A stretch of 64,000 nucleotides of DNA from contig CALVBD010000003.1 of the NCBI GenBank assembly GCA_944325635.1, forward strand, positions 62,001-126,000. The letters run 5' to 3'. The translations under genes were made by a program, and so were the position numbers. Every line of letters begins with the position of its first letter. The stretch's first letter is position 1. Below the pieces are notes generated by a model, which was not told where the DNA came from, did no database searches, and saw nothing but the letters and a program-made list of their open reading frames with translations. The DNA comes from Candidatus Gastranaerophilales bacterium (GTDB lineage: Bacteria > Cyanobacteriota > Vampirovibrionia > Gastranaerophilales > Gastranaerophilaceae). This document shows positions 1 to 64,000 of this stretch, one piece after another.

Positions 1-2160
1 GAGGACTTTGAAACAATTATCCTTACCGACCGAGAACTTTTCAACAAACGCTCAAAAGAGGTTACCTCGACAAAACGTTCCTATTACAAAGAAAAACCTG
101 AATTTATCGAAAGCATTAATGATATAAAAGAGGGGGAATATGTAGTCCACAGTATCCACGGTGTCGGGATTTATAAGGGGCTTACCCAGCAGGAAATCGA
201 CGGGCAGCTTAAGGATTATCTTACAATTGAATACGCAAGCAAGGATAAACTTCACATTCCGGCAGAACAGATAAACCTTCTCTGCCGCTATAGAGGCTCC
301 GGAAACATCAAGCCGAAACTTTCCAGAATGGGCGGCAAGGATTGGGAAAACACAAAAGCCCGCGTCAAAAAAGAAGTTGAACAGGTTGCTTACGATTTGT
401 TACGGCTTTATGCAAGACGTAAAATGCAAAAAGGCATTCAGTTCCTTCCTGATACAACATGGCAGGTTGAGATGGAAGAAGCCTTTGAATACACGGAAAC
501 TCCTGACCAGATGAAGGCGATAGTCGATGTCAAGGCGGATATGGAAAGCGAAAATCCTATGGATAGGCTAATCTGCGGGGATGTCGGTTTCGGCAAAACA
601 GAAGTTGCAATGAGGGCAATCTTTAAGGCTGTCACCTCGGGGAAACAGGTTGCTGTTGTTGTTCCGACGACAATTCTTGCACTCCAGCACTACCAAACAA
701 TGTCTGACCGCTTTAAGCCGTTCGGGGTTCACGTAGAACTTCTCTCCCGCTTCCGCACAAATAAAGAACAGAAAGAAACCGTTAAAAATCTTGCAACAGG
801 CGCCTGTGACGTTGTTATCGGAACCCACCGACTTTTACAGGACGGAATTGTTTTTAAAGATTTAGGGCTTCTTGTAATAGATGAAGAGCACCGTTTCGGC
901 GTCCGCCACAAGGAAAAATTAAAGCAGCTGCGTGAAAATATAGACATAATCACAATGTCTGCAACCCCTATTCCGCGAACGCTTTATATGTCTTTATCAG
1001 GCATAAAAGATATGTCCGTAATCAACACTCCGCCGAAAAACAGGCTTCCGATAAAAACATTCGTGGGCGTATGGAATGATAATATGGTTAAAAACGCCAT
1101 AGTCCATGAACTTGATAGAGAAGGGCAGGTTTTCTACCTCTATAACCGCGTTGAAACAATAGAAGAATTTAAAATGCAGCTTCAGCAGCTTGTGCCGAAT
1201 GCACGAATTGCAATCGGACACGGACAGATGGATGAAAAAGCGCTTGAACAGGTGATTGTTGATTTTGCCAACCATGAATATGACGTACTTCTGGCGACCA
1301 CGATTATCGAAAACGGAATCGACATCCCGAACGCCAATACAATGATAATCCACGATGCCGACCGCTTCGGGCTTGCACAGCTTTACCAGTTGAGAGGACG
1401 CGTCGGACGATCGCAAAGACAGGCATACTGCTACTGCTTCTACAAACGGCAGAAAGAAATGACCAAAGAAGCAGTCCAGAGATTAAAAGCCATAAAAGAA
1501 TTCACAACCCTCGGAAGCGGCTATCAGATAGCACTCAGGGACGTTGAAATCCGAGGAGTCGGAAATATTCTCGGCACAAAACAGCACGGTCATATGATTA
1601 ACGTCGGTTTTGACACATACTGCCAGTTATTAGAAGAAACCGTCCACGAAATTCAAGGGGAACATGTTGAAAAAGACGTCCAGACTATTGTCGATATAAA
1701 TGTTACCGCCTTCATCCCTGACGACTGGGTGGGTTCTGCCGAACAAAAAATGATTGAATATAAACGACTCGCGGATGTAAAAAATGATGTTGAACTGGAT
1801 TATATAACAGAAGAGTGGAAAGACCGCTTTGCCAAACCGCCTGAAAGCGTCGAAAACCTCATTAAATTAATCAGAATACGTCTTGCCGCAAGCGATGTGA
1901 AAATTGCCGCAATCCGCGAAACTTCCGAAAACATCAGAATTTATACTCCATATACCCAGCCTGAATGGAAGATTATTCAGCGGGAACTTCCGTCGGAAAT
2001 TCTTAAGAAAATAAAGTTTACAATTGCCCCGCCGTCCTGTCAGGAAGGCAATTCCATTCTATTGTTAAATAATTCATATATGAATTTTGATGAAGTATTT
2101 AACATTTTAATTGATTTGTTTTATTATATACATAAAATTAGTCACGAATATAAAAACTAA
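1..2160 (+). CDS. mfd: transcription-repair coupling factor Mfd (3' part)
   Basis: ATP-dependent translocase that pushes stalled RNA polymerase off damaged DNA and recruits UvrA. The reading frame is open from base 1, so the first several hundred residues (UvrB-homology modules) lie outside the window; 719 residues are visible. In order: a CarD-like RNA polymerase-interacting domain (about residues 40-110, with VVHSIHGVGIYKGL), then the RecG-like SF2 motor with Walker A GDVGFGKTEVA, DEEHRFG as motif II, SATPIPRTL as motif III, and RGRVGRS as motif VI, then the C-terminal D7 region. An internal ATG at 328 is not the start, because the CarD-like domain precedes it. The stop is at 2158-2160. The extreme C-terminus, rich in Y, F and I, appears poorly conserved. 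Identification is secure. Confidence 0.97.
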   Translation, partial: EDFETIILTDRELFNKRSKEVTSTKRSYYKEKPEFIESINDIKEGEYVVHSIHGVGIYKGLTQQEIDGQLKDYLTIEYASKDKLHIPAEQINLLCRYRGSGNIKPKLSRMGGKDWENTKARVKKEVEQVAYDLLRLYARRKMQKGIQFLPDTTWQVEMEEAFEYTETPDQMKAIVDVKADMESENPMDRLICGDVGFGKTEVAMRAIFKAVTSGKQVAVVVPTTILALQHYQTMSDRFKPFGVHVELLSRFRTNKEQKETVKNLATGACDVVIGTHRLLQDGIVFKDLGLLVIDEEHRFGVRHKEKLKQLRENIDIITMSATPIPRTLYMSLSGIKDMSVINTPPKNRLPIKTFVGVWNDNMVKNAIVHELDREGQVFYLYNRVETIEEFKMQLQQLVPNARIAIGHGQMDEKALEQVIVDFANHEYDVLLATTIIENGIDIPNANTMIIHDADRFGLAQLYQLRGRVGRSQRQAYCYCFYKRQKEMTKEAVQRLKAIKEFTTLGSGYQIALRDVEIRGVGNILGTKQHGHMINVGFDTYCQLLEETVHEIQGEHVEKDVQTIVDINVTAFIPDDWVGSAEQKMIEYKRLADVKNDVELDYITEEWKDRFAKPPESVENLIKLIRIRLAASDVKIAAIRETSENIRIYTPYTQPEWKIIQRELPSEILKKIKFTIAPPSCQEGNSILLLNNSYMNFDEVFNILIDLFYYIHKISHEYKN

Positions 2161-2179
2161 CCAAAGAAAGAGAGAGTTT

Positions 2180-3337
2180 ATGAAAGGAAAAAAATTACTT
2201 GCAACCGTTGCATTATCTGCAATTTTATTCACAGGCTGCGGTATTAAATCAGCTCAAACAATTATTAAAGTAAACGGTCAAAATATTACCCAGGGACAGT
2301 TTGACGAAAGCTTCAACAAATCTGCTCAGGGCGGTATGATGGCACAATTGGGAATTAACGTTAAAGACGGTAAAAATAACTTTTTATATTATTTAATTAA
2401 AGACAAAGTTGTCAATGAACTTATTGTAAAAGAATTAATCAATCAGGAAATTGAAAAACGCGGAATTGAAGTTTCTAACGAAGATGTAGACAATGCTGTA
2501 AAAGAAATTGTTGATAAAGTAGGTTCAAAAGAACAACTCAATCAGATACTTAAACAAAACGGGGTTTCAACTTCACAATTCAAAAAAGATTTGAAAGAAG
2601 AAGTTAAAATGAAAAAACTCGCAAAAGAACTTACTGACAGCAATATAAGTGATGCAGATGCTAAAAAATATTACAACGACAACATCAAACAATTCAAATA
2701 TCCTGAAAAAGTAAGAGCTTCACATATACTTATCTCTGTAAATCCGCAGGAAATTGAAGAAATCATCACATCCGATAAAGCAAACGCAAATCTTTCAAAA
2801 GAAGAAGTACAGAAAAAAGTTAACGAAGAAATCGCAGCAAAAAAAGCAAAAGCAGAAAGCCTCTTAGCACAGGTTAAAAAAGACCAAACACAGTTTGCTA
2901 AAATTGCAAAAGAAAATTCTGACGACACAACAACAGCAGTTAACGGCGGAGATTTAGGCTTCTTTGCAGCACAGGAAATGGTTCCTGAATTTTCAAAAGC
3001 TGCCTTTTCTATGAAACCTAATACCGTTTCAGGACTTGTAAAATCTCAGTTCGGCTACCACATCATCATGGTAACAGACAGAATGGAAGCAGGTCAACAA
3101 CCGTTTGAAAAAGTTAAAAACGACATCAAAGGTTTCCTTGAAACTCAAAAACAGCTTGAAGCAATAGACAAACTCGTAGAATCATTAAAGAAAAATGCTA
3201 CAATTGAATATGTAAATAAAGAATATGATCCTGCAGAAATTCAAAAGGCGCTTAAAACAGAAATAAAAGAAGGAAACGAAAAAGCAAAAGAAATCAAAGA
3301 AGCTGCTAAAGAAACAAAAGCTCCTGAAAAAAAATAA
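2180..3337 (+). CDS. SurA/PrsA-like peptidyl-prolyl isomerase lipoprotein
   Basis: Probable envelope foldase or chaperone of 385 residues. The start at 2180 follows GAAAGAGAGAG; the in-frame ATG at 2111 lies inside mfd and would mask the signal peptide. The N-terminus is a lipoprotein signal (KGKKLLATVALSAILFTGC), with the lipidated Cys in an LFTGC lipobox. A SurA_N-like helical domain follows, then a parvulin (PpiC) domain at about residues 170-300, with VRASHILI, GGDLGFF and FGYHIIMV. The C-terminal 60 residues are charged, rich in K and E, and likely helical. Exact assignment to SurA versus PrsA is not possible by eye. It sits 20 bp after mfd and is followed by a strong terminator, so it probably closes that transcription unit. 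Confidence 0.9.
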   Translation: MKGKKLLATVALSAILFTGCGIKSAQTIIKVNGQNITQGQFDESFNKSAQGGMMAQLGINVKDGKNNFLYYLIKDKVVNELIVKELINQEIEKRGIEVSNEDVDNAVKEIVDKVGSKEQLNQILKQNGVSTSQFKKDLKEEVKMKKLAKELTDSNISDADAKKYYNDNIKQFKYPEKVRASHILISVNPQEIEEIITSDKANANLSKEEVQKKVNEEIAAKKAKAESLLAQVKKDQTQFAKIAKENSDDTTTAVNGGDLGFFAAQEMVPEFSKAAFSMKPNTVSGLVKSQFGYHIIMVTDRMEAGQQPFEKVKNDIKGFLETQKQLEAIDKLVESLKKNATIEYVNKEYDPAEIQKALKTEIKEGNEKAKEIKEAAKETKAPEKK

Positions 3338-3358
3338 TTTCTGAAAGAAATAAAAAAC

Positions 3359-3400
3359 AAAAAGAGTTCGGCCAATATACAAACCGAACTCTTTTTTATT
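3359..3400 (+). terminator. rho-independent terminator after the foldase gene
   Basis: Stem AAAGAGTTCGG (3361-3371) pairs with CCGAACTCTTT (3384-3394), followed by a T-run. It lies 22 bases after the foldase stop codon. Confidence 0.85.
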
Positions 3401-3497
3401 TCCGATATTCTAATCTAGTGTCGCCGATTTTCAAACGGCCACTCGGAAATTTGGCTTTACTGCCTTATCGCGAAATTTTCTCGGATAAATTTAATCT

Positions 3498-3523
3498 AAA
3501 AAAAGCGCGGCAGGAGGTGCCGC
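3498..3523 (-). terminator. rho-independent terminator for RNase P RNA
   Basis: On the minus strand, GCGGCA-CCTCC-TGCCGC is followed by GC and seven T. It lies about 105 bases downstream of the mature 3' end of rnpB, so the precursor would carry a trimmed 3' trailer. Confidence 0.75.
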
Positions 3524-3628
3524 AAAAATAAGTATGCAAAACACAAGTATAGCTGTGTAATTATATTTTAGCAAAGATTTTAAATAATGCAATCGCCATT
3601 TGGCATTAATTTGTATAATTTATAAAAA

Positions 3629-4120
3629 TAAAGCAGCCCGTAAGCCGTGTTCTGTTTTAGATAATCATCTGTCTGGTATTGTGATTACTCACAATCTCAA
3701 GCGATTTTTTAGAAGTGGGCGGACAACCTTTATAACCTTCCATTTAATCTTGCATCCGATCGGGGTTTACCTGGCCAATATTTCTCAATATTGCCGGTGA
3801 AGCTCTTAACTCACCGTTGCACCCTCGCCTGTGATATAAAATCCATCGGCAGTCTCACGTCTTTGCTTTTTTAGCCGCCTGTGCAATCCGTTATCGGATT
3901 GCTTCGTTCCTTCCGCATTCGCTTCTGTCACAACGGCGGCATCGTAGTGTTCGTGCCTGCCCGTCTTGCTCCCGCAAGCCGGCACCGCACTCACACCGGC
4001 TGACGCATTCATTTCTGTGGCACTATCCACCGGCTCACGCCGTCCGGGCTTTCCCCGGCGATCTGTCCTTGGATGCACGGACTTTCCTCACATTTTCATG
4101 CGCGATTATCCGGCTGCTTT
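3629..4120 (-). ncRNA. rnpB: RNase P RNA (catalytic RNA of tRNA 5' processing)
   Basis: Read on the minus strand, the 5' region contains the universal GAGGAAAGTCC core and the 3' region contains the AGAACACGGCTTACGGGC block. The two ends pair as helix P1: AAAGCAGCC at 4112-4120 with GGCTGCTTT near 3630. Between them lie the conserved AGGGTGCAACGGTGAGTT segment and the GGGGTAAACC-like segment. Length is about 490 nt, at the long side for a bacterial A-type RNA; the middle (about 3855-3990) is G+C-rich and probably an extended P12-like arm. Ends are set from P1 pairing and may be off by a few bases. Reading frames here are not genes. Confidence 0.93.
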
Positions 4121-4130
4121 ATTTAACTGT

Positions 4131-4159
4131 ATATTAGCACAGAAAAATCCTTTTGGAAA
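4131..4159 (-). promoter_or_regulatory. rnpB: probable rnpB promoter
   Basis: On the minus strand, TTTCCA (4154-4159) and TAATAT (4131-4136) are separated by 17 bases. The -10 lies 11 bases before the predicted 5' end. The -35 match is only moderate. Confidence 0.5.
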
Positions 4160-4212
4160 TACCGTACAGATGAAGTTAAGTGCAATTAAACGAAGGGTGA
4201 TGGGATATCAAA

Positions 4213-4340
4213 CGTCATTCCGGAAGCTTAGAAAAACTAATTGAGACGGATGGCGAAATTGAGTTTTTCAAGCTATGCGGAATCGCATTCTCGTTGAATG
4301 TAACTATAATGCGATCCCGGGTCGGAGCCCTGGATGACGT
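4213..4340 (+). repeat. dispersed palindromic repeat, family A copy 1
   Basis: A roughly 128-bp unit begins CGTCATTCCGGAAGC and ends TGGATGACGT, with inner blocks TTTTTCAAGCTATGCGG and ATGCGATCCCGGGT. Two further copies are at 10437-10564 and, inverted, at 46906-47033. The ends are complementary (CGTCAT and ATGACG), so the unit can fold into a long hairpin. It is non-coding. Confidence 0.8.
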
Positions 4341-4394
4341 CAATGTGGAAAATGAAAAACCTTCCTTATAGAGTGTGGTTGCACGAAAACGGCG

Positions 4395-4690
4395 GTAGAA
4401 TTGGCGGCTTTCTTCCCCCTCACCCTAACCCTCTACCCCAGGGAGAGGGGGAAGAGTGACCTCCTTGTAAAGAAAGTCCAAATGGCACTGTTGGTTGGGC
4501 ACTTGCCCAACGATAAACCAAAATACCGGATTGTAGGCACTAAGATAAAATGTTATGACATTCTGAGGGCGAAGCCCGAAAGAATCCAGCTTTTAGAATG
4601 TGAAGCATAATGAGTGAAGAGGGAAATGACTTATTATTATTGAACTACTCACCATTCACTCTTCACCTCTCACTTAAATTATTAAGTGAT
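4395..4690. repeat. mosaic of short dispersed repeats
   Basis: No gene is seen here. The stretch strings together units seen elsewhere in the window: a CCCTCTACCCCAGGGAGAGG block (4426-4450), TTGGGCACTTGCCCAAC (4494-4510), TTCTGAGGGCGAAGCCCGAAA (4560-4580) with AATCCAGCTTTTAGAATGTG, and the pair TGAGTGAAGAG / ACTCACCATTCACTCTTCAC (4610-4672), which can form a hairpin. Short reading frames in it are by-products of the repeats. Confidence 0.75.
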
Positions 4691-4711
4691 GTTACAACAT
4701 GCGTAAATTAT

Positions 4712-4740
4712 TTGTCTTTTTTACACGAATAAAATACAAT
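4712..4740 (+). promoter_or_regulatory. sigma-70-like promoter
   Basis: TTGTCT (4712-4717) and TACAAT (4735-4740) have a 17-base spacer. Transcription would begin near 4747, downstream of an in-frame ATG at 4699. This argues that translation of the next gene starts at 4774. Confidence 0.6.
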
Positions 4741-4773
4741 AGTGTTGGGAAAGTTTTGAGGGATTATTTATTT

Positions 4774-5271
4774 ATGTTAAAAGATGCAATTAGAGAGAAG
4801 ACTTTATCACCACAAGAAGTAAGAGCAATTTTAAATACTGACAACAAGGAAATTGTTGAGTTATGCAAACGCGCTTCTATCCTGCCGAGAAAAAATAGCA
4901 AAGGTCAAACTTACTTTTCTTATGAAGAAGTTAAAAATCTAAGAAAAGTACAAGCTCAGAAAAAAGGGGTTAGCGTTCCTATGGTACAGCAAGCACAAAA
5001 ACCGCCTACTGCTATTCAAAATATTCTCACCTCACTGCAGGAAATGGAAACAAAGCTTAGCGATAAAATTGCTAAAGTTATTGATGAAAAACTTGAAGGC
5101 ATGGACGAAGTTGTCGTTGAATTAATCAGATGTAAAACTGACAACGAAACTTTAAGACAAAAAATCGTTGATTTAAACAAAGAAGTTTATCAGCTTAAAA
5201 ATGATTTAAATACTTACAAACCAATCGGACTCGGGTTATACAGAAAGAAAAGCAGCCACGTTTGGGAATAG
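4774..5271 (+). CDS. MerR-like helix-turn-helix protein with coiled coil
   Basis: A 165-residue probable DNA-binding protein. The N-terminal 65 residues (LSPQEVRAILNTDNKEIVEL, then FSYEEVKNLRKVQ) look like a MerR/excisionase-type winged helix, which usually binds DNA as a dimer. After a Q- and P-rich linker come about 75 residues of helix with heptad spacing (roughly 90-155) that could dimerise. The start at 4774 was chosen because GAGG precedes it and a promoter at 4712-4740 lies inside any longer version. It is alone upstream of recA on the same strand, 90 bases away. Its target and role are unknown. MerR-like folds with C-terminal coiled coils also occur in chromosome-organising and plasmid proteins, so a regulatory role is not certain. 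Confidence 0.7.
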   Translation: MLKDAIREKTLSPQEVRAILNTDNKEIVELCKRASILPRKNSKGQTYFSYEEVKNLRKVQAQKKGVSVPMVQQAQKPPTAIQNILTSLQEMETKLSDKIAKVIDEKLEGMDEVVVELIRCKTDNETLRQKIVDLNKEVYQLKNDLNTYKPIGLGLYRKKSSHVWE

Positions 5272-5361
5272 AATTATTGCGCGACGAGGCGGATTTTTAC
5301 ATAAATAAAACAGAGCAATAGTCTCCGAAGTCTGGTTTGACTAATATAAAGGGATTAAATA

Positions 5362-6384
5362 ATGGCAGTTAAAGAAAAAGAAACAGAAACACAATCAGCT
5401 TCAGATGAAAGAAGTAAAGCGCTAAAACTAGCTATAGAAAAAATAGAAAAAGACTTCGGTAAAGGTTCAATCATGAAACTTGGCGACAAGCCGACAGTTA
5501 ATGTTGATGCAATTCCGACAGGTTCACTTGCACTTGATGTGGCTCTCGGTATCGGAGGCGTTCCGCGCGGTCGTATTATAGAGATTTACGGTCCGGAAAG
5601 TTCCGGTAAAACAACACTTGCCCAGCACATTGTTGCAGAATGCCAGAAAAAAGGCGGAATTGCAGCATTCGTTGATGCTGAACACGCACTTGACCCTGAA
5701 TATGCAAAAGCTTTAGGCGTAAAAATTGACGACCTTCTTATTTCCCAGCCGGATACAGGAGAACAGGCGCTTGATATCACGGAAGAACTCGTTCGCTCCG
5801 GTGCTGTTGATGTTGTTGTAGTCGATTCAGTTGCTGCACTTGTTCCGAAAGCTGAAATTGAAGGGTCTATGGAAGACCAGCAGATGGGGCTTCAGGCTCG
5901 ATTGATGAGTAAAGCTCTCAGAAAATTAACAGGTATTATCGGTAAAACTAATACGACAGTAATTTTCATCAACCAGTTGCGTATGAAAATCGGTGTTATG
6001 TACGGGAACCCTGAAACAACAACCGGCGGCAACGCGTTAAAATACTACGCCTCAGTTCGTATGGAAATCAAACGTACCGAAGGTGTTAAGGGTGACGACG
6101 GCGATGTCGGAAACCACGTCCGCGTAAGAGTTGTTAAAAACAAAGTTGCACCGCCATTCAGAACTGCTGAATTTGATATTATTTTCGGTAAAGGTATATG
6201 TAAAGTCGGAAACATCCTTGACGTTGCGGTTAACCTTGATATCGTGAAAAAAGCCGGTTCTTGGTTCAGCTTTAATGAAGAAAAACTCGGTCAGGGACGC
6301 GACAAGGCAAGAGATTTCTTAACAGAAAACCCTGATATCCTCGCTCAAGTTGAAACTCTGGTACGAGAAAAACTTGCCCAGTAA
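5362..6384 (+). CDS. recA: recombinase RecA
   Basis: Strand-exchange protein of homologous recombination and co-protease for SOS induction; cytoplasmic. The length of 340 residues is typical. Visible: Walker [13 protein letters not shown] at about residue 77, [19 protein letters not shown], the Walker B strand [21 protein letters not shown]1/L2 loop regions with [20 protein letters not shown], and a short acidic-poor C-terminus. AAAGGGA precedes the ATG by about 9 bases. No canonical LexA palindrome of the CGAAC-N4-GTTCG type was found in the 90-bp upstream gap, so its SOS control is not evident. It is followed after only 6 bases by an XRE/zinc-ribbon gene, which probably shares the transcript. 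Confidence 0.98.
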
Positions 6385-6390
6385 GAAGTT

Positions 6391-6795
6391 ATGAAAACAT
6401 TAGCGCAATTCGTACAAAAAAGACGGGATGACCTTGGGATGTCTGCCAAAGGACTTGCGGCGGCATGTAATCTTGATGTAAGCCTTATAGAAGAAATTGA
6501 GGGAGGAAAAGAACTTTTTCTTCCTGTGACAATACGGCAGAAGCTTGCTAAAGGCTTAAAATGCAACCCTGACGACATCAAAAAGCTCGAAAAAGATTTT
6601 GATACCCATTTTCTTGCTGATGACAAGATTATTGAGAGTTTGAAAGAACTAATCCTCAACGGCGCAGGCGGTTTAAAGTGTCCGAAATGCGGTGCCCCTT
6701 TAATTACACGTGTTGCAAAGATGTATGATTTAGAAGATAACCTCGTTTTACATCCGAAAGCCCACTGCACCAAGTGCGTTTTCCAGATACATTAA
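6391..6795 (+). CDS. XRE-type helix-turn-helix protein with C-terminal zinc ribbon
   Basis: A 134-residue protein of two parts. Residues 1-65 form an XRE/Cro helix-turn-helix (LAAACNLDVSLIEEIEGGKE). Residues about 93-130 form a zinc ribbon with CPKCGAP and a second CTKC pair. The gap from the recA stop is only 6 bases, so it is likely co-transcribed and translationally coupled. A DNA- or RNA-binding regulator is the natural reading, but no function is recognised. The recA linkage suggests a possible link to DNA damage, which is inference only. Confidence 0.75.
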   Translation: MKTLAQFVQKRRDDLGMSAKGLAAACNLDVSLIEEIEGGKELFLPVTIRQKLAKGLKCNPDDIKKLEKDFDTHFLADDKIIESLKELILNGAGGLKCPKCGAPLITRVAKMYDLEDNLVLHPKAHCTKCVFQIH

Positions 6796-6928
6796 TCATT
6801 GATGTACATTTTAAAAATACCCGATTTTGAAAGCGTAGTAAAACTCTTTCGGAATTGAGTTTTTCAAGTGGTAGCCCGGGATGGAGCTATAGACTCTGCA
6901 CCTTAGCTGTTATACTTAAAATACAAGT

Positions 6929-7504
6929 TTACAAATCAGCACCTTTACTGTACATATCTGACACAATTTTCTTAATATAATCTTTTACCGCTGCAGTAAT
7001 AATCAAATCAGGCTCCTTTGCCGTGAATTCATCAAGAACGACAATGGCATCACGCAATTGTCCTTTTTTTTCAAATAAAAGCCCGCGCATAATCATATTT
7101 AAAGGGTTGTCGTTTTCATAAGTCTGTGCAATCTTTGCATCAACCAACCCCAGAGCCTGATAACAGTCCGCAAGATTCTGGTAATATTTAAAATTAAGAG
7201 TATAAAGTCCCAAAGCCCTTTCAAAACAGTCCTGCGCAAGATCTGCCGCACCGACTTTCATATAGCATTCGCCGAGGTTGTTATAGTAAACCGACGATGC
7301 CTGCACATCAGGGCTAAGGCTTATTGCGATTTTGAATTCCTGTATAGCAGGATACCACCAGTAATCCTTCATATACATAAGCCCGCGGTTATTATGCATC
7401 GCAGCGTTTTTCTCCGAATCAATTACATAGGTTTCTGGTTTTTTGTAACCGGAGAAGAGAACCGCACAAAATAACAATGTTATTATAAAAGTTTTCTTCA
7501 TCAT
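6929..7504 (-). CDS. exported TPR protein (lipobox-like signal lacking Cys)
   Basis: A 191-residue protein with an N-terminal signal (MMKKTFIITLLFCAVLFSGY) and four to five TPR-like helical pairs from about residue 35 (NNRGLMYMKDYWWYPAIQEF, YYNNLGECYMKVGAADLAQ, YYQNLADCYQALGL). It probably acts as a periplasmic or membrane-anchored adaptor. The signal ends LFSGY where a lipobox would read LFSGC. The lipidated cysteine has become tyrosine, so it may be released or remain a membrane anchor. It is the last gene of a four-gene minus-strand operon, 14 bases after the MBL hydrolase. Partner unknown. Confidence 0.7.
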   Translation of the reverse strand: MMKKTFIITLLFCAVLFSGYKKPETYVIDSEKNAAMHNNRGLMYMKDYWWYPAIQEFKIAISLSPDVQASSVYYNNLGECYMKVGAADLAQDCFERALGLYTLNFKYYQNLADCYQALGLVDAKIAQTYENDNPLNMIMRGLLFEKKGQLRDAIVVLDEFTAKEPDLIITAAVKDYIKKIVSDMYSKGADL

Positions 7505-7517
7505 ACTTTATATATAA

Positions 7518-8450
7518 TTACAGTAAATTAATTTCCAACCCTTCATGCGCCAGAATTACCCTATCTGAAAACGCTTTATACTGTTCTTCAATTGAATCAA
7601 GTTTTTCATCATCGTATTCCGGATCAAAGTGGAAGAATACTAATTTTTCAGCGCCTGTCTGGTTCTGACATTCGATTGCCATATCAAAGGTTGAGTGCCC
7701 GTAACCCTGTTTCGGAACAAGAGAATTCAGATAATCTTCCGTCGTATACTGCGCATCGTGGATAAGGAGGTTACAGCCGCGGGCAAAGTTTGTAAGCTTT
7801 TTATCTCCGCCAAGATAACTTTCTTTATCCGTTGCATAAACAAGGGTTTTACCTTTATAAGAAATTTTATAAATAAACACGCCTTCCTGCGGATGGGCAT
7901 AAGAACGGTAGCAGGTAATTAAAACGTCATCTTCCCCGACCTGTAAATCTTCCGCTTTTTCAATCCGCTTTACTATAGGCGCTTCGCCGTGGCGCAGGAT
8001 AATTCCTTCTGTCTCACTGATATCGTGGATATTAAGGTTGCCGGCAATATCCCCCAAATCAAGCGGAAAAGATTTTCCGAACAATAAACCAGCAAGTTCA
8101 TCCGACAAAGTTTCGTTGTAATTAACGTTTCCGTAGACATTCAAAACAGTTGACGGAATATGCAAAGGTCTAAAAAACGTAAATCCCTGAATATGGTCAA
8201 GATGAATGTGGGACAGAAGTACAATAGCGTTAATCGGGGTTCTGTCTGCAGGATTGACAGCAGATGCAATGTAGTCGCGCAAAAGTTCGTTGCCGACATC
8301 AATCAGTCCGGTTCCTGCATCAAGCACTATCAAATGCCCGCCGACTCTGACTTCCACGCAGGAAGTATTCCCGCCGTATTTTAAAAATTCTTTCTTTGCT
8401 AAAGGATAACTGCCTCTAACACCTCTGAACTTAACTTTAAATTCGCTCAT
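7518..8450 (-). CDS. MBL-fold metallo-hydrolase
   Basis: A 310-residue cytoplasmic-looking hydrolase of the metallo-beta-lactamase fold. Visible are RGVRGSYP and YGGNTSCVEV at the start (as in PhnP/RNase Z-like and cyclic-phosphodiesterase-like members), LDAGTGL, the metal motif SHIHLDHIQGF, YATDKE, and a late HSTFDMA. The class acts on phosphodiesters or thioesters; the substrate cannot be told from the sequence. It lies between a metallophosphoesterase gene (11-base gap upstream) and a TPR gene in one operon. Confidence 0.82.
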   Translation of the reverse strand: MSEFKVKFRGVRGSYPLAKKEFLKYGGNTSCVEVRVGGHLIVLDAGTGLIDVGNELLRDYIASAVNPADRTPINAIVLLSHIHLDHIQGFTFFRPLHIPSTVLNVYGNVNYNETLSDELAGLLFGKSFPLDLGDIAGNLNIHDISETEGIILRHGEAPIVKRIEKAEDLQVGEDDVLITCYRSYAHPQEGVFIYKISYKGKTLVYATDKESYLGGDKKLTNFARGCNLLIHDAQYTTEDYLNSLVPKQGYGHSTFDMAIECQNQTGAEKLVFFHFDPEYDDEKLDSIEEQYKAFSDRVILAHEGLEINLL

Positions 8451-8461
8451 TTTTCAAACCC

Positions 8462-9436
8462 TCAGTTCTTCTTTATTTCGTAAACACCGTTTCTGTCTTT
8501 TTCTTCGCCCATGTAAACATTAGAGCCAAAGACAAGTAATTTTGCAAGCTTTTGAATATTTTTTTCTCTGGTTTCGCGCATTTCTATATTAAATACAACT
8601 TTTTTCCACTGATTACGAATAGTCACAATTCTAAATGCATTCGGATACGATACAAGCGCAGGAGACGCCACATATAGAACATTACCGTTTTGAGTAATTT
8701 TTGCGGCATGATAGTGTCCTGCAAATACTGCAATAGGATTTTTGTGCTTTTCAATTACGCCCTGAACAGCCGCTGCATTAAGCAATCTATGACCGCTGCT
8801 AGGAAACGGTTCTATTATCGGAACATGCATAAAAATTAACACAATATCTTTTTTCGCACTATCCAGCTCTTTATCCAGCCACGCAAGCTGCTCCTCGGAA
8901 ACCGAGCCGTTTGATGTAAGTTTTTCACTTATAATTGTGTCAAGCACTATTACCTTGTAACCTTTTCGCGGAACAAAAGAGTAATAGGAGTTTTTAAATT
9001 TGAAATTTGTATTATGTTTACCGACTATATCAAGGTAAAGTTCTTTTGTAAGATAACCGCCGACGCATCTGTCATGGTTCCCGAAAACTATATACCACGG
9101 AGCTTTTATTTTTTCTGCGTATTTTAAAAAGGCCGTAAGTTCTTTCTCATAAGGAACGTTCACCTGATCACCCGTCATCATAACAAAATTTAGATCCGGA
9201 ATTTCATTAATCTGGTTCACAGCATCTTCCAATAATTTCGGAGATTCACCTGTCATTTTAAAAGTAGTGTTGACTCCGGCATCAGAAAAATGAACATCAC
9301 TCAATTGCACAAATTTTAAATCAGAAGAACTGTAGCATTGCAGACCGAAAACCATCAATCCGGAAAGCGCCAGAGTTATAACTGCATTTGTTAATTTTAT
9401 TAAAAAAGTCTCTTTTTTCTTATATTTTCGCTTCAT
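8462..9436 (-). CDS. exported calcineurin-like metallophosphoesterase
   Basis: A 324-residue phosphoesterase. Its five metal-binding blocks are in order: SDVHFSD (about residue 47), GDQVN, GNHDR, MHVP and GHYHA. A basic start followed by a hydrophobic stretch (about residues 12-33, LTNAVITLALSGLMVFGLQC) suggests a membrane anchor or secretion signal, so the enzyme probably acts outside the cytoplasmic membrane. Family members cleave phosphomonoesters or phosphodiesters such as nucleotides or UDP-linked lipids; the substrate is unresolved. The stop of the upstream TPR gene lies 2 bases before this start. Confidence 0.85.
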   Translation of the reverse strand: MKRKYKKKETFLIKLTNAVITLALSGLMVFGLQCYSSSDLKFVQLSDVHFSDAGVNTTFKMTGESPKLLEDAVNQINEIPDLNFVMMTGDQVNVPYEKELTAFLKYAEKIKAPWYIVFGNHDRCVGGYLTKELYLDIVGKHNTNFKFKNSYYSFVPRKGYKVIVLDTIISEKLTSNGSVSEEQLAWLDKELDSAKKDIVLIFMHVPIIEPFPSSGHRLLNAAAVQGVIEKHKNPIAVFAGHYHAAKITQNGNVLYVASPALVSYPNAFRIVTIRNQWKKVVFNIEMRETREKNIQKLAKLLVFGSNVYMGEEKDRNGVYEIKKN

Positions 9437-9437
9437 C

Positions 9438-10355
9438 TTATTCCATAGTTCCTTGAGTCTGCCCGTTTAATTTAGCCTTTGCATCATTATAACGTAACTT
9501 TAAATCATTCTCATCATCATTGAGTATGATTGCTTTATCCATGTTTAAAAGGGCATTGTTATAATCCTGAAGCCCGTAATAAGCATAACCTATATATTTA
9601 TAAATATCCGAGGTCTGAATTGTTTGAGTCAGCGGTTCCAGAATATCAATTGCCTGGCGGTATTGATTTTTATTACACAGAATAATTCCTTTTAAAAGTT
9701 TATATTCAACATCATCATTCAGTGCCAGTGCAGTAACTATTTCGGTTTCCGCATCATTATATCTTCCCATTTTCATATAAGCTTTTGCACGCAGCGCATA
9801 GCCGAAGTCTTCCTGCTGGTTGTAGTAGATAAACCTTGTAACAGGAGGAATTACACCGTCATAATCCCCCATTTCATAATGGCAGAGTGCAACCGCCAAA
9901 TGAGCCTGTGTAAAATCAGGATTAGCCTGCAAAGCCTGATTAAAAGCTGCAATTGCAAGATTATACTGTTTTGTCTCTTTGTAATATTCGCCTAAAAAGT
10001 TATAATACAAAAATCCGCTTCCTTGAGATGCACTTTTAATATAATTCAAGGTTCCAGTCATATCGCCGTTTTTTCTGGAATTCATCGCATTATCAAGAGC
10101 CGCGCTCACTCTTGCCGCGTAAGATTTTTTCACAGGAGACACAAACCTCTGGAGCATTTTTATATTGTCTTTCACTTCCTGATTATTAGGCTCAATTGCA
10201 AGAACTCTGTTAAAATAAGCTGTAGCGCCACTGTAATCCCCTTGCACAGCATAATTCTTTGCAATATCCATGTAGTCTTCCACCATCTCATTGGCATACG
10301 CCTGCGGAAGGACTATCGAGGCAAATATAAAACAGTATAAAAATAGTTTTTTCAT
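9438..10355 (-). CDS. periplasmic TPR protein
   Basis: A 305-residue protein with a cleavable signal (MKKLFLYCFIFASIVLPQAYA, cut after AYA) and at least six TPR units. Examples are YAVQGDYSGATAYFNRVLAI, YKETKQYNLAIAAFNQALQA and GLQDYNNALLNMDKAIIL. TPR arrays bind peptides or partner proteins. It is the promoter-proximal gene of the minus-strand operon that continues into the metallophosphoesterase, MBL hydrolase and second TPR gene. Function unknown. Confidence 0.82.
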   Translation of the reverse strand: MKKLFLYCFIFASIVLPQAYANEMVEDYMDIAKNYAVQGDYSGATAYFNRVLAIEPNNQEVKDNIKMLQRFVSPVKKSYAARVSAALDNAMNSRKNGDMTGTLNYIKSASQGSGFLYYNFLGEYYKETKQYNLAIAAFNQALQANPDFTQAHLAVALCHYEMGDYDGVIPPVTRFIYYNQQEDFGYALRAKAYMKMGRYNDAETEIVTALALNDDVEYKLLKGIILCNKNQYRQAIDILEPLTQTIQTSDIYKYIGYAYYGLQDYNNALLNMDKAIILNDDENDLKLRYNDAKAKLNGQTQGTME

Positions 10356-10436
10356 AACAGAATTATAGCATAAAATTGTGGAGTGAATGGAGTTTTTATA
10401 TTATAAATGAAGGGTTAAGGGCAAGGGGCATAAACA

Positions 10437-10564
10437 CGTCATTCCGTAAGCGTAGAAAAACTGATTGAAGCGTATGCTGAAATCTTGTTTTTCAAGCTAT
10501 GCGGAATCGCATTCCCGTTGTATGTAACGACTATGCGATCCCGGGTCGTAGCCCGGGATGACGT
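10437..10564 (+). repeat. dispersed palindromic repeat, family A copy 2
   Basis: It shares CGTCATTCCG, GTAGAAAAACTGATTGA, TTTTTCAAGCTATGCGG, ATGCGATCCCGGGT and the closing GGGATGACGT with the copy at 4213-4340. The two are closely similar along the full length. Confidence 0.82.
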
Positions 10565-10915
10565 AATAAGCATCACATTGTCAATTTTTACGACAATGCG
10601 ATTGCGGGGCGTAGCCCGAAAGAATCCAGCTTTTGGAAAGGTGCAGGGTGAGGAGTGAATTTAGTTGAAAGGTTGAACGGGAGAAAGGATAAAGGGGGAT
10701 AGAAAACGGCTCCCTTTACGAAGGAGTACTATTACAACCCTCTCCCCTTGAGGGAGAGGGGGAAATTTGTTAATGAGCGTTAGCGAATTTACAAATTCGG
10801 GTGAGGGGTATGAGCAATTAAACCCTCCGGCGCTATTGCGCCACCTCCCTTGCAAATGGAGGCATTTCTCCAATCCCCCCTACTCCAACTTTGTAAAGGG
10901 TGGAAGAAAGAATTT
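10565..10915. repeat. mosaic of short dispersed repeats
   Basis: Non-coding. It contains GGGGCGTAGCCCGAAAGAATCC with CAGCTTTTGG (10596-10637), a CCCTCTCCCCTTGAGGGAGAGG hairpin (10739-10760), the unit GTTAATGAGCGTTAGCGAAT with TTACAAATTCGGGTGAGGG (10768-10807), and CCCTCCGGCGC / GCGCCACCTCCCTTG (10823-10855). All four recur elsewhere in the window. Confidence 0.78.
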
Positions 10916-10920
10916 AAATC

Positions 10921-11973
10921 TTACACATTCATTGCTTTTAATATATCCGTCAAATCTGACGAGGTCTTTTTAACGTCGGCATTTGAATATTTTATCGCGT
11001 TATCAGGGTCTTTTAAGCCGTTGCCTGTTAAAATACAAACGACTTTTGAGCCTTCTTTAACCTTATCTTTAAACTTGATTAATCCGGCAACGGATGCGGC
11101 GCTTGCAGGTTCTGCAAGAATTCCTTCAGTTGAAGCTATGAGTTTATAAGCTTTTACAATTTCATCATCGGTTACAAAATTAATCATACCGTTGCTTTCA
11201 TCTCTGGCGGCTTCTGCCTGTTTCCAGCTTGCAGGGTTGCCGATACGGATTGCTGTTGCAAGGGTTTCGGGTTTAAAGATTCTCTCACCCTTAACAATTG
11301 CGGCAGCACCTTCGGCTTCAAATCCCATCATCTTAGGCAGTGCTGGGATTTTGCCTGCGGCATGCCATTCTTTGTAACCTTTCCAGTATGCCGTAATATT
11401 TCCGGCGTTCCCGACAGGGATAAAATGGTAATCCGGAGCTTGCCCCAGAGCATTACAGATTTCAAACGCACCTGTTTTTTGCCCTTCAATTCTGTAAGGG
11501 TTCACTGAATTTACAAGCGTAATCGGATATTTTTCCGCGATTGCACGGACTGCTTCCAGTGCCTGATCAAAGTTTCCGTTGATTGCAATAATTTCCGCAC
11601 CGTACATCATAGCCTGCGATAATTTCCCGAGTGCAATATACCCGTCAGGAATTAATACAAATGTTCTCATGCCTGCCTTTGCTCCGTATGCGGCTGCAGA
11701 AGCCGAGGTGTTTCCGGTAGATGCACAGATAATAGCACCTGAGCCCGCTTCTTTTGCTTTTGAAACAGCCATTGTCATGCCGCGGTCTTTAAAACTTCCG
11801 GTCGGGTTGCAGCCTTCAAACTTCAAATAAATTTCAGCATCAAGCCCGATTTTTTTAGCTAAATTATCAGCCTTAATCAAAGGGGTATTTCCTTCGTTAA
11901 GTGTGATGACCGGCGTCTTATCCGTAACCGGCAGGTATTCTCTGAACGTATTAATTAATCCTTGGTAGTACAT
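10921..11973 (-). CDS. thrC: threonine synthase
   Basis: PLP enzyme that converts O-phosphohomoserine to threonine, the last step of threonine synthesis; 350 residues, the length of the short (plant/archaeal-like and Gram-positive) class. NEGNTPLI, the PLP-lysine motif [12 protein letters not shown] (about residue 60), [18 protein letters not shown] and the phosphate loop [12 protein letters not shown] are visible. The start at 11973 follows AGAGGAAAA; the upstream ATG at 12021 has no such site. The homoserine dehydrogenase gene is 1.8 kb away on the same strand, separated by unrelated genes. Confidence 0.95.
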
Positions 11974-12026
11974 TTTTCCTCTTTTCTTCTTAGTGACATC
12001 CCTATCGTACCATAAATGCAATTTTA

Positions 12027-12251
12027 TTAAAACGAAAAATCAAACAGGGTTTTTAATTCAACATCAAGAGCATTCGCCAGAACACGCATGGTTTTTATGG
12101 TAACATTTGCCTCACCGCGTTCAATCTGCCCTATGTAATTGAAATTCATATCAACAATCTCGGCAAGCTTCATCTGCGAAAGTTTTCTTTGCTTTCTCAC
12201 ATAAGCCAGTTTTGCCCAGAAACGCTTTTCTATGTCAAAATTCTTTTCCAT
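12027..12251 (-). CDS. small XRE-family transcriptional regulator
   Basis: A 74-residue single-domain Cro/XRE protein. The helix-turn-helix runs about residues 16-60 ([32 protein letters not shown]). It is divergent from the two-gene operon at 12430-13331, with 178 bp between them. Several palindromes lie in that gap, so it plausibly represses itself and the operon. Its stop is 53 bases before the thrC start on the same strand. Confidence 0.82.
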
Positions 12252-12263
12252 AATAACTATTAT

Positions 12264-12429
12264 AGAAATTGTGATAACAAATTTCTAACGTATATTAGAC
12301 AACTTATACCTGTTATTAACTATTAATTTTTGTAACGATTACAATTTGCGGAATAAATTTCAATAATTAAATAACGTTTATTAACATGTAAATAATATTT
12401 AATAACGAGTATTAAGGAAGGAGATTACA
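12264..12429. promoter_or_regulatory. palindrome-rich control region between XRE gene and divergent operon
   Basis: An inverted repeat AGAAATT-N9-AATTTCT (12264-12286) lies 13 bases from the XRE start. Further on there are repeated TTATTAA/TTAATAA motifs, including AATAACGTTTATTAAC and TAATAACGAGTATTAA near 12370-12415. A strong ribosome-binding site, AAGGAAGGAG, precedes the operon. Binding of the XRE protein is inference. Confidence 0.45.
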
Positions 12430-12858
12430 ATGACTATTAATGGTGTGAATCAGACTACAAAAGTTGTGCAAAGCGAAGCTGCAGGAGTTCAAAATGACGG
12501 GGCTGCAGTGAAATCCGATAATCCTAACAGCGTTTTTGAACATAAAACAAAACTTGCGCCGGAAGCTGATATTCCGGAAGAATTACCGGTACAGGCGCAG
12601 GAACCTGAACAGATGTCCAGAAAAGAAGCAAAACAATGGATTAAGGCATATAGAGAACAGACCGGATGTTCTAAAAAAGAAGCAAAAGCAGCATTTGAAC
12701 AGGAATTCGGATATAAAATGCCAAGCAGTGAATTTGTTAAAAGTATAAGGTGCGCTTTGCTTAACGGGAATCTTGTAGGTGTACTTGTAGGTATGACACA
12801 TTCCAAAGAAGAAAGAGAAAACTTCGTAGAAACCGGTAAATGGGAAGCTAACACTTAA
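12430..12858 (+). CDS. hypothetical protein, first gene of a two-gene operon
   Basis: A 142-residue protein not recognised. Residues 1-60 are low complexity, rich in Q, E, V and A with no signal peptide. Residues about 60-105 hold two similar charged helices with a K-E-A-K spacing (SRKEAKQWIKAYREQTGCSK, KKEAKAAFEQEFGYKMPSS). A more hydrophobic C-terminal part follows (ALLNGNLVGVLVGMTHS). The ribosome-binding site AAGGAAGGAG is strong. The next gene follows after 20 bases and encodes an EF-hand-like repeat protein. Function unknown. Confidence 0.72.
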   Translation: MTINGVNQTTKVVQSEAAGVQNDGAAVKSDNPNSVFEHKTKLAPEADIPEELPVQAQEPEQMSRKEAKQWIKAYREQTGCSKKEAKAAFEQEFGYKMPSSEFVKSIRCALLNGNLVGVLVGMTHSKEERENFVETGKWEANT

Positions 12859-12878
12859 TCAAAGAAAGGAGATAACTA

Positions 12879-13331
12879 TTGGGCGATCTTAAAATAAATT
12901 CAGCAATGGTAGGACAATCGCAAGGACAGGCGCAAAAAACAGCACCTCAATTCTATAATCAACCCGGCAAAGTAGAAACCATCTTTAATAGTGATGGCTC
13001 AAAAACTGAAAAAGTTTACGACAAACACGGCAATCTTACTAAAGAATCTGTATTTAAAGATGTAAATGGTGACGGCAAAGCAGATCTCTATTCTATTACC
13101 AAGTTTTATAAAAATAATGACGGGCTGGAAACCAAAACTTACATTGATAAAGACGGTGACGGGTACAATGATGAACAAATAACTAAAAATTATGACAAAA
13201 ACGACAGATTAAAAAATGAAACCCGTACTATTGAAGAAGATATTAATGAAGTAAAAAGCAAACCTCATTTTGCAGCCGACATCCATAATCGTGAGATGAA
13301 GAACCTGTATTCCGGGTTATTAATGAGGTAA
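12879..13331 (+). CDS. EF-hand/dockerin-like calcium-binding repeat protein
   Basis: A 150-residue protein beginning with TTG at 12879, preceded by AAAGGAG at the right distance. Its core has two calcium-loop-like motifs, DVNGDGKADLYS and DKDGDGYNDE, embedded in short YD-type repeats (EKVYDKHGNLTKE, KNYDKNDRLKNE). It ends with a shared tail TIEEDINEVKSKPH plus NREM. A paralogue with the same layout is encoded at 37114-37629. No signal peptide is obvious, so its location is unclear. The D-x-D/N-G-D-G loops predict calcium binding. It is the second gene of the operon controlled by the 12252-12429 region. Confidence 0.75.
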   Translation: MGDLKINSAMVGQSQGQAQKTAPQFYNQPGKVETIFNSDGSKTEKVYDKHGNLTKESVFKDVNGDGKADLYSITKFYKNNDGLETKTYIDKDGDGYNDEQITKNYDKNDRLKNETRTIEEDINEVKSKPHFAADIHNREMKNLYSGLLMR

Positions 13332-13352
13332 AGTTTAAATTTTCAGAAACTT

Positions 13353-13395
13353 ACAGGGTTAAATTTTCATAATTTAACTCTGTAGTTTTAAGATT
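13353..13395. terminator. bidirectional terminator hairpin
   Basis: ACAGGGTTAAATT (13353-13365) pairs with AATTTAACTCTGT (13371-13383) with one wobble, and is flanked by A/T-rich runs. It sits between two convergent genes. Confidence 0.65.
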
Positions 13396-13535
13396 TTTCA
13401 ATTTTTATGTAAACATATTCAGCATTACGGGTAATGGCACGCTGCAGCCTGTATACGGCATCTGCAGCTTTGTCGCGGCTGTCCATAGGATTTTTAAAAA
13501 ATTTGACTTTTTTATTATTTTTTTTTAACTGCAAT
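13388..13535 (-). pseudogene. C-terminal continuation of the frameshifted membrane protein
   Basis: Reading with one A fewer in the run of nine (13518-13526) turns VKKK-stop into VKKNNKKVKFFKNPMDSRDK and then AADAVYRLQRAITRNAEYVY, ending IKIEKS. The composition and absence of its own start or ribosome-binding site indicate that it is the tail of the preceding protein. A sequencing error, true mutation or transcript slippage at A9 are all possible. Confidence 0.6.
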
Positions 13536-13781
13536 AACGTAATACTCGTCAGAATTAGCTGTTTTCCACCAAACATTCTTGTATTCAATGTAAAAGCTTA
13601 CAAATTTTGACATAAAAATTCGTTTTTTCGTCGGACTTTTATTCCATCTGGTATATTCTTCAAGCGTACAGACATTATCTTTACATTTAAATACAGACTT
13701 AATAACGTTATTCTCCATGTAATAGGCAAGTAATCCAAGTAATACCAAACATACAAGAATGTAAGTTTTGTTTATCTTCAT
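13515..13781 (-). CDS. small single-pass membrane protein, N-terminal part (frameshifted)
   Basis: An 88-residue reading frame with an N-terminal membrane helix (residues 6-22, YILVCLVLLGLLAYYM). A soluble part with two Cys (CKDNVC) and aromatic segments (WWKTANSDEYYVIAVKKK) follows. GAGGATTATTA precedes the ATG. It begins 15 bases after hom and probably shares its transcript. It ends at a stop directly after nine A on the coding strand. The natural continuation lies in another frame (13388-13535), so the intact gene probably covers 13388-13781. Function unknown. Confidence 0.6.
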   Translation of the reverse strand: MKINKTYILVCLVLLGLLAYYMENNVIKSVFKCKDNVCTLEEYTRWNKSPTKKRIFMSKFVSFYIEYKNVWWKTANSDEYYVIAVKKK

Positions 13782-13796
13782 TAATAATCCTCAATT

Positions 13797-15083
13797 TTAA
13801 ATCTGAACTCTAATCAGACTATTAACCTTATTAATAAATTCATCATTTTCAAAGGTTTCGATTGCTTTTTGCATATTTTTTTCTTTACATAATTCAGTGA
13901 TAACAGTAATATCAGCGGTATTATCTTCTGATACTCCGCGCTGAACAATACTTGCAAGGCTTATATCGTTATCTTCGCAAATTTTACCGATTTTTCCGAT
14001 AACACCTTTACTGTTTTTTGCGTTAATTGAAAGATAATACTTATTTTCTGTATCTAGAATATTTACAGGAATAGCCGCTTCACTGTGGTTGCATCTCATC
14101 ATAGGAAGAAGATAATCGGTAGTACCGACTTCTGCGGCAATTGCGAGAATATCACCAACAACAGAACTTGCGGTCGGGAATTCTCCCGCCCCCGGGCCTG
14201 ATAAGGTTATAGAACCCATCGGATGACCGCTTAATGATACCGCATTCGTCACATAATCAATATGCGCCAGCGTAGATTTTTTAGAAACAAGCATAGGGTG
14301 AACCCTTACATCGGCTCTGTCATTCTCGTCCAAATATGCTGATGCGATAAGTTTTATCTTATACCCCAAGTCGTTTGCGGCATGCATATCCTGCGCGCGG
14401 ATTTTTGTAATCCCTTCACGGTAAACATTTTCAATTTTTATACGTTTTTTGAAAGCAAGCGTCGCAAGCGTTGTAATTTTATAAGCCGCATCAAACCCCT
14501 CAACATCCCCTGTCGGATCAGCTTCTGCGTAGCCTAAATCCTGTGCCTCTTTCAGAACACTGTCGTAAGACGCGCCCTGAACATCCATCTTCGTCAAAAT
14601 ATAATTTGTGGTTCCGTTTAAAATAGCTTCTATTCTTGTAATCTTATTCCCCGCAAGAATAGTCTTTATCGGCATAATAATCGGAATTCCGCCTGCAATT
14701 GCAGCTTCATAGAGGATAACTCTGTTATGCTCTTCCGCAAAATTGAATAATTCCTCGCCGTTTTTGGCAAGAAGCTCTTTATTTGCTGTCACAATATGTT
14801 TGCCGTTTTTGATTGCAGTTTTAATTAATTCTCCGGCAGGGTTAAGTCCGCCGATAAGTTCTACTACAATATCAATATCAGGGTCATTAACAACATCAAA
14901 CGGCTTATCCGTCAGAATAGAATTATTCAACCCTTCAATATTACGCGGTTTATTTATGTTTTTTACCGCAATTTTAGTAACCTCTACATTATCAAATGAT
15001 TTCAATGTCTTGTAAACACCCGACCCTACTGTGCCAAGACCAATTAACCCAACTTTAATTTTTTTCTTATCACTATTTTCCAT
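13797..15083 (-). CDS. hom: homoserine dehydrogenase
   Basis: Reduces aspartate semialdehyde to homoserine for the threonine and methionine branch; 428 residues, the monofunctional length. The NAD(P) loop GLIGLGTVGSGVY is at residues 13-25. The catalytic region NGTTNYILTKMDVQGASY and GYAEADPTGDVEGFDAAYK are visible. A C-terminal ACT domain (about 350-428, YYLSINAKNSKGVIGKIGKI) suggests feedback control by threonine, as is usual in the family. A small membrane-protein gene follows after 15 bases. Confidence 0.96.
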   Translation of the reverse strand: MENSDKKKIKVGLIGLGTVGSGVYKTLKSFDNVEVTKIAVKNINKPRNIEGLNNSILTDKPFDVVNDPDIDIVVELIGGLNPAGELIKTAIKNGKHIVTANKELLAKNGEELFNFAEEHNRVILYEAAIAGGIPIIMPIKTILAGNKITRIEAILNGTTNYILTKMDVQGASYDSVLKEAQDLGYAEADPTGDVEGFDAAYKITTLATLAFKKRIKIENVYREGITKIRAQDMHAANDLGYKIKLIASAYLDENDRADVRVHPMLVSKKSTLAHIDYVTNAVSLSGHPMGSITLSGPGAGEFPTASSVVGDILAIAAEVGTTDYLLPMMRCNHSEAAIPVNILDTENKYYLSINAKNSKGVIGKIGKICEDNDISLASIVQRGVSEDNTADITVITELCKEKNMQKAIETFENDEFINKVNSLIRVQI

Positions 15084-15136
15084 AAATCAAGTGTACCATA
15101 AAACATTAATAAAGGACAAGTTTTATATCCCAAAAT

Positions 15137-15170
15137 AAAAAACAGCTCTGAGTATTCGAGCTGTTTTAAA
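15137..15170 (-). terminator. rho-independent terminator
   Basis: AAAACAGCTC (15139-15148) and GAGCTGTTTT (15158-15167) form the stem. On the minus strand it ends in a T-run and closes the 15205-15546 gene before hom begins. Confidence 0.75.
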
Positions 15171-15204
15171 ATTTTAATGTGTATTTGATTCATAAGTTAA
15201 AAAC

Positions 15205-15546
15205 TTAGCTTCTTTTTACAACATCATTATTTCTGATAATCATTGAGTTGTCATACTTCCCATCTGATCTTTTTGTAAGAAGTGTAGTTACGCTGTTAGT
15301 AGTTCCTGTAACTTCTCTGTTCATCATCTTTAAAAGACTGCTGTCTTTTGTATCATAAACTTTCAAAGAGGAAACGTAATATTCTTTCGGATAAGCATTT
15401 CCTACAGAATCCAATCTACTGAGTTCCATATCAATAGTCTTTGATTTTTTGCCTGAAGTTTGAAGTACACGTCTGACTCCGCCAGGTATTTTTTCTTCTA
15501 AAACGAGACTGTTAATCAGTCGTTGGGGTTTAAAGTTAATTCTCAT
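15205..15546 (-). CDS. hypothetical protein
   Basis: A 113-residue protein, not recognised. It is basic, has no signal peptide or membrane segment, and looks beta-rich in its second half (YYVSSLKVYDTKDSSLLKMM, TTLLTKRSDGKYDNSMIIR). AAGGAAT precedes the ATG. A terminator follows, and the 15621-15923 gene lies upstream on the same strand, so the two may form a small operon. Confidence 0.55.
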   Translation of the reverse strand: MRINFKPQRLINSLVLEEKIPGGVRRVLQTSGKKSKTIDMELSRLDSVGNAYPKEYYVSSLKVYDTKDSSLLKMMNREVTGTTNSVTTLLTKRSDGKYDNSMIIRNNDVVKRS

Positions 15547-15620
15547 AATTCATTCCTTAAATTAGTGTAAAATGTACACCAATCAATATATTATGAAAAT
15601 AGTCTTATGTAAATACCTTA

Positions 15621-15923
15621 CTACTTAATTTTAAAAAACTTCTTCACTGACACTATTACTTTTGCTATCAATTTCGGGAGAGAAAAACCTACATCTTCAT
15701 CAAAACCTTTTAAATCATCTAAATCTTTTTGGAGGATAAAACTGTCACCTTCAGTTTTTTTCGAAAAGATACTTTCATCAAAAGAATGTTTTTTCTTTTC
15801 TTCTTCCCGGCTATCGCCCTGCTGCATATAACCGAGATTCCCGCCGCCTCCGTCGTTATGCATACTTGCGGCCTCCCTGATAATCGGCTTTGTGCTCAAT
15901 ACATTTACGTCAAAACCACTCAT
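15621..15923 (-). CDS. hypothetical protein
   Basis: A 100-residue protein with a clear ribosome-binding site (GGAAAGGAAA before ATG). The N-terminal half has a Gly-rich patch (NDGGGGNLGYM) and a charged segment (REEEKKKHSF). The C-terminus is an amphipathic, Lys-rich helix (LPKLIAKVIVSVKKFFKIK) that could lie on a membrane surface. No family recognised. Confidence 0.55.
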   Translation of the reverse strand: MSGFDVNVLSTKPIIREAASMHNDGGGGNLGYMQQGDSREEEKKKHSFDESIFSKKTEGDSFILQKDLDDLKGFDEDVGFSLPKLIAKVIVSVKKFFKIK

Positions 15924-16039
15924 TTTCCTTTCCGGCTTACGCTCTACGCAAACCGCCTTTCATATTTTTCCCTTTCTATATATATAAAGTATTTTTCTTA
16001 AAGAAATGTTACAATTTTCAGGAATTTGTAAAGATTTTG

Positions 16040-16636
16040 TTACAATACACAATCAGAAAACTTCAAAACAGACTGACATTTAAATCCGATTTCAAACAAA
16101 TCACGTTTCCTGATTGCCGATGAGATGTCAGGGCGAAAATCCGGTGTGTTAGGCGTTAACATAATTTCAACAATATTATCTTCTTCATCATAATTTATTT
16201 TTATTTTCTTTATCAAAGAAAGATGAGCCCTGTCTAATCCGTCCGCAAGTCGTAAAATTCCACCCAGACGCTTAACCGTTTTTCTATCTTTTTTTTCAAA
16301 CCCACCGTAAAGTTCATGTTTGTTTTTATCAGGAAGATTTCCTCTGTGATAACGACAAATAGACGCAACCATGAGAGTTTCTCTCTCATTAAAACCGTCA
16401 AGACCGTATTTTATTACCATATCACGAGAATGTTTGTTGTGCGATTTTGAATCAATATAGTAGCCTATATCATGCAACAATGCTGCAGCCTCAAGCATTT
16501 TTCTCTCACAATTATTCATTTCAATGACTTTTTCACTCATCTCATCGAAAATCATCATGCACAAACGCCTGACTTCAACAGGGTGCTCCGAACTGTTGGA
16601 AAATTTTGATAAAATATCTTCAGCACTTAATTTCAT
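16040..16636 (-). CDS. HD-domain protein (Ppx/GppA C-terminal-like)
   Basis: A 198-residue cytoplasmic HD-fold protein. The metal motif is LEAAALLHDIGYYID at about residue 50, and a later HKHS and CRYHRG supply further His. The fold order matches the C-terminal HD domain of exopolyphosphatase/GppA proteins (e.g. GGILRLADGLDRAH), but no Ppx catalytic domain is present. A phosphohydrolase acting on nucleotides or polyphosphate-related substrates is plausible. It is divergent from the GGDEF gene at 16712. Confidence 0.75.
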   Translation of the reverse strand: MKLSAEDILSKFSNSSEHPVEVRRLCMMIFDEMSEKVIEMNNCERKMLEAAALLHDIGYYIDSKSHNKHSRDMVIKYGLDGFNERETLMVASICRYHRGNLPDKNKHELYGGFEKKDRKTVKRLGGILRLADGLDRAHLSLIKKIKINYDEEDNIVEIMLTPNTPDFRPDISSAIRKRDLFEIGFKCQSVLKFSDCVL

Positions 16637-16711
16637 TCCATATAAACTTTATCAAAAAAAATCAATTGACGCAATTTTTGTGTTATAATTTGATTTGTAT
16701 AGGGAGAGATT

Positions 16712-17386
16712 ATGACAGAAATTAATAAAAATTTTGATAATGTAAATTTTGACCTTCCTCCGGAAGTTCTGGATGAAATTCAAAAAAATATTGAAGAAAT
16801 CATTTCTAATTTTCCTGTACCTGAAAGCAATAAACTCGACGTTATCAAAAAAATTAATTTTATGTATTCACACACAAGACATCTGTCATTAACCGATGCG
16901 CTTACAGGACTTTACAACCGCAGACATCTGGACAGCAATCTGGAAAGAGAATTTTTAAGAGCAAAACGTTATAAAAGCGACTTAAGTATTGCTGTAATTG
17001 ATATAGATTTTTTCAAACAAGTAAACGATACTCACGGACATTTATGCGGCGATTATGTTTTAAAAGAGGTTGCTTACATGATTTTGGAAACTTTACGGAA
17101 AACAGATCTTGTATTCAGATACGGCGGAGAAGAATTTGTTGCAATTCTGACAGAAACTCCTCTTGTTAAAGCTGTAATTCCGCTTGAAAGACTTCGCAGA
17201 ACAATTGAGGAATATCCATTCAAATATAATGGCATTGAATTTAAAGTGACTGTAAGCATAGGAGTAAATTCCACAGACTCTGATGTTGAAACAGCGGGAG
17301 AATTTTTAGACGGTGCAGATAAAGCACTTTATTCAGCAAAAAATAATGGCAGAAATAGGGTTATAACCATACAGGACATAGCTTAG
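16712..17386 (+). CDS. GGDEF-domain diguanylate cyclase
   Basis: Makes cyclic di-GMP from two GTP; 224 residues. A short helical N-terminus (about 1-60) replaces any recognisable sensor. The GGDEF domain starts at SLTDALTGLYNRRHLD; the signature is GGEEF (about residue 137). The inhibitory-site motif RKTD stands five residues before it, so product feedback is expected. Catalytic and metal-binding residues (DIDFFKQVND) are intact. GGGAGAG precedes the ATG. It is divergent from the HD-domain gene and 100 bases upstream of a response regulator. Confidence 0.93.
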   Translation: MTEINKNFDNVNFDLPPEVLDEIQKNIEEIISNFPVPESNKLDVIKKINFMYSHTRHLSLTDALTGLYNRRHLDSNLEREFLRAKRYKSDLSIAVIDIDFFKQVNDTHGHLCGDYVLKEVAYMILETLRKTDLVFRYGGEEFVAILTETPLVKAVIPLERLRRTIEEYPFKYNGIEFKVTVSIGVNSTDSDVETAGEFLDGADKALYSAKNNGRNRVITIQDIA

Positions 17387-17487
17387 AGGCTAACAAAAAA
17401 TATACCCGATCGGGTAATGGTTTTTTATGATTAATGAATATAAAATAAAAAAATCTCAGTTAATCATTTTATAATGGAAGCCTGGTT

Positions 17488-18165
17488 ATGGAAAAAAGAA
17501 TATCTATTTATATAGTTGAAGATGACAAACTTGCACGTACAACGTACAAACTTATGTTCGAACAGACAGATGAAATAGAAGTATGCGGTGCATTTGAAAC
17601 AGCAGAAGAATGTCTCGAAAATTTGAAACGCAAAAGAGTAGATGTTGTGCTAATGGACATAGGTTTGCCTATGATGAACGGAATAGAAGCCACCAGAATT
17701 ATAAAAAGAAGATTTTCTAAAACAAAAGTCATAATGCTGACATCCCATGAAAAAAGTGATGAGATAGTTGCCTCAATATCTTCGGGAGCAAACGCTTATG
17801 CATTGAAAGATACCGATTTTTCAGCACTCCTTACTGCCGTAAAAGAAACAAATAAAGGAGTTTTATGGCTTGATCCGCGTATTGCAGGAGTTATATTAAC
17901 TCTTATGCCAAAACCGGAATCAACAGACCTCAACAACCTCTACACTAAAAAGCAACCGAATAAAAAATTAAATATAAAAGTATCAGAACAGGATATTGAA
18001 ATTCTGAAATTGATACGAAATGGAAAAACCAATAGAGAAATCGGTGAAACTCTGCATATCAGTGAACATACAGCTAAATCTCACGTCTCGAAACTTTTAA
18101 GAAAGTTATCTGTCAGAGTAAGGGGAGAAGCTGCAGTAAAAGCTTACGAATACCATTTATTCTAG
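17488..18165 (+). CDS. NarL/LuxR-type response regulator
   Basis: A 225-residue two-component regulator. The receiver domain (1-125) has acidic residues D12/D13, phospho-acceptor D57 in VVLMDIGLPMMNG, and K in ALKDTDF. The C-terminal LuxR-type helix-turn-helix (about 165-222) has the usual NREIGETLHISEHTAKSHVS signature. Phosphorylation should drive dimerisation and promoter binding. It is followed after 12 bases by a histidine kinase gene, its likely partner. Confidence 0.93.
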   Translation: MEKRISIYIVEDDKLARTTYKLMFEQTDEIEVCGAFETAEECLENLKRKRVDVVLMDIGLPMMNGIEATRIIKRRFSKTKVIMLTSHEKSDEIVASISSGANAYALKDTDFSALLTAVKETNKGVLWLDPRIAGVILTLMPKPESTDLNNLYTKKQPNKKLNIKVSEQDIEILKLIRNGKTNREIGETLHISEHTAKSHVSKLLRKLSVRVRGEAAVKAYEYHLF

Positions 18166-18177
18166 AGAAAATTTTAT

Positions 18178-19446
18178 ATGAAAAAAATACGTTTCAAAGC
18201 AAAAATTATATTTTTGGCTATTTTTGTCCTCCTTTTTGGGATGTGTATTTACGCGGATGCAGTAAAATCAAGTCCGAGAAGTCTCATCAATATTTGTATT
18301 CTTGGATTTATGATGCACGCCTATATGGAAAAAAAATCAAGAAGCACAAAATCAAATACAAATTATAAAAGTGAGAATTTTTATAAAACACAGTTAAATA
18401 TTTTATTCAAAAATTTACCGGTAGCAGCATTTCTGATAAATGTGCGCGGGGAATATATATGCGGGAATGCTGAAATAAATTACCTTTTAAATGAAAAAGA
18501 AGAAAACTTATCCGGCAGCAATGTACTTTGTAAATTCTTTGGATGTACTCAGGAAGTTTTTGATAGAATGTATGATTTTGTCAAAAATAACAGACAAAAT
18601 TTCATATTTGAACATTTGTACAAATTTCCACAAAGAAACCAACAGTGGTACAGAATATATCTTGCACCGCTTTATAATGAAAACAATGAAATTGAAAAAC
18701 TTGCAGTATTCATACAAAACATAAGTACAGAAATAGAATTAACAAAACAGCAGGAACATTTCATCGCTACAATAAGCCATGATTTAAAAACTCCGGTGAT
18801 AGCACAAATCCGCTCTCTTGAACTTATATTGAAGGAAATTTTCGGTAAAATTACACCAGGACAAAAAGAATTACTGGAATTGACTCTGGAATCCTGTAAT
18901 CACCTTAATCAGCTTATTTCTGCAATTCAATATTCGTACAAATTTGATAATAAAGAAATCATCCTTGCCCCAACCGATGTTAATATAATGAAAATTTTGA
19001 CAGAATGTTGTGATGAAGTAGCAAATCTTGCAAAAGAAAGAAAAATCGAAATTATAATAAAACCTGATTTGAGAAAAAATCAGATTATAGCCGACAGAAA
19101 ATTTTTAAAAGATGCTATTTTATATTTAATAGAAAACAGTATTTCATACGCTTATGAACATACAAAAATAAATGTGGAATTATCTGATGAAGATGAAGAG
19201 TTAGTATTAAAAATACATACAGAAAGTCCTTACATTCCGGATTATTTATTATACAGAATGTTTGACCGATATTTGGGACAGACTCAAGTGTATAACAAAA
19301 TAGGATTCTGCTTAAAACTCTATTACACAAGCCAGATAATACAGGCGCATCACGGAAAAATTCTTGCATACAGTGACCCTCTAAACAAAAACACCTTCGG
19401 ATTTTCAATTCCCCAAATACGTGAAGATATCCATGCAATTGCATAA
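18178..19446 (+). CDS. sensor histidine kinase with degenerate ATP-binding boxes
   Basis: A 422-residue membrane sensor. There are one or two N-terminal membrane helices (about 8-27 and 35-49), a PAS-like domain (about 70-185), and a HisKA dimerisation helix with phospho-acceptor H201 in ATISHDLKTP. The C-terminal ATPase region keeps an N-box-like ENSISYAYEH. However, the usual DxGxG (G1) is absent, with HTESPYIP in its place, and G2 GxGLGL reads KIGFCLKL. Autokinase activity may be weak or lost, leaving a phosphatase or phosphotransfer role. It forms an operon with the preceding NarL-type regulator. Confidence 0.85.
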   Translation: MKKIRFKAKIIFLAIFVLLFGMCIYADAVKSSPRSLINICILGFMMHAYMEKKSRSTKSNTNYKSENFYKTQLNILFKNLPVAAFLINVRGEYICGNAEINYLLNEKEENLSGSNVLCKFFGCTQEVFDRMYDFVKNNRQNFIFEHLYKFPQRNQQWYRIYLAPLYNENNEIEKLAVFIQNISTEIELTKQQEHFIATISHDLKTPVIAQIRSLELILKEIFGKITPGQKELLELTLESCNHLNQLISAIQYSYKFDNKEIILAPTDVNIMKILTECCDEVANLAKERKIEIIIKPDLRKNQIIADRKFLKDAILYLIENSISYAYEHTKINVELSDEDEELVLKIHTESPYIPDYLLYRMFDRYLGQTQVYNKIGFCLKLYYTSQIIQAHHGKILAYSDPLNKNTFGFSIPQIREDIHAIA

Positions 19447-19453
19447 ATTTATA

Positions 19454-19482
19454 TTCTCAGAAGGTATGTTTTTTGTTATAAT
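19454..19482 (+). promoter_or_regulatory. promoter giving a probable leaderless mRNA
   Basis: TTCTCA (19454-19459), a 17-base spacer and a perfect TATAAT (19477-19482) are followed six bases later by the ATG at 19489. No Shine-Dalgarno can fit between. Confidence 0.55.
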
Positions 19483-19488
19483 AACCTT

Positions 19489-20061
19489 ATGAGAGAAGCA
19501 TTAATCATCAAAAAAATTTTACCGGCAAACATCTTTGCAGATATGCAAAAACAGTTTCCGCCGGAAGAATTGAACACATTTGAAGCATTAAACCTGCTTT
19601 TAAACGGAAAGTATTATAAATTCGCAATTTATTATGATAATGATGAAGCGGTCGGATACGTTTTTTATCTTGAAAATGAATACATTTGGATAGATTATGT
19701 TGCGGTTTTTGAAAAATTTCATTCAAAAGGTTACGGTAGCAAAATTTTAGAAGCTTTGTTTAAAAAATATTCTAATCTCAGAGGCTGCTTTTTCGAAGTT
19801 GAGCCTGAAGATTGTGAAAGACTTCAGACAATAAAACGTATGAATTTCTACAAAAAACTCGGGTGTGAAATTCTTGATTTTAAATACTATTTTCCGAATG
19901 ATGTCAGGGAATTAAAAATGGAACTTCTATACAAATCTTTTGACGGAAAACTTCCTGACAAAAATGAAATAAAGAAACAAATCGAATTTGTTTTTGAAAC
20001 ACTTCATTTTGATGTAAAAAATAAAAACGCAACATTGCAATTAATAAATTTGAAAAACTGA
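19489..20061 (+). CDS. GNAT-family N-acetyltransferase
   Basis: A 190-residue acyl-CoA-dependent acetyltransferase. The core fold shows YYDNDEAVGYVFYLENEYIW (strands 2-4) and the acetyl-CoA loop region VFEKFHSKGYGSKILEALF (Q/R-x-x-G-x-G/A variant SKGYGS). The acceptor cannot be told. The upstream -10 is only 6 bases from the ATG, so translation probably begins on a leaderless transcript. The stop codon is one base before the start of the next gene, so the two are coupled. Confidence 0.82.
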   Translation: MREALIIKKILPANIFADMQKQFPPEELNTFEALNLLLNGKYYKFAIYYDNDEAVGYVFYLENEYIWIDYVAVFEKFHSKGYGSKILEALFKKYSNLRGCFFEVEPEDCERLQTIKRMNFYKKLGCEILDFKYYFPNDVRELKMELLYKSFDGKLPDKNEIKKQIEFVFETLHFDVKNKNATLQLINLKN

Positions 20062-20062
20062 A

Positions 20063-20911
20063 ATGTTTACGATTTTAGCGGTAATTATACGAATACTCTC
20101 CAATTCACTTTCAAACGTTTTTCAAAAACGGCTGACTCAGCGTGGAATGAATTCTTATGCAGTTAATTTTTATACTTATTTTGGATTAAGTTTAATCAGT
20201 TTATTTTTCATTAATAATTGTGCAGCCTTATCGCATAAGGTATTACTAAATTCAGCAGTCGGAGGAATGTTTGGTGCGGCAGGGAATTATTATCTCATAA
20301 AAGCATTGAGCCGCGGAGATTTATCCATTCTCGGGCCGGTTAATGCTTACAAATCTGTTGTCGCAATGATTTTTGCGATTTTTCTTGCAGGAGAAATTCC
20401 ATCATTTGCGGGAATTTTCGGTATTGCACTTTTGATTTTCGGAAGTTATGTAATTTTCGACACAACAGCAGAAGGATTTTCGCTGAAACTTTTAAGAAGA
20501 AAAGATATAAAATACAGAATTTATGCACTGATTTTCACTGCAATTGAGGCTGTTTTTATAAAAAACGTAATAACGTCATCGGATATTTTAACCTCGTTTG
20601 TGTTATGGTGTTTTTTCGGTTGTATTTTTTCTTTTTTACTGCTGGCTTTTCACAGAATAAGATTACCAAAACAGGACGGATTTTCACTATTGAGTCTGTG
20701 TTCAATTGTTCTCAGCGCGGGAATTATGCAATACAGTACAAATTTTGTATTTGAGAGAATGAATGTCAGTTATGCACTTGCACTTTTTCAGCTTTCGGCA
20801 GTTTTAAATGTATTTCTCGGATGGAAAATTTTCAGGGAAAAAGATTTATTAAAAAAATTTCTTGGCTCCTCTATTATGGTTATCGGCGCTGCGATTTTGA
20901 TAATCTTTTAA
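20063..20911 (+). CDS. EamA/DMT-family transporter
   Basis: A 282-residue integral membrane protein with about ten hydrophobic helices arranged as two EamA-type repeats (first repeat ends ALLIFGSYVIFD, second ends GSSIMVIGAAILIIF). The family exports or imports small metabolites such as amino acids or sugars; the substrate cannot be told. The ATG follows the acetyltransferase stop by one base (TGAAATG). A terminator hairpin follows. Confidence 0.85.
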   Translation: MFTILAVIIRILSNSLSNVFQKRLTQRGMNSYAVNFYTYFGLSLISLFFINNCAALSHKVLLNSAVGGMFGAAGNYYLIKALSRGDLSILGPVNAYKSVVAMIFAIFLAGEIPSFAGIFGIALLIFGSYVIFDTTAEGFSLKLLRRKDIKYRIYALIFTAIEAVFIKNVITSSDILTSFVLWCFFGCIFSFLLLAFHRIRLPKQDGFSLLSLCSIVLSAGIMQYSTNFVFERMNVSYALALFQLSAVLNVFLGWKIFREKDLLKKFLGSSIMVIGAAILIIF

Positions 20912-20915
20912 AAAG

Positions 20916-20955
20916 GGAAAGAGCCCCTTTCTTAATACTCGGTGAGGCTCTTTCC
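20916..20955. terminator. bidirectional terminator between convergent genes
   Basis: GGAAAGAGCC (20916-20925) pairs with GGCTCTTTCC (20946-20955). The minus-strand side runs into CTTTTT, the plus-strand side into AAATTTT. Confidence 0.7.
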
Positions 20956-20960
20956 AAATT

Positions 20961-21203
20961 TTATGCAGTTTTTTTATGTTCTTTTTCCTGTTCTTTTTTT
21001 ATTTTATTTTCGGCAATCTTTTCTTTGGCTTTGTGAATATCATCTTTCACATGTTCTTTCACATCGTGAGCTTTCTCTTTAGCTTTTTCAATACCGTTTT
21101 TCACATCTTCTTTTACATGAGCGGCTTTTTCTTTTACATCTTCTGCCGCATTATGCATTTTTTCTTTCATTGTTTCTTTTGGTTCTTTCTTTTGGTTATC
21201 CAT
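20961..21203 (-). CDS. small Lys/Glu-rich amphipathic repeat protein
   Basis: An 80-residue protein made almost wholly of an 11-residue-like helical repeat (EKAAHVKEDVKNGIEKAKE, KAHDVKEHVKDDIHKAKEK). This resembles LEA/YtxH-type stress proteins that fold on membranes or on drying. The ATG at 21203 follows AAAGGAATT; a TTG further upstream would place that site inside the coding region. No signal peptide. Function inferred only from composition. Confidence 0.65.
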   Translation of the reverse strand: MDNQKKEPKETMKEKMHNAAEDVKEKAAHVKEDVKNGIEKAKEKAHDVKEHVKDDIHKAKEKIAENKIKKEQEKEHKKTA

Positions 21204-21332
21204 TTTTTTAATTCCTTTCAATCGTTTTCCACAAACTTATTCTAAAAAATATTCCGTCTGTTTTAATCACCCGAAATCGTAATTATTTTATTGTTTCGTG
21301 TTATACTTTTGAGTAATAAAGGAGTTTTTATA

Positions 21333-22379
21333 ATGTCAGAAAAAATGAAAGCGCTTGTATGCCATAAAGACGGTTCAATAGAATTAACAGAAAAAAACAT
21401 TCCGCAAATAGAAGATGAAAGAGATGCAGTTGTCAAAGTAACTCTTTCTACAATTTGTACAAGTGATCTGCACATAATGCACGGGTGCGTTCCTGCGGCC
21501 GTTCCGGATACCGTATTGGGGCATGAATTTGTCGGAGAAATTGTTGATATCGGGAAAGGAATAAAAAATTTAAAAAAAGGAGACAGGGTTGCCGCAAATT
21601 GTATAACTTTCTGCGGAGAATGTTATTTTTGTAAAAAAGGATTTATAAACAATTGCGAAAACGGTGGCTGGGAAATCGGATGTAAAATTGACGGCTGTCA
21701 GGCTGAATATATAAGGGTTCCTTATGCTGATACCGGACTTACAAAAATTCCTGATAATGTGAGTTATGAAAATGCACTGTTTACCGGAGATATATTATCA
21801 AGCGGATACTTCGGCGCTGAATTATGTGAGATAAAACAGGGAGATACAATTGCGGTAATCGGCTGCGGACCGGTCGGATTATGCGCAATGATGTGCGCAA
21901 AAATTCTCGGCGCGGAAAAAGTTATTGCGCTGGATATTGATAACAAAAGACTTGAACGAGTAAAAGAATTAAACCTTGCAGATTACACGGCAAACCCGAA
22001 CGAAACAGATATTGAAAAATTTGTAAAAGATTTGACTCACAACCATGGCGCAGACGGAGTTATAGAAGCTGCCGGCGGAGAAAACACTTTTGAAACTGCC
22101 TGGAAAATTGCACGCCCGAATTCAGTCGTTGCAGTTGTTGCAATGTATGAGAAATCTCAAATACTTCCGCTCCCTGATATGTACGGCAAAAACTTAATCT
22201 TCAAAACAGGAGGGGTGGATGCGGTTCATTGTGAAAAACTTTTACAGTTAATTTCAGAAGGAAAAATTAATACTGACTTTTTGATTTCAAAAAAAATGCC
22301 GCTCTCGGAAATTGAAAAAGCCTATAAAATTTTTGAAGCAAAAGAGGAAGATTGCCTCAAAATTGCAATTTATAATTAA
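21333..22379 (+). CDS. zinc-dependent alcohol dehydrogenase
   Basis: A 348-residue medium-chain NAD(P)-dependent dehydrogenase. The catalytic zinc ligands are C in TICTSDLH, GHE in LGHEFVGEI and later D/E. The structural zinc lobe is the four-Cys set CGECYFCKKGFINNC. The coenzyme fold has GCGPVGLCAMM followed by ALDIDNKR, where the acidic Asp favours NAD(H). The ATG at 21333 follows AAAGGAG; the upstream ATG lacks one. Substrate unknown. Confidence 0.9.
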   Translation: MSEKMKALVCHKDGSIELTEKNIPQIEDERDAVVKVTLSTICTSDLHIMHGCVPAAVPDTVLGHEFVGEIVDIGKGIKNLKKGDRVAANCITFCGECYFCKKGFINNCENGGWEIGCKIDGCQAEYIRVPYADTGLTKIPDNVSYENALFTGDILSSGYFGAELCEIKQGDTIAVIGCGPVGLCAMMCAKILGAEKVIALDIDNKRLERVKELNLADYTANPNETDIEKFVKDLTHNHGADGVIEAAGGENTFETAWKIARPNSVVAVVAMYEKSQILPLPDMYGKNLIFKTGGVDAVHCEKLLQLISEGKINTDFLISKKMPLSEIEKAYKIFEAKEEDCLKIAIYN

Positions 22380-22434
22380 TAAATTCCCTGTGCAGGCAAT
22401 AGAAATTTTTTATAAGCTATCACAAAGTTATTAT

Positions 22435-23148
22435 ATGAAAAAATTGCTTGCTCTATTTTTTATAATGCTATTAGGACTTCACGCATACGCAGAAACCTGT
22501 CAGTGCAACGATGATGTTATCCGCCGTGAACACATGTTCTGTGAGAAATGTGCAACCTGTGATGAAGTTTTGATTAAAAATTTTGAAAATGTTATCTGTA
22601 AAGGCAACGCTTTTAAAATAGTTTTCGACTGTAAATTTTGGTCTGAATGTGCAAAAGCAGGCGATAAAATAAATTTTAATGTTCCTGAGGCAATTTATAC
22701 AAGAGAAGGCACTCTTCTTATCCCAGCCTGTTCAAAAGTTGTTGCGACCGTAATCAGAATAGAAAAACAGCGTATCCCAAATAAAAACGCAAGAGTTTAT
22801 CTGAAATTTGAATGTCTTATACTTCCGGACGGCACCGCAATTGCAATGAATGCCTCACCTTGTACAAAAGATTCATCCCTAAAAGAAGGCCCATGGCACA
22901 CTGCAGGAAAACTTATTGCGTGGACTCTGGGTCTTGGTGTAGTAGGTGCAGGTGCAGGTACTGGATTTGCATTTATCCCGAACCCTGCAAAACTCGGTGT
23001 AGGTTATGCAATCGGTATTCCTGTCGGTACAACTGTCGGTTTAATAACAGGTCTTATCACACCAGGACTTAAGTACCATGCAAAAGCAGGCGAAGCTATA
23101 ATGATTATGCTTTGTGATGACTTATGTATAAAAAAACAGTGTGAATAA
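22435..23148 (+). CDS. exported Cys-rich protein with VirB10/TrbI-like segment
   Basis: A 237-residue protein with a cleavable signal (MKKLLALFFIMLLGLHAYAE). The mature N-terminus carries Cys-rich text (CQCND, CEKCATC) and a beta-rich part. The text FNVPEAIYTREGTLLIPACS followed by KVVATVIRIEK resembles the beta-barrel domain of VirB10/TrbI. A Gly/Ala-rich hydrophobic stretch (about 160-215) could form membrane helices. Disulphides are likely in the periplasm. It overlaps no other real gene and starts 55 bases after the dehydrogenase. Its similarity to secretion scaffold proteins is at motif level only. Confidence 0.6.
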   Translation: MKKLLALFFIMLLGLHAYAETCQCNDDVIRREHMFCEKCATCDEVLIKNFENVICKGNAFKIVFDCKFWSECAKAGDKINFNVPEAIYTREGTLLIPACSKVVATVIRIEKQRIPNKNARVYLKFECLILPDGTAIAMNASPCTKDSSLKEGPWHTAGKLIAWTLGLGVVGAGAGTGFAFIPNPAKLGVGYAIGIPVGTTVGLITGLITPGLKYHAKAGEAIMIMLCDDLCIKKQCE

Positions 23149-23152
23149 AATG

Positions 23153-23692
23153 TTAAACAGCCGTACCTTTAAGAGGAATTTTATAGCGGTTGATATCTAC
23201 CCCTTCAATCTCAAGAAGTTTAATCTTTTTATCAATTCCGCCGGCATAACCTGTTAAGCTTCCGTTTGAGCCGACAACTCTGTGACACGGAATAATTATA
23301 GAAATCGGATTATGCCCGACAGCCCCGCCGACAGCCTGCGCTGACATAGATTTTCTTCCTAAAACGCTTGCCATCTCTTTTGCAATATCACCATAAGTAA
23401 CAGTTTCTCCGTAAGGAATTTTACACAAAATATTCCAAACCTTCTGACGAAACTCATTTCCCTGAGGAGCCAGCTCTAATCTTTTTATCTCAGGTCTGCC
23501 GCCGCCAAAATATTCATCAAGCCATTCGCAAGCACCTCTTAACACAGGCATTTTCTCACTGAATTCCAGTTTCCCTGATACAGTATCCGCAAAGTATTTC
23601 TGACCATCAAACCATACACCAATAACAGCTTCACTGTCGCTTGCAATTGTAATCCCTCCAAACGGAGATGAATAATTCACATAATAAAACAT
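23153..23692 (-). CDS. ogt: methylated-DNA-[protein]-cysteine methyltransferase
   Basis: Suicide enzyme that moves the methyl group from O6-methylguanine to its own Cys; 179 residues, the usual size. The active-site text is IPCHRVVGSNGSLTGYAGG, with nucleophile Cys about residue 134. The DNA-binding helix-turn-helix segment (VTYGDIAKEM) precedes it. A short N-terminal domain without Ada-type metal Cys makes this the Ogt/MGMT type. It is convergent with the VirB10-like gene, 4 bases away. Confidence 0.94.
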   Translation of the reverse strand: MFYYVNYSSPFGGITIASDSEAVIGVWFDGQKYFADTVSGKLEFSEKMPVLRGACEWLDEYFGGGRPEIKRLELAPQGNEFRQKVWNILCKIPYGETVTYGDIAKEMASVLGRKSMSAQAVGGAVGHNPISIIIPCHRVVGSNGSLTGYAGGIDKKIKLLEIEGVDINRYKIPLKGTAV

Positions 23693-23763
23693 TTAAATAT
23701 CTTACACGGAAAACTTTAATTTTACCAGCCGTCATGTTAAACTGTTAACAAAGGATTACGGAT

Positions 23764-24270
23764 ATGAACTATTGCTACAAATGCGGCTCAAGATTAATCT
23801 TAAAAGAATGCTTTAACTGCGGAGTAAGTGAAGGCGAGGTTCCATACTGCGAAAAATGCGGAGAATTTCGTTTTCCGATTTTCAATGTCGCAGCAAGTAT
23901 GATAATTTATAACAAAGATTTTTCTAAAATACTTTTGATAAAACAATACGGCAGAGATTTTAATGTACTGGTTGCAGGCTACGTCAACAAAGGCGAATAT
24001 CTTGAAGAAACCGTCCGCCGAGAAGTTATGGAAGAAGTCGGACTTAACGTAATTGATTGCAAGTATAACGCAAGCAGATATTTTGAAAAATCAAATACAT
24101 TAATATGCAATTTTATCGTGCAGGTGAGCAATGAAAACTTCACGCTCAACGGAGAAGTCGATTCAGCTGAGTGGTACAGTATCAAAGACGCAGAAACTGC
24201 AATTAAACAGAATTCTCTGGCAGAATATTTCCTGAAAATCTCAACTGCTAAAATTCCGGCAATTAAATAA
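23764..24270 (+). CDS. NUDIX hydrolase with N-terminal zinc ribbon
   Basis: A 168-residue hydrolase of nucleoside diphosphate derivatives. The first 40 residues form a zinc-ribbon-like module with CYKCGS, CFNCGV and CEKCG. The NUDIX box G-x5-E-x7-REVMEEVGL is at about residues 76-98. The order (zinc module, then NUDIX) resembles NudC-like pyrophosphatases that act on NADH or NAD-capped RNA, but the diagnostic motif was not checked. AAAGGAT precedes the ATG. Confidence 0.85.
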   Translation: MNYCYKCGSRLILKECFNCGVSEGEVPYCEKCGEFRFPIFNVAASMIIYNKDFSKILLIKQYGRDFNVLVAGYVNKGEYLEETVRREVMEEVGLNVIDCKYNASRYFEKSNTLICNFIVQVSNENFTLNGEVDSAEWYSIKDAETAIKQNSLAEYFLKISTAKIPAIK

Positions 24271-24297
24271 AATTTAAAATTAAATTGAGAGGCAAGT

Positions 24298-25584
24298 ATG
24301 AAAAACGAAACAGAAAAAACATCAAAAATTTTTACAGGTGCAATTATAGCATTAGTTATATTGCTGTTAATAATGCTTACATGTATGATAGGGTACGGCA
24401 ATTCTATAAAAAATATTCAGCATAACAATCAGCAGCTCATCGTCCAAACCTTAAAAAATTTAGAAATTAAAAACACAAAAAATGAAATTTTTGAAATCCT
24501 AATAAAAGAAAATAACTCAGATAAATTGAATAAAATAACTAACGAACAATATAATGATTTTCTGATAAAGTACAATGAAAATCAGTCAAATTGGCTTAAT
24601 ATCTGGCTGACAATACTTGGAATAGCTCTTGCCTTTATAGGTTTAATTGCACCGCTCTGTTTTATGAAATTATATGAAGATAAAAAAGCCGAAATGGACA
24701 AAATTATTGAAGAAGCACGCCAGCAAAAGGATAAAGCCGAATTAAGCGTACAAAAAATGGAAGAACAACTGCAAGAAGTAAATAACCAATCTAAAAAAAT
24801 GTCAGAAGATTTAGCCACCGTGAAAAAATATGTGAATGAGGCTCAGTCCTTGGCAAAATACGCAGAAGGCCTGAATAAGGAGCGAGAAGATAAAAAAGAA
24901 GAAGCTGAGAACCTTTATAAAGAAGCAATACAACTAAATCCGCAAAATGATGATGCCCTTGACAGACTGGGATGCTTGTACGGCGGGAAAAAAGATTTTA
25001 CTAAAGCAATTGAGTATTTAGAAAAAGCAATTGCTATCAACCCAACAGCAGTTCATTATAACAATATGTCTTCTATACAAGATTCAAGCAATAATATTCC
25101 GGAAGCAATAAAATATGAACTTTTAGCACTGGAAAAAGCTGTAAACGATAATAACCGTGCCTTTTATAATTCAATTCTTTCATATCTATACTCGAAACAA
25201 AAAAATACAGATAAAACATTATATTATCTTAATGAAGCCCACTCTTTGTCATCCGCCCCTAAAGTAATGTGTAATTGTTGCGCAGCCTTAATAAATATAA
25301 AAAAATATAAGGATGCAATTGAACAATTGAAGGTTTTAATCAAAATAAACCCAAGCGCAACAAATTATTATAACTTAACAGAAGCTTACATATTTGATAA
25401 ACAAATTACAGAAGCATTAAAAACCATCAAAATTTATATCACAAAACAAAATAATAGAGAATGTCAAGGCATCTACACCGATGACTTTGAGAAATGGATT
25501 GCGACACTGCAACAAGAAGAAGAAACCCCTGAAATTAAAGAGTTAATTGAAATTATTAACTCACTTGAAAAACGGGAACGATAA
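24298..25584 (+). CDS. membrane-anchored coiled-coil and TPR protein
   Basis: A 428-residue protein with two hydrophobic segments (about 12-34 and 100-122), then a coiled-coil (about 125-190, LSVQKMEEQLQEVNNQSKKM) and TPR units from about 200 to 395 (LYKEAIQLNPQNDDALDRLG, AIEYLEKAIAINPTAVHYNN). It probably organises partners at the inner membrane. GAGAGGCAAGT precedes the ATG, 27 bases after the NUDIX stop, so these may be co-transcribed. No function recognised. Confidence 0.78.
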   Translation: MKNETEKTSKIFTGAIIALVILLLIMLTCMIGYGNSIKNIQHNNQQLIVQTLKNLEIKNTKNEIFEILIKENNSDKLNKITNEQYNDFLIKYNENQSNWLNIWLTILGIALAFIGLIAPLCFMKLYEDKKAEMDKIIEEARQQKDKAELSVQKMEEQLQEVNNQSKKMSEDLATVKKYVNEAQSLAKYAEGLNKEREDKKEEAENLYKEAIQLNPQNDDALDRLGCLYGGKKDFTKAIEYLEKAIAINPTAVHYNNMSSIQDSSNNIPEAIKYELLALEKAVNDNNRAFYNSILSYLYSKQKNTDKTLYYLNEAHSLSSAPKVMCNCCAALINIKKYKDAIEQLKVLIKINPSATNYYNLTEAYIFDKQITEALKTIKIYITKQNNRECQGIYTDDFEKWIATLQQEEETPEIKELIEIINSLEKRER

Positions 25585-25599
25585 TTAAACAGAACATAT

Positions 25600-25640
25600 A
25601 AAAAGCCCTTCTGCTACATTGCAAAAAAGGCCGCTTTTTG
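25600..25640. terminator. terminator hairpin shared by TPR gene and tRNA
   Basis: AAAAAGC (25600-25606) and GCTTTTT (25633-25639) with inner CCTT/AAGG pairing form an imperfect stem between the convergent TPR gene and tRNA-Arg. Confidence 0.6.
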
Positions 25641-25648
25641 AAAATATT

Positions 25649-25722
<74 letters not shown>

Positions 25723-25851
25723 TTGGATCCAGAGGAACTTTCCAGACGTTTGGTTTCTGTGGGGTATCTGTATTCATTCCTCATAGTTTTTATCTTAGCA
25801 TAAACATTTTCTTTTGCAATACCCGCATACGGGGAATAATATACAAGCAGC

Positions 25852-26739
25852 TTATTGTCCGTTTTTTATATTTGTATGGCCTCTGTATACAGGAATAAAT
25901 CCAAACAAGCAGTACTCGATTACATCCGGATAATAATAAAAACGTTTAAGCAGTGTTATTCCAAGAAACCGGTATCTGTCACGCTTTGAATATTTATATC
26001 CATCCAGAAGTTTAAGATTTTTTTCTTTCGCAAATTCAAGCATTTCTTTTTCTGATTGCGCGTAATCCTTTGCATTTTTTTCTGATTTAGTTGACATTAT
26101 TGAGGTCGGGTTTTTCCGGTAGTAATAAATTGCATCAGGGACTGTTACTACACCGTTTAAATAATATATTGCTTTTATACACCAGATGACATCCTCATAT
26201 ACTCTTCCAACCGGGAATTTTACCCCACTTGCAAGCAACGGTTTTCGTTTATAAATTTTATTCCATACATAACTGGATATAGGAGTATTTGTTAATTCAT
26301 TCTTTTTATCTTTATCAACAGTAAACTCTTCGGTTTTATAAACCAATTTTTTTCTGCGTCTTTTGCCGGTAACCCGTATTATGCTACTGCAAGCGATATC
26401 GCTGTTGTATTTTTTTGCGGCGGTATATAAAGCTTCAAGATAATTCGCATCAATCCAGTCATCAGAATCTATAAAACTTATATATTCCCCTTTTGCAAGC
26501 TCGATTCCTTGATTACGAGCTGCAGAAATCCCTTCATTTTCTTTATTTATAAGACGTATTCGTGAATCTTTTTGTTCGTATTCCTGCAAAATTTCCAGAG
26601 AACCGTCTGTAGAACCGTCATTTATACAGATAATTTCAATATCTGTTAGAGTCTGGTTGACAACTGAATTAAGACACTGCCTCAAATATTTTTCAACATT
26701 ATATACTGGTATAACCACAGAAACTTTAATATTATCCAT
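25852..26739 (-). CDS. family 2 glycosyltransferase
   Basis: A 295-residue cytoplasmic enzyme that adds a sugar from a nucleotide donor, probably to a surface polysaccharide or glycolipid. The GT-A fold has SVVIPVYNVEKYLRQCLNSV, IICINDGSTDGS, the metal-binding SFIDSDDWID and a downstream acidic ED in RVYEDVIW. Donor and acceptor unknown. Its start overlaps the end of the next upstream gene by 8 bases; the two are similar and probably arose by duplication. Confidence 0.92.
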   Translation of the reverse strand: MDNIKVSVVIPVYNVEKYLRQCLNSVVNQTLTDIEIICINDGSTDGSLEILQEYEQKDSRIRLINKENEGISAARNQGIELAKGEYISFIDSDDWIDANYLEALYTAAKKYNSDIACSSIIRVTGKRRRKKLVYKTEEFTVDKDKKNELTNTPISSYVWNKIYKRKPLLASGVKFPVGRVYEDVIWCIKAIYYLNGVVTVPDAIYYYRKNPTSIMSTKSEKNAKDYAQSEKEMLEFAKEKNLKLLDGYKYSKRDRYRFLGITLLKRFYYYPDVIEYCLFGFIPVYRGHTNIKNGQ

Positions 26740-27694
26740 TTCTTACTCCCGATAGTCGTGCCCAAAATATATTAACTTTTACGGCAAAGTATGACATTCC
26801 CCTATTGAATTTAAAATTAGTCCACCAACCATGCGGATATTTTTCTTTCAAATATTTTTGTAATTCAGCAACTTTATTATAAAATTGTTCTGAAATATCT
26901 TCTCTTGCTTTTGTATACCAGGTAAGAGATTTTGTAAAATATTTCCCGAGAATAAATATTTTATAATCCTCATCAATACATAACGCATCAAGCAGCTTGT
27001 CTATTTCGTAAACATTATAAACAGGCGAAAGGCTTGTTTTTTTATTAACTGCAGTAATCGCACCCGCACGACTTTTTATATAGTAGTAAAGATTTTCGCG
27101 CACAACTTTTATCTTGTTTGCGCAAAGCATAGCATGGATAAAGAACAATTGATCTTCACCGTTTTTAATTTCCTGAAAACGAATATTGTTTCTTTTTATA
27201 AATTCTGAACGATACATTTTACTCCAGGCTGTAGGAGGATATTTGAATATATTCTTACGATTAAATTTTTCAGGAATTTTGGCGTAATCATAGCCTCCGC
27301 GTTTACAAACTGTTTTGCCGTCTTTTTCGCGTACAGAAAATGCACCGAAAACAACAACATCAGTATTTTCATCCGACGCTGCTTCAAGAGATTTTTCAAC
27401 CAGACTTTCAGAAACCCAATCATCAGAATCGACAAAAATCACATATTTACCGTTAATATATTTCATTCCCTCGTGACGTGCAGAAAAAAGTCCGCCGTTT
27501 TCTTTTGTAACTATTTTTATGCGTGAATCTCTTTGAGCGTAAACTCCTAAAATCTCACCAGAGTTGTCAGTAGAACCATCATCTACGCAGATGATTTCTA
27601 TATCATTAAAAGTTTGCCCTAAAAGGCTGTCCAGACATTTAGGCAAATACTTCTCAACATTATAAACGGGAACAATTATTGATACCTCAGGCAT
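26732..27694 (-). CDS. family 2 glycosyltransferase
   Basis: A 320-residue GT-A enzyme paralogous to the neighbour. It shows SIIVPVYNVEKYLPKCLDSL, IICVDDGSTDNSGEIL, the DxD-like IFVDSDDWVS and acceptor-side ED in NGEDQLFF. It is the first gene of a two-gene minus-strand operon; translational coupling to the second is likely from the 8-base overlap. No other surface-polysaccharide genes are close. Confidence 0.92.
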   Translation of the reverse strand: MPEVSIIVPVYNVEKYLPKCLDSLLGQTFNDIEIICVDDGSTDNSGEILGVYAQRDSRIKIVTKENGGLFSARHEGMKYINGKYVIFVDSDDWVSESLVEKSLEAASDENTDVVVFGAFSVREKDGKTVCKRGGYDYAKIPEKFNRKNIFKYPPTAWSKMYRSEFIKRNNIRFQEIKNGEDQLFFIHAMLCANKIKVVRENLYYYIKSRAGAITAVNKKTSLSPVYNVYEIDKLLDALCIDEDYKIFILGKYFTKSLTWYTKAREDISEQFYNKVAELQKYLKEKYPHGWWTNFKFNRGMSYFAVKVNIFWARLSGVRNG

Positions 27695-27756
27695 AACGCT
27701 TTTAGTTTACTATTTCTAAAAATTTAAGTCAACTGCATTTAAAAAATATTGGTGTT

Positions 27757-28071
27757 TTACTTATATTCAAGCGACTTAAATAAATTATAAAAAATCTTAG
27801 TTAAATTTTCATCAGTCGCCATAGCTTTTGTAAGTTCAAGAATCATATCCCTGTTTGAAAGCGTTTCAAAATAATAAAACTCCCAAACATCGACCTCCAA
27901 AACTTCAGCAAGTTTTTGCAGAGTCTCGACTGACGGCGAAAATTTTCCCGTCTCGATATAGCTAAGACTCGGCGGCTCAATTCCAATAAGTTCTGCAAGT
28001 TTTTCCTGTGTGAAGCACTTTGATTTTCTGATTAGTTGTATCCGCTTACCGAGTTGTTTTTTTATATCCAT
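27757..28071 (-). CDS. XRE-family regulator, divergent from a pseudopilin gene
   Basis: A 104-residue Cro/XRE protein with an intact helix-turn-helix (about 10-65, FTQEKLAELIGIEPPSLSYI, ETGKFSPSVETL). A C-terminal helical part follows (MILELTKAMATDENLTKIFY) that may dimerise. It is divergent from the 28205 pseudopilin-like gene with 133 bp of very A/T-rich DNA between. The same arrangement occurs at 43748/44055, so it probably controls the pilin gene. Confidence 0.85.
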   Translation of the reverse strand: MDIKKQLGKRIQLIRKSKCFTQEKLAELIGIEPPSLSYIETGKFSPSVETLQKLAEVLEVDVWEFYYFETLSNRDMILELTKAMATDENLTKIFYNLFKSLEYK

Positions 28072-28204
28072 TTACCGCTCCTGTATTTATTATTTGTTAA
28101 ATCAAGAGAGCAAAACATAAAGTTATTATTTAAAATTATATTGTTTTTTAAATTAAAATATGATATTATTTAAATAGAAACTTTAATTTCTTGGAGGATA
28201 TTTA
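28072..28204. promoter_or_regulatory. A/T-rich divergent control region
   Basis: The gap contains repeated TTATTTAAA motifs (about 28125-28133 and 28164-28172). CTTGGAGGATATTTA forms the ribosome-binding site before the pseudopilin gene. Sites for the XRE protein are likely but not defined. Confidence 0.4.
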
Positions 28205-28900
28205 ATGTTAGGGATTAAATTCAGAGGATTTACATTAGCCGAAGTCCTGATAACGCTGGGAATTATAGGAGTTGTTGCAGCAATGACACTGCCCGCACTG
28301 GTTAATCGGACACAAGGGAAAGAGCTGGAAACAGGTTTACAAAAGGCTTATTCAGTTATCCAAAATGCATTAAATAAGATGAATTATGATGAGGGGCAAA
28401 TTGTCAACTCTCTGAATTATCATGATACAACATCATTTATGAATAAATTTAAAAAATACTTTAAACTCGCAAAAGACTGTAACAAGTCAGATTGCGAATT
28501 AGCAGATACAGACAACGAAGACCTTAGCGTAAAGGTTTCTTCACATTACAAAACTTACAACAACAAACCGATGATGACAAGTTATTTAGATGACGGTCAG
28601 GTAATGATTTCAGATGGAATGTTCTTTTTTGCGGAAAACAACTCCGGCGACGGACGCAATATTCTGTTCATAAGTGTCGACGTAAACGGATACAACAAAA
28701 AACCAAACCGCTGGGGACATGACCTTTTTACATTTCAGATAATGCAGGACGGCAAACTTCTTCCTATGGGTGCAGAAGGTACAGTGTTTCAAGAGGATAA
28801 CGGCTATTGCTCTGCAACAGCAACAAATACATACAACGGTATCGCCTGCACATACAAGGCTTTAACTGAAAAAGATTATTTCCGCAATCTTCCTAAATAA
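28205..28900 (+). CDS. type IV pilin-like/pseudopilin protein
   Basis: A 231-residue protein beginning with a short leader and the class III signal G-FTLAEVLITLGIIGVVAA, where prepilin peptidase would cut after G and methylate F. The hydrophobic helix (about 10-32) is the assembly and membrane-spanning part. The rest is a globular domain with Cys (KDCNKSDCE) and a C-terminal block NRWGHDLFTFQIMQDGKLLP, ending YKALTEKDYFRNLPK. A near-twin with the same end is at 44055-44744. Probably a minor pilin or pseudopilin of a type II/IV apparatus whose core genes are outside the window. Confidence 0.88.
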   Translation: MLGIKFRGFTLAEVLITLGIIGVVAAMTLPALVNRTQGKELETGLQKAYSVIQNALNKMNYDEGQIVNSLNYHDTTSFMNKFKKYFKLAKDCNKSDCELADTDNEDLSVKVSSHYKTYNNKPMMTSYLDDGQVMISDGMFFFAENNSGDGRNILFISVDVNGYNKKPNRWGHDLFTFQIMQDGKLLPMGAEGTVFQEDNGYCSATATNTYNGIACTYKALTEKDYFRNLPK

Positions 28901-28972
28901 TATTTTGCATATCAACTTTGTTTAATATAAAATTTTATCAGATATGTTAAACAAAAGAGGAAAATAAGAATT

Positions 28973-31588
28973 ATGCTAACCGGAAATGAAATAAGAAAGT
29001 TATACTTAGACTATTTTAAAAATAAACACCAGCATACAGTTGTTGAAAGCTCAAGCCTTGTACCGGACAATCCGACGGTATTGCTGACAACCGCGGGAAT
29101 GTTACAGTTTTTACCGATATTTTTAGGAATTCAAAAGTGTCCTTACACTCCTGCTCGCGCAACCTCCTGCCAGAAATGCGCAAGAGCTGGCGGAAAAGAT
29201 TCGGATATAGAAAACGTAGGCAGAACTCCGCGCCACCATACTTTCTTTGAAATGTTAGGGAATTTCTCTTTCGGTGACTATTATAAAAAAGAAATCATCC
29301 CGTGGGCTTGGGAATTTGTAACGGAAGTTCTGAAACTCGACAAAGACCGTCTCTGGATTACGATTTTTGAAACAGACGACGAAGCTTACGAAATCTGGAG
29401 AAGCGTCGGCGTTCCGGCAGAAAGAATTAAAAGAAAAGGTAAAAAAGATAACTTCTGGGGGCCTCCAGGGGCATCAGGCTCATGCGGACCGTGCTCGGAA
29501 ATCCACTACGACCTCGGCGAACAATATAAATGCGACGACCCTCGCGGCTGCGGTATAGATACTTGCGAATGTGACAGATGGGTTGAAATCTGGAACCTCG
29601 TATTCACTGAACTTTATCAGGATGAAGAAGGCAACCAGTCACCGCTCGACAGCAAAAACGTTGATACGGGTATGGGACTTGAACGTATTACCATGGTATG
29701 TCAGGGAGTTGCATCAACATTTGAAACCGACCTTTTAAAACCAATTCTGGATAAAGTCTCTCAAATGAGCAGCGTGCCTTACAAAAAATCAGAAAAAACC
29801 GATATTTCTCTGAGAATTATCGCAGACCATGCAAGATGCGTTACTTTCTTGATTTCAGACGGTGTAATTCCGGGTAACGAAGGAAGAAGCTATGTTTTGA
29901 GAATGATTTTACGCCGTGCACTCCGCCACGGTAAAATCCTCGGTATGGATTTGCCGTTCCTCTATAAACTCGTTGATGTAGTAATCGAAAATTACGGTGA
30001 AGCTTATCCTGATTTAATCAAAAACAGACAAAAAATTATTGATACAATCAAAAAAGAAGAAGAAAGATTTGCTAAAACCCTTGACAGAGGCTACAAACTT
30101 CTCGACGAATTTATCACAGAGAAAAAAGATATTGACGGCGAAAGTGCATTCAAACTCTACGACACTTACGGTTTCCCGCTTGAACTTACAAAAGAAATTG
30201 CAGCGGAAAACGGCTTGAACGTTGATGAAGAAGGTTACAAAACCGCAATGCAGGAACAGAAAGACCGCGCAAAAGCCGCAACCGCAAAAATCAGTGTTAC
30301 AGGTGACATGAAATACGCAAAACTTGAAGACGAAGTCGGTTCAACAGAATTTGTCGGCTACGAAGAAAATGAATGCGACGCAAAAATTCTTGCCACAATT
30401 GAAGGCGATGGGTACGTGGATATTGTCTTAAATAAAACACCTTTCTACGCTGAATGCGGCGGTCAGACAGGCGACAGCGGCTATATTGAAAACGATAACC
30501 TGAAAGCAGAAGTTTTGACAACTTTCAAAGTTAATAAACTTTTCGTACACCGTTCAAAAGTTATCAACGGCGAAATCACAATCGGCGAAACAGTCAAAGC
30601 TAAAATAGATGTTCCGCGTCGTGAAGAAATCAGACTTCACCACACATCAGCCCACCTTTTGCAATCAGCCCTGAGAAAAGTTCTCGGAGAAGAAGTTCAT
30701 CAGGCAGGGTCTCAGGTTGAACCTGACAGAATGCGCTTTGACTTCACCTTCTCACGCGCAATGACTGTGGATGAAATATTCAAAGTTGAAGAAATCATGA
30801 ACAACTGGGTTGCAAAGGGTTTGAATGTTCACACTGATGTTATGGATATTGAACAGGCAAAACTCACCGGCGCAACAGCACTCTTTGGAGAAAAATACGA
30901 CGACATCGTAAGAGTTGTTTCAATCGGCAACGAAACCTGCATTTCAAAAGAATTCTGCGCAGGTACCCATGCAAGAAACACACGTGATTTAAGACTTGTA
31001 AAAATTGTCACAGAAGGCGCAATCGCCGCAGGCACAAGACGTATCGAGCTTGTTGTTTCAAAAGCCGCATTTGAATATATGAATGCAAAAGTCAGAGAAA
31101 TGGATAAACTTTCTCTTATGTTCAAAACCCACTTTGACGGCGTTGTTGAGCGCGTTGAAAAACTTCAGGAAGAAAATAAAGAACTCCAGAAAGAACTTGC
31201 ACACGTAAAAGAAGAAAATGCGCGCGCAAAATTTGCGTCATTCTTATCCAAAGCGCAAGAAATAGAAGGCGGCAAACTCTTTATCACAAAAGTTGAAGAC
31301 GTTGACGGCAACGCTCTCAAAACAGGTATTGAATTTGCCTCCCAAAAACTTGGCGAAAGCATCATCGTTCTGGCATCAGCAAGAACGGTTGCGGTGAAAG
31401 TTTCCGACAGTTTTGTGAAGAAAGGTGTAAATGCCGGTAAAATCGTCGGCGAAATTGCACGCTTTACAGGCGCAAACGGCGGCGGACGTCCGAACTTTGC
31501 GCAGGGCGGAGTAAAAGATGCTTCAAAACTGGATGAAATACTTGCAAAAATTGAAGATGAACTTAAAAATACTAAAGTAAATATATAA
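28973..31588 (+). CDS. alaS: alanyl-tRNA synthetase
   Basis: Charges tRNA-Ala with alanine in the cytoplasm; 871 residues, the full bacterial length. Class II aminoacylation domain (TSCQKCARAGGKDSDIENVG, HHTFFEMLGNFSFGDYYKKE, PGNEGRSYVLRMILRRA), editing domain with the zinc-binding HHTSAHLLQSALR (about residue 556) and CAGTH (about 664), and the C-terminal C-Ala domain ending GGGRPNFAQGGVKDASKLDE. It is followed by an unusual terminator that overlaps dut control signals. Confidence 0.98.
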   Translation: MLTGNEIRKLYLDYFKNKHQHTVVESSSLVPDNPTVLLTTAGMLQFLPIFLGIQKCPYTPARATSCQKCARAGGKDSDIENVGRTPRHHTFFEMLGNFSFGDYYKKEIIPWAWEFVTEVLKLDKDRLWITIFETDDEAYEIWRSVGVPAERIKRKGKKDNFWGPPGASGSCGPCSEIHYDLGEQYKCDDPRGCGIDTCECDRWVEIWNLVFTELYQDEEGNQSPLDSKNVDTGMGLERITMVCQGVASTFETDLLKPILDKVSQMSSVPYKKSEKTDISLRIIADHARCVTFLISDGVIPGNEGRSYVLRMILRRALRHGKILGMDLPFLYKLVDVVIENYGEAYPDLIKNRQKIIDTIKKEEERFAKTLDRGYKLLDEFITEKKDIDGESAFKLYDTYGFPLELTKEIAAENGLNVDEEGYKTAMQEQKDRAKAATAKISVTGDMKYAKLEDEVGSTEFVGYEENECDAKILATIEGDGYVDIVLNKTPFYAECGGQTGDSGYIENDNLKAEVLTTFKVNKLFVHRSKVINGEITIGETVKAKIDVPRREEIRLHHTSAHLLQSALRKVLGEEVHQAGSQVEPDRMRFDFTFSRAMTVDEIFKVEEIMNNWVAKGLNVHTDVMDIEQAKLTGATALFGEKYDDIVRVVSIGNETCISKEFCAGTHARNTRDLRLVKIVTEGAIAAGTRRIELVVSKAAFEYMNAKVREMDKLSLMFKTHFDGVVERVEKLQEENKELQKELAHVKEENARAKFASFLSKAQEIEGGKLFITKVEDVDGNALKTGIEFASQKLGESIIVLASARTVAVKVSDSFVKKGVNAGKIVGEIARFTGANGGGRPNFAQGGVKDASKLDEILAKIEDELKNTKVNI

Positions 31589-31596
31589 TTAATAAT

Positions 31597-31644
31597 TTTA
31601 CAAAAATCTCCTTATGCTTTATTATTAAGTGTAAGGAGATTTTT
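31597..31644 (+). promoter_or_regulatory. alaS terminator hairpin enclosing dut promoter and ribosome-binding site
   Basis: AAAAATCTCCTTA (31602-31614) pairs perfectly with TAAGGAGATTTTT (31632-31644) over 13 bp, and the 3' T-run makes it a terminator for alaS. Within it TTTACA (31597-31602), a 17-base spacer and TATTAT (31620-31625) make a good promoter, with initiation near 31632. The dut ribosome-binding site AAGGAG lies in the 3' arm. It is hidden in readthrough RNA but free in RNA from the internal promoter. Confidence 0.65.
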
Positions 31645-31645
31645 T

Positions 31646-32083
31646 ATGACAGTATTAAAAATAGAACGCCTGGCACACAACAGGTTTGTGCCGGAATACA
31701 AAACAGAAGGCGCTGCAGGGATGGATTTATGTGCAGCAATCACAGAACCTGTTACATTAAAACCGCTTGAACGCGCGCTTATACCGACAGGTCTAAAAAT
31801 AGAGCTTGAACACGGCTATGAGGCTCAGGTACGCCCTCGCTCCGGACTTTCGATTAAACACGGGATTACATTAATCAACTGTGTCGGCACAATCGACGAG
31901 GATTACCGCGGAGAAGTCTGTATTCCTGTTGTGAACCTTTCCAACGAAACCTATACAATCCAGCCTGATGAAAGAATTGCACAGATGATTATAGCACGCG
32001 TTGAACAGGCAAAAGTAGAGGTTGTGACAGAACTCACAGAAACCCTGAGAGGGACAGGCGGATTTGGCTCTACAGGAAAGTAA
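31646..32083 (+). CDS. dut: dUTP diphosphatase
   Basis: Hydrolyses dUTP to dUMP and PPi, keeping uracil out of DNA; trimeric, 145 residues. The five family motifs are visible: AGMDLCA, PRSGLS, NCVGTIDEDYRGE, RIAQMI and RGTGGFGSTGK. The next gene starts inside its last 20 bases, so both are translated from one message. Confidence 0.95.
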   Translation: MTVLKIERLAHNRFVPEYKTEGAAGMDLCAAITEPVTLKPLERALIPTGLKIELEHGYEAQVRPRSGLSIKHGITLINCVGTIDEDYRGEVCIPVVNLSNETYTIQPDERIAQMIIARVEQAKVEVVTELTETLRGTGGFGSTGK

Positions 32084-32348
32084 ACTAAGGTTTATTTTAA
32101 TATTACTTTTACCCGTGTTTTTTGCGGCTGCCATACTCATTCTGACACGCTTTCACCTGGTTGATTGTATCTGGAAAACATTAACAGGTCACGAATGTCC
32201 AGGATGCGGAATGACACGGGCTTTCTACTCTTTAATTCACGGGGATTTTCATTCAGCCTACGAATATAATCATTCAATTATTATTGTCGCGCCATTAATG
32301 ATTTACATCTGGATAAAAATGCTATTGCAAAATACAACAAATAAATGA
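32064..32348 (+). CDS. DUF2752-family small membrane protein
   Basis: A 94-residue protein with two membrane helices (about 8-27 and 70-88). Between them lies the family signature HECPGCGMTRAFYSLIHGDF, whose CPxCGxTR core is conserved in DUF2752. Role unknown. It starts with TTG at 32064, preceded by GAGAGGGACAGGCGG, inside dut. Confidence 0.8.
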   Translation: MALQESKLRFILILLLPVFFAAAILILTRFHLVDCIWKTLTGHECPGCGMTRAFYSLIHGDFHSAYEYNHSIIIVAPLMIYIWIKMLLQNTTNK

Positions 32349-32415
32349 CTCGAAAATTCCTATAAAATGATAAAATCCTGCTGTATATTTTAAGTTACGG
32401 AAAGGATTTATCATT

Positions 32416-32736
32416 ATGGAAAACAACGGGGCTGAACAGGTGATTTATGACAAACCGCCCAAAAGCTATGTAGTAACATTATTATTAAACTTTTTCCTGG
32501 GTTTTCTCGGCATACACAGATTTTATACAGGCTATATCGGAATAGGTATTGTTCAATTACTCACCTGCGGCGGCTGCGGCATCTGGGCATTGATAGATTA
32601 CATTATGCTTGTAGCTAACAAATATCAGGACAGTGACGGATGTGAACTTGCTAATTACAACAAAAACCTTGCAATCGGTTCTTTAATCGTAGTTGTACTT
32701 TTAATGTTAATTTGTACATGCACAGCCAGCTTGTAA
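32416..32736 (+). CDS. TM2-domain membrane protein
   Basis: A 106-residue protein with a TM2 module: two membrane helices around LGFLGIHRFYTGYIGIGIVQ and CGIWALIDYIMLVANKYQD, plus a third hydrophobic tail (SLIVVVLLMLICTCTASL). TM2 proteins occur widely in bacteria and the role is not settled. GGAAAGG precedes the ATG. It is paralogous to the next gene. Confidence 0.85.
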   Translation: MENNGAEQVIYDKPPKSYVVTLLLNFFLGFLGIHRFYTGYIGIGIVQLLTCGGCGIWALIDYIMLVANKYQDSDGCELANYNKNLAIGSLIVVVLLMLICTCTASL

Positions 32737-32789
32737 CAAATAAATTTAAATGTTGGAAAAATAAACAAAAAAGAAAGGAATTAAGTATT

Positions 32790-33143
32790 ATGACAATGTA
32801 CAGAGACACACTTGCAGGACAGCAAGCCCAAAATCAGCCGCAGGGTATTCCCGGCGAGAAGAGAAAAAACTGGATTGCGGCAACACTTTTATGCGCATTT
32901 CTTGGTCCTTTAGGTATTCATAGATTTTATACAGGATATCCTGTAATAGGAGTTGTTCAGCTTTTGACATTCGGCGGCTGCTGTATTTGGACATTAATTG
33001 ATTATATCATGCTTATTGTTAATAAATACAAAGACGCAAATGGACAGGATCTTGAGGAATACAACGGAACACTTGCCATTGTACTTGTTGTTCTTTTGGT
33101 TATCGGAGTATTGATTGGAATTTTTACTCCGGCAGGTTCATAA
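32790..33143 (+). CDS. TM2-domain membrane protein (paralogue)
   Basis: A 117-residue TM2 protein, closely similar to the one just upstream (LGPLGIHRFYTGYPVIGVVQ and WTLIDYIMLIVNKYKDANG). The N-terminus is polar and Q-rich. The ATG at 32790 follows AAAGAAAGGAATT; an upstream ATG at 32712 lies inside the previous gene. The tandem pair is probably co-transcribed and ends at a clear terminator. Confidence 0.85.
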   Translation: MTMYRDTLAGQQAQNQPQGIPGEKRKNWIAATLLCAFLGPLGIHRFYTGYPVIGVVQLLTFGGCCIWTLIDYIMLIVNKYKDANGQDLEEYNGTLAIVLVVLLVIGVLIGIFTPAGS

Positions 33144-33150
33144 TTAATAA

Positions 33151-33180
33151 AAAAGGCCTCCTTAAAAAGGAGGCTTTTTT
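33151..33180 (+). terminator. rho-independent terminator
   Basis: GCCTCCTT pairs with AAGGAGGC across a short A-loop, then T6. It follows the second TM2 gene by about 10 bases. Confidence 0.85.
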
Positions 33181-33203
33181 ATGTGTTATAAGAAGGAGGA
33201 AAT

Positions 33204-33389
33204 TTATTTTTCTTTTGACGTAAATACCGAAATTCCTTTCAGATTATCAACATCAAAATTAGTTCTTATTAAATTATCAAACAAATTCGGTTCCTGTTGT
33301 TTGTCACTCAGATGTTGATTTTTCCAATAATCTTTGTCAAGCTGCGGGAACCCGTGCGGTTCAGGTATATTGCTGTTGAATTCAACCAT
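33204..33389 (-). CDS. small hypothetical protein
   Basis: A 61-residue polar protein with no signal or membrane segment (EFNSNIPEPHGFPQLDKDYW). AAGGATTGTAAA stands before the ATG. Not recognised; a genuine gene is plausible from its ribosome-binding site and position between two convergently placed units, but it may be spurious. Confidence 0.42.
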   Translation of the reverse strand: MVEFNSNIPEPHGFPQLDKDYWKNQHLSDKQQEPNLFDNLIRTNFDVDNLKGISVFTSKEK

Positions 33390-33477
33390 TTTACAATCCT
33401 TATTTTGTATGTGTACTATAACGTCCCTAATTCCAAAATTCTTTAGTTATTATTTGAAAATTTTACAAATTTTTACA

Positions 33478-35712
33478 TCAATCCCGTTTTATATTTAATA
33501 GCATTTCGTTCGGAATAAAGACTTCGTTAACACCCATTCGCGCGTTTACAAAAACGAATTCTAACGTCTCACCGTATGCTACATCCAGTAAGTTAAACGG
33601 AATTTTCAAATCAATAACTTTATCAAAAACAGCCTCAATATCTTTTGGATTTTGTAAAACCCATAAATTATTCGGAATAGCCTTTATCAAACGTAAAAAT
33701 CGTAATTTCCCTTCATTAATAGAAATTTGAATCTCATTATGAAACTTCTCTTTTGATATCGGAAGAATTTTTTCGGTTTTGTTTATCAAACGCAGAGGCG
33801 AAAGCGAATGTTTTTTATTCGAATTCCTTGTATAAATATACATCTGATATGTTTTATTGAAAAATTCGGGATTATTTGTCAAATATTCGTTCACATAAAA
33901 ACGCAGATAAAAGTTATCTCTATCATACCCGAAACAAATCTTGTCAAAGAATTTATTCTCTTTTAAAACAGGCCCATCCGGAATTGCAATACAACCTGCA
34001 TTAAGCCACGCATCATCACCGGTTTTATCTTTACCGTCAAGAATAGGATTAATCTCGCCTTTTGGATATCTGGAAGGTCTGGCAGCATTTGCCGACAAAG
34101 GACTGTCCAGATATTCCGGCACTTCTAATCCAAGATAAATATAAATATTTTTCAAATGTTCCCTGAATATATAATCAAAAATATTGTCACGCCCTGAATC
34201 ATTCGGTTCACCATACCACCAGAACCAGTCGCTGCCTTCTGCTATAAAAAGTTCTCTGCGGGCAAGTTCTATATTCGGATTATAAGGATTTTTCTTCACA
34301 TAATGTGCAAAGTCATCACGAACCTGTTTCAGATAACTCCACGCAAGATTTTTCATTGGTTCATCTATCCAAAGTTTAAAATTTCTGTTAATCCAGGAAC
34401 CTGAAGCTATATGTTTTAAAGGTTTATGATGTTTTTCTTTTTCGATATAATCACTTATCAAAACAGTTTGAAGAGAGTCATCTTTTTCAATAAGTTCATA
34501 TAACGTTTTTAAAAAAGTTATGCCGTCGTTCGGGTAATTTTCCCAACAATTTTCGCCATCCATAGCAATCGTAAGAATATGATGTTCATCCGGGGAAGAA
34601 AGTAATTTGCTTTGCATTACTTTTATTCTGTCATACAAATCATTAGCGGCAAATTCAGAGTCAAAATTCGGGTATTCAAAACTTATCAAATTTGAGATAA
34701 GCGAATTTCTAAAAATCATCTTCAAACCGTTTTTATATTCATAAGATTTCAAAAGATGATACGGATCTTCCAGATACCCTTTAAAATCTCTAACAAATTC
34801 AAAATTGATGGATTCGGCAAGAATTCCTTCGTCCGAAATTGACCACTCCGCACCAACCTCTTTGAATAAATCCAACTCTTTCGGGCTGACACAATGTTCT
34901 GACGGCCATATCCCTCGCGGACGTTTCCCGATAAGTTCTTCTATTCTGTCAAGCGCAGCAACAGTTTGAAGTTTTGCATCTAACGGCATTTTCAAATCAA
35001 CCGGCAGTCCCTCTTTGTTGGCAATTTTAATACTTTTTATATCTAGCAAAATCGGAACTATCGGATGATAATACGGACTCGTTGTAATCTCTATTTTGCC
35101 TTCTTCCACATATCTTCTGTAGGCAGGAATAATTCGTCTTATGATATCGCGCTGAATTTCAATAATTTTTTCTCTGTCTTTAAGGGTATAGCCTTTTCCT
35201 TTTTTGAATAATTTTTTCAATTCAATATATTCGTTTTTATAAGAAGGATCAAACCAAGCGAGATTAAAAAGTGCCATCAAATCAGAATATTCCTGATCGC
35301 TAAAAGCCAAAACATCAGCTTCCGCCATAGTCTGACGTTTCTGGAAAAGTCTGTTATATTCATCGTAAGGATAAATCATTGTACGATAATTTGAATCAAA
35401 AAAATTATTTAAAATAAATTCTTTATCATCTTTCGTCAAATTTTTTACATCCGTCACGGTCAAACGCGAATGCAAATCGTGCATTCCTTTTTCAGCATAA
35501 TCAATAAACGCATCGAGAAGAACAGGCACAACATTAAGATTTAATTTTATGTTTTTAAAATTATCGAGAATTGTCACCATATCAAGATAATCTTTAACAG
35601 CATGGAGCCTTGTCCATGGCATTAAATAATCTCCGTCGGGAGACAACTGATATACCGGCTGGTGCATATGCCAGTAGAATGCTATGGATAATTTTTTATT
35701 TTGGCTCATCAT
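33478..35712 (-). CDS. glycoside hydrolase family 57 (alpha-amylase/branching-type) protein
   Basis: A 744-residue glycan-processing enzyme. The GH57 landmarks are FYWHMHQPVY (motif 1, about residue 12), GIWPSEHCVSPKELD, the nucleophile-bearing region, and AMDGENCWENYPNDG (catalytic Asp/Glu). C-terminal beta-rich domains follow. The family cuts or rearranges alpha-1,4/1,6 glucans such as glycogen. Exact activity (amylase, branching or 4-alpha-glucanotransferase) cannot be set by eye. No signal peptide, so it is cytoplasmic. A glucokinase-like ROK gene lies 420 bp away on the opposite strand, fitting glucan breakdown. Confidence 0.9.
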   Translation of the reverse strand: MMSQNKKLSIAFYWHMHQPVYQLSPDGDYLMPWTRLHAVKDYLDMVTILDNFKNIKLNLNVVPVLLDAFIDYAEKGMHDLHSRLTVTDVKNLTKDDKEFILNNFFDSNYRTMIYPYDEYNRLFQKRQTMAEADVLAFSDQEYSDLMALFNLAWFDPSYKNEYIELKKLFKKGKGYTLKDREKIIEIQRDIIRRIIPAYRRYVEEGKIEITTSPYYHPIVPILLDIKSIKIANKEGLPVDLKMPLDAKLQTVAALDRIEELIGKRPRGIWPSEHCVSPKELDLFKEVGAEWSISDEGILAESINFEFVRDFKGYLEDPYHLLKSYEYKNGLKMIFRNSLISNLISFEYPNFDSEFAANDLYDRIKVMQSKLLSSPDEHHILTIAMDGENCWENYPNDGITFLKTLYELIEKDDSLQTVLISDYIEKEKHHKPLKHIASGSWINRNFKLWIDEPMKNLAWSYLKQVRDDFAHYVKKNPYNPNIELARRELFIAEGSDWFWWYGEPNDSGRDNIFDYIFREHLKNIYIYLGLEVPEYLDSPLSANAARPSRYPKGEINPILDGKDKTGDDAWLNAGCIAIPDGPVLKENKFFDKICFGYDRDNFYLRFYVNEYLTNNPEFFNKTYQMYIYTRNSNKKHSLSPLRLINKTEKILPISKEKFHNEIQISINEGKLRFLRLIKAIPNNLWVLQNPKDIEAVFDKVIDLKIPFNLLDVAYGETLEFVFVNARMGVNEVFIPNEMLLNIKRD

Positions 35713-35769
35713 AAAAAATCTCTTAACTCCGTTTGAAATAATTATATCATTTAAATGAAATTTTGGAAT

Positions 35770-36060
35770 AAAGAATTTAGTGAGGGGTGAGGGGTAAGAA
35801 AAAGTTACTTAGACACTAGGGAACTAAGAAAAAATTTTACGTCATTCTGAGGGCGCAACCCGAAAGAATCCAGCTTTTAGAATATGAAGAGTAATGAGTG
35901 AAAAAATTAATTTTTGTTGAACCATTCACTACTCACCACTCACTATTCACTTAAAAAAAACTGGATTGCTTCGGCTAAAGCCCGCAATGACGTAAAATCC
36001 ACCATGTAAAGGAAGGCGGCGCATAGCGCCAGATTGATTTCATTCACATAAAAATTTTTT
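35770..36060. repeat. mosaic of short dispersed repeats
   Basis: Non-coding. It contains GTCATTCTGAGGGCGCAACC with CGAAAGAATCCAGCTTTTAG (35842-35881), the hairpin-forming pair AGTAATGAGTGAAA / CACTACTCACCACTCACTAT (35886-35950), and GATTGCTTCGGCTAAAGCCC (35964-35983). It also holds the fragment GGAAGGCGGCGCATAGCGCC. Confidence 0.75.
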
Positions 36061-36132
36061 GGATTAATTCATATTTAAATATGTTTGTCATATTATAATA
36101 ATACGACTTGAAAAGAAAAGGGAGTAAGAATA

Positions 36133-37086
36133 ATGGTTAAAAACAGAATTGGAATTGATGTTGGCGGAACAAACGTCAAAATAGCACTGGTTGATTCAAA
36201 TGGTAAAATCGGATACTCGGATACTATTCCGACACGTGCGGAAATGGGTTACGAATACACTGTTAATAATATGAAACAGGCAATACGCGATTTGCTTACT
36301 GAAACAAAATTATCGCCAAAAGATATCGAAGGTATCGGCTTTGGATTACCTGGTCAGGTTGATTTTAAATCAGGGATTGTAAGATTAATCACAAATATTC
36401 CGGGCTGGGTTGAAATTCCTCTTGCAAAAATGATTGAAGATGAATTCCATATTCCGACACGTATTGATAACGACGTAAGATGTGCTGCACTTGGTGAATT
36501 AAATTTCGGTGCAGGAAAAGGTTGTGAAAATTTAATTTGTATTACGGTCGGAACAGGTATAGGCTCTGGTTTAATTGTAAACGGAAAACTCGTCCGCGGT
36601 GCCTCTAATGCTGCAGGTGAAATCGGACACATAAAACTTCAAATGCATGATGGACCGATTTGCGGCTGCGGAGATACCGGATGTTTGGAAGCCTTTGCAT
36701 CTGGTCCTTCAATTGTTGCAATGGCAGAAGAATATATTATGGGCGGGAAATCAACTAAATATCGTGAAATGGCAAACGGCAACGATATTACACCTTTCAT
36801 CGTGGCGGAAGCAGCAAAAGCTGGTGATGCTGTTGCACAAAGAATTTACACCAAAATGGGTGAATACATAGGAATTGGACTTGCAAGCGTCGTAAACCTT
36901 CTAAACCCTGAAAAAATTATTATAGGAGGCGGGGTTGCAGGAGCTGGAGACATTTTAATGAACCCGTTAAAAGAAACACTCAAAAAACGTGCGATGAAAA
37001 TTGCGGGCGATACAGTGGAAGTTGTTCCGGCACAACTTGGAAACACCGCCGGTGTCATCGGTGCAAGTTTACTTATCGAAAGTTAA
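36133..37086 (+). CDS. ROK-family glucokinase-like protein
   Basis: A 317-residue sugar kinase of the ROK family. The N-terminal phosphate loop is GIDVGGTNVKIALVD; ITVGTGIGSGLIVNGKLVRG is the catalytic region; the zinc/ROK signature CGCGDTGCLEAFASG is intact. Glucose is the usual substrate, giving glucose-6-phosphate; other hexoses are possible. AAAAGGGAGT precedes the ATG. It is divergent from the GH57 gene. Confidence 0.93.
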   Translation: MVKNRIGIDVGGTNVKIALVDSNGKIGYSDTIPTRAEMGYEYTVNNMKQAIRDLLTETKLSPKDIEGIGFGLPGQVDFKSGIVRLITNIPGWVEIPLAKMIEDEFHIPTRIDNDVRCAALGELNFGAGKGCENLICITVGTGIGSGLIVNGKLVRGASNAAGEIGHIKLQMHDGPICGCGDTGCLEAFASGPSIVAMAEEYIMGGKSTKYREMANGNDITPFIVAEAAKAGDAVAQRIYTKMGEYIGIGLASVVNLLNPEKIIIGGGVAGAGDILMNPLKETLKKRAMKIAGDTVEVVPAQLGNTAGVIGASLLIES

Positions 37087-37116
37087 AAAAAGGAGGCAAT
37101 TGCCTCCTTTTTTTTA
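37085..37116. terminator. bidirectional terminator
   Basis: A perfect palindrome, AAAAAAAGGAGGCA / TGCCTCCTTTTTTT, sits between the ROK gene and the convergent EF-hand-like gene. It overlaps the stop region of the latter. Confidence 0.88.
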
Positions 37117-37629
37117 ATTGATATAAATTCCGGATTTATGAGTTTCCATTTCTCGATTTTGAGTTTCCCACGGGCCATGCGGTCTGCTCTTAACCGAATT
37201 GATATCTTCTTCAATGGTCTTAGTTTCTTTTTTTAATTTCCCGTTTTCATCATATTCCTTTTTAATAACCACATCATTATATCCGTCCCCATCCTCATCA
37301 ATAAAAGTTGATGAAGAAGCATTCATATCCCATTCCGGTTTAGCTTCATAATGTGATGTTACGGAATAGATATCCTCTTTCCCGTCTCCATTGACATCTT
37401 TATAGACAATTTCTCTCATCAAATGTCCATCTTTATCGTACTGTTTTTCGAGTTTAGAACCGTCATCATTAATTTCCGTAACTATCTTTTTCGGACCAAA
37501 ACCGAAAATTCCGCCTTGCTGGTTAATTTTTGCGGAAAGACTTTGAACCTGTTGTTTCGGTTTTTGCTGGTTAACGTCCTTACCTTCAAAATTTCCGCCG
37601 GAATTTCTAATTGATAATAAACCCATCAT
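37114..37629 (-). CDS. EF-hand/dockerin-like calcium-binding repeat protein (paralogue)
   Basis: A 171-residue protein paralogous to the one at 12879-13331. It has DVNGDGKEDIYS and DEDGDGYNDV loops, YD-type segments (EKQYDKDGHLMREI, KKEYDENGKLKKE) and the shared tail TIEEDINSVKSRPH plus NREME. The N-terminus is unrelated and Gln/Lys-rich, with no classic signal peptide. Calcium binding is predicted from the loops. Two adjacent ATG codons (37629 and 37626) are possible starts, after GAAAGAAG. Five TCCTA repeats lie about 85 bases upstream. Confidence 0.75.
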   Translation of the reverse strand: MMGLLSIRNSGGNFEGKDVNQQKPKQQVQSLSAKINQQGGIFGFGPKKIVTEINDDGSKLEKQYDKDGHLMREIVYKDVNGDGKEDIYSVTSHYEAKPEWDMNASSSTFIDEDGDGYNDVVIKKEYDENGKLKKETKTIEEDINSVKSRPHGPWETQNREMETHKSGIYIN

Positions 37630-37712
37630 ATCTTCTTTCGTGTTTATTTAAAAAAGTGCCTATTGTATACATCTAATAAAACTTTTTGCCTAAAAAGATT
37701 GCTATTACGCCT

Positions 37713-37737
37713 TCCTATCCTATCCTATCCTATCCTA
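37713..37737. repeat. (TCCTA)5 tandem repeat
   Basis: Five uninterrupted 5-bp units lie 84 bases upstream of the EF-hand-like gene. Such tracts can change length by slippage. Confidence 0.85.
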
Positions 37738-37980
37738 TGAGGCATTATAACTGGGTTTTAGGCTATTTTAAACTTACATTTACATTTCATTACATAATAT
37801 ATGTTATCGGAAGAAGAAAAATTTCATCGCTACTGCTGGAGCGATCTTTCTCCCTCTCTCTTTGTGAGAGGGTAGAATTTGTTAATGAGCGTCAGCGAAT
37901 TTACAAATTCGGGTGAGGGTAGTAAACATCTTTAAACTTATATTTTATATTATGGGGCTTGTGCAGCCCCAACCCCTGCA

Positions 37981-38026
37981 CCGGTATTCTTTCTTTTGGT
38001 TGCGATGCCAAAAGAAAGAATACCGG
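37981..38026. repeat. long perfect hairpin with GCGATGC loop
   Basis: CCGGTATTCTTTCTTTTGG is followed by a short loop and its exact complement, CCAAAAGAAAGAATACCGG. It stands just before the sequence AAGAAAGAAAAACACGC. A related hairpin with the same loop bases stands at the other end of the island. Confidence 0.75.
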
Positions 38027-38395
38027 ACAAGAAAGAAAAACACGCTATATTACAGCGCTGCAAAGCAGCGCACGACCGAATGGATATAGTTAAATGCGAA
38101 AGCATTTAACCTCTTAAGCCTCACTATCGCACTTCGTGCACGTTCGGCAACCTTGCCTACTGTAGGTCTGAATAAAATCCCCCCTGCCTCCCTGTCTTGG
38201 ATTTGCTCCACGCTCGGAAAGTTTCGCTTTTGAACCTTTTTTCTATATACGCCTCGCGTAAAACGGCACCGCTCACAACAACAACGAAAACCCCACGTTT
38301 CCGTTGATTGTTGTTCGACTTTCGCTTCGCTTCTGCCTCTGCTCGGCTTGCTCAATTTCCTCGCTATCCGGACTATCGTCCCCTCTCACAAAACA

Positions 38396-38670
38396 ATTCA
38401 CCGGATTGTTTTGTTCGGCAGAGTGCAAATCCGCTTTACAAAGGGGGTCAAGTCAAAGCCTCCCTTGTAAAGGCGGATTGCAAGCAGAGGGCGGCGGCGT
38501 TGCAGACCCGTTTAACGCGAGCAACCAAGCAGGAGGTGGCGTAAGCACCGGAGGGTTTTCTCTTTTACCCCTCACCCACCCTTCGGGCACCCTCTCCCGC
38601 AAGGGGAGAGGGAATTTGATTTACCTCCCTTGTAAGGGAGGTGGCGCGAAGCGCCGGAGGGTTTTAAAGC
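38396..38670 (+). repeat. composite dispersed repeat, free copy
   Basis: It contains TCCCTTGTAAAGGCGGATT, GCAGACCCGTTTAACGCGAG, CAACCAAGCAGGAGGTGGCG and CCGGAGGGTTTT, then a second GTAAGGGAGGTGGCGCGAAG unit. The same composite, in the same order, is inside the cca gene at 55362-55529. No gene is seen in either strand. Confidence 0.8.
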
Positions 38671-38789
38671 GAGCGTGCGGTCCTGCCGCGATAGCGAGCA
38701 AAAAAGTTTGAAGGCTTTGCCTTCAACTACAGCCATTTGATTTCGCGGCGCGCAGCGCCGCTGTGTACTGCGTGGTTTTTCTTTTTCGG

Positions 38790-38836
38790 TTCACTTTTTC
38801 TTTTTGCATCGCAAACAAAAAGAAAAAGTGAACGTA
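38790..38836. repeat. long hairpin at the right end of the island
   Basis: GTTCACTTTTTCTTTTTG, a loop containing CATCG, and CAAAAAGAAAAAGTGAAC form a stem of about 18 bp. The nearby GCGTGGTTTTTCTTTTTC mirrors GAAAGAAAAACACGC at the left end (38030-38044). Confidence 0.7.
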
Positions 38837-38933
38837 CTGAAAAAGTTATAAGCTTCTATTTGTAATATTACCCCTCACCCGGGACTTTGTCCCACCCTCT
38901 CCCGCAAGGGGAGAGGGTATATTTCTTCTTCCG

Positions 38934-38963
38934 ATAACATATATTATGGGTTTGTTGTATAAT
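38934..38963 (+). promoter_or_regulatory. holA: holA promoter giving a probable leaderless mRNA
   Basis: ATAACA (38934-38939), an 18-base spacer and a perfect TATAAT (38958-38963) lie 6 bases before the ATG at 38970. The -35 is inside the right arm of the 27-bp inverted repeat. Confidence 0.5.
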
Positions 38964-38969
38964 TTCTGT

Positions 38970-39926
38970 ATGGCAATATATTTTTTCTACGGTGAAGAAG
39001 ATTTTAATATTGAACAAGAAATCGAAAAACTGAAAAAAGGTCTCGATAAAAATTTTTTGGAAATGAGTTTCAAAACTTATGATAACCCGAAGTTTGCAGA
39101 CCTGATTTCCATCCTCAGAACCCAACCCATGATGTTTGGGAAAATGCTTATCGTAATCAATTGCATTGATTATTTTTCTAAAACTTTTGACGACAAAGAA
39201 ATGAAAGAAATTACGGAGGCTCTTGAAAATAATAACGAAAATCTTGATATAGTATTTGTCGCACAACTTCCGCGCGATGAGGGTAAAAAACTTGACAGCA
39301 GGAAAAAATTCTTTAAAACCCTTGCCAAATATAATGCCAAAGAATGTGCAGTCATTCCATCCTACAAAACAGCAGAACTTGAAGCATGGCTTACAAAACA
39401 GGCAAAGTCAAAAAAACTCAAACTTGATGGAAAAGCTGCGACTGCAATGATTTCGCAAATCGGCAATAACCTCAGGCAGCTTGATACTGAATTAGAAAAA
39501 CTTAAACTGATGGCTTATCCGAACGATCTTGTAACCGCTGATATGGTTCGGGAAATCTGTATTTCAAATGAAGATTTGTTTGCATTTTCGGATTATCTTA
39601 TGGAAGGTAAAAAGGATTTAGCACTCAAAGAATATCGACGCTTACTGGAAAAAAAGTATTGTCTGGAGATAGTTTCAACCCTTCAGACAATGGTTAGGAG
39701 ATGGATAATATTAAAAGCAAAATCTTCAGAATGCACCCCTTCTGAATTATCGCGTTTAACAGGCCAGCATGAATATGTCGTAAAACTTACACTGCAAAAA
39801 TTAAAATCAACAAACCTCAAAGACCTTGTTAAACTTAAACAAAATATAACCGAAGCAGAATACAAAATTAAATCGGGTCAGTCACAAAACCCTGAAGCGG
39901 AGGTAGAAAATGCCTTCTTCAAATAA
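38970..39926 (+). CDS. holA: DNA polymerase III subunit delta
   Basis: Clamp-loader subunit that opens the sliding clamp; 318 residues from this start. The start MAIYFFYGEEDFNIEQEIEK is typical of HolA (YFFYGEE, then DxxL-type helix). Further on, LPRDEGKKLDSRKKFFKTLA, the helical lid region and FAFSDYLMEGKKDLALKEY are as expected. An ATG at 38946 is upstream of the promoter's -10 and was not chosen. Its last 17 bases overlap holB. Confidence 0.88.
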   Translation: MAIYFFYGEEDFNIEQEIEKLKKGLDKNFLEMSFKTYDNPKFADLISILRTQPMMFGKMLIVINCIDYFSKTFDDKEMKEITEALENNNENLDIVFVAQLPRDEGKKLDSRKKFFKTLAKYNAKECAVIPSYKTAELEAWLTKQAKSKKLKLDGKAATAMISQIGNNLRQLDTELEKLKLMAYPNDLVTADMVREICISNEDLFAFSDYLMEGKKDLALKEYRRLLEKKYCLEIVSTLQTMVRRWIILKAKSSECTPSELSRLTGQHEYVVKLTLQKLKSTNLKDLVKLKQNITEAEYKIKSGQSQNPEAEVENAFFK

Positions 39927-40791
39927 TAACGTGAGAGAAAATTATCCTTTTTTAATTAACTATTTTACAAAAGGAATTGAAAACGAAAACAAAAACATAG
40001 CGCACTGCATACTGTTTTACGGAACGGATATTCAGGCACAATACGATCTTGCAATGGAAATTGCGAGATTACTAAACTGCACCGGAGACAGAACTCCTGA
40101 ATGTACCTGTCTAAACTGCAATTGGATTAGAGAAAACCAGCACCCTGCGGTCTTAACTATTTCAAAAGTGGACAATAAACCAGCAAATGACGATTCAAAA
40201 ACAGTAATTTCTATAGATCAGGCAAGAATGATAAAAAATGATTTACTTGTATCGTCAGATTATCACAGGGTTTTAATTTTCTGTGACAAGGATAAGGACG
40301 GTAATGTATGCGGGCTCAACGAAACAAACTTTCAGGAGCCGACGGCAAATGCACTTTTAAAAACATTCGAGGAACCGCCGTCAAAAACGACTTTCTTTTT
40401 CCTGACAAAAGACAAATCCGATATGATTTCCACAATAATCTCCCGCGCGCAATGTTTCTTTGTTCCGTCAATGCAAGAGGATACCCGCGACTTTTCGCTC
40501 GTAAAAAATTCGATAGAAGGCTACCTTGAACTTGACAGGAATGAAGTTCTGGACTTGAACGATAAACTCTTAGCACTTGCACGCGAAAATGAGCCGATGG
40601 AAGTTTTAATACAAATCCAAAATTATATGACAGAACTTTTAAAATCAAATCTTCACAATAAAATGTTGAAAATTAAACTTATTCACGATATCAACGCAGT
40701 AGAAAAAGCAAAAAAAGAACTCCAATTAAACATGAATATTCAGACAATTATTGAAAATCTTTGCTTTGCTTTAATTCTTCAGTGCTATTAA
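39910..40791 (+). CDS. holB: DNA polymerase III subunit delta'
   Basis: Clamp-loader stator subunit, AAA+ fold without ATPase activity; 293 residues. It shows IAHCILFYGTDIQAQYDLAM, a zinc module with CTGDRTPECTCLNCNWI, and QARMIKNDLLVSSDYHRVLI. NALLKTFEEPPSKTTFFFLT, the HolB signature, and the SRAQCF turn follow. The C-terminal collar domain is short. Overlap with holA by 17 bases gives translational coupling, so the two clamp-loader subunits are made together. Confidence 0.92.
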   Translation: MPSSNNNVRENYPFLINYFTKGIENENKNIAHCILFYGTDIQAQYDLAMEIARLLNCTGDRTPECTCLNCNWIRENQHPAVLTISKVDNKPANDDSKTVISIDQARMIKNDLLVSSDYHRVLIFCDKDKDGNVCGLNETNFQEPTANALLKTFEEPPSKTTFFFLTKDKSDMISTIISRAQCFFVPSMQEDTRDFSLVKNSIEGYLELDRNEVLDLNDKLLALARENEPMEVLIQIQNYMTELLKSNLHNKMLKIKLIHDINAVEKAKKELQLNMNIQTIIENLCFALILQCY

Positions 40792-40795
40792 CAAA

Positions 40796-40824
40796 TTGCC
40801 ACTCAGCCTACCTTAGAATATAAT
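40796..40824 (+). promoter_or_regulatory. strong promoter giving a probable leaderless mRNA
   Basis: TTGCCA (40796-40801), a 17-base spacer and perfect TATAAT (40819-40824) precede the ATG at 40832 by 7 bases. No ribosome-binding site is possible. Confidence 0.65.
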
Positions 40825-40831
40825 ATTATAT

Positions 40832-42490
40832 ATGAGAAAGTTTGATATCTTTAATCAGTTTAGGGATGCGGTAATTATAGTAAACAACAGGCGGGAAGTG
40901 GTTTATCAAAACTGTACTTTCAAACGCTGGTTTGCAGATTTTTCGAGCTTAAAAAAATTCTCACATAATTACAACTTTGATATCTGTCCGCTCTCCAGCG
41001 AAAATATCGAAAACTATTCTCCCATCTATCATGCACTTAATTGTAATGAAGATTTTTTTGCCTGCGTTTCTTATCAACATAACAGAGAAAATATTTCCTA
41101 TTACGATATGTCTGTTATTAAAAAAGGAAAATATTCCATTTTCTTTTTCTCTGATGTAAGCGCTCAAAATGAACTTTCAAAATTTCAAAAACGATATGAA
41201 AAACTCCAAAATGAATATAAAAACTTGGAAGAAGAAAACGAAGATTTACAAAAAATCAAACAAAAAGCCCAATCCCAAGCTATCCGGATTGCCCTCATAA
41301 ACAAAGTTTCCAACATTGTCAGAGAATCCACGGACATATCTAAAATTCTCAATTCCGCCCTGACAGAACTTGCCATGATGTTTGGTGCTTTCAAAGCATA
41401 TTACGCTGAAACAAAAAATAAAAATTTTAAAATTATCGAAATTTTCGGCGGAAAAATTAATAATAGCGATGACCTAATTGCCTTTGATAATGAAACTTTC
41501 AGTACCATTTGTGCAAACGAAATATCAGTTGTCCACTGCTTAAAAGAATACATTGACGCAAAACCTTTCAAACAATCAGTAATGCGGGTAGTAGTGCCGG
41601 TATTTCACCTCCAAAAACTAATCGGAGTAATAGTTTTACTCTCTTACCACAAACGAGAATTATCAGAAGAACTCGAAATTTTGGAAGCAATTTCCTTCCA
41701 GCTTGGCAACGCTATAATACGCGCCCAGCTTTATCAAAAAAATATACAAACCGTTAAAGAACTCAAAACTGCACTGAAAGAACTTAAAGAAACTCAATTA
41801 CAGCTTATAAACTCTGAAAAAATGGCCTCTTTAGGTCAATTGGTTGCCGGAGTTGCACATGAAATCAATACGCCGGTCGCTTCAATAAAATCAAATAACG
41901 GACTTCTTGCAAAACTTATTCCGCAAATAGAAAATACTGAAATTGCAGATATAATGCAGGAAATCAACCACATAGACAGTGAAGCAATTCAAAGAATCAG
42001 TAACATTGTCGTGTCTCTGAAAAAGTTCGTAAGGCTTGATGAGGCGGAGCTTCAGGAGGCAGACATAAATAAAGAGCTTGATTTGACGCTGGAATTAATC
42101 CGCCATGAAACTAAAAACCGTATAGAAATCGTAAAAAATTACGGAAACCTGCCGCTTATAAACTGTTACCCGAATATGCTTAATCAAGTATTTACCAATA
42201 TTTTAGTCAATGCTTGTCAAGCAATTGAAGGAAAAGGAACAATAAAAATCACCACGAAGTTTGAGGGCGAAACATTGACTGTGAGCATAAAAGACACCGG
42301 AAAAGGAATTCCTGAAGACGAAATTGATAAAATTTTTACGGCAGGATATACAACAAAAGGAGTAGGAATCGGCACAGGACTTGGTTTAGCGATTTCTGCG
42401 AAAATAATTGAAAAGCATAACGGGAAAATTATTGTAAATAGTGAGGTTGGCAAAGGCAGCGAATTCATTATTACTATCAATAGTAAGTAG
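40832..42490 (+). CDS. soluble PAS-GAF sensor histidine kinase
   Basis: A 552-residue histidine kinase with no membrane helices. A PAS-like domain is at about 10-105, a coiled coil at about 110-155, and a GAF-like domain at about 160-295. Then comes HisKA with phospho-acceptor H343 in GVAHEINTPVASIKS. The ATPase domain is intact: N box NILVNACQAI, G1 DTGKGIP and G2 GTGLGLAIS. No response-regulator gene is adjacent, so it is an orphan in this window. It begins 7 bases after a perfect -10 element. Confidence 0.93.
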   Translation: MRKFDIFNQFRDAVIIVNNRREVVYQNCTFKRWFADFSSLKKFSHNYNFDICPLSSENIENYSPIYHALNCNEDFFACVSYQHNRENISYYDMSVIKKGKYSIFFFSDVSAQNELSKFQKRYEKLQNEYKNLEEENEDLQKIKQKAQSQAIRIALINKVSNIVRESTDISKILNSALTELAMMFGAFKAYYAETKNKNFKIIEIFGGKINNSDDLIAFDNETFSTICANEISVVHCLKEYIDAKPFKQSVMRVVVPVFHLQKLIGVIVLLSYHKRELSEELEILEAISFQLGNAIIRAQLYQKNIQTVKELKTALKELKETQLQLINSEKMASLGQLVAGVAHEINTPVASIKSNNGLLAKLIPQIENTEIADIMQEINHIDSEAIQRISNIVVSLKKFVRLDEAELQEADINKELDLTLELIRHETKNRIEIVKNYGNLPLINCYPNMLNQVFTNILVNACQAIEGKGTIKITTKFEGETLTVSIKDTGKGIPEDEIDKIFTAGYTTKGVGIGTGLGLAISAKIIEKHNGKIIVNSEVGKGSEFIITINSK

Positions 42491-42852
42491 GTTTTGTAAA
42501 CTTATGTTACAGAATTCATGTTAATATTATTGAATTAACCTTAATGTTAATTAAACAATCACAAGATTTGGATAAATAATTCATTTAAACTAAGAAAAAT
42601 TACAAAAAATATGTTATTATGAAAATATAAAGATAAAGTGTAGGTAATACCCTTAATAACATAAATTATTTACACTTATTCCCCTTAAAATAAAACAGTC
42701 ACTAGACATCACAACAAAATTGACAAACAGTAAAGGTTAGATTTGTTACAAATATTTAATATAAATAAGGTAAAAAGGCAATAATATTCACAAAGAATTT
42801 TTTATAAAATTGTAAGTGTAGAATATTATTTCTGGTGTCGGAGGAAAATTTA
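42491..42852. promoter_or_regulatory. long A/T-rich leader or control region of the HEAT-repeat gene
   Basis: No gene is seen. An imperfect inverted repeat, TTAATATTATTGAATTAA / TTAATGTTAATTAA (about 42520-42555), and A/T-rich tracts lie here. GGAGGAAAA precedes the ATG at 42853. Its 360-bp length suggests a regulated leader, without a recognisable riboswitch. Confidence 0.35.
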
Positions 42853-43710
42853 ATGACAATTAGTGTGAACAGTAAGAAAAAACAGGTTAAAAAATCATTT
42901 GACGAACTCTTAATGGATTTAAAAACAAGTAATTCTGAAAAAGTCAGATATAATGCAGCCCGTGTTCTCGGTGAAATGGGCGACTCCAAAGCTGTTGAAC
43001 CTTTAATTGACGTATTAAAACATGATAAAAACGGTTCCGTTCGTTTATACGCAGCAAGAGCACTCGGCGAACTCGGCGATTCCAAAGCTACAACACATTT
43101 GATTGAATCTTTAAGAGAAGATCGTAACGTTGATGTTCGTGTTCGTGCAGCACGTGCATTAGGTCGTTTGGGCGGCGAAATTGTTGTTGAACCGCTTGTA
43201 GAAGCACTTAATGATGAAAATCCTCAGGTTTGTATCACTGCAACAGATGCTTTGATTGAAATCGGCGATGTTGCAACAGATGCACTTATTGCATCTCTTG
43301 ATCACGAAAAAGTTAACGTTCGCTGTGATGCGACAAGAGCACTCGGAGAAATCGGCAACAAAAAAGCTGTTGATAAAGTTATTAATATGCTATATGACGA
43401 ATGGGTTAACGTTAGAATTTATGCGGTAACTTCACTCGGAAAATTAAACGATACAAAAGCTGTTCCTGCCTTGATTGACGTTATGAAAAATCGTAACGAA
43501 AATGAATTAGTCAGAGCTGGTGCCGCTGCTGCACTCGGTGTTTTGAGAGACCAGCGTGCATTGCTTCCTTTAAGAGAACTTATTATGGAAGCTGAAGAAC
43601 TCGGTGAACTTGAAGATACAGCTTTAAAATCCTTTAAGAAAATTATGGCAGCTAACTGGCAGTCAATTCCTGGCGCTTCAGTTCAGAAAAAACCTGCTGC
43701 AACATTCTAA
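42853..43710 (+). CDS. HEAT-repeat protein (PBS-lyase-like repeats)
   Basis: A 285-residue protein of nine tandem helical repeats of about 31 residues: NAARVLGEMGDSKAVEPLID, YAARALGELGDSKATTHLIE, RAARALGRLGGEIVVEPLVE and so on. The E-Z/PBS-lyase-type HEAT family includes cyanobacterial phycobilin lyases, but here no lyase context is present. It is more likely a protein-interaction scaffold. The start at 42853 was chosen because GGAGGAAAA precedes it; GTG 18 bases upstream overlaps that site. Confidence 0.88.
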   Translation: MTISVNSKKKQVKKSFDELLMDLKTSNSEKVRYNAARVLGEMGDSKAVEPLIDVLKHDKNGSVRLYAARALGELGDSKATTHLIESLREDRNVDVRVRAARALGRLGGEIVVEPLVEALNDENPQVCITATDALIEIGDVATDALIASLDHEKVNVRCDATRALGEIGNKKAVDKVINMLYDEWVNVRIYAVTSLGKLNDTKAVPALIDVMKNRNENELVRAGAAAALGVLRDQRALLPLRELIMEAEELGELEDTALKSFKKIMAANWQSIPGASVQKKPAATF

Positions 43711-43730
43711 AAAAGTAAAACCAAATATAT

Positions 43731-43767
43731 AAAAAAAGACCGTGATATTATTCACGGTCTTTTTTTA
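43731..43767. terminator. bidirectional terminator
   Basis: GACCGTGA, TATTAT and TCACGGTC form a stem between seven A and seven T. It ends the HEAT gene and overlaps the last codons of the convergent XRE gene. Confidence 0.88.
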
Positions 43768-43987
43768 TATAATAACTATCTTCATATTCCCGTAAAAATT
43801 CAGAAAGCCGTAAATTAAATACTTCTGCTATATCTACAAGAATATTAAGCTTTATCCCCTGCTTCAAATTTTCAATTCTGCATAATATTGCAGGATCAAT
43901 CTCGGCCTCTGCAGCAAATTTATTAAGAGACAAACCACTCTCCTGCCTTTTTGATTTTATAAATAGCCCTAATTCAGAATATTGCAT
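43748..43987 (-). CDS. XRE-family regulator, divergent from the second pseudopilin gene
   Basis: A 79-residue Cro/XRE protein with helix-turn-helix at about 15-62 (LSLNKFAAEAEIDPAILCRI). The Lys/Arg-rich tail is short. Its stop is inside the terminator hairpin. Two palindromes cover its own start codon and the 30-60 bases beyond, so autorepression and control of the 44055 gene are likely. It is not closely similar to the XRE at 27757. Confidence 0.82.
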   Translation of the reverse strand: MQYSELGLFIKSKRQESGLSLNKFAAEAEIDPAILCRIENLKQGIKLNILVDIAEVFNLRLSEFLREYEDSYYIKKDRE

Positions 43988-44038
43988 TTATTGAGATTAT
44001 GCAATATAATAATAAAAAAATCATTGAGATTTCTCAAT
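43981..44038. promoter_or_regulatory. two palindromic candidate operators
   Basis: ATTGCAT-N11-ATGCAAT (43981-43987 with 43999-44005) overlaps the XRE start codon. ATTGAGA-TT-TCTCAAT (44023-44038) stands between it and the pseudopilin start. The half-site ATTGAGATT occurs in both (43990 and 44023). Confidence 0.6.
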
Positions 44039-44054
44039 AGAAAGGGGACTAATT

Positions 44055-44744
44055 ATGAGACAAAAAGCATTCACGTTAGCCGAGGTTCTTATAACACTGG
44101 GCATAATTGGAATTGTTGCAGCCATGACTTTGCCGTCACTGACGGCAAACTATAAAGGGAACATTCTTTATACACAGCTACAAAAATCATATTCTGTTAT
44201 ACAGAACGCATTACAAATGATGAATAATGAAGAAGGTTTCGTAGCAAAGCCCGGTTCATACGCTCAGAGAGAATTTATAGCTACGTACAAAAAGTATCTC
44301 TTAGTAGCAAGTGACTGTAAAAGCGATGAATGCGAATCAAGATATGAAAAAGACGATGATGGAAATTCTGTTATGACAAATAATTCTCAAAATTATAAAA
44401 CTTACAACAATAAAAAAATGAAAAACCAATACCTTGATGACGGACAGCTTATACTACCTGACGGAAGTTTTATAATGGTACAAAACGAAAATGCGGCACT
44501 TGACGGAACCATTTTAATTTCTGTAGATGTAAACGGGATTTACAAAAAACCGAACCGTTGGGGACACGATTTATTTACGTTCCAGATAATGGATGACGGG
44601 AAATTACTGCCCATGGGAAGCGACGGAACAAAATTTGATAAAGATGAGTACTGTTCCGCTACAAGTTCTGATTCAATCAATGGAATCGGCTGTACGTATA
44701 AAGCGCTTACGAAAAAAGATTACTTCAAAAACCTGCCTAAATAA
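44055..44744 (+). CDS. type IV pilin-like/pseudopilin protein (paralogue)
   Basis: A 229-residue twin of the 28205 protein. It has a short leader RQKA-FTLAEVLITLGIIGIVAA (class III signal, A rather than G before the cut), an assembly helix, and a globular domain with CKSDECES. The C-terminal block NRWGHDLFTFQIMDDGKLLP ends YKALTKKDYFKNLPK. The last 60 residues are almost identical in pattern to the other copy, whereas the middle is diverged. It is likely secreted by, or part of, a pseudopilus. GAAAGGGGA precedes the ATG. Confidence 0.88.
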   Translation: MRQKAFTLAEVLITLGIIGIVAAMTLPSLTANYKGNILYTQLQKSYSVIQNALQMMNNEEGFVAKPGSYAQREFIATYKKYLLVASDCKSDECESRYEKDDDGNSVMTNNSQNYKTYNNKKMKNQYLDDGQLILPDGSFIMVQNENAALDGTILISVDVNGIYKKPNRWGHDLFTFQIMDDGKLLPMGSDGTKFDKDEYCSATSSDSINGIGCTYKALTKKDYFKNLPK

Positions 44745-44770
44745 CAATTTCGTGTTATCATAGATAAAAA

Positions 44771-44796
44771 GGCGCGCCGCCTGAAGGCGGCGCGCC
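44771..44796 (+). promoter_or_regulatory. very stable G+C hairpin just before ade
   Basis: GGCGCGCCGCC, a TGAA loop and GGCGGCGCGCC form an 11-bp all-G/C stem. It lies 13 bases before the ade start codon and immediately before the weak AGCAGGAAT site. It may also act as a terminator for the pseudopilin gene. Confidence 0.6.
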
Positions 44797-44809
44797 GGAA
44801 AGCAGGAAT

Positions 44810-46528
44810 ATGAATAACATCGAAAAAATCATAAAAGTAAGCAAAGGCGAAGAACTTGCGGATTTGGTACTAAAAAATGCGCAGCTTGTAAATGTTTTAT
44901 CAGAAGAAATTTACGAAACCGATATTGCAATTATCGGGGATAAAATTGCGGGGATTTCAAAAGGTTACAGAGGCAGAGAAGAAATAGACCTCAATGGGGC
45001 TTATGTCACCCCGTCATTCATAGACGGACACGTTCATCTGGAAAGCTCTATGCTTATGCCGTCGGAGTTTGCAAAACTCGTTCTGCCGTCCGGCACCACA
45101 ACGGTAATTGCTGACCCGCATGAAATCGCCAATGTCATGGGTCTTCAGGGCATAAGCTTTATGAGAGAAGCCACAAAAAATCTTCCGCTTGATGTTTTTA
45201 TGATGCTGCCGTCGTGCGTTCCCGCAACAGATTTGGAAACATCAGGAGTTGATTTAAACAGCTACGATTTAGCGCTTTTGATTGATGCGCCTTGGGTTCT
45301 CGGGATTGCGGAGATGATGAATTTTCCTGGTGTAGTAAACTGTGACAACAGTGTTTTAAGTAAAATTCAGCTTGGACTTGAGAAAAACAAACGTATTGAC
45401 GGACACGCACCGAATTTAGGCGGAAAAGATCTTGATGCTTATATCGCCTCAGGCGTAGCTTCAGACCATGAATGCACAACGCCGGATGAGGCAATTGAAA
45501 AACTCCGGCTCGGGATGTATTTAATGATACGTGAAGCGACAGGCGCGAGGGATTTGGAGCCGCTCATCCCTGTATTAAAAACATACAATACGCGCAAATG
45601 TATGTTTGTAACAGACGACCGCCACCCGAAACATCTCGGCAAACACATTTCAAGAATGGTAAAGAAAGCCGTCCGCCTCGGCGTTGATCCGATTAAAGCT
45701 ATTCAAATGGCAAGCCTCAATACTGCAGAATACTTCAAACTCTACGACAGAGGTGCAATCGCTCCCGGGTACAAAGCTGATATTGCGGTCTTTGACAACC
45801 TTGAAACCTTTGAACCTAAAATGGTTTTCAAAAACGGAAAACTCACAGCTAAATACGGAAAAGTTACAGTTGATATGACAGAACTAAAACCGCCTGCCCT
45901 GAGGGGTTCCGTCAATATAAAATATTTATACAACGAAGATTTTCAGATAAAAATTCCTGCGGGCAAAAATAAAATAAAGGTTATAAACGTTATCCCTAAA
46001 CAACTAATCACAAAGCTTTCGATTGAGCCAGCAAAAAACAGCGGCGGCTTGGCAGTTTCAGACACAGAAAATGATATTCTAAAAATTGCCGTCCTTGAAC
46101 GCCACAAGGCAACGGGAAATATCGGACTCGGATTTGTGAAAGGCTTCGGTCTGAAATCAGGAGCAATCGCATCAACCGTTGCCCACGACAGCCATAATAT
46201 GATAGTAATCGGAACAAACGATGAAGATATGTTCTATGCGGCAATTGAACTTGAAAAGTCTCAAGGCGGAAAAATTATTGTAGAAAACGGCAAAACGCTT
46301 GCACACTTACCGCTTCCGATAGCGGGACTGATGTCAGACAAACCTGCAGAAGAAGTTATGGCAAAAATTTCTGAACTTGAAAATGCAGCCGACAAAATCG
46401 GCTGCAAAATCGCGGATCCTTTCATGAGTATGGCGTTTTTGTCCTTATCGGTAATCCCTGAAATAAAGATTACGGATAAAGGGCTTATTGATGTGAATAA
46501 GTTTGAGGTAACGGAATTATTTGCATAA
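44810..46528 (+). CDS. ade: adenine deaminase
   Basis: Converts adenine to hypoxanthine and ammonia in purine salvage; 572 residues. Amidohydrolase fold with FIDGHVHLESSMLMPSEFAK, DPHEIANVMG, DGHAP, SDHE and TDDRHP as metal and catalytic text. The C-terminal adenine deaminase domain has GFVKGFGLKSGAIASTVAHD and SHNMIVIGTN. Length matches the family. It begins 65 bases after the pseudopilin gene, but the strong hairpin suggests separate control. Confidence 0.95.
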   Translation: MNNIEKIIKVSKGEELADLVLKNAQLVNVLSEEIYETDIAIIGDKIAGISKGYRGREEIDLNGAYVTPSFIDGHVHLESSMLMPSEFAKLVLPSGTTTVIADPHEIANVMGLQGISFMREATKNLPLDVFMMLPSCVPATDLETSGVDLNSYDLALLIDAPWVLGIAEMMNFPGVVNCDNSVLSKIQLGLEKNKRIDGHAPNLGGKDLDAYIASGVASDHECTTPDEAIEKLRLGMYLMIREATGARDLEPLIPVLKTYNTRKCMFVTDDRHPKHLGKHISRMVKKAVRLGVDPIKAIQMASLNTAEYFKLYDRGAIAPGYKADIAVFDNLETFEPKMVFKNGKLTAKYGKVTVDMTELKPPALRGSVNIKYLYNEDFQIKIPAGKNKIKVINVIPKQLITKLSIEPAKNSGGLAVSDTENDILKIAVLERHKATGNIGLGFVKGFGLKSGAIASTVAHDSHNMIVIGTNDEDMFYAAIELEKSQGGKIIVENGKTLAHLPLPIAGLMSDKPAEEVMAKISELENAADKIGCKIADPFMSMAFLSLSVIPEIKITDKGLIDVNKFEVTELFA

Positions 46529-47383
46529 TGAAGTATCTTAGTTGGGCAGGTATGCCCAACCTACTTAATGCCCCAGTGCCTTAGTATCTTAGTATCTTCT
46601 CTTGGCCTCCTCTCCCGCAAGGGGTATTGACCTCCCTTTATAAGGGAGGTGGTGCGGAAGCGCCGGAGGATTTTTCTCACACCCTCACCCGCCCTGCACG
46701 GACACCACTTCCAGAAGGCGAGGGGATGTGGCGTCATTGCGAGGCTTTAGCCGAAGCAATCCAGCTTTTGGATTGTTGTTGGGCAGGTATGCCCAACCGA
46801 CAAACTGCAAAATCCGTTGAGACGGAGTTGAAACGTAATTTTATGCCCCTACTGGTGACCCATAATCGCATAGCTGTTTTATAGTGTCATTAGAGTGATA
46901 ATTTTACGTCATCCCGGGCTACGACCCGGGATCGCATTGTCGCTGCGATTTACGGTAATGCGATTCCGCATAGCTTGAAAAACTGGATTTCGACAGAAGT
47001 CTCAATCAGTTTTTCTACGCTTCCGGAATGACGCACATGCTCTTAACCCCGCACCTCACCAATACCCCTCATCCGCCCTGCGGGCTACCTTAGAATTTTT
47101 TTTGGGCAAGTATGCCCAACCGACAGTGCCCCTCACCCGAATTTGTAAATTTGCTGACGCTCATTAACAAATTCCGCCCTCAGCACAAGGCATACAGGGT
47201 CACACGCTTCGCACAGCTCAGCGGTTCCCTTTGTATCCCGCAAGGGGCGAGGGTAGGAGTGTCATTGCGAGGCTTTAGCCGAAGCAATCCAGCCTTTTTT
47301 AATGAAGGGTGAAAGGGTGAGTAGTGAAGGATTCAATAACTATAAATCTCATCACTCTTTACTTATTTACCGCCCTATTGCCT
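46529..47383. repeat. large mosaic of dispersed repeats
   Basis: No gene is seen. It holds TTGGGCAGGTATGCCCAACC (46533, 46779 and, as a variant, 47102), CTTAGTATCTTAGTATCTT, CCTCCCTTTATAAGGGAGGT with GGAAGCGCCGGAGG (46631-46670), CATTGCGAGGCTTTAGCCGA with AGCAATCCAGC (46734 and 47261), a family A copy, and TTTGTAAATTTGCTGACGCT (47144). Confidence 0.8.
46906..47033 (-). repeat. dispersed palindromic repeat, family A copy 3
   Basis: Inverted copy of the units at 4213-4340 and 10437-10564: begins ACGTCATCCCGGG, then GATCGCATTG, ATTCCGCATAGCTTGAAAAA, and ends TTCTACGCTTCCGGAATGACG. Confidence 0.82.
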
Positions 47384-48289
47384 TTACTGCAATCTGCGCT
47401 TCAATTCATACTTAACATCCGACAATGGTCCATTGTTCGGCGTTCTCACTGTGTTAAAATAATTTCTAGCATAAACAAACGGATATTTCGGAATCCAGCC
47501 GAGTTTAAAGAAAATTGTAACCGTATCCGCACCTTGCGACAACATAAGTTCGTCAATTGTTTTTTCATGCGCCGGGGAAATTGATGAGAAAATTTTCAAT
47601 AAATAATCAGTAAAAGTAACGCTGTAATAACCTGTTGCGGTGCCGGGTTTTGCAATAATTTCCGAAATCTTAAAGTTTTCATTACCCTTAATATTTTGGA
47701 CATCTTTCGGCAGAGTAAGTGTTTCTCCGCGGGTCTGTTCAATTTCATACCACTGACCGTTATAGTTTATCCTCATCATATTCGGCTGCGGCATATAAAT
47801 ATCATCAAATTTATTTTCAAGAATAGTGTTGCCTTCCATATCGACAATACCATATTTGAAATTTTTACAGGTCAAAAGCATTCCGCCGAAAAGTAAATCT
47901 ATTGAAGAATATTCCCGCGGCAAAATCTCCTTTCCTTTATCATCGTAAAGCGCATATTTACTGCCGCTTCCGATTTTTAAATATTTGCCGAGAACTCTTT
48001 CCGCGTGGCTGTATTTTATAGGGACAAGAATATTCCCCTGATTATCCATCATACCGAATTTGCTTTTCTTCTGCACAATAAATGATGAATCCCCGAGAAG
48101 TATCATCTTTTTGTATTCAGGTTCAACAATAACCGTATCGTCGCAGCTTTTTAACCCGAAAAGCCCTTCTTCCGCATCTTTAAAAACTTTGACGCAAGCA
48201 TTTTCAGAAACGGTAGCTGTCTGCGTTTCGGCAAAAACTATATTCTGACAAACCAGAATTAAACCTATAACCAGTAAAAACTTCTTCAT
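47384..48289 (-). CDS. exported WG-repeat protein
   Basis: A 301-residue protein with a cleavable signal (MKKFLLVIGLILVCQNIVFA) and a series of WG-like repeats (SKFGMMDNQGNILVPIKYSH, SKYALYDDKGKEILPREYSS, FKYGIVDMEGNTILENKFDD). WG repeats form beta-propeller-like scaffolds. It is probably periplasmic. The C-terminal 100 residues are a separate, more helical domain. Partner unknown. It is divergent from the AsmA-like gene. Confidence 0.85.
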   Translation of the reverse strand: MKKFLLVIGLILVCQNIVFAETQTATVSENACVKVFKDAEEGLFGLKSCDDTVIVEPEYKKMILLGDSSFIVQKKSKFGMMDNQGNILVPIKYSHAERVLGKYLKIGSGSKYALYDDKGKEILPREYSSIDLLFGGMLLTCKNFKYGIVDMEGNTILENKFDDIYMPQPNMMRINYNGQWYEIEQTRGETLTLPKDVQNIKGNENFKISEIIAKPGTATGYYSVTFTDYLLKIFSSISPAHEKTIDELMLSQGADTVTIFFKLGWIPKYPFVYARNYFNTVRTPNNGPLSDVKYELKRRLQ

Positions 48290-48342
48290 AAATATATAAT
48301 AACATAAAATTAATTTATGGTATAATTTTGATTGAGGATAAT

Positions 48343-51126
48343 ATGAAAAAAAGATATAAAGTTTTAGGTGGTGTTATTTGTGCTGCAGCGGTGATTGCAG
48401 CTTTAGGTACTGTTACGTATTTGAAGGTTCTTCCTGCTGTTGTTTCTAACCAAAAAGTTATAAATTTCGTTGAAAAAGAAGTTGCAAAGTTTACAAATCT
48501 AGATATTGAAATTAAAAATCCTGTTTTGAAAACAGAATTATCGCCGCAGCTTGGATTCAAAACAGACAAGATTAAACTTTTAAAAAATGACCTTGAAATT
48601 TTTGCCGTAGAAAATCTTGATACGGAAATTTCGTTTAAAGATATTTTCAAAAAAAGAATTATTTTAAACAAATTCGGACTTGATTACGTTTTTGCGGACG
48701 TAAACGAACTGATGTCGCTCGTCCCGCAGCAGAAAGAACAGAAATCTAAACAAGAAAGCGAGTGGGAAATCGACTTCTTTGATTCGGTTTTGTCTTTGAA
48801 AAAGAGTTTAATCTTATACAAACTTGAACCTGATATCTACGTAAAACTCAACGCGGATAACCTCAAAATCGACAACACGCAAAAGATTACAAAATACTTA
48901 AAATTTGATATTGATACAAAAATAAAGAAGAAAGATAAAGTTCTCCATTTTGCAATCGCGGATAAAAATAAAGTCGTAATAAAAGATAAAACCCTCTGGG
49001 TTAACGACTGCGTACTTGATATAAATAAATCGCAGGTTCATATTAACGCGGACGCCTCAAGAAAAAACGGGCTTAATGTTAATCTTACGTCGAAAAAATT
49101 CAAAGTTCAGGACGTAATTGATATTGTAAATTCCAATATATTAATAAATAACGGAAGCGAAATGCTGGCGTTTTTCAAAGATATGAAAGGCGATTTTGAT
49201 TTTGATATCAATTTAACCAAAAAAGATTTGAACGGAAAAATTAATCTGAATAATGGTTCCCTGAAAATTATTCCTGTAAGCGACCTGCCGATTAACGTGA
49301 ATAAAGGAACAGTCCTTTTAACATCGAAAGATATCATTTTAAAAGATATTGAAGGATACTACGGGACACAGGCTACAAATAAAGCAACCCTTAACGGAAC
49401 TATAAAAGATTACGCAAAAACCTGCGATACCAATGTAACAATAAAAACGGTCGCAACAAATGATTTTGCAGAAAATTATTTATCAAAACTTGTCGGAATT
49501 CCGCTCACAATTGTCGGCAACGCAGGAACAGTTATTAATGTAAAATACCTTGATAATAAAATTGATATTATCTGGGCGTCAAAACTTGCAAAAGGCGAAG
49601 ATATTCTTGTAGACGGCGCTTCCCTTACTCCGACCGGATGGGACAGAGCGGTTAAAGCCGATATGCATTTTGAAAATAATATTCTTGATATCAAAGATAT
49701 CAATTACTATATCGCACAGGAAATCGTAAGAGGAAGCAAGGTTAAACCTGTTCTTACGTTAAACGGAATTGTAGACCTTTCAAAACCTGTTCCTTTTGTG
49801 CCAAAACTTGGGTTTAATATTCCAAACCCGCTCCCGAGCGAATTTTTGAACGTCCTTGTTGGACAAAGATTATTCAGAGGCGGCAAATTCTCCGGCGAAA
49901 TTTATATGGTCAATAACGGCACCTACCCGAAAATCAAAGGGAATATGAAGCTTAACGGAATAAGAATTCCGTCCCAGAGAATAGGGATTAAAAGCGGTGA
50001 ACTTTTTACGGATAAAGATACAATTCATCTTGTTGCAGACGGCAGATATAAAAGGATGAATTTTGACTTCACCGGCGATATCGCAAACGGAATTAAATTC
50101 CCGATTGTAATTGAAAATGTAAACCTTGGGCTTGATAAACTTGATATAGATAGAATTCTGCAATCATTCAACATGCAAAATACCGCAGCAATCGAAGAAC
50201 AGCCAAAAGTATCGGAAGCTGAACTTGAGGATGAAAATAGCGTTGCCGCAGATAATGCAGTTGTGTTTGACGTGAATAATCTTATTATAAAAAGATGTAT
50301 TTTCAGACTCAAAGAAGGCAACTACAAAGACATCAATTTCGGTAACCTTGCAGCAAACCTGACGCTGGATAAAAATAATATTCTCCAGCTTCATTCAAAC
50401 AGATTTGATATTGCAGACGGAATTTCATCTGTTAAAGTATTCTGCGACCTGAAAAAACACAAATACAATATCAAACTTGGCGCAAAAGACATAAATTCCG
50501 ATACAATGACCACAACTCTGTTAAATCTTCCGCGTGAAATTTCAGGTAAAGCCAGCGGAATAATTGATTTATACACAGACGACAGTCTTAAACTCAACGG
50601 CGCAATCAAGTTCGTGGTAAATAACGGACAAATCCAGAAAATCGGGCTTGTGGAATATGTGATGAAGTTTGCGGCACTATTCAGAAATCCGCTCGTTATG
50701 ATTAGCCCGTCCACTATTTCCGATATGGTAACAATTCCTGACGGAACATTTGATAAAATCAACGGCGAACTCTATATTAGAAATAACGTCATAGAATGGA
50801 TGAAAATAAAATCTTCCTCTCCTGAATTGAGCAGCTATATTGCAGGACGTTACGATATAGAAAAGAGCGACGCTTCATTGAGAATTTATACAAAATTCAG
50901 CAACACCAAAAAAGGATTTGCAGGAGCACTGAGAAGCTTCTCCCTTAACAGCCTCGCAAACAGAATACCTCTGAGCAGCCGCAACGACGCTCAATACTAT
51001 GCGGCAGAACTTGAACAACTGCCGCCGCTCGAAGTCGGTGAAGAGGACAGCCAGGTATTCTTAACTAAAGTCGACGGCGATGTCGTAAACAACAACTTCC
51101 TGTCATCATTAAAGAAACTGAAATAA
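48343..51126 (+). CDS. AsmA-like membrane-anchored envelope protein
   Basis: A 927-residue protein with one N-terminal membrane helix (KVLGGVICAAAVIAALGTVT). A long beta-rich body of repeated lipid-groove-like strands follows (KINLNNGSLKIIPVSDLPIN, KPVLTLNGIVDLSKPVPFVP). It ends with an AsmA-C-like section (IDLYTDDSLKLNGAIKFVVN). Such AsmA/TamB/YhdP proteins bridge inner and outer membranes and carry phospholipid. The start at 48343 follows GAGGATAAT; the ATG at 48328 overlaps that site. The next gene begins 2 bases after its stop. Confidence 0.82.
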   Translation: MKKRYKVLGGVICAAAVIAALGTVTYLKVLPAVVSNQKVINFVEKEVAKFTNLDIEIKNPVLKTELSPQLGFKTDKIKLLKNDLEIFAVENLDTEISFKDIFKKRIILNKFGLDYVFADVNELMSLVPQQKEQKSKQESEWEIDFFDSVLSLKKSLILYKLEPDIYVKLNADNLKIDNTQKITKYLKFDIDTKIKKKDKVLHFAIADKNKVVIKDKTLWVNDCVLDINKSQVHINADASRKNGLNVNLTSKKFKVQDVIDIVNSNILINNGSEMLAFFKDMKGDFDFDINLTKKDLNGKINLNNGSLKIIPVSDLPINVNKGTVLLTSKDIILKDIEGYYGTQATNKATLNGTIKDYAKTCDTNVTIKTVATNDFAENYLSKLVGIPLTIVGNAGTVINVKYLDNKIDIIWASKLAKGEDILVDGASLTPTGWDRAVKADMHFENNILDIKDINYYIAQEIVRGSKVKPVLTLNGIVDLSKPVPFVPKLGFNIPNPLPSEFLNVLVGQRLFRGGKFSGEIYMVNNGTYPKIKGNMKLNGIRIPSQRIGIKSGELFTDKDTIHLVADGRYKRMNFDFTGDIANGIKFPIVIENVNLGLDKLDIDRILQSFNMQNTAAIEEQPKVSEAELEDENSVAADNAVVFDVNNLIIKRCIFRLKEGNYKDINFGNLAANLTLDKNNILQLHSNRFDIADGISSVKVFCDLKKHKYNIKLGAKDINSDTMTTTLLNLPREISGKASGIIDLYTDDSLKLNGAIKFVVNNGQIQKIGLVEYVMKFAALFRNPLVMISPSTISDMVTIPDGTFDKINGELYIRNNVIEWMKIKSSSPELSSYIAGRYDIEKSDASLRIYTKFSNTKKGFAGALRSFSLNSLANRIPLSSRNDAQYYAAELEQLPPLEVGEEDSQVFLTKVDGDVVNNNFLSSLKKLK

Positions 51127-51128
51127 CT

Positions 51129-51767
51129 ATGATTAGAATAAATCCGAATTTTAATAATAACAATCCTACAGTAAAAACAGGCTCTTATAAGGGTACTGCC
51201 GATATGAACACTGTTTTTGCGGCAAAAGACACGCTTCCGACGGCATCCGCTGATACAAAAGGGCTTGTTGTAGAAAAAGAAAAAATTTCACCAAAAGGCA
51301 GTACAAACCCTGATCATTTAAAAAATGCCCCAAGTCCTAAAATTACAATAGCAGGCGAAGAAAAGAATGCTGCAATCGTTGTGGATACAGAGCATAACCT
51401 TCTCTATACTTACGATGAAGAAGGCAAAGCCGAAGCTGTTTATTCAGTTGCAACAGGTAAAAAATATACACCGACAAAAAAGGGCATAAAAATGATTACG
51501 AATGTAGAAACATACCCCTATAAAACAGCCTACGGAACAAAAAGAAAACGCAACCCGAACGACTACGGACCAAATGTTATAATAATTGAAAATATAGACC
51601 CCGAAACCGGCAAAATTGTAGGACGCAACGGACAGTTTATCCACGGAAATAACAACGAAAAGAGTCTTGGAACCCACGCTTCTTTAGGCTGCGTGAGGAT
51701 GGATAACGAAGTCATCAAAAAACTATCGCAGGAAGTCAAAAGAAATACCTACGTATTGATGAAGTAA
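51129..51767 (+). CDS. L,D-transpeptidase (YkuD family)
   Basis: A 212-residue enzyme making 3-3 or Lpp-type crosslinks in peptidoglycan. Catalytic text is FIHGNNNEKSLGTHASLGCV plus RMDN, with His and Cys in place (GCVRM). AAIVVDTEHNLLYTYDEEGK opens the domain. There is no clear signal peptide, although the first 70 residues are low complexity and may hide an unusual export route. It follows the AsmA-like gene directly and is probably its co-transcribed partner, so both act in the envelope. Confidence 0.88.
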   Translation: MIRINPNFNNNNPTVKTGSYKGTADMNTVFAAKDTLPTASADTKGLVVEKEKISPKGSTNPDHLKNAPSPKITIAGEEKNAAIVVDTEHNLLYTYDEEGKAEAVYSVATGKKYTPTKKGIKMITNVETYPYKTAYGTKRKRNPNDYGPNVIIIENIDPETGKIVGRNGQFIHGNNNEKSLGTHASLGCVRMDNEVIKKLSQEVKRNTYVLMK

Positions 51768-52332
51768 AAATTAGGAGTGTATGAAAAATCGAAAGAGGCA
51801 GTGGTGGAAATCCAGCCTTTTAAAAAGTGAATGGTGAGTAGTGAATAGTTCAACAGTAATTAGTCACTTCACACTTCACACATCATGTCTCACGTCCCCA
51901 AAAACTGGATTTTGTCGGGCTTTACACTTGACGTAAATTTTCCTTAGTACCTTAGTTGGGCAGGTATGCCCAACCTACTTAGTGCCTCAGTACCTAAGTG
52001 CCTTAGTATCTTAGTATCTTCTCTTTGTCCCCTGTCCCGCAAGGGGCGAGAGAATAGGATTTGCCTCCCTTTATAAGGGAGGTGGCGCGCTAGCGCCGGA
52101 GGGTTTTCTCTTTTACCCCCTCACCCCTGCCCCTCTCCCTCAAGTGGAGAGGGAATAGGATTGTGCGTCATTGGAGGCGTTAGCCGAAGCAATCCAGCCT
52201 TTTTGCTTCTCTTTGTAAGGTGGTATGTCTTAATGCACCCCACTTATTGCCCTAGATTTTTGTTGGGCAAGTATGCCCAACCTACTTAGCGCCTTAATAT
52301 CTTCTCTTTGTCCCCTCTCCATCCAGTCAAAA
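51768..52332. repeat. mosaic of dispersed repeats
   Basis: No gene is seen. It contains the hairpin-forming AGTGAATGGTGAGTAGTGAA / AGTCACTTCACACTTCACAC pair (51827-51884), TTGGGCAGGTATGCCCAACC (51956), repeated CTTAGTATCT/CTTAGTGC tracts (51980-52022), and CCTCCCTTTATAAGGGAGGT followed by GGCGCGCTAGCGCCGGAGGG (52064-52104). TTAGCCGAAGCAATCCAGCC (52180) and TTGGGCAAGTATGCCCAACC (52262) complete it. Confidence 0.8.
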
Positions 52333-53139
52333 TCACAGATAGCACTTAGGCTCTTGACCGGCAACACCTGCGTACAATTCAACGTATTCTTTAGCAGGAC
52401 TTGCGTTAATCTTTGTCAAAAGAACCTCTTCTATCTGGAAAAATCCTACATCACTCGACATTTCAATTTCAATCTTAATAGGCTTTTTCTCCCCGTGATG
52501 AATACCGATACGATTGATTGCATTAGCAGAATATTTATGGATATCTCCGACCTTCGGAGTTTTATTAATTGAAAGCGGAATTCTTGCGCGGCCTTTCGTC
52601 ATATCACAGCCGTCCGCAATCAATAAAATTCCTGCTTCTATTGAATGTATTTTTCTTGACGTCATGTGACCAACTATAGCTTCTGTCGCAAGAGATTTTA
52701 TAATAACTCTTTTGTGAAGATTATCAGGAAAAACATGCATTAATGCCCTTTCAATAAGCGGCTGAGCCAGAATTGCCGACATATCTTCATGACCTTGTCT
52801 ACCTATCATCATACCCAAATCATGCATTAAACCTGCAAGAATAACAGCGCACATGCTGTCTTCAAAAGTTCCGATTTCTTCTGCTTCAAGAGAAGTTTTT
52901 ATCCCTGACTCCTGTAAAAGGTTCAGCATTTTTATGGCGTTTCCGACAACCTGCCTCATGTGAACAGGTCCATGGTCATTATACCCCAACCTTTTTATGG
53001 AAACATTATTCGCATATTCCTGCATCTCCTGCAACTCTTCATCCGCAAAAAGATAATTTACCAACTTCAGGCAGTTCGCATTTTTTTCTAACCTTTTTAA
53101 TATTTTTGATTCTATAGAAACTTCTTTAACTGATTTCAT
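52333..53139 (-). CDS. HD-domain phosphohydrolase-like protein
   Basis: A 268-residue cytoplasmic protein. The metal motif is LAGLMHDLGMMIGRQGHED (about residue 105), with an upstream HGPVH and later DGCDM. The order of helices is that of the HD superfamily; the best-known similar proteins are predicted nucleotide or c-di-GMP-related hydrolases. No partner domain. Start supported by its codon position only. Confidence 0.78.
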   Translation of the reverse strand: MKSVKEVSIESKILKRLEKNANCLKLVNYLFADEELQEMQEYANNVSIKRLGYNDHGPVHMRQVVGNAIKMLNLLQESGIKTSLEAEEIGTFEDSMCAVILAGLMHDLGMMIGRQGHEDMSAILAQPLIERALMHVFPDNLHKRVIIKSLATEAIVGHMTSRKIHSIEAGILLIADGCDMTKGRARIPLSINKTPKVGDIHKYSANAINRIGIHHGEKKPIKIEIEMSSDVGFFQIEEVLLTKINASPAKEYVELYAGVAGQEPKCYL

Positions 53140-53292
53140 AATTTTACCAATCCTTGCCGCTGATATTTCGCTTCATGCATATAATGAGTGCGGCCAGCTT
53201 TTATATATCTCTTAATTTACATAATAGCGCAGAATAAAAATTATTTCTACCTAAACCGAAATTTATGATATACTTAAATTCGAGGTGGAAAT

Positions 53293-54396
53293 ATGAAAAA
53301 GTTATTGATTGTATCTGCATTAATTATATTAGCATCATCTGCATACGGCGCAGAACAAAATGTCTGCACGAACAGAGAATTTACCAACGCAATAAAAAAG
53401 GGAAACATTGAATTTGTAAAAGAAAATGTCTCTAATTTAAAAGACATCAACGATGCATCATGTTTTTTATGCACTGCAGTAGAAAAAAAGCAGGATAAAG
53501 TTTTAGATGTTCTGCTTGAGGCAAAAGCTGATCCTGACTGTCCAAACTGTATGGTTTCACCTTTATATACCGCACTTGTATATAAAAACAACTACGCTGT
53601 TGAAAAGCTTTTATCCGCCGGCGCAAATCCGAATAACACACAAAATTTATCTTTAATTTACCTTGCAGTTGCTACCGATAATATATTTGCTACTGAAAAA
53701 CTTCTTGAAGCCGGTGCTGATGAAAATTCAACCTTTTTTAAAATAAGTGCTGTAAAACTTGCATTCTATACAGGCTCATTAGAAATGCAGGAGGCTTTTA
53801 TTGATTATTGGAACAAAAGATTTAAAACTCCGGCGACGGATATAAATGCAGCATTAAACGCATTGGCAACTCTAAAATCCGGCAATAAATATTATCAAAT
53901 CTTAACAGGGAATAACCCTGAACAAAAACCTTTCAAAATATATTTTTGTGATTTAACTAAAATAAATCCTGATTTGGAAGAAGGACAAATATCCTATGTT
54001 AATGTGTACAATTCAGAGCTAAAACAAAACATAATATACATAGATAATGCATACCGCAATATTCCCGTAGAAATTCTTGCAACAATTCTGGCAAGTGAAA
54101 GTATCAATACTGACGGAAAAATGTCTGTTATAGAACAACTGACAAGCTATGGAGTAATGGCTCAAGTCTGGCAGGAATTTACTGCGTTAAATCCAAAATT
54201 AACAGATGAATCAAATACTTTTGTGAAAGGTCTGAACGGTATGGTAAATATCTTAAATATGGATAACGCCAGATATTCAAAAGGTGATTACAACAATTTT
54301 TGGACACTGTCAGGACTTGCTAACAAACGTAAAATGACTTCAAAAGGATTCAGGAACAAAGATTTAAATACCTACTTTTTAACAGAAAAGAAATAA
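53293..54396 (+). CDS. exported ankyrin-repeat protein
   Basis: A 367-residue protein with a cleavable signal (MKKLLIVSALIILASSAYGA). Ankyrin repeats lie at about 25-150 (TAVEKKQDKVLDVLLEAKAD, TALVYKNNYAVEKLLSAGAN, LAVATDNIFATEKLLEAGAD). The C-terminal 200 residues are a different domain with GQISYVNVYNSEL and an envelope-type helical part. It is a likely periplasmic interaction protein. Its end overlaps the convergent cca gene by 25 bases. Confidence 0.82.
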   Translation: MKKLLIVSALIILASSAYGAEQNVCTNREFTNAIKKGNIEFVKENVSNLKDINDASCFLCTAVEKKQDKVLDVLLEAKADPDCPNCMVSPLYTALVYKNNYAVEKLLSAGANPNNTQNLSLIYLAVATDNIFATEKLLEAGADENSTFFKISAVKLAFYTGSLEMQEAFIDYWNKRFKTPATDINAALNALATLKSGNKYYQILTGNNPEQKPFKIYFCDLTKINPDLEEGQISYVNVYNSELKQNIIYIDNAYRNIPVEILATILASESINTDGKMSVIEQLTSYGVMAQVWQEFTALNPKLTDESNTFVKGLNGMVNILNMDNARYSKGDYNNFWTLSGLANKRKMTSKGFRNKDLNTYFLTEKK

Positions 54397-55664
54397 TCCC
54401 TCGCGATTTTTATCTCGTCATTCTTGCTTAAATCAGGATTTTTAAGTTTTTCTTTTAATACGTAATCAAATATTTCCTGATACTTCGGGGAGGGCGCAAT
54501 GCCTATTTCCTGCAAATCTTTTCCGTTAATTGAAATCTTTATTCCGCGGAGTTTGTCAAAATATCTCATTGCTGCCTTTTCGTCTTTTAGAATTGCATAG
54601 AGTATAACGGTTTCCGGCGGAACTTTTTCAAATGCCCTGTAGATTTCAAAATCGTTTTTGAGTTTTCCTATTGAATTGTAGTCGTCGAGGATTTTTTGTT
54701 CGGTTTTAGTAAGAGGAAGCCGCGACAAATCCCCGAGAACACCTGCATAGATAAGCCAGATATTGCTTATATTCCATTCCTGAACTTTGTTATCCTGAAC
54801 TTGTTTCAGGATCTTATTAATCAATTTTTCAATATTAACGCGCGGGAGTGAAACCTTTTTTTCTGTCACAAGTTTATAAATCCCGTCTTTTATAAATGTT
54901 TCAAAAGCGGCTTGCGAATTGAGATTAAAGGTTTCGATTAATTCTTTTTTTATGCGTTTATAACACATATCGTAATTGATATTTTTCAGGTAATCCTCCT
55001 GAAGCTTTTTAGTATGTTTATCAAGCTTGAAGCCGAAACGGACAGAGAATTTCAAAGCGCGGATAATTCTTGTCGGGTCATCAATAAAACTTTCGTCGTG
55101 GAGAACTCTTATTGTTTTATTTTTTAAATCTTCCAGCCCGCTTGTGAGGTCGACGATTTCACCGGTTGTGACAGATTTATAGAGAGAATTTATTGTAAAA
55201 TCGCGACGTTTAACATCATCTTTCAATGGACAGCCGATTTTTGTGACAGTCGGAAGATGACCTTTTCGTTCGTAAATTTCTTCACGGGTGGAGGCGATAT
55301 CAATTTCATGCCCGCCGATTCTAACCCGTACAGTTCCGAAAGGCTCGTTTATTTGAAGAATTTCAAATCCCTCCGGCGCATTAGCGCCACCTCCTGCTTG
55401 GTTACTCGCATTTAACGGGTCTGCACCGGCGCCGCCTGCGCCTCGCCGGTTCGCCCTCAGCTCGTAATCCGCCTTTACAAGGGAGGTTTTTATTTTACCC
55501 CCCTTGTAAAGGGGGGCAGGGGGGATTTCTAGATTTCCCGCAAATTCAATGGCATTCCCCTCATAAACCAAATCGGTATCAAGACTTTCAATTCCGAGTA
55601 ATTCGTCGCGAACCACTCCACCAACAAAATATAACTTATTATCCTTTATATTGATGATGTTCAT
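54372..55664 (-). CDS. cca: CCA-adding enzyme/poly(A) polymerase-family nucleotidyltransferase carrying an in-frame repeat
   Basis: Adds CCA to tRNA 3' ends; 430 residues. The active site has LYFVGGVVRDELLG, then TDLVYEG with catalytic acidic residues, and RRDFTINSLYKSVTTGEIVD, then RALKFSVRFGFKLDKHTKK. Residues about 46-101 are foreign: the enzyme text runs AIEFAGNLE, then IPPAPLYKGG through NAPEGFEI, and resumes LQINEPFGTVRV. This matches a dispersed intergenic repeat. The insertion lies in a loop between strands of the head domain, so activity may be kept. The C-terminal helical part is shorter than in some relatives. Confidence 0.85.
   Translation of the reverse strand: MNIINIKDNKLYFVGGVVRDELLGIESLDTDLVYEGNAIEFAGNLEIPPAPLYKGGKIKTSLVKADYELRANRRGAGGAGADPLNASNQAGGGANAPEGFEILQINEPFGTVRVRIGGHEIDIASTREEIYERKGHLPTVTKIGCPLKDDVKRRDFTINSLYKSVTTGEIVDLTSGLEDLKNKTIRVLHDESFIDDPTRIIRALKFSVRFGFKLDKHTKKLQEDYLKNINYDMCYKRIKKELIETFNLNSQAAFETFIKDGIYKLVTEKKVSLPRVNIEKLINKILKQVQDNKVQEWNISNIWLIYAGVLGDLSRLPLTKTEQKILDDYNSIGKLKNDFEIYRAFEKVPPETVILYAILKDEKAAMRYFDKLRGIKISINGKDLQEIGIAPSPKYQEIFDYVLKEKLKNPDLSKNDEIKIARDYFFSVKK
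55362..55529 (-). repeat. in-frame dispersed repeat inserted in cca
   Basis: On the minus strand it carries TCCCTTGTAAAGGCGGATTA, GCAGACCCGTTAAATGCGAG, TAACCAAGCAGGAGGTGGCG and GCGCCGGAGGG, in the same order as the intergenic copy at 38396-38670. Length is close to a multiple of three, so the frame survives. The encoded residues are low complexity (Gly, Ala and Asn rich). Confidence 0.85.
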
Positions 55665-55757
55665 ATTCGCTATTTTAGCGTAAAATAAAAGAAAAAGGAA
55701 GAACCCTCCCGCATGGAAAAAACAAACAATCAGAAGGGGAATATAAAGGAAAATATA

Positions 55758-58700
55758 ATGTTACAGGAAGCATCTAAAGCAATAAATTCTGCGTTTAATA
55801 ACAGTTTTATCAAAAAATTGAGCCAGTACCTTCACGACTGCGTGAGAGAAGAAGTCAAAAGCTCCACTTTCAGAAACCTTAAAGGGGATAAAGATAACAA
55901 ATGGATTTTCCTGAAAGGCGAAGAAGAACTTTTCACAAAGTGGGATGAATACCTGCGGCTTGACGGAAGCGACAGTAAGTTGACCGAACTTATGATTCAA
56001 TCTGACCGCGACCAGAAAGATAAATATCTGATTTACGGATATCTTTTCCTTGTCGGCAAAAGCTCCAAAACAAGAAAACAAAATGAATTCCTGACCCCGC
56101 TTTTATATATGGGCTGTCATCTTGAACGTAACGGCGTGAATATCAATTGTATTCCGCAGGAAGAAGTTCTCTCACTGAATACCGGCGCCCTCACTGCACT
56201 TATGAAAAAAAGCGACGACGATGATGAGGTTGAATCGCTTCTGGAAGGTCTGCTTGAAGTTGTTCCGACCCTTCCGATTACAGATGAAAAAATGAATATC
56301 TTCCTAACAACCCTGAAATCAATCATTCCGGATATTGATATTTCACTTGACCATAAAGATGATGTTGAAGAAGATAATGTAAAAGATTTCTATAACGAAA
56401 AAATTGACGCATCTAATATTGATGAAGTTATTGAAGAAGAAGAAACAAAACAAAAACAGGTAACGAAACTCGAAAAACTCTCCCTCACCCGACAGTGCGC
56501 GATAATCCTTACAAAACGCCCGACCGTGACGGCAGGAGTTTTGCATGAATTAACTCAAATTGCGGAAAAACCGAGCGGCATTTACCGTGAAACCGCACTC
56601 AATATTGTAAATGAAGAATTCGCGCTCTCAAAAGAAAAAAGTGTCCCGATTAAAGAGATGAAAGAAATCAAAGATTTCTACCCCGTAACCCCTTTATCTT
56701 TGAGCGATTCGCAGGAAAAAGTTATTAAAAATATTGAAAATAATAAATTCATAGCAGTTCAAGGCCCTCCCGGAACAGGTAAATCACAGACAATCGTAAA
56801 CCTTGTCGCACACTTAATCGCAAACGGTAAAACAGTTCTTGTCGCCTCCCGCATGGATAAAGCGGTCGATGTCGTCGCTGACCGCCTGAATGACCTTGGC
56901 GCACCTTTCCTTGCACTCCGCGCCGGCAGATTGAATTATCAAAAACAACTAAGCTACCAGCTTCAAGACCTTCTTTCAGGCAAAGTCGATATTGACAGCG
57001 AATATGAGGACAGCCTCTTTGCAGATGTCGACGATATGAAAAGTCATATCAATATCCTCAAAGAAAGCGAAAACAAATGCGAAAAAATTATTAAACTTGA
57101 AAACGACTGGCGCAATTTATCCGCGGAAACTCAAATGCATGAAAATTCCATCGGCGATATGCAGTTTATCAAGACCTCCCTCAAAAAGCCGGAACTTGAT
57201 ACAATTTCCGCACTTATAAAAACTCTTGAACACAACATGGAAAAAACAGGATTTCTGGCAAATATCGCAAACTACGGCGCCGTCAATACCCTGAAAAAAC
57301 TTCTTAAACTAAAATCTTTTGACGTAACTTTTGAAAACCTTACGCGCCTAAAGCAGGAACTTGAAGTCGCAGGAATGATTTATAACCTGCGCAAAATTGA
57401 AGCGGAAATTCAAAAAACAGGCAACCTCCACGTCCTATGCGAACAAATTAAACAGTTAAAGAAAAAACAAAAACCGCTTGCAATTAACATTCTGAAAAAC
57501 CGCCGGCGTGAAGCGCTGAAAGGAATATTACGCGACCAGATTAAATGCCAGAGATTAAAAGTCCACGCACTTTCACTCGTTTCCACACGCCGCCGCCAGC
57601 AAAGCCATATTATGGAAACCGAAGACTTTAAACCAATCCTCGAAGCCTTCCCTTGCTGGTGCGTAACAACCTTTGCAATCTCAGGCTCGCTTCCGCTAAA
57701 ACCGGGATTATTTGATGTTGCAATTATTGATGAAGCATCACAATGCGACATAGCAAGCTGTTTCCCGATACTTTACCGTGCGAAAAAAGCCGTTATCGTC
57801 GGCGACGATAAGCAGCTGCCGCACCTTTCTTTCCTTGAAAAAGCTAAAGAACAATCTTTCCTTTCCCAATACGGAATTCCTGAAAAATATCAATTGATGT
57901 GGCGTTTCAGAACAAATTCCATGTTCGATTTAGCAGACTATTACTCAATGAATTCCGTAATGCTTGACGAACATTTCAGAAGCCTTCCGCCAATTATTGA
58001 ATTTTCAAACCGTGAATTCTACGGCGGCAGAATGCGTGTTATGAAAAAAGATGTAAGTGACGAGCCGGTACTGGAAACGGTTATTGTTCCTGACGGCAAA
58101 GTAGATTTTGATGCCACACGAAATCTTCCCGAAATTGAAGCACTTGTAAAACGCCTGTACGATATAATAGTCGAAGACGAACGCAAAAACCCCGATAAAC
58201 CTGTTTCTATCGGCATAATCTCTCCTTTCAGGGCGCAGGTTGAACAATTAAAAATATCGGTTTCAAAAGTTCTCTCTGATCACATGATTCAAAAACATCA
58301 GGTAGAAATTGGTACCGCACATACATTCCAGGGTGATGAACGCGATATAATCCTTATGTCATGGGCGTTTGCAAATAACAGCTTCCCGCAGAGCTTAACA
58401 TTTTTACAGAAACCAAACCTCTTTAATGTTGCGATTACCCGCGCAAGATACAAGGTTATAAACTTTGTATCAAGAGATCCGAAAACTTTGCAGGAAGGAC
58501 TGTTTAGAGATTACATGTCCTACATAGAAGAATATACAAATAAACGAGAAGCCCTTAAAAATTGCAAAATTGACGAAAATATTTATAAAAACAATCTTGA
58601 ACGGGAAATCGCGGAACAAATCCGCACCCTCGGTCACACCGTAAAAGCAGGGGTGGAAATTGCAGGCTTAAGTGCTGATTTACTGGTTGATGATAAACTC

Positions 58701-58859
58701 GTCATAGAAATTGACGGAGTTGAAGACAGTATAAAATCTGCGGTTTCCAATATGAAAAAGCAATCCATAATCGAGCGCTGCGGCTTCCCCGTACGCCGCG
58801 TGACATACCGGGAATGGCAGTATTCACAAAACGCTTGCCTCGATCGTCTGCTTGTGTAA
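55758..58859 (+). CDS. superfamily 1 helicase with C-terminal PD-(D/E)xK-like domain
   Basis: A 1033-residue enzyme. The N-terminal 300 residues are not recognised. Helicase motifs: QGPPGTGKSQTIVNL (Walker A, about residue 330), IIDEASQCDIASCF (motif II), VIVGDDKQLPHLSF (motif III), LDEHFRSLPPIIEFSNREFY and GTAHTFQGDERDIILMSWAF. Then come ITRARYKV and a coiled-coil insert between motifs I and II (about 400-560). The last 90 residues, AGLSADLLVDDKLVIEIDGV, look like a DUF559/PD-(D/E)xK nuclease core. A Dna2/Sen1-like repair or antiviral role is possible. AAAGGAAAATATA precedes the ATG at 55758; ATG at 55713 is an alternative. Confidence 0.8.
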   Translation: MLQEASKAINSAFNNSFIKKLSQYLHDCVREEVKSSTFRNLKGDKDNKWIFLKGEEELFTKWDEYLRLDGSDSKLTELMIQSDRDQKDKYLIYGYLFLVGKSSKTRKQNEFLTPLLYMGCHLERNGVNINCIPQEEVLSLNTGALTALMKKSDDDDEVESLLEGLLEVVPTLPITDEKMNIFLTTLKSIIPDIDISLDHKDDVEEDNVKDFYNEKIDASNIDEVIEEEETKQKQVTKLEKLSLTRQCAIILTKRPTVTAGVLHELTQIAEKPSGIYRETALNIVNEEFALSKEKSVPIKEMKEIKDFYPVTPLSLSDSQEKVIKNIENNKFIAVQGPPGTGKSQTIVNLVAHLIANGKTVLVASRMDKAVDVVADRLNDLGAPFLALRAGRLNYQKQLSYQLQDLLSGKVDIDSEYEDSLFADVDDMKSHINILKESENKCEKIIKLENDWRNLSAETQMHENSIGDMQFIKTSLKKPELDTISALIKTLEHNMEKTGFLANIANYGAVNTLKKLLKLKSFDVTFENLTRLKQELEVAGMIYNLRKIEAEIQKTGNLHVLCEQIKQLKKKQKPLAINILKNRRREALKGILRDQIKCQRLKVHALSLVSTRRRQQSHIMETEDFKPILEAFPCWCVTTFAISGSLPLKPGLFDVAIIDEASQCDIASCFPILYRAKKAVIVGDDKQLPHLSFLEKAKEQSFLSQYGIPEKYQLMWRFRTNSMFDLADYYSMNSVMLDEHFRSLPPIIEFSNREFYGGRMRVMKKDVSDEPVLETVIVPDGKVDFDATRNLPEIEALVKRLYDIIVEDERKNPDKPVSIGIISPFRAQVEQLKISVSKVLSDHMIQKHQVEIGTAHTFQGDERDIILMSWAFANNSFPQSLTFLQKPNLFNVAITRARYKVINFVSRDPKTLQEGLFRDYMSYIEEYTNKREALKNCKIDENIYKNNLEREIAEQIRTLGHTVKAGVEIAGLSADLLVDDKLVIEIDGVEDSIKSAVSNMKKQSIIERCGFPVRRVTYREWQYSQNACLDRLLV

Positions 58860-58878
58860 TTTTTCCGGCAGTATGGGC

Positions 58879-58906
58879 TTGAAATTTCGAAAAAACCGGT
58901 TATAAT
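58879..58906 (+). promoter_or_regulatory. promoter upstream of the structured leader and tmRNA
   Basis: TTGAAA (58879-58884), a 16-base spacer and TATAAT (58901-58906). Initiation near 58913 would transcribe the hairpin region and then tmRNA. Confidence 0.6.
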
Positions 58907-58978
58907 GTAAGAACGGAACATTGAAAATATAGTTTTTTCACCATTGTAATTGAATGATACCTTAAACTATTGAGTTAA

Positions 58979-59097
58979 GACCCTGTTGAATAGAAAAGGG
59001 TCATAAATAAACTGGAACATTTGTATTTGTTTTCGAAACGATAGCGTGAGCATGTGCGGAAGCGTATTGAGAAAATAAATACAAATGTTCTATTTCC
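58979..59097 (+). ncRNA. candidate structured RNA upstream of tmRNA
   Basis: A small hairpin GACCC/GGGTC (58979-59002) is followed by a long one: GAACATTTGTATTT (59015-59028) pairs exactly with AAATACAAATGTTC (59077-59090), with TTTTC/GAAAA pairing further in and a G+C-richer apex. It lies between a promoter at 58879 and tmRNA at 59163. It could be a separate small RNA or a processed tmRNA leader. No known family recognised. Confidence 0.4.
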
Positions 59098-59162
59098 GAC
59101 TAAGATAAATCTCAACAATTTTAGATTTCAAAAATGTGTGAAAAACTGATTGAATAATATAA

Positions 59163-59552
59163 GGGGACGTTTTGGATTAGACAGGATGTTTGGTTGAAAC
59201 AGGCTGCGAGTCCGTGCGCTGTTCACGGTTATCAACGAGCAAACCAAATTAAATGCTAACAATGTTGTAAAAGCAGACTTCTCTAGAGCTTATGCTTTAG
59301 CAGCGTAGTCGCTATTTAGCTACTTGTATTTCCCAGCTTGCCGGAGATATGAGTCCACGATGCAAGCGGCAGTACGTTGATGACGGTAGGCGTATCAAGA
59401 TAACCGTTAAAGGTTAGTGTTTCCGGAAAAAACACTTTGGATTATTTAAAAGGTTTTGATATTCCCTGAATAGTCCGAGAAAATTAATATCTACACCCGT
59501 AGAAGCTTGTTTAGATCCATTTTGGACGCGGGTTCGACTCCCGCCGTCTCCA
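59163..59552 (+). ncRNA. ssrA: transfer-messenger RNA (tmRNA)
   Basis: Rescues stalled ribosomes by trans-translation. The 5' end GGGGACG pairs with 3' CGTCTCC; the T arm GGGTTCGACTCCC is at the 3' end and CCA is not encoded. The tag frame starts at GCT (59255) and ends at TAG (59306-59308), giving ANNVVKADFSRAYALAA: the ALAA end marks proteins for proteolysis and the ANN start is like cyanobacterial tags. One-piece form, about 390 nt. Confidence 0.96.
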
Positions 59553-59597
59553 GTTTTTAGTCCACAAAAGGACAATAAGACCATTTTGAAAGCGTTG

Positions 59598-59624
59598 AAA
59601 GCCCGCTGTTGGCGGACTTTTTAA
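59598..59624 (+). terminator. tmRNA terminator
   Basis: AAAG-C-CCGC, loop, GCGG-A-CTTT with one mismatch, then T-rich sequence. It lies 46 bases after the mature tmRNA end. Confidence 0.65.
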
Positions 59625-59731
59625 TAACGAAAAACAAACAGAGAATTTATTTTATTAAATTTCTCTGATTTTTAATGCTTATTTTTATTGAAATTCTCTC
59701 TTTGCAAGAGACCTAGTCCAAAATCATTATA

Positions 59732-60268
59732 TTATTCCTTATTAAATTCATTTTTTTTATTATCAACTTCTTTTGTTATTAAAATATGCATAATTTTCAG
59801 TATTGAATACAAAGAATCAAAAAATAACAGTATGAAAAGATATGTTAAAAATATTAGTAAGTTATTTACACTAATGCTAATTACATTAATATTAATCAAA
59901 TCAGTAAGTTTCTTAAAATCACAAGATATTAAAAGTAATAAAATAATATCAGTAATAGAAAATAAAATAGATGCTGAAATAATCTTTAAGCATTTATTCA
60001 TAACTTCCAGTTTTAATTTTTGAAGTTCTTCTCTTGATTTAATACTGATATTAGTATCTATCCCTTTAATCATATCTATAAGCAGTAATAGCAAATTAAA
60101 AGATAAAGCTGTAAAAATCGAAAAAGAAGCAATTAATGCATTAACAAATTTCTCAGGTATTATTGGAATAAAAAATGTTAATAATATTGCTAATAAAATT
60201 AATAAAACCAATAAAAATAAAGGATGTTTTTTTGTACAATAATATTCTTTTAAAACTAACATAATCAT
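59732..60268 (-). CDS. four-helix membrane protein, second gene of a possible RexAB-like pair
   Basis: A 178-residue, very hydrophobic protein with four membrane helices (about 16-34, 40-64, 97-112 and 125-150). A charged helix (KSREELQKLKLEVMNKCLK) lies between helices 2 and 3, and the tail is charged. It starts 2 bases after the stop of the 310-residue gene (AGG-TAG-T-ATG). The second in-frame ATG at 60262 is also possible. Four-helix topology and gene order recall lambda RexB, an ion channel that aborts infection, but no sequence motif proves it. No known family was recognised. Confidence 0.65.
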   Translation of the reverse strand: MIMLVLKEYYCTKKHPLFLLVLLILLAILLTFFIPIIPEKFVNALIASFSIFTALSFNLLLLLIDMIKGIDTNISIKSREELQKLKLEVMNKCLKIISASILFSITDIILLLLISCDFKKLTDLININVISISVNNLLIFLTYLFILLFFDSLYSILKIMHILITKEVDNKKNEFNKE

Positions 60269-60269
60269 A

Positions 60270-61202
60270 CTACCTATTATTATCTATTAAAGAGTTTAAA
60301 TACTCAATAGCCAAAGGATTAATTACATTATACTGAGGATGAACATTAATATCTTCTAATTCATTAGAAATATCATATATTGCATTAATTTCATCTGGTT
60401 GATCTAATCTTATTGTTTTCTGTTTTCCATTAACATCAAAAGTAGCATTAATTTCAGTTGCTACAAACTCATGTAATCCTACTAAATTATTAACAGCATC
60501 TATATTTGCATTTCCATTTGCAATATTAGATAATACTCTTTGAAATATATTTAAATTACGATTTCTTCGGCTTCGAATTGTAAATTCGTAAGTAGCTAAA
60601 TTTTCAACATCTCTATTATCATTTGCAAATCTTTCCTCTAAAGTATTATTAGGAGAATTAAAACTTGAAAGAGTAATTTTTTTAACACTTCCATCTCTTA
60701 AATACATGTCCATTAATCTTCTTTGAGGCAAAGGCTCTATTTCAAGTGTAAAGTTTGGAAAATTTTCAAAAAATTGTCGTCTCATTAAATCTGTTAAAAC
60801 TTGCTTTACCGAAATACGTCGAAATCTTTCTAAAATAATGATTCCTAAAGTATTAGCCGGGATATGAAATAAGTAATATAACGGTATACATTCAGAATCT
60901 TCTGCTTCCTTATTATAACGAATCTGGTTAATATTATTTACATTTCTTATTTCAGCAGGAATCCCCCCTTCGCCAGATAAAAATTGCCCAGAAATTCGTC
61001 TATTATTTGTATCAGAGTTAATTGACAATACAGTAAAGGCCTTTATACTGTTAGAATTAGTAAAAAATCTATTAGTCCATGAACCCAAGAATTCTTGAAC
61101 AAAATTCATCATATCAGTATTATCCACATCATCCAAATTCACATATCTATTTGAATTTCTTTCCTTTATTCTAAATGCATAAGCCATAAGTCCAATAGCC
61201 AT
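60270..61202 (-). CDS. unknown soluble protein, first gene of a possible RexAB-like pair
   Basis: A 310-residue protein with no signal or membrane helix. N-terminal AYAFRIKERNSNRYVNLDDV; a hydrophobic strand with LYYLFHIPANTLGIIILERF, then KQVLTDLMRR; then LEIEPLPQRRLMDMYLRDGS; and a C-terminal mixed part. From memory, lambda RexA has F-L-F-x-x-G-D-T-I-G and V-x-IEPL motifs in the same order. This is a motif-level resemblance only. AAAAGGAGTAATTT is a strong ribosome-binding site. It is expressed with the downstream four-helix protein. No family assignment is safe. Confidence 0.6.
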   Translation of the reverse strand: MAIGLMAYAFRIKERNSNRYVNLDDVDNTDMMNFVQEFLGSWTNRFFTNSNSIKAFTVLSINSDTNNRRISGQFLSGEGGIPAEIRNVNNINQIRYNKEAEDSECIPLYYLFHIPANTLGIIILERFRRISVKQVLTDLMRRQFFENFPNFTLEIEPLPQRRLMDMYLRDGSVKKITLSSFNSPNNTLEERFANDNRDVENLATYEFTIRSRRNRNLNIFQRVLSNIANGNANIDAVNNLVGLHEFVATEINATFDVNGKQKTIRLDQPDEINAIYDISNELEDINVHPQYNVINPLAIEYLNSLIDNNR

Positions 61203-61233
61203 AAATTACTCCTTTTAATTTTGTTAATTATAT

Positions 61234-61267
61234 ATTGAATTATTTCAATTGTCTATTAAATATAGAC
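61234..61267. promoter_or_regulatory. two adjacent palindromes upstream of the two-gene operon
   Basis: ATTGAA-TTAT-TTCAAT (61234-61249) and GTCTAT-TAAAT-ATAGAC (61251-61267) lie between the recombinase stop and the 310-residue gene. They may be an operator, a terminator of the recombinase gene, or part of an attachment site. Confidence 0.4.
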
Positions 61268-61302
61268 ACATGGCTAATATAAAAATTACAAATCTTAAAA
61301 TT

Positions 61303-62913
61303 TTAATTCATTTTAAATAATCCTTGTAAACTCAAGCTTTCGGTTTGAGTTCCGGTTAAAATTTGTTCGGTTAATTCAGGGGAAATATATTTTAGATTTA
61401 GGATGTTTCGGATGTATTTTGAATCTTTTAAGCCTTCTTCTGTTTGTAAATCTTCAATAGTTTTGCCTGATTGTATTTGCTTGTGATAATAAAAACTTTT
61501 TACTATCGCATTTACAAGATATAGATTTGGTTCAGGGGTATCATATTCTTTTGCATTCAAAATCAAAATATTATCATTTCGTGACGGCTGTGTGATTTTT
61601 ATTTTTTTAGTAATCGTAATCGGGTTAAATTTTTCATTTCTATCAGGGACAATAATTTTTTGGTTACTAGCCAACGCATTCAATACATTTATCAAAGAAT
61701 TTGAATTTATTGTAATTTCGATTGAGTTTTTGGATATAATAATTTTATGAATAATAGCTCTGATTAGTTTTGGCTCTGAGTAATCTTTAATATTCTGTGC
61801 CGTATAAATAAGTTTGTGTTGTTTACTAACTTCAAAATCTTTTACAAGTCTTTGAGTCTGTTCTTTATCTTGTAAAAATTCTTTTGTTGTTTCGACTACA
61901 AATTTTTCAACTTCGCCTGCGGGGATTTTTGAAATTGTACCAACTTCGCCGTCATTGTAATTCTTTAAAGAAGTGCTAACATAATATCTGTATCGCCTTT
62001 TATGGCTATTACTGTGGCTTGGAGTCATTAAATTATTTTTATCATCAAAAATCAAACCTGCAAGCAACGAATTTGAAGAACATTTTGTTCCACAAGTTTT
62101 GTCAACTTTATTTTCATATAATAATTTTTGTACTTTTTCAAAAATTTCATTGCTAATAATAGCTTTATGCTCCCCGACATAAACTTTATCTTTATGCGTA
62201 ATTTTTCCGATATAAACCTTATTAGCAAGTAAATGGTACAACTGACCTTTTGAAAAATTTTTATTAGTTTGTGTTTTAATTTCGTTTTCTTTTAGATATT
62301 GCATCAATTTTGGTACACTTTTTAATTCAAGATATTTGTTAAAAATCATCCGAACTTTTTGGGACTCTTCTTCGTGAATAATAAGTTTTTTGTCTTCTTT
62401 TTTGTAACCTATCGGAACTTTCCCACCCATCCACATTCCTTTTTTCTTGGATGCAGCTATTTTATCTCTAATTCTTTCGCCCGTAACTTCACGTTCAAAT
62501 TGGGCGAAAGATAAGAGAATGTTGAGGGTTAATCTTCCCATTGACGTTGTTGTATTAAATTGTTGGGTTATTGATACAAAAGAAGTTTCATGCCTGTCAA
62601 ATACATCAATAATTTTTGAAAAATCCATAAGCGAACGGGTCAAACGGTCAACCTTATAAACAACAACGATATCAATTCTATCATTTTCTATATCTTTTAA
62701 AAGTTCTTTAAATGCCGGTCTGTCCATTGTACCGCCTGAATACCCGCCATCGTTATATTGCTTTTCTAATAGTATCCATCCCTCATGCATTTGAGATTTT
62801 ATGTAAGCCTCGCAAGCTTCACGTTGTGCATCAAGGGAATTAAAATCTTGTTCAAGTCCTTCTTCTGATGATTTTCGGGTGTATATGGCACAACGAACTT
62901 TCTTTTTATCCAT
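61303..62913 (-). CDS. large serine recombinase
   Basis: Site-specific integrase/excisionase; 536 residues. Resolvase catalytic domain (1-150) has AIYTRKSSEEGL with the nucleophile Ser, DRLTRSLMD and ITQQFNTTTSMGRLTLNILL, then a helical E region. A recombinase domain (about 170-280) and a Zn-ribbon-like CGTKCSS segment follow. The start at 62913 has GGAG before it; the upstream ATG lies inside the DUF2924 gene. Gene order (DUF2924, then recombinase, overlapping by 8 bases) is a known mobile-element pair. Confidence 0.93.
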   Translation of the reverse strand: MDKKKVRCAIYTRKSSEEGLEQDFNSLDAQREACEAYIKSQMHEGWILLEKQYNDGGYSGGTMDRPAFKELLKDIENDRIDIVVVYKVDRLTRSLMDFSKIIDVFDRHETSFVSITQQFNTTTSMGRLTLNILLSFAQFEREVTGERIRDKIAASKKKGMWMGGKVPIGYKKEDKKLIIHEEESQKVRMIFNKYLELKSVPKLMQYLKENEIKTQTNKNFSKGQLYHLLANKVYIGKITHKDKVYVGEHKAIISNEIFEKVQKLLYENKVDKTCGTKCSSNSLLAGLIFDDKNNLMTPSHSNSHKRRYRYYVSTSLKNYNDGEVGTISKIPAGEVEKFVVETTKEFLQDKEQTQRLVKDFEVSKQHKLIYTAQNIKDYSEPKLIRAIIHKIIISKNSIEITINSNSLINVLNALASNQKIIVPDRNEKFNPITITKKIKITQPSRNDNILILNAKEYDTPEPNLYLVNAIVKSFYYHKQIQSGKTIEDLQTEEGLKDSKYIRNILNLKYISPELTEQILTGTQTESLSLQGLFKMN

Positions 62914-63370
62914 TTGCAACTCCAAAAAACTTTTTACCATTCCAATGCGTTCCGGTTATAACATTAGCAACAGCTGAAAGAGTTTTGTAAATTTTGCCTT
63001 TGAAATTAAATCCACCTTCAACTGCCATAACTTCATATTTTTCACCTTTAAACTCACGAATAAATTTTGTTCCAATTGTTACTTCAAACTTTTTGAGCTT
63101 TTTGATATTAATATTCTTTGTCTTTTCATAATTATTAACAAGATTATTTATCTGATTTTGTAACTTACTTGGTAATTTATTATATTGATAATACCAAGTA
63201 AGCTCTTTAACCAAATATGATTTAGTGTAACCTTTTGGTGCGGGCATTTTAAATATTTCTTGCCATTTATTTTTAAGTTCTTTGGTAGTTAAAGATTTTA
63301 AATTATCCATACTTACATTAGTCGCTCTTATTTCAGCTAAAATCAAGCCTATTAACACAATTGTTATCAT
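62906..63370 (-). CDS. DUF2924-family protein
   Basis: A 154-residue protein. The C-terminal signature GGFNFKGKIYKTLSAVANVI, then TGTHWNGKKFFG, is that of DUF2924, a regular partner of large serine recombinases. Its own role is not established. The ATG at 63370 overlaps the TAA of the upstream gene (TAATG), which favours coupled initiation there, though the domain itself begins near an ATG at 63310. The first 20 residues would be hydrophobic and atypical. Confidence 0.78.
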   Translation of the reverse strand: MITIVLIGLILAEIRATNVSMDNLKSLTTKELKNKWQEIFKMPAPKGYTKSYLVKELTWYYQYNKLPSKLQNQINNLVNNYEKTKNINIKKLKKFEVTIGTKFIREFKGEKYEVMAVEGGFNFKGKIYKTLSAVANVITGTHWNGKKFFGVANG

Positions 63371-63516
63371 TAAAGTTCAATAAAATAGCCATCTTCCTGA
63401 TCTGGTCTTGTTATTAATATGTACTTATTGTAGATTCTTACATCTGCAGTTTTATTTTCAGGATCTAAATTCTGTACCTCAGTAAGTACACCAATAAGTT
63501 CTTCTAAATTCGCCAT
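63370..63516 (-). CDS. 48-residue protein coupled to DUF2924
   Basis: A short gene, beginning MANLEELIGVLTEVQ and ending DGYFIEL. The start follows AAAGGATTTTATT, an excellent ribosome-binding site, and the stop overlaps the next ATG. It is acidic and not recognised, but its position as the first gene of the recombinase cassette argues that it is real. Confidence 0.65.
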   Translation of the reverse strand: MANLEELIGVLTEVQNLDPENKTADVRIYNKYILITRPDQEDGYFIEL

Positions 63517-63599
63517 AATAAAATCCTTTCAAGTTCTGTGCTTACATACATCACTCAAAAGGATTTAATATCAAGCCTTCAAACACAAAACTTATCGTC

Positions 63600-64000
63600 T
63601 TATAAATCACCCGATAAGTAATCTTCATCTAATTTTTTTATTACAAAGGTTCTTTTTACTTGGACTCCAAGATTATATTTAATCATTAGATTTGTAAGCT
63701 CATCTCCATCGATAAGTCGTATAATTTTATTTTTTGCAGCCGCAGCTTTTTGCTGAGCTTTTTCACCAAAATAACTGGTTGTAATAAAAACACCTTTATT
63801 AGTATCTGAACAATCAAGTGCCCCAACAAAATTTTGGATTTCTCTTTCATTTACCTTATTTTCTGAATATCTTTTGGCTTGAAGATAAATTTTACCCAAT
63901 CCAAGTTCATCTTCGTTTATAATCCCATCGATACCTCCGTCATGACTTAACTTTGTCATGGAACCCACACCGTAATTCATTTTTTCCATCAAGTCAATAA
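63600..64000 (-). CDS. Mrr-family restriction endonuclease (C-terminal part)
   Basis: The catalytic domain of a type IV-like restriction enzyme that cuts modified DNA. The frame is open to base 64000, so the N-terminal winged-helix domain lies outside; about 133 residues are visible. The PD-(D/E)xK core is SHDGGIDGIINEDELGLGKI with YLQAKRY following, and GALDCSDTNKGVFITTSYFG, then LIDGDELTNLMIKYNLGVQV. All are as in Mrr. It lies beside the recombinase cassette, so it is probably part of a mobile defence island. Confidence 0.88.
   Translation of the reverse strand, partial: IDLMEKMNYGVGSMTKLSHDGGIDGIINEDELGLGKIYLQAKRYSENKVNEREIQNFVGALDCSDTNKGVFITTSYFGEKAQQKAAAAKNKIIRLIDGDELTNLMIKYNLGVQVKRTFVIKKLDEDYLSGDL

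Follow-up and report, generated by a model that had tools for sequence, protein, structure and literature searches.

A dispersed palindromic repeat in frame within a Gastranaerophilales tRNA nucleotidyltransferase, at a loop that holds unrelated repeats in sister species

A loop in the head domain of a tRNA nucleotidyltransferase (Cca) holds an in-frame copy of a dispersed palindromic repeat, here called R1. Sequence comparison shows that in sister species unrelated repeats occupy the same cca loop; the pattern is seen again in RsmE and in Mfd, and we regard it as the new element of this work. We interpret, with a probability of about 0.9, R1 as a non-autonomous mobile repeat that inserted in frame in the Cca loop, which then became a landing pad for unrelated families. 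The stretch of DNA that was analysed, called the window below, comprises 64,000 nucleotides (G000:C3:62001-126000) of the 2.0-Mb genome G000 of a Candidatus Gastranaerophilales (“Melainabacteria”) bacterium, whose nearest named relatives are in Candidatus Scatousia. It is a gut bacterium and a non-photosynthetic relative of cyanobacteria. Twelve congeners (G001-G012) were compared at cca; the genomes of relatives are mostly metagenome-assembled. The features of the window on which the argument is built are as follows.

54372-55664, minus strand: class II tRNA nucleotidyltransferase gene (cca), 430 codons, with two repeat-derived inserts
55365-55528, minus strand: R1 palindromic element, long form, 164 bp, in frame, making up most of Cca residues 46-101
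55498-55516, minus strand: R1 left hairpin (CCCCCC TTTACAA GGGGGG), from the sequence, compared with genome copies
55375-55388, minus strand: R1 right hairpin (GGCGC TAAT GCGCC) with flanks GGAGGT / GGAGGG, from the sequence, compared with genome copies
54777-54812, minus strand: second in-frame cca insert, R3 type (CCTGAAACAAGTTCAGGAT), residues ILKQVQDNKVQE, lineage-specific
38431-38559, plus strand: intergenic R1, long form, 5' end truncated, 75% identity, E 2.6e-25 (blastn)
38567-38612, plus strand: intergenic R2 repeat (ACCCCTCACCC...CTCTCCCGCAAGGGGAGAGGG), the family in the cca loop of G005/G004/G009, with more stretches in the genome
38623-38665, plus strand: right half of a further R1 copy (CCTCCCTTGTAAGGGAGGTGGCGCGAAGCGCCGGAGGGTTTT), covered by most of the 46 places listed for the block query
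10820-10848, minus strand: intergenic R1 right end, 86% over 29 bp (blastn)
52078-52107, plus strand: intergenic R1 right end, 83% over 30 bp (blastn)

Head-domain motifs, fold and sequence family all fit the assignment of Cca to the class II tRNA nucleotidyltransferases. The PF01743 profile (PolyA_pol head domain) matches Cca with an E-value of 2e-25 in two aligned stretches flanking the R1 insert, the better of which begins at residue 105 (profile position 45), and the GGVVRD, DTD and RRDFT motifs are all intact; the claim of a preserved frame with enzyme motifs intact on both sides, made earlier from the sequence, was thus correct. The nearest solved structures by sequence are 1vfg/4wbz from Aquifex, with 3h37 from T. 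maritima also close, and the model fold matches the tRNA nucleotidyltransferases of both organisms (Foldseek: 3h38, E 7.5e-18; 4wc2, E 1.6e-17). We take the Aquifex enzyme (1vfg/4wbz) to be an A-adding one. G000 encodes another class II nucleotidyltransferase, a 478-aa paralogue (L243:1230-2663) whose gene adjoins that of RsmE, and CC and A addition may be split between the two proteins. With this paralogue present, Cca itself may add CCA, A or CC, so that the earlier label “CCA-adding enzyme” is right for the family. A relative was found in 58 of 59 genomes, in many of them free of any insert, and we assume from the family that Cca is essential in its host. Judging by the dN/dS of its core (0.085-0.124 among G000, G005 and G006, whose cores share 90-94% of their nucleotides), the gene is under purifying selection.

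A dispersed repeat had been proposed at 55362-55529 in cca, and its repeat nature was confirmed, with the element proper confined to 55365-55528. R1 ends in 10-bp inverted repeats (AAATCCCYCC / GGAGGGATTT), and its two hairpins bracket a core; the short form has 84 bp, and the long form, which includes an extra middle block, about 165 bp. The cca copy folds with a z-score of -5.5. When the 168-bp stretch 55362-55529 was used as a query against the genome, two near-full copies, at G000:C8:44927-45091 and G000:C2:154956-155118, were found in minus-strand matches to be 89% identical over 164/168 bases (E-values 1e-56 and 5e-56), a likeness that, as a sequence match, is far above chance. With some 42 partial copies, R1 occupies about 45 places in G000 altogether. 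The sequence-only reading had further matched the insert block for block to an intergenic composite at 38396-38670; this holds throughout the first block (R1, 38431-38559), while the rest consists of R2 followed by an R1 right half. The frame used in Cca is stop-free throughout an intergenic long copy as well (IPPTPLYKGGKVKASLVKADCEQRAKRRREGGGVADPFNASNQAGGGAHSAGGF), which means that R1 can enter a gene without bringing a stop. In the order R1 is patchy, with matches in 8 of 146 sampled genomes; on plasmids only half-length matches were seen (in one Deinococcus and one Vescimonas plasmid), and the phage search gave no match. The window also holds three composite repeats of about 130 bp with CGTCAT motifs (CGTCATTCCG... 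or its complement), at 4213-4340, 10437-10564 and 46903-47033.

At the cca loop, the inserted residues 46-101 are missing in 8 of the 12 (G002, G003, G012, G010, G011, G001, G008 and G007), which excludes a conserved native loop. G006 carries a shorter form of R1, and G005, G004 and G009 carry R2 at the same point (TPHPS...QGARE), with junctions so nearly identical in G005 and G004/G009 that these R2 copies probably go back to one event. Over all congeners there is more than a single insertion, the loop having been used repeatedly by unrelated repeats. With a support of only 43-51% around G002/G010, the cca tree is too weak there for insertions, losses and replacements to be counted. Nor is the loop the only occupied place in the gene: the smaller R3-type insert at 54777-54812 had been missed. 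It is also present in G005, absent in G002/G003/G012 and replaced in G006 by a CGTC-type repeat (SRHCGLDPQSQSCHND). The length of the cca loop varies across the order, and about 22 of 76 Gastranaerophilales cca loci, counted by reading the cca alignment output, have lineage-specific inserts of at least 8 residues at several positions, many of them recognisable repeats. The cca insert of L149, for instance, matches 7 places in the genome it comes from, 40 in the L116 genome and only 1-3 in the four other genomes searched. An intron or intein was set aside, as in relatives the loop simply has the insert, lacks it or holds a different repeat. In the AlphaFold model (mean pLDDT 87) only residues 51-96, which in the head domain are flanked by helix 38-44 and strand 100-106, have values below 50, and the rest is mostly confident; the R1-derived stretch is thus predicted to be a disordered surface loop.

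Further in-gene copies, for which a search had been suggested, were sought by targeted searches of G000, so the genes found are a minimum set. In-frame repeats are present in a TIGR03960 radical SAM protein, in Mfd (two), in LeuS and in RsmE. The radical SAM protein has R1 in the frame used by Cca, plus R2; Mfd has R1 in a different frame, plus R2. The RsmE loop holds R2 in G000/G005, reversed R1 in G006/G009 and a CGTC repeat in G010, and is empty in G002/G003/G012/G007. The second site of Mfd holds R1 in G000/G006, R2 in G005/G004/G001/G011 and R3+R2 in G010, and is empty in G002/G003/G012/G009/G007. At Cca, RsmE and Mfd, G000, G005 and G006 differ in the family of the repeat. The Mfd inserts of G000 (R1) and G005 (R2) have outer ends in common, with R1 lying inside them in G000, and this suggests that a resident insert was replaced from within. 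LeuS has a single family, R2, in G000/G006/G004/G001, and a native loop in the other genomes compared.

Several observations made along the way deserve mention. The LeuS stretch is 98% identical as protein between G000 and G004, compared with only 73% identity of their cca cores in DNA (L270, L272), which suggests that leuS was transferred or recombined. In prepilin-like genes (L062, L071, L077, L244:1682-2482), R1/R2-derived residues stand upstream of the prepilin motif FTLAEVLITLGIIGVVAAMT, possibly in a cleaved leader or merely upstream of the true start. The RNase P RNA (window 3824-4011, minus strand) is 497 nt long in G000 and 345-402 nt in six congeners. About 150 extra nt, 82-89% alike, are found in its P12 region in G000, G004 and G009, and G006 has a wholly different P12 insert of similar size at the same place. 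The tmRNA in the window (59163-59555) showed no evident large insert.

We propose the following scenario. R1 would spread in the genome in the manner of REP/BIME or MITE sequences, as a selfish, non-autonomous element presumably copied by transposition, and one copy would have entered, in frame, the head-domain loop of Cca between helix 38-44 and strand 100-106. It could persist there because its frame is stop-free, its unit length is nearly divisible by three and a long disordered peptide, itself presumably neutral, is tolerated in the loop. The occupied loop may then have become a harmless landing pad for repeats from other families (R1, R2, CGTC-type R3) that arrived later; by inserting into or replacing the resident one, these would give different peptides at the same place in sister species. 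Such replacement of repeat by repeat is what we infer at the loops, and relatives with different repeats in the same loop indicate that several families use conserved proteins as landing sites. We would go further only tentatively, with slightly less than even confidence, and regard the loops as true exchange sites, at which one resident repeat after another gives way, in frame, to an unrelated family through insertion or recombination. If this is the case, fast-changing, species-specific segments are carried by these enzymes and perhaps by RNase P RNA too.

As to the copying machinery, G000 has a REP-associated tyrosine transposase, L094, which scores 130.5 bits with NF047646 (cut-off 80). 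Mobilisation of R1 by such an enzyme was considered and dropped, as L094 is accompanied by a GTAG-kind repeat, GTAGGTTGGGGTTTCTACCCCAAC, unlike R1, and the R1-rich G011 (13 R1 matches) gave no Y1 transposase match. No clear target-site duplication was seen at the cca junctions; short direct repeats are present at the edges, and these are ambiguous since the R1 ends resemble them. The transposase genes show a peculiarity of their own. In five genomes (four in f1, namely G000, G006, G008 and G013, plus G015) they contain a perfect copy of a GTAG hairpin repeat in frame (L094:450-473, L091:1618-1641, L092:1312-1335, L093:1618-1641, L095:1582-1605), at a corresponding place in all five, after SKN/SRN residues. 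The internal copy has the same sequence as the outside copy near that gene, and this sequence varies between species. The outgroup genes L096 and L098 are free of an internal repeat and lie between inverted copies, one on each outer side, and the L100 gene is cut at the internal-repeat point.

Other explanations of the Cca insert have to be weighed against this scenario. One might suppose a native variable loop that drifted and came to resemble the repeat by chance, as differing loop lengths across the order could suggest. However, 89% DNA identity over 164 bp to two copies (E 1e-56) speaks against such an accident and the loop is empty in 8 congeners; dispersed copies together with empty sites already refute this idea, to which we attach practically no weight. 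It is also very improbable that the different repeats at one loop are a single old insert diverged past recognition, as has been allowed for RPE-4/6/7 in Rickettsia. The near-identical R2 junctions of G005 and G004/G009 do point to one event for those copies, and the outer ends shared by R1 and R2 in Mfd to modification of a resident insert; yet R1, R2 and the CGTC repeats each form a multi-copy family of their own, and relatives with 90-94% of their cca nucleotides in common hold entirely different ones.

The remaining explanations concern what the insert does to the protein. If the gene were decaying, with the 478-aa paralogue doing the work of a damaged Cca, the presence of that second enzyme and of large inserts at several places would make sense, but a core dN/dS of 0.09-0.12, the intact GGVVRD, DTD and RRDFT motifs and the occurrence of a relative in 58 of 59 genomes, many insert-free, do not fit, and we find this a shade less credible than the single diverged insert. 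Selection of the inserted peptides for a function (regulation, binding or tRNA discrimination), with adaptive changes of family, is likewise unlikely, though less remote than either. Several carriers are tRNA, rRNA or repair enzymes, and the REP survey notes many repair and tRNA genes as targets in other bacteria (PMC3733652); on the other hand, the insert is predicted to be disordered, and the occurrence of unrelated sequences in different frames in one loop argues against a single peptide function. Insertion of R1 as a mobile repeat remains our preferred reading, and it makes these proteins a natural data set on the amount of foreign peptide that conserved enzymes tolerate.

Palindromic repeats within genes are well known from Rickettsia and Wolbachia and from many bacteria that carry REPs (PMC3767692, PMC2229807, PMC10969869, PMC3733652). 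The earlier reading called such in-protein repeats not commonly described in this bacterial group; they have been described well beyond Rickettsia (PMC3733652), though our literature search on repeats in Gastranaerophilales or Melainabacteria found nothing relevant. Among mobile elements with open frames fused to genes, ERIC and YPAL/RU-2 are short, non-autonomous MITEs with inverted repeats, RU-2 having about 168 bp and a 56-residue frame (PMC2229807). R1 likewise has terminal inverted repeats (AAATCCCYCC) at both ends, but these span only 10 bp, less than the 15-30 bp that PMC3733652 states for MITEs. R1 is likened to ERIC and YPAL/RU-2 by description; its ambiguous junctions gave no clear target-site duplication, and no TA terminus was seen. 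A second comparison is with the intragenic GTAG- or CGTC-tagged REPs, which the REP survey reports from many species as inserts of 20-82 residues, in genes for DNA repair, in tRNA genes and in others; the recB genes of two Xanthomonas have them at roughly one position (PMC3733652). In resemblance to these, the R3-type inserts in Cca of G006 and RsmE of G010 contain CGTCATTGCGGG, and R3-type copies carry the CGTC tag. R1 and R2, in contrast, have no GTAG or CGTC at the 5' foot of the hairpin; 3' of the left hairpin, intergenic R1 copies read GGGGGGTAGGGGGG and the cca copy GCAG, and R2 has no tag of this sort. Unlike a GTAG-type REP, R1 does not flank the RAYT gene, as L094 has another repeat.

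The closest parallel is with the Rickettsia palindromic elements RPE-1 to RPE-7, dispersed palindromes of 100-150 bp with an open frame that lie in frame in housekeeping genes, and of which different groups (RPE-4/6/7) can occupy the same locus in orthologues (PMC3767692, PMC2229807, PMC10969869); they are also reported in RNA genes, including that of RNase P RNA (PMC2229807). R1 is similarly a palindromic multi-copy repeat (forms of 84 and about 165 bp, some 45 places, a fold z-score of -5.5), and R1 and R2 are in frame in known genes (R1 in Cca, the radical SAM protein and Mfd; R2 in LeuS and RsmE) and absent in relatives. The likeness noticed originally, a dispersed repeat inserted in a gene with the frame kept, was upheld. 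The host, however, belongs to an unrelated lineage, Gastranaerophilales and not Rickettsiales (Rickettsia, Wolbachia), so by its described features R1 would work like an RPE but is not filed as one. For R. japonica, RPEs of different groups were reported from a single locus, and the authors could not tell a hotspot from one diverged insert (PMC3767692, PMC2229807, PMC10969869). Here, empty, filled and alternately filled loops in close genomes make this question directly testable, and the plainly unrelated families at one loop favour the hotspot reading in this lineage. RPE-like mobile repeats in proteins would thereby have a place in an uncultured lineage that is common in the gut and distant from Rickettsia.

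Follow-up and report, generated by a model that had tools for sequence, protein, structure and literature searches.

The window analysed here, that is the whole stretch of 64,000 nucleotides, carries a pair of adjacent genes on the minus strand, which we call A and B. Gene A (60270..61202) encodes a soluble protein of 310 residues in which a hydropathy scan found no membrane segment. Gene B (59732..60268) follows it and encodes a protein of 178 residues with four hydrophobic segments by the same scan. Only one base (60269) separates the stop codon of A from the start codon of B. The open reading frames and the hydropathy scan thus agree with the first-pass annotation, which had described a soluble protein followed by a four-helix membrane protein with these lengths and this gap. 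A and B are genuine genes under purifying selection, because dN/dS among three species is low for both (0.13-0.16 for A and 0.23-0.39 for B), and the two-gene unit is conserved down to about 23-28% identity. Below, A is treated as a RexA-type cytoplasmic protein and putative infection sensor or activator (from its reading frame, HHalign comparison and dN/dS), and B as a four-helix membrane protein and putative RexB-like effector (from its reading frame, hydropathy, AlphaFold helices, dN/dS and gene order).

The pair lies between the tmRNA gene (59163..59552, plus strand, located by ARAGORN) and a large serine recombinase gene (61303..62940, minus strand; Resolvase 1.8e-39, Recombinase 3.1e-20). 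It had been assigned to a tmRNA-linked mobile island with an Mrr restriction gene nearby. ARAGORN and the domain matches place all of these genes as described, and the island itself is borne out by the recombinase, 16-bp repeats and an empty site. The last 16 bases of the tmRNA gene (attL, 59537..59552, plus strand), identified by blastn and by comparison with the empty site, recur at contig C3:146095-146110 (window-equivalent 84095-84110). In the relative G006 the site is empty, and the tmRNA runs directly into the sequence that here follows the second copy of the repeat. The insert is 24,558 bp long, from 59553 to window-equivalent 84110. Its left arm (59553..59734) is common with a sister island of G009 by sequence comparison. 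A terminator-like hairpin (59603-59615) is present in this arm, downstream of the tmRNA on the plus strand, and the island may supply the gene that it enters with a terminator of its own. A dispersed REP-like repeat of about 70 bp with palindromic ends (CATTTGTATTT...AAATACAAATG) is found at 59013-59091; some 29 copies are present in the same genome and many in G004, G005, G006 and G009.

The recombinase is Ccr-like, with CcrB as its best NCBIfam match (3.6e-40, below the curated cut-off). It is accompanied by a DUF2924 protein (62906..63370, minus strand; PF11149, 9e-34) and then by the Mrr-type (type IV) restriction endonuclease (63600..64000 in the window, with the gene extending to window-equivalent 64505, minus strand; Mrr_N 2.8e-35, Mrr_cat 6.5e-33; PADLOC mREase_IV, 4e-71). 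Further island genes encode a macro-domain protein, a DNA methyltransferase, RhuM (PADLOC PDC-S05), a SIR2_2/ThsA-like protein and a Schlafen-type helicase (PADLOC PDC-S41), and a block that resembles surface-polymer synthesis genes was seen by eye. No recognisable phage structural genes were found in the 24.6-kb island. No CI/Cro-like switch is adjacent to the pair, the nearest HTH gene being located at window-equivalent 64811-65128. The G+C content is 25% in the pair, 29% in the island and 38% in window positions 1-59000. The island is SCC-like by its recombinase, terminal direct repeats and empty site; it shares with SCC elements a Ccr-like large serine recombinase, insertion at the 3' end of a conserved gene, short direct repeats and exchangeable cargo. 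It differs in its target, which is tmRNA here and rlmH in SCC, and in the recombinase, whose scores with the CcrA/B/C models (138, 115 and 91 bits) are far below the curated cut-offs (900, 700 and 900).

The cargo of the window island differs from that of the G009 island from 59735 to about 61345. The G009 island has the left arm and the recombinase as here, and this stretch is replaced by another cassette (L041:13582-14856), which consists of a SocA/Panacea antitoxin-domain gene (PF13274, 3e-19) and a gene for a 278-aa protein with hydrophobic segments. The G009 cassette is a candidate toxin-antitoxin or defence cassette. Because the sister island bears another cassette at this position, the stretch 59735-61345 is a slot in which cargo can be exchanged.

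Eleven distinct intact A genes were found, window included, when the gene of L003/G585 is taken as the same gene as that of the window, and each is directly followed by a four-helix B (11/11). The first-pass annotation had regarded the two genes as one operon, and the search for homologous pairs agrees with it: homologues of A do not mostly occur without the four-helix partner, as B is present at every intact locus. Besides the L003/G585 pair, which is the same as that of the window, the pairs are those of L004/G112 (83% identity), L005/G225 (74%) and G066 (28%, among prophage-like genes by eye), two deeply diverged ones from the host's own family (G002 and G562), one in a cyanobacterium (G216, L014), two on Acinetobacter plasmids, one in the filamentous Pseudomonas phage PfAC16 (L018:412-1883) and one on a plasmid of the haloarchaeon Natrinema salinisoli (NZ_CP084471), in which B (L006:6020-6538) is absent from the PLSDB gene table. 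The pair therefore occurs in Vampirovibrionia, a cyanobacterium, Acinetobacter plasmids, a Pf phage and a haloarchaeal plasmid. Within the 383 genomes of the host family, four near-full and two distant matches were obtained, and this patchy occurrence is as expected for a mobile trait. A copy on a Halobellus plasmid appears decayed, with A and B both truncated and an IS1595 transposase present. Weak matches in G011, G001 and G453 and a B-only match in G023 were judged to be chance or remnants. In PfAC16 the pair forms the first two genes, beside the repressor, which makes it a Rex-type pair in an inovirus.

The surroundings of the pair vary among these loci. In L003 and L005 it also abuts tmRNA. 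In L004 a type I specificity gene is close to the pair and a recombinase gene adjoins it, and in G002 the pair stands directly behind the HsdR and HsdM genes in a type I restriction operon. The pairs of L005, G002, G562 and the cyanobacterium (L057) have no adjacent recombinase. Upstream of A, a Shine-Dalgarno-like AAGGAG (61209..61214, minus strand) was noted, the GGAG of which is kept in L004 and L005. It is preceded by a putative sigma-70-type promoter (TAGACA-17-TATAAT, 61227..61255, minus strand, 11/12 consensus matches) with the inverted repeat ATTGAAATAATTCAAT in its spacer (61234-61249, minus strand), and by a 22-bp element, ATATTAGCCATNTNTCTATATT (61259..61280, minus strand). Sequence comparison found this element to be kept in the window, L003, L004 and L005 (three species), and thus also in L005, where the upstream recombinase gene is absent. 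Since promoter-like sites in the region are not more numerous than in shuffled sequences, the putative promoter and the upstream elements of A are a lead only.

The pair had been called unrecognised. Indeed, neither A nor B could be assigned to a family by single-sequence and small-profile searches of Pfam, NCBIfam, PADLOC, PHROGs and the PDB. The RexA and RexB models of Pfam/PADLOC (PF15969/PF15968) did not match A or B at E up to 1, and the same models matched lambda's own proteins at 1e-97 and 8.5e-92 as a control. Four viral-contig scans returned no relative of the pair. This silence of the databases means little, since the experimentally validated Sbash pair is missed by the PADLOC 2023 model set and neither CarolAnn gp44 nor Sbash gp30 is matched by the RexA and RexB models of Pfam.

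Comparison with these actinophage proteins gave a different result for A. The cyanobacterial A matches Gordonia phage CarolAnn gp44 in tblastn (9e-5). With a nine-member HMM of the A family, CarolAnn gp44 scores 25.0 bits, whereas none of 1000 shuffled sequences exceeds 6.3; Sbash gp30 scores 30.7. HHalign of the A profile against a profile of CarolAnn44, Sbash30 and Sejanus46, the last of which is annotated as 'RexA family abortive infection protein', gave 96.4%, E 1.1e-9 and 284 aligned columns over the full length. The score of 74.4 compares with at most 21.9 for column shuffles and changes little when other member sets are used (73.0 and 76.5). These profile comparisons make A a full-length homologue of CarolAnn gp44 and Sbash gp30, both RexA-type proteins. 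Against four lambda-type RexA proteins the A profile scored 30.2 (E 0.0024), above all 104 shuffles; this score drops to 20-21 with other member sets, a level that 1/80 shuffles can reach. Direct homology of A to lambda RexA is suggested by this weak match, which depends on the members of the profile. The first-pass annotation had pointed to motifs of lambda RexA occurring in order, and in the profile alignment TLGI is opposite TIGF and LEIEPL is opposite VQIEPL, in register. The actinophage and lambda RexA profiles do not detect each other directly in HHalign, and the step from CarolAnn to lambda therefore depends on earlier publications (PMC11077077, PMC6426606).

The AlphaFold model of A was poor (mean pLDDT 47.6) because the alignment had only three usable sequences, from the window and close loci. 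When this poor model was searched with Foldseek against the whole PDB, lambda RexA (8twq_B) ranked second (E 0.24), which is at most suggestive of the two-domain fold of RexA. The best viral-model match in the fold search was an uncharacterised Caudovirales protein (E 3e-6). In VIA-align, RexA was not among the 50 matches listed for A; these were common alpha-beta folds with Z below 8, graded unspecific by the tool.

B resembles RexB in size, topology and position, and likeness in sequence is undetectable. B was considered as a sequence homologue of lambda RexB and this was rejected, the match being no better than shuffles. Against a profile of gp43, gp31 and Sejanus45, the B profile scored 16.2 (E 0.12), with a maximum of 12.8 in 60 shuffles, and this weak match spans only TM1, TM2 and the loop. 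The residues R70 and D73 of Sbash gp31 (YNRVKD) are needed in that protein (PMC6426596), are not known to be essential across the CarolAnn/Sbash family, and have no counterpart in the window B. A loop DP motif that is common to the cyanobacterial, Pf, Acinetobacter and actinophage B proteins is also absent from the window B. The AlphaFold model of B consists of long helices (pLDDT 67), and a fold search with it gave no significant match. Because the match to gp43/gp31 is weak, no RexB match exists and both R70/D73 and the DP motif are missing, the effector role of B is one that we infer by analogy. The earlier reading of the pair as RexA/RexB-like is thus supported, within limits: it is upheld by the match of A to the RexA-type proteins of CarolAnn and Sbash and by the conserved pairing, whereas the relation to lambda RexA is only suggestive and that to lambda RexB is undetectable.

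Among the known systems, CarolAnn gp44/gp43 and Sbash gp30/gp31 (DUF4747/CarolAnn) are like the present pair in the full-length homology of A and in having a four-helix gene directly downstream, and both gene pairs defend against phages (PMC6426606, PMC6426596). Operons of this DUF4747/CarolAnn type have been described behind CapK/CapS in 17 cases (PMC13373217). The proteins have 370/178 residues in CarolAnn, 372/165 in Sbash and 310/178 here, with 16-18% identity. The A protein here is shorter at its C-terminus, its partner differs in lacking the loop residues and motif named above, and the pair is on a chromosomal recombinase island, whereas CarolAnn and Sbash are temperate phages. Lambda RexA/RexB are similar in gene order, sizes, the combination of a soluble and a four-helix protein and the two aligned motifs; the present pair differs from them in matching no Pfam/PADLOC RexA or RexB model and in having no adjacent CI repressor. 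By its description, RexABpp of Pseudomonas putida (PP_5643-5644) is also a RexA-type DNA-binding protein with a four-helix effector and was also recognised by profile or structure only; it differs in its location in a cryptic prophage near a CI-like repressor (PMC12894663). Butters gp30/gp31, by its description, is like the pair in its two-gene layout, weak DUF4747 relation and four-helix partner, and differs in that its effector is the soluble protein (PMC7542560).

Taken together, A and B probably form an abortive-infection system of RexAB type that belongs to the CarolAnn 44/43 - Sbash 30/31 branch and is part of the cargo of the serine-recombinase island in tmRNA. This reading is supported by the homology of A, the conserved pairing and order, the hydrophobic segments of B, purifying selection and the defence-island setting. 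Dimerisation and DNA binding are known from RexA homologues, Sbash gp30 and CarolAnn gp44 among them (PMC6426606, PMC6426596, PMC11077077), and for CarolAnn, Sbash and P. putida RexAB it has been proposed that the RexA-type protein senses infection and activates its partner, which harms the membrane and stops growth (PMC6426606, PMC6426596, PMC12894663). By analogy, A would be a cytoplasmic dimer that binds DNA non-specifically and, during infection, would meet a phage protein or a phage DNA-protein complex. Once triggered, A would switch on B, an inner-membrane protein that would act as a channel or pore and render the membrane leaky. Membrane potential and ATP would then fall, growth would stop and phage would not be produced. 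Dimerisation, DNA binding, the infection trigger, channel or pore action and growth arrest are all presumed for A and B from these relatives.

It is also conceivable, although unlikely, that the roles are reversed as in Butters gp30/gp31, with A as a cytoplasmic antiviral or toxic agent and B as a tether that holds A at the membrane, quiet until infection. A Rex-like pair with such a division of labour is known (PMC7542560, in the summary given by PMC12894663). Conservation is stronger in A than in B (dN/dS 0.13-0.16 against 0.23-0.39), and B is without the loop residues needed in Sbash gp31. However, the homologues of A are CarolAnn gp44 and Sbash gp30, and the CarolAnn and Sbash systems need both genes, with the membrane protein as the proposed effector (PMC6426606, PMC6426596, PMC12894663).

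The remaining explanations do not place defence first. We give little credence to the idea that the pair works like a toxin-antitoxin or addiction module and so prevents loss of the island from the chromosome, any effects on phages being secondary. Such a module would suit a compact two-gene cargo adjoining the recombinase, in a slot that in G009 has a SocA/Panacea antitoxin-domain gene and a membrane protein. Yet the A family is homologous to exclusion systems, the L005 and cyanobacterial (L057) pairs have no adjacent recombinase, and the G002 pair is inside a restriction operon. The absence of a neighbouring recombinase in L005, G002, G562 and the cyanobacterium also weighs against a regulatory role, in which A would bind DNA to control element mobility or gene expression and B would antagonise it from the membrane, and so do the lack of an adjacent CI/Cro-like switch in the island and the fact that the common neighbours are defence genes. 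The fold of lambda RexA resembles that of RdgC, and a recombinase gene does adjoin the pair here and in L004. RexA also acts on the CI-Cro switch, and exclusion may be a by-product of this action (PMC11077077). On balance, we think it highly improbable that regulation is the primary function.

If A and B are a RexAB-type defence system, the kind itself is known. Five RexAB-like systems had been described as of 2026, all from phages or prophages (PMC12894663). What is new is that the pair is carried by an island, that no lysogeny switch lies beside it, and that the family extends to Vampirovibrionia, a cyanobacterium and an archaeal plasmid. The literature searched contained no description of such pairs in Vampirovibrionia, cyanobacteria or archaeal plasmids, which does not prove that there is none. 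Whether exclusion is the real job of Rex or a by-product of its role in the lysogeny switch has been left open (PMC11077077). Pairs that purifying selection maintains within islands and a restriction operon, with no lysogeny switch next to them, favour defence, and they make this question testable. The A-B family is missed by the defence model set of PADLOC 2023. We tentatively propose, at slightly less than even chances, that RexAB-type exclusion is an old and widely moving chromosomal defence of Cyanobacteriota and haloarchaea, carried on recombinase islands and in restriction operons, that the lambda version would be a prophage-borne offshoot, and that exclusion, not lysogeny control, would be the original function.

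Several further genes were noted around these loci. In the island (L046:1503-8673, window-equivalent 76502-83672), a 1006-aa SIR2_2 protein with a ThsA/Dsr1-like N-terminus is followed in a row by unnamed proteins of 469 and 241 aa and the Schlafen-type helicase (PDC-S41); these four are perhaps one multi-gene defence system. Outside the island, immediately left of the tmRNA, a 1048-aa AAA_11/AAA_12 helicase with a C-terminal MTES_1575 nuclease domain (55713-58859) resembles PADLOC PDC-S37 and is also present in G009. In G562 (L055:798-4551), the distant A-B pair is followed by a 677-aa GHKL-type ATPase (HATPase_c_3, 3.2e-15), which is possibly a third component there.
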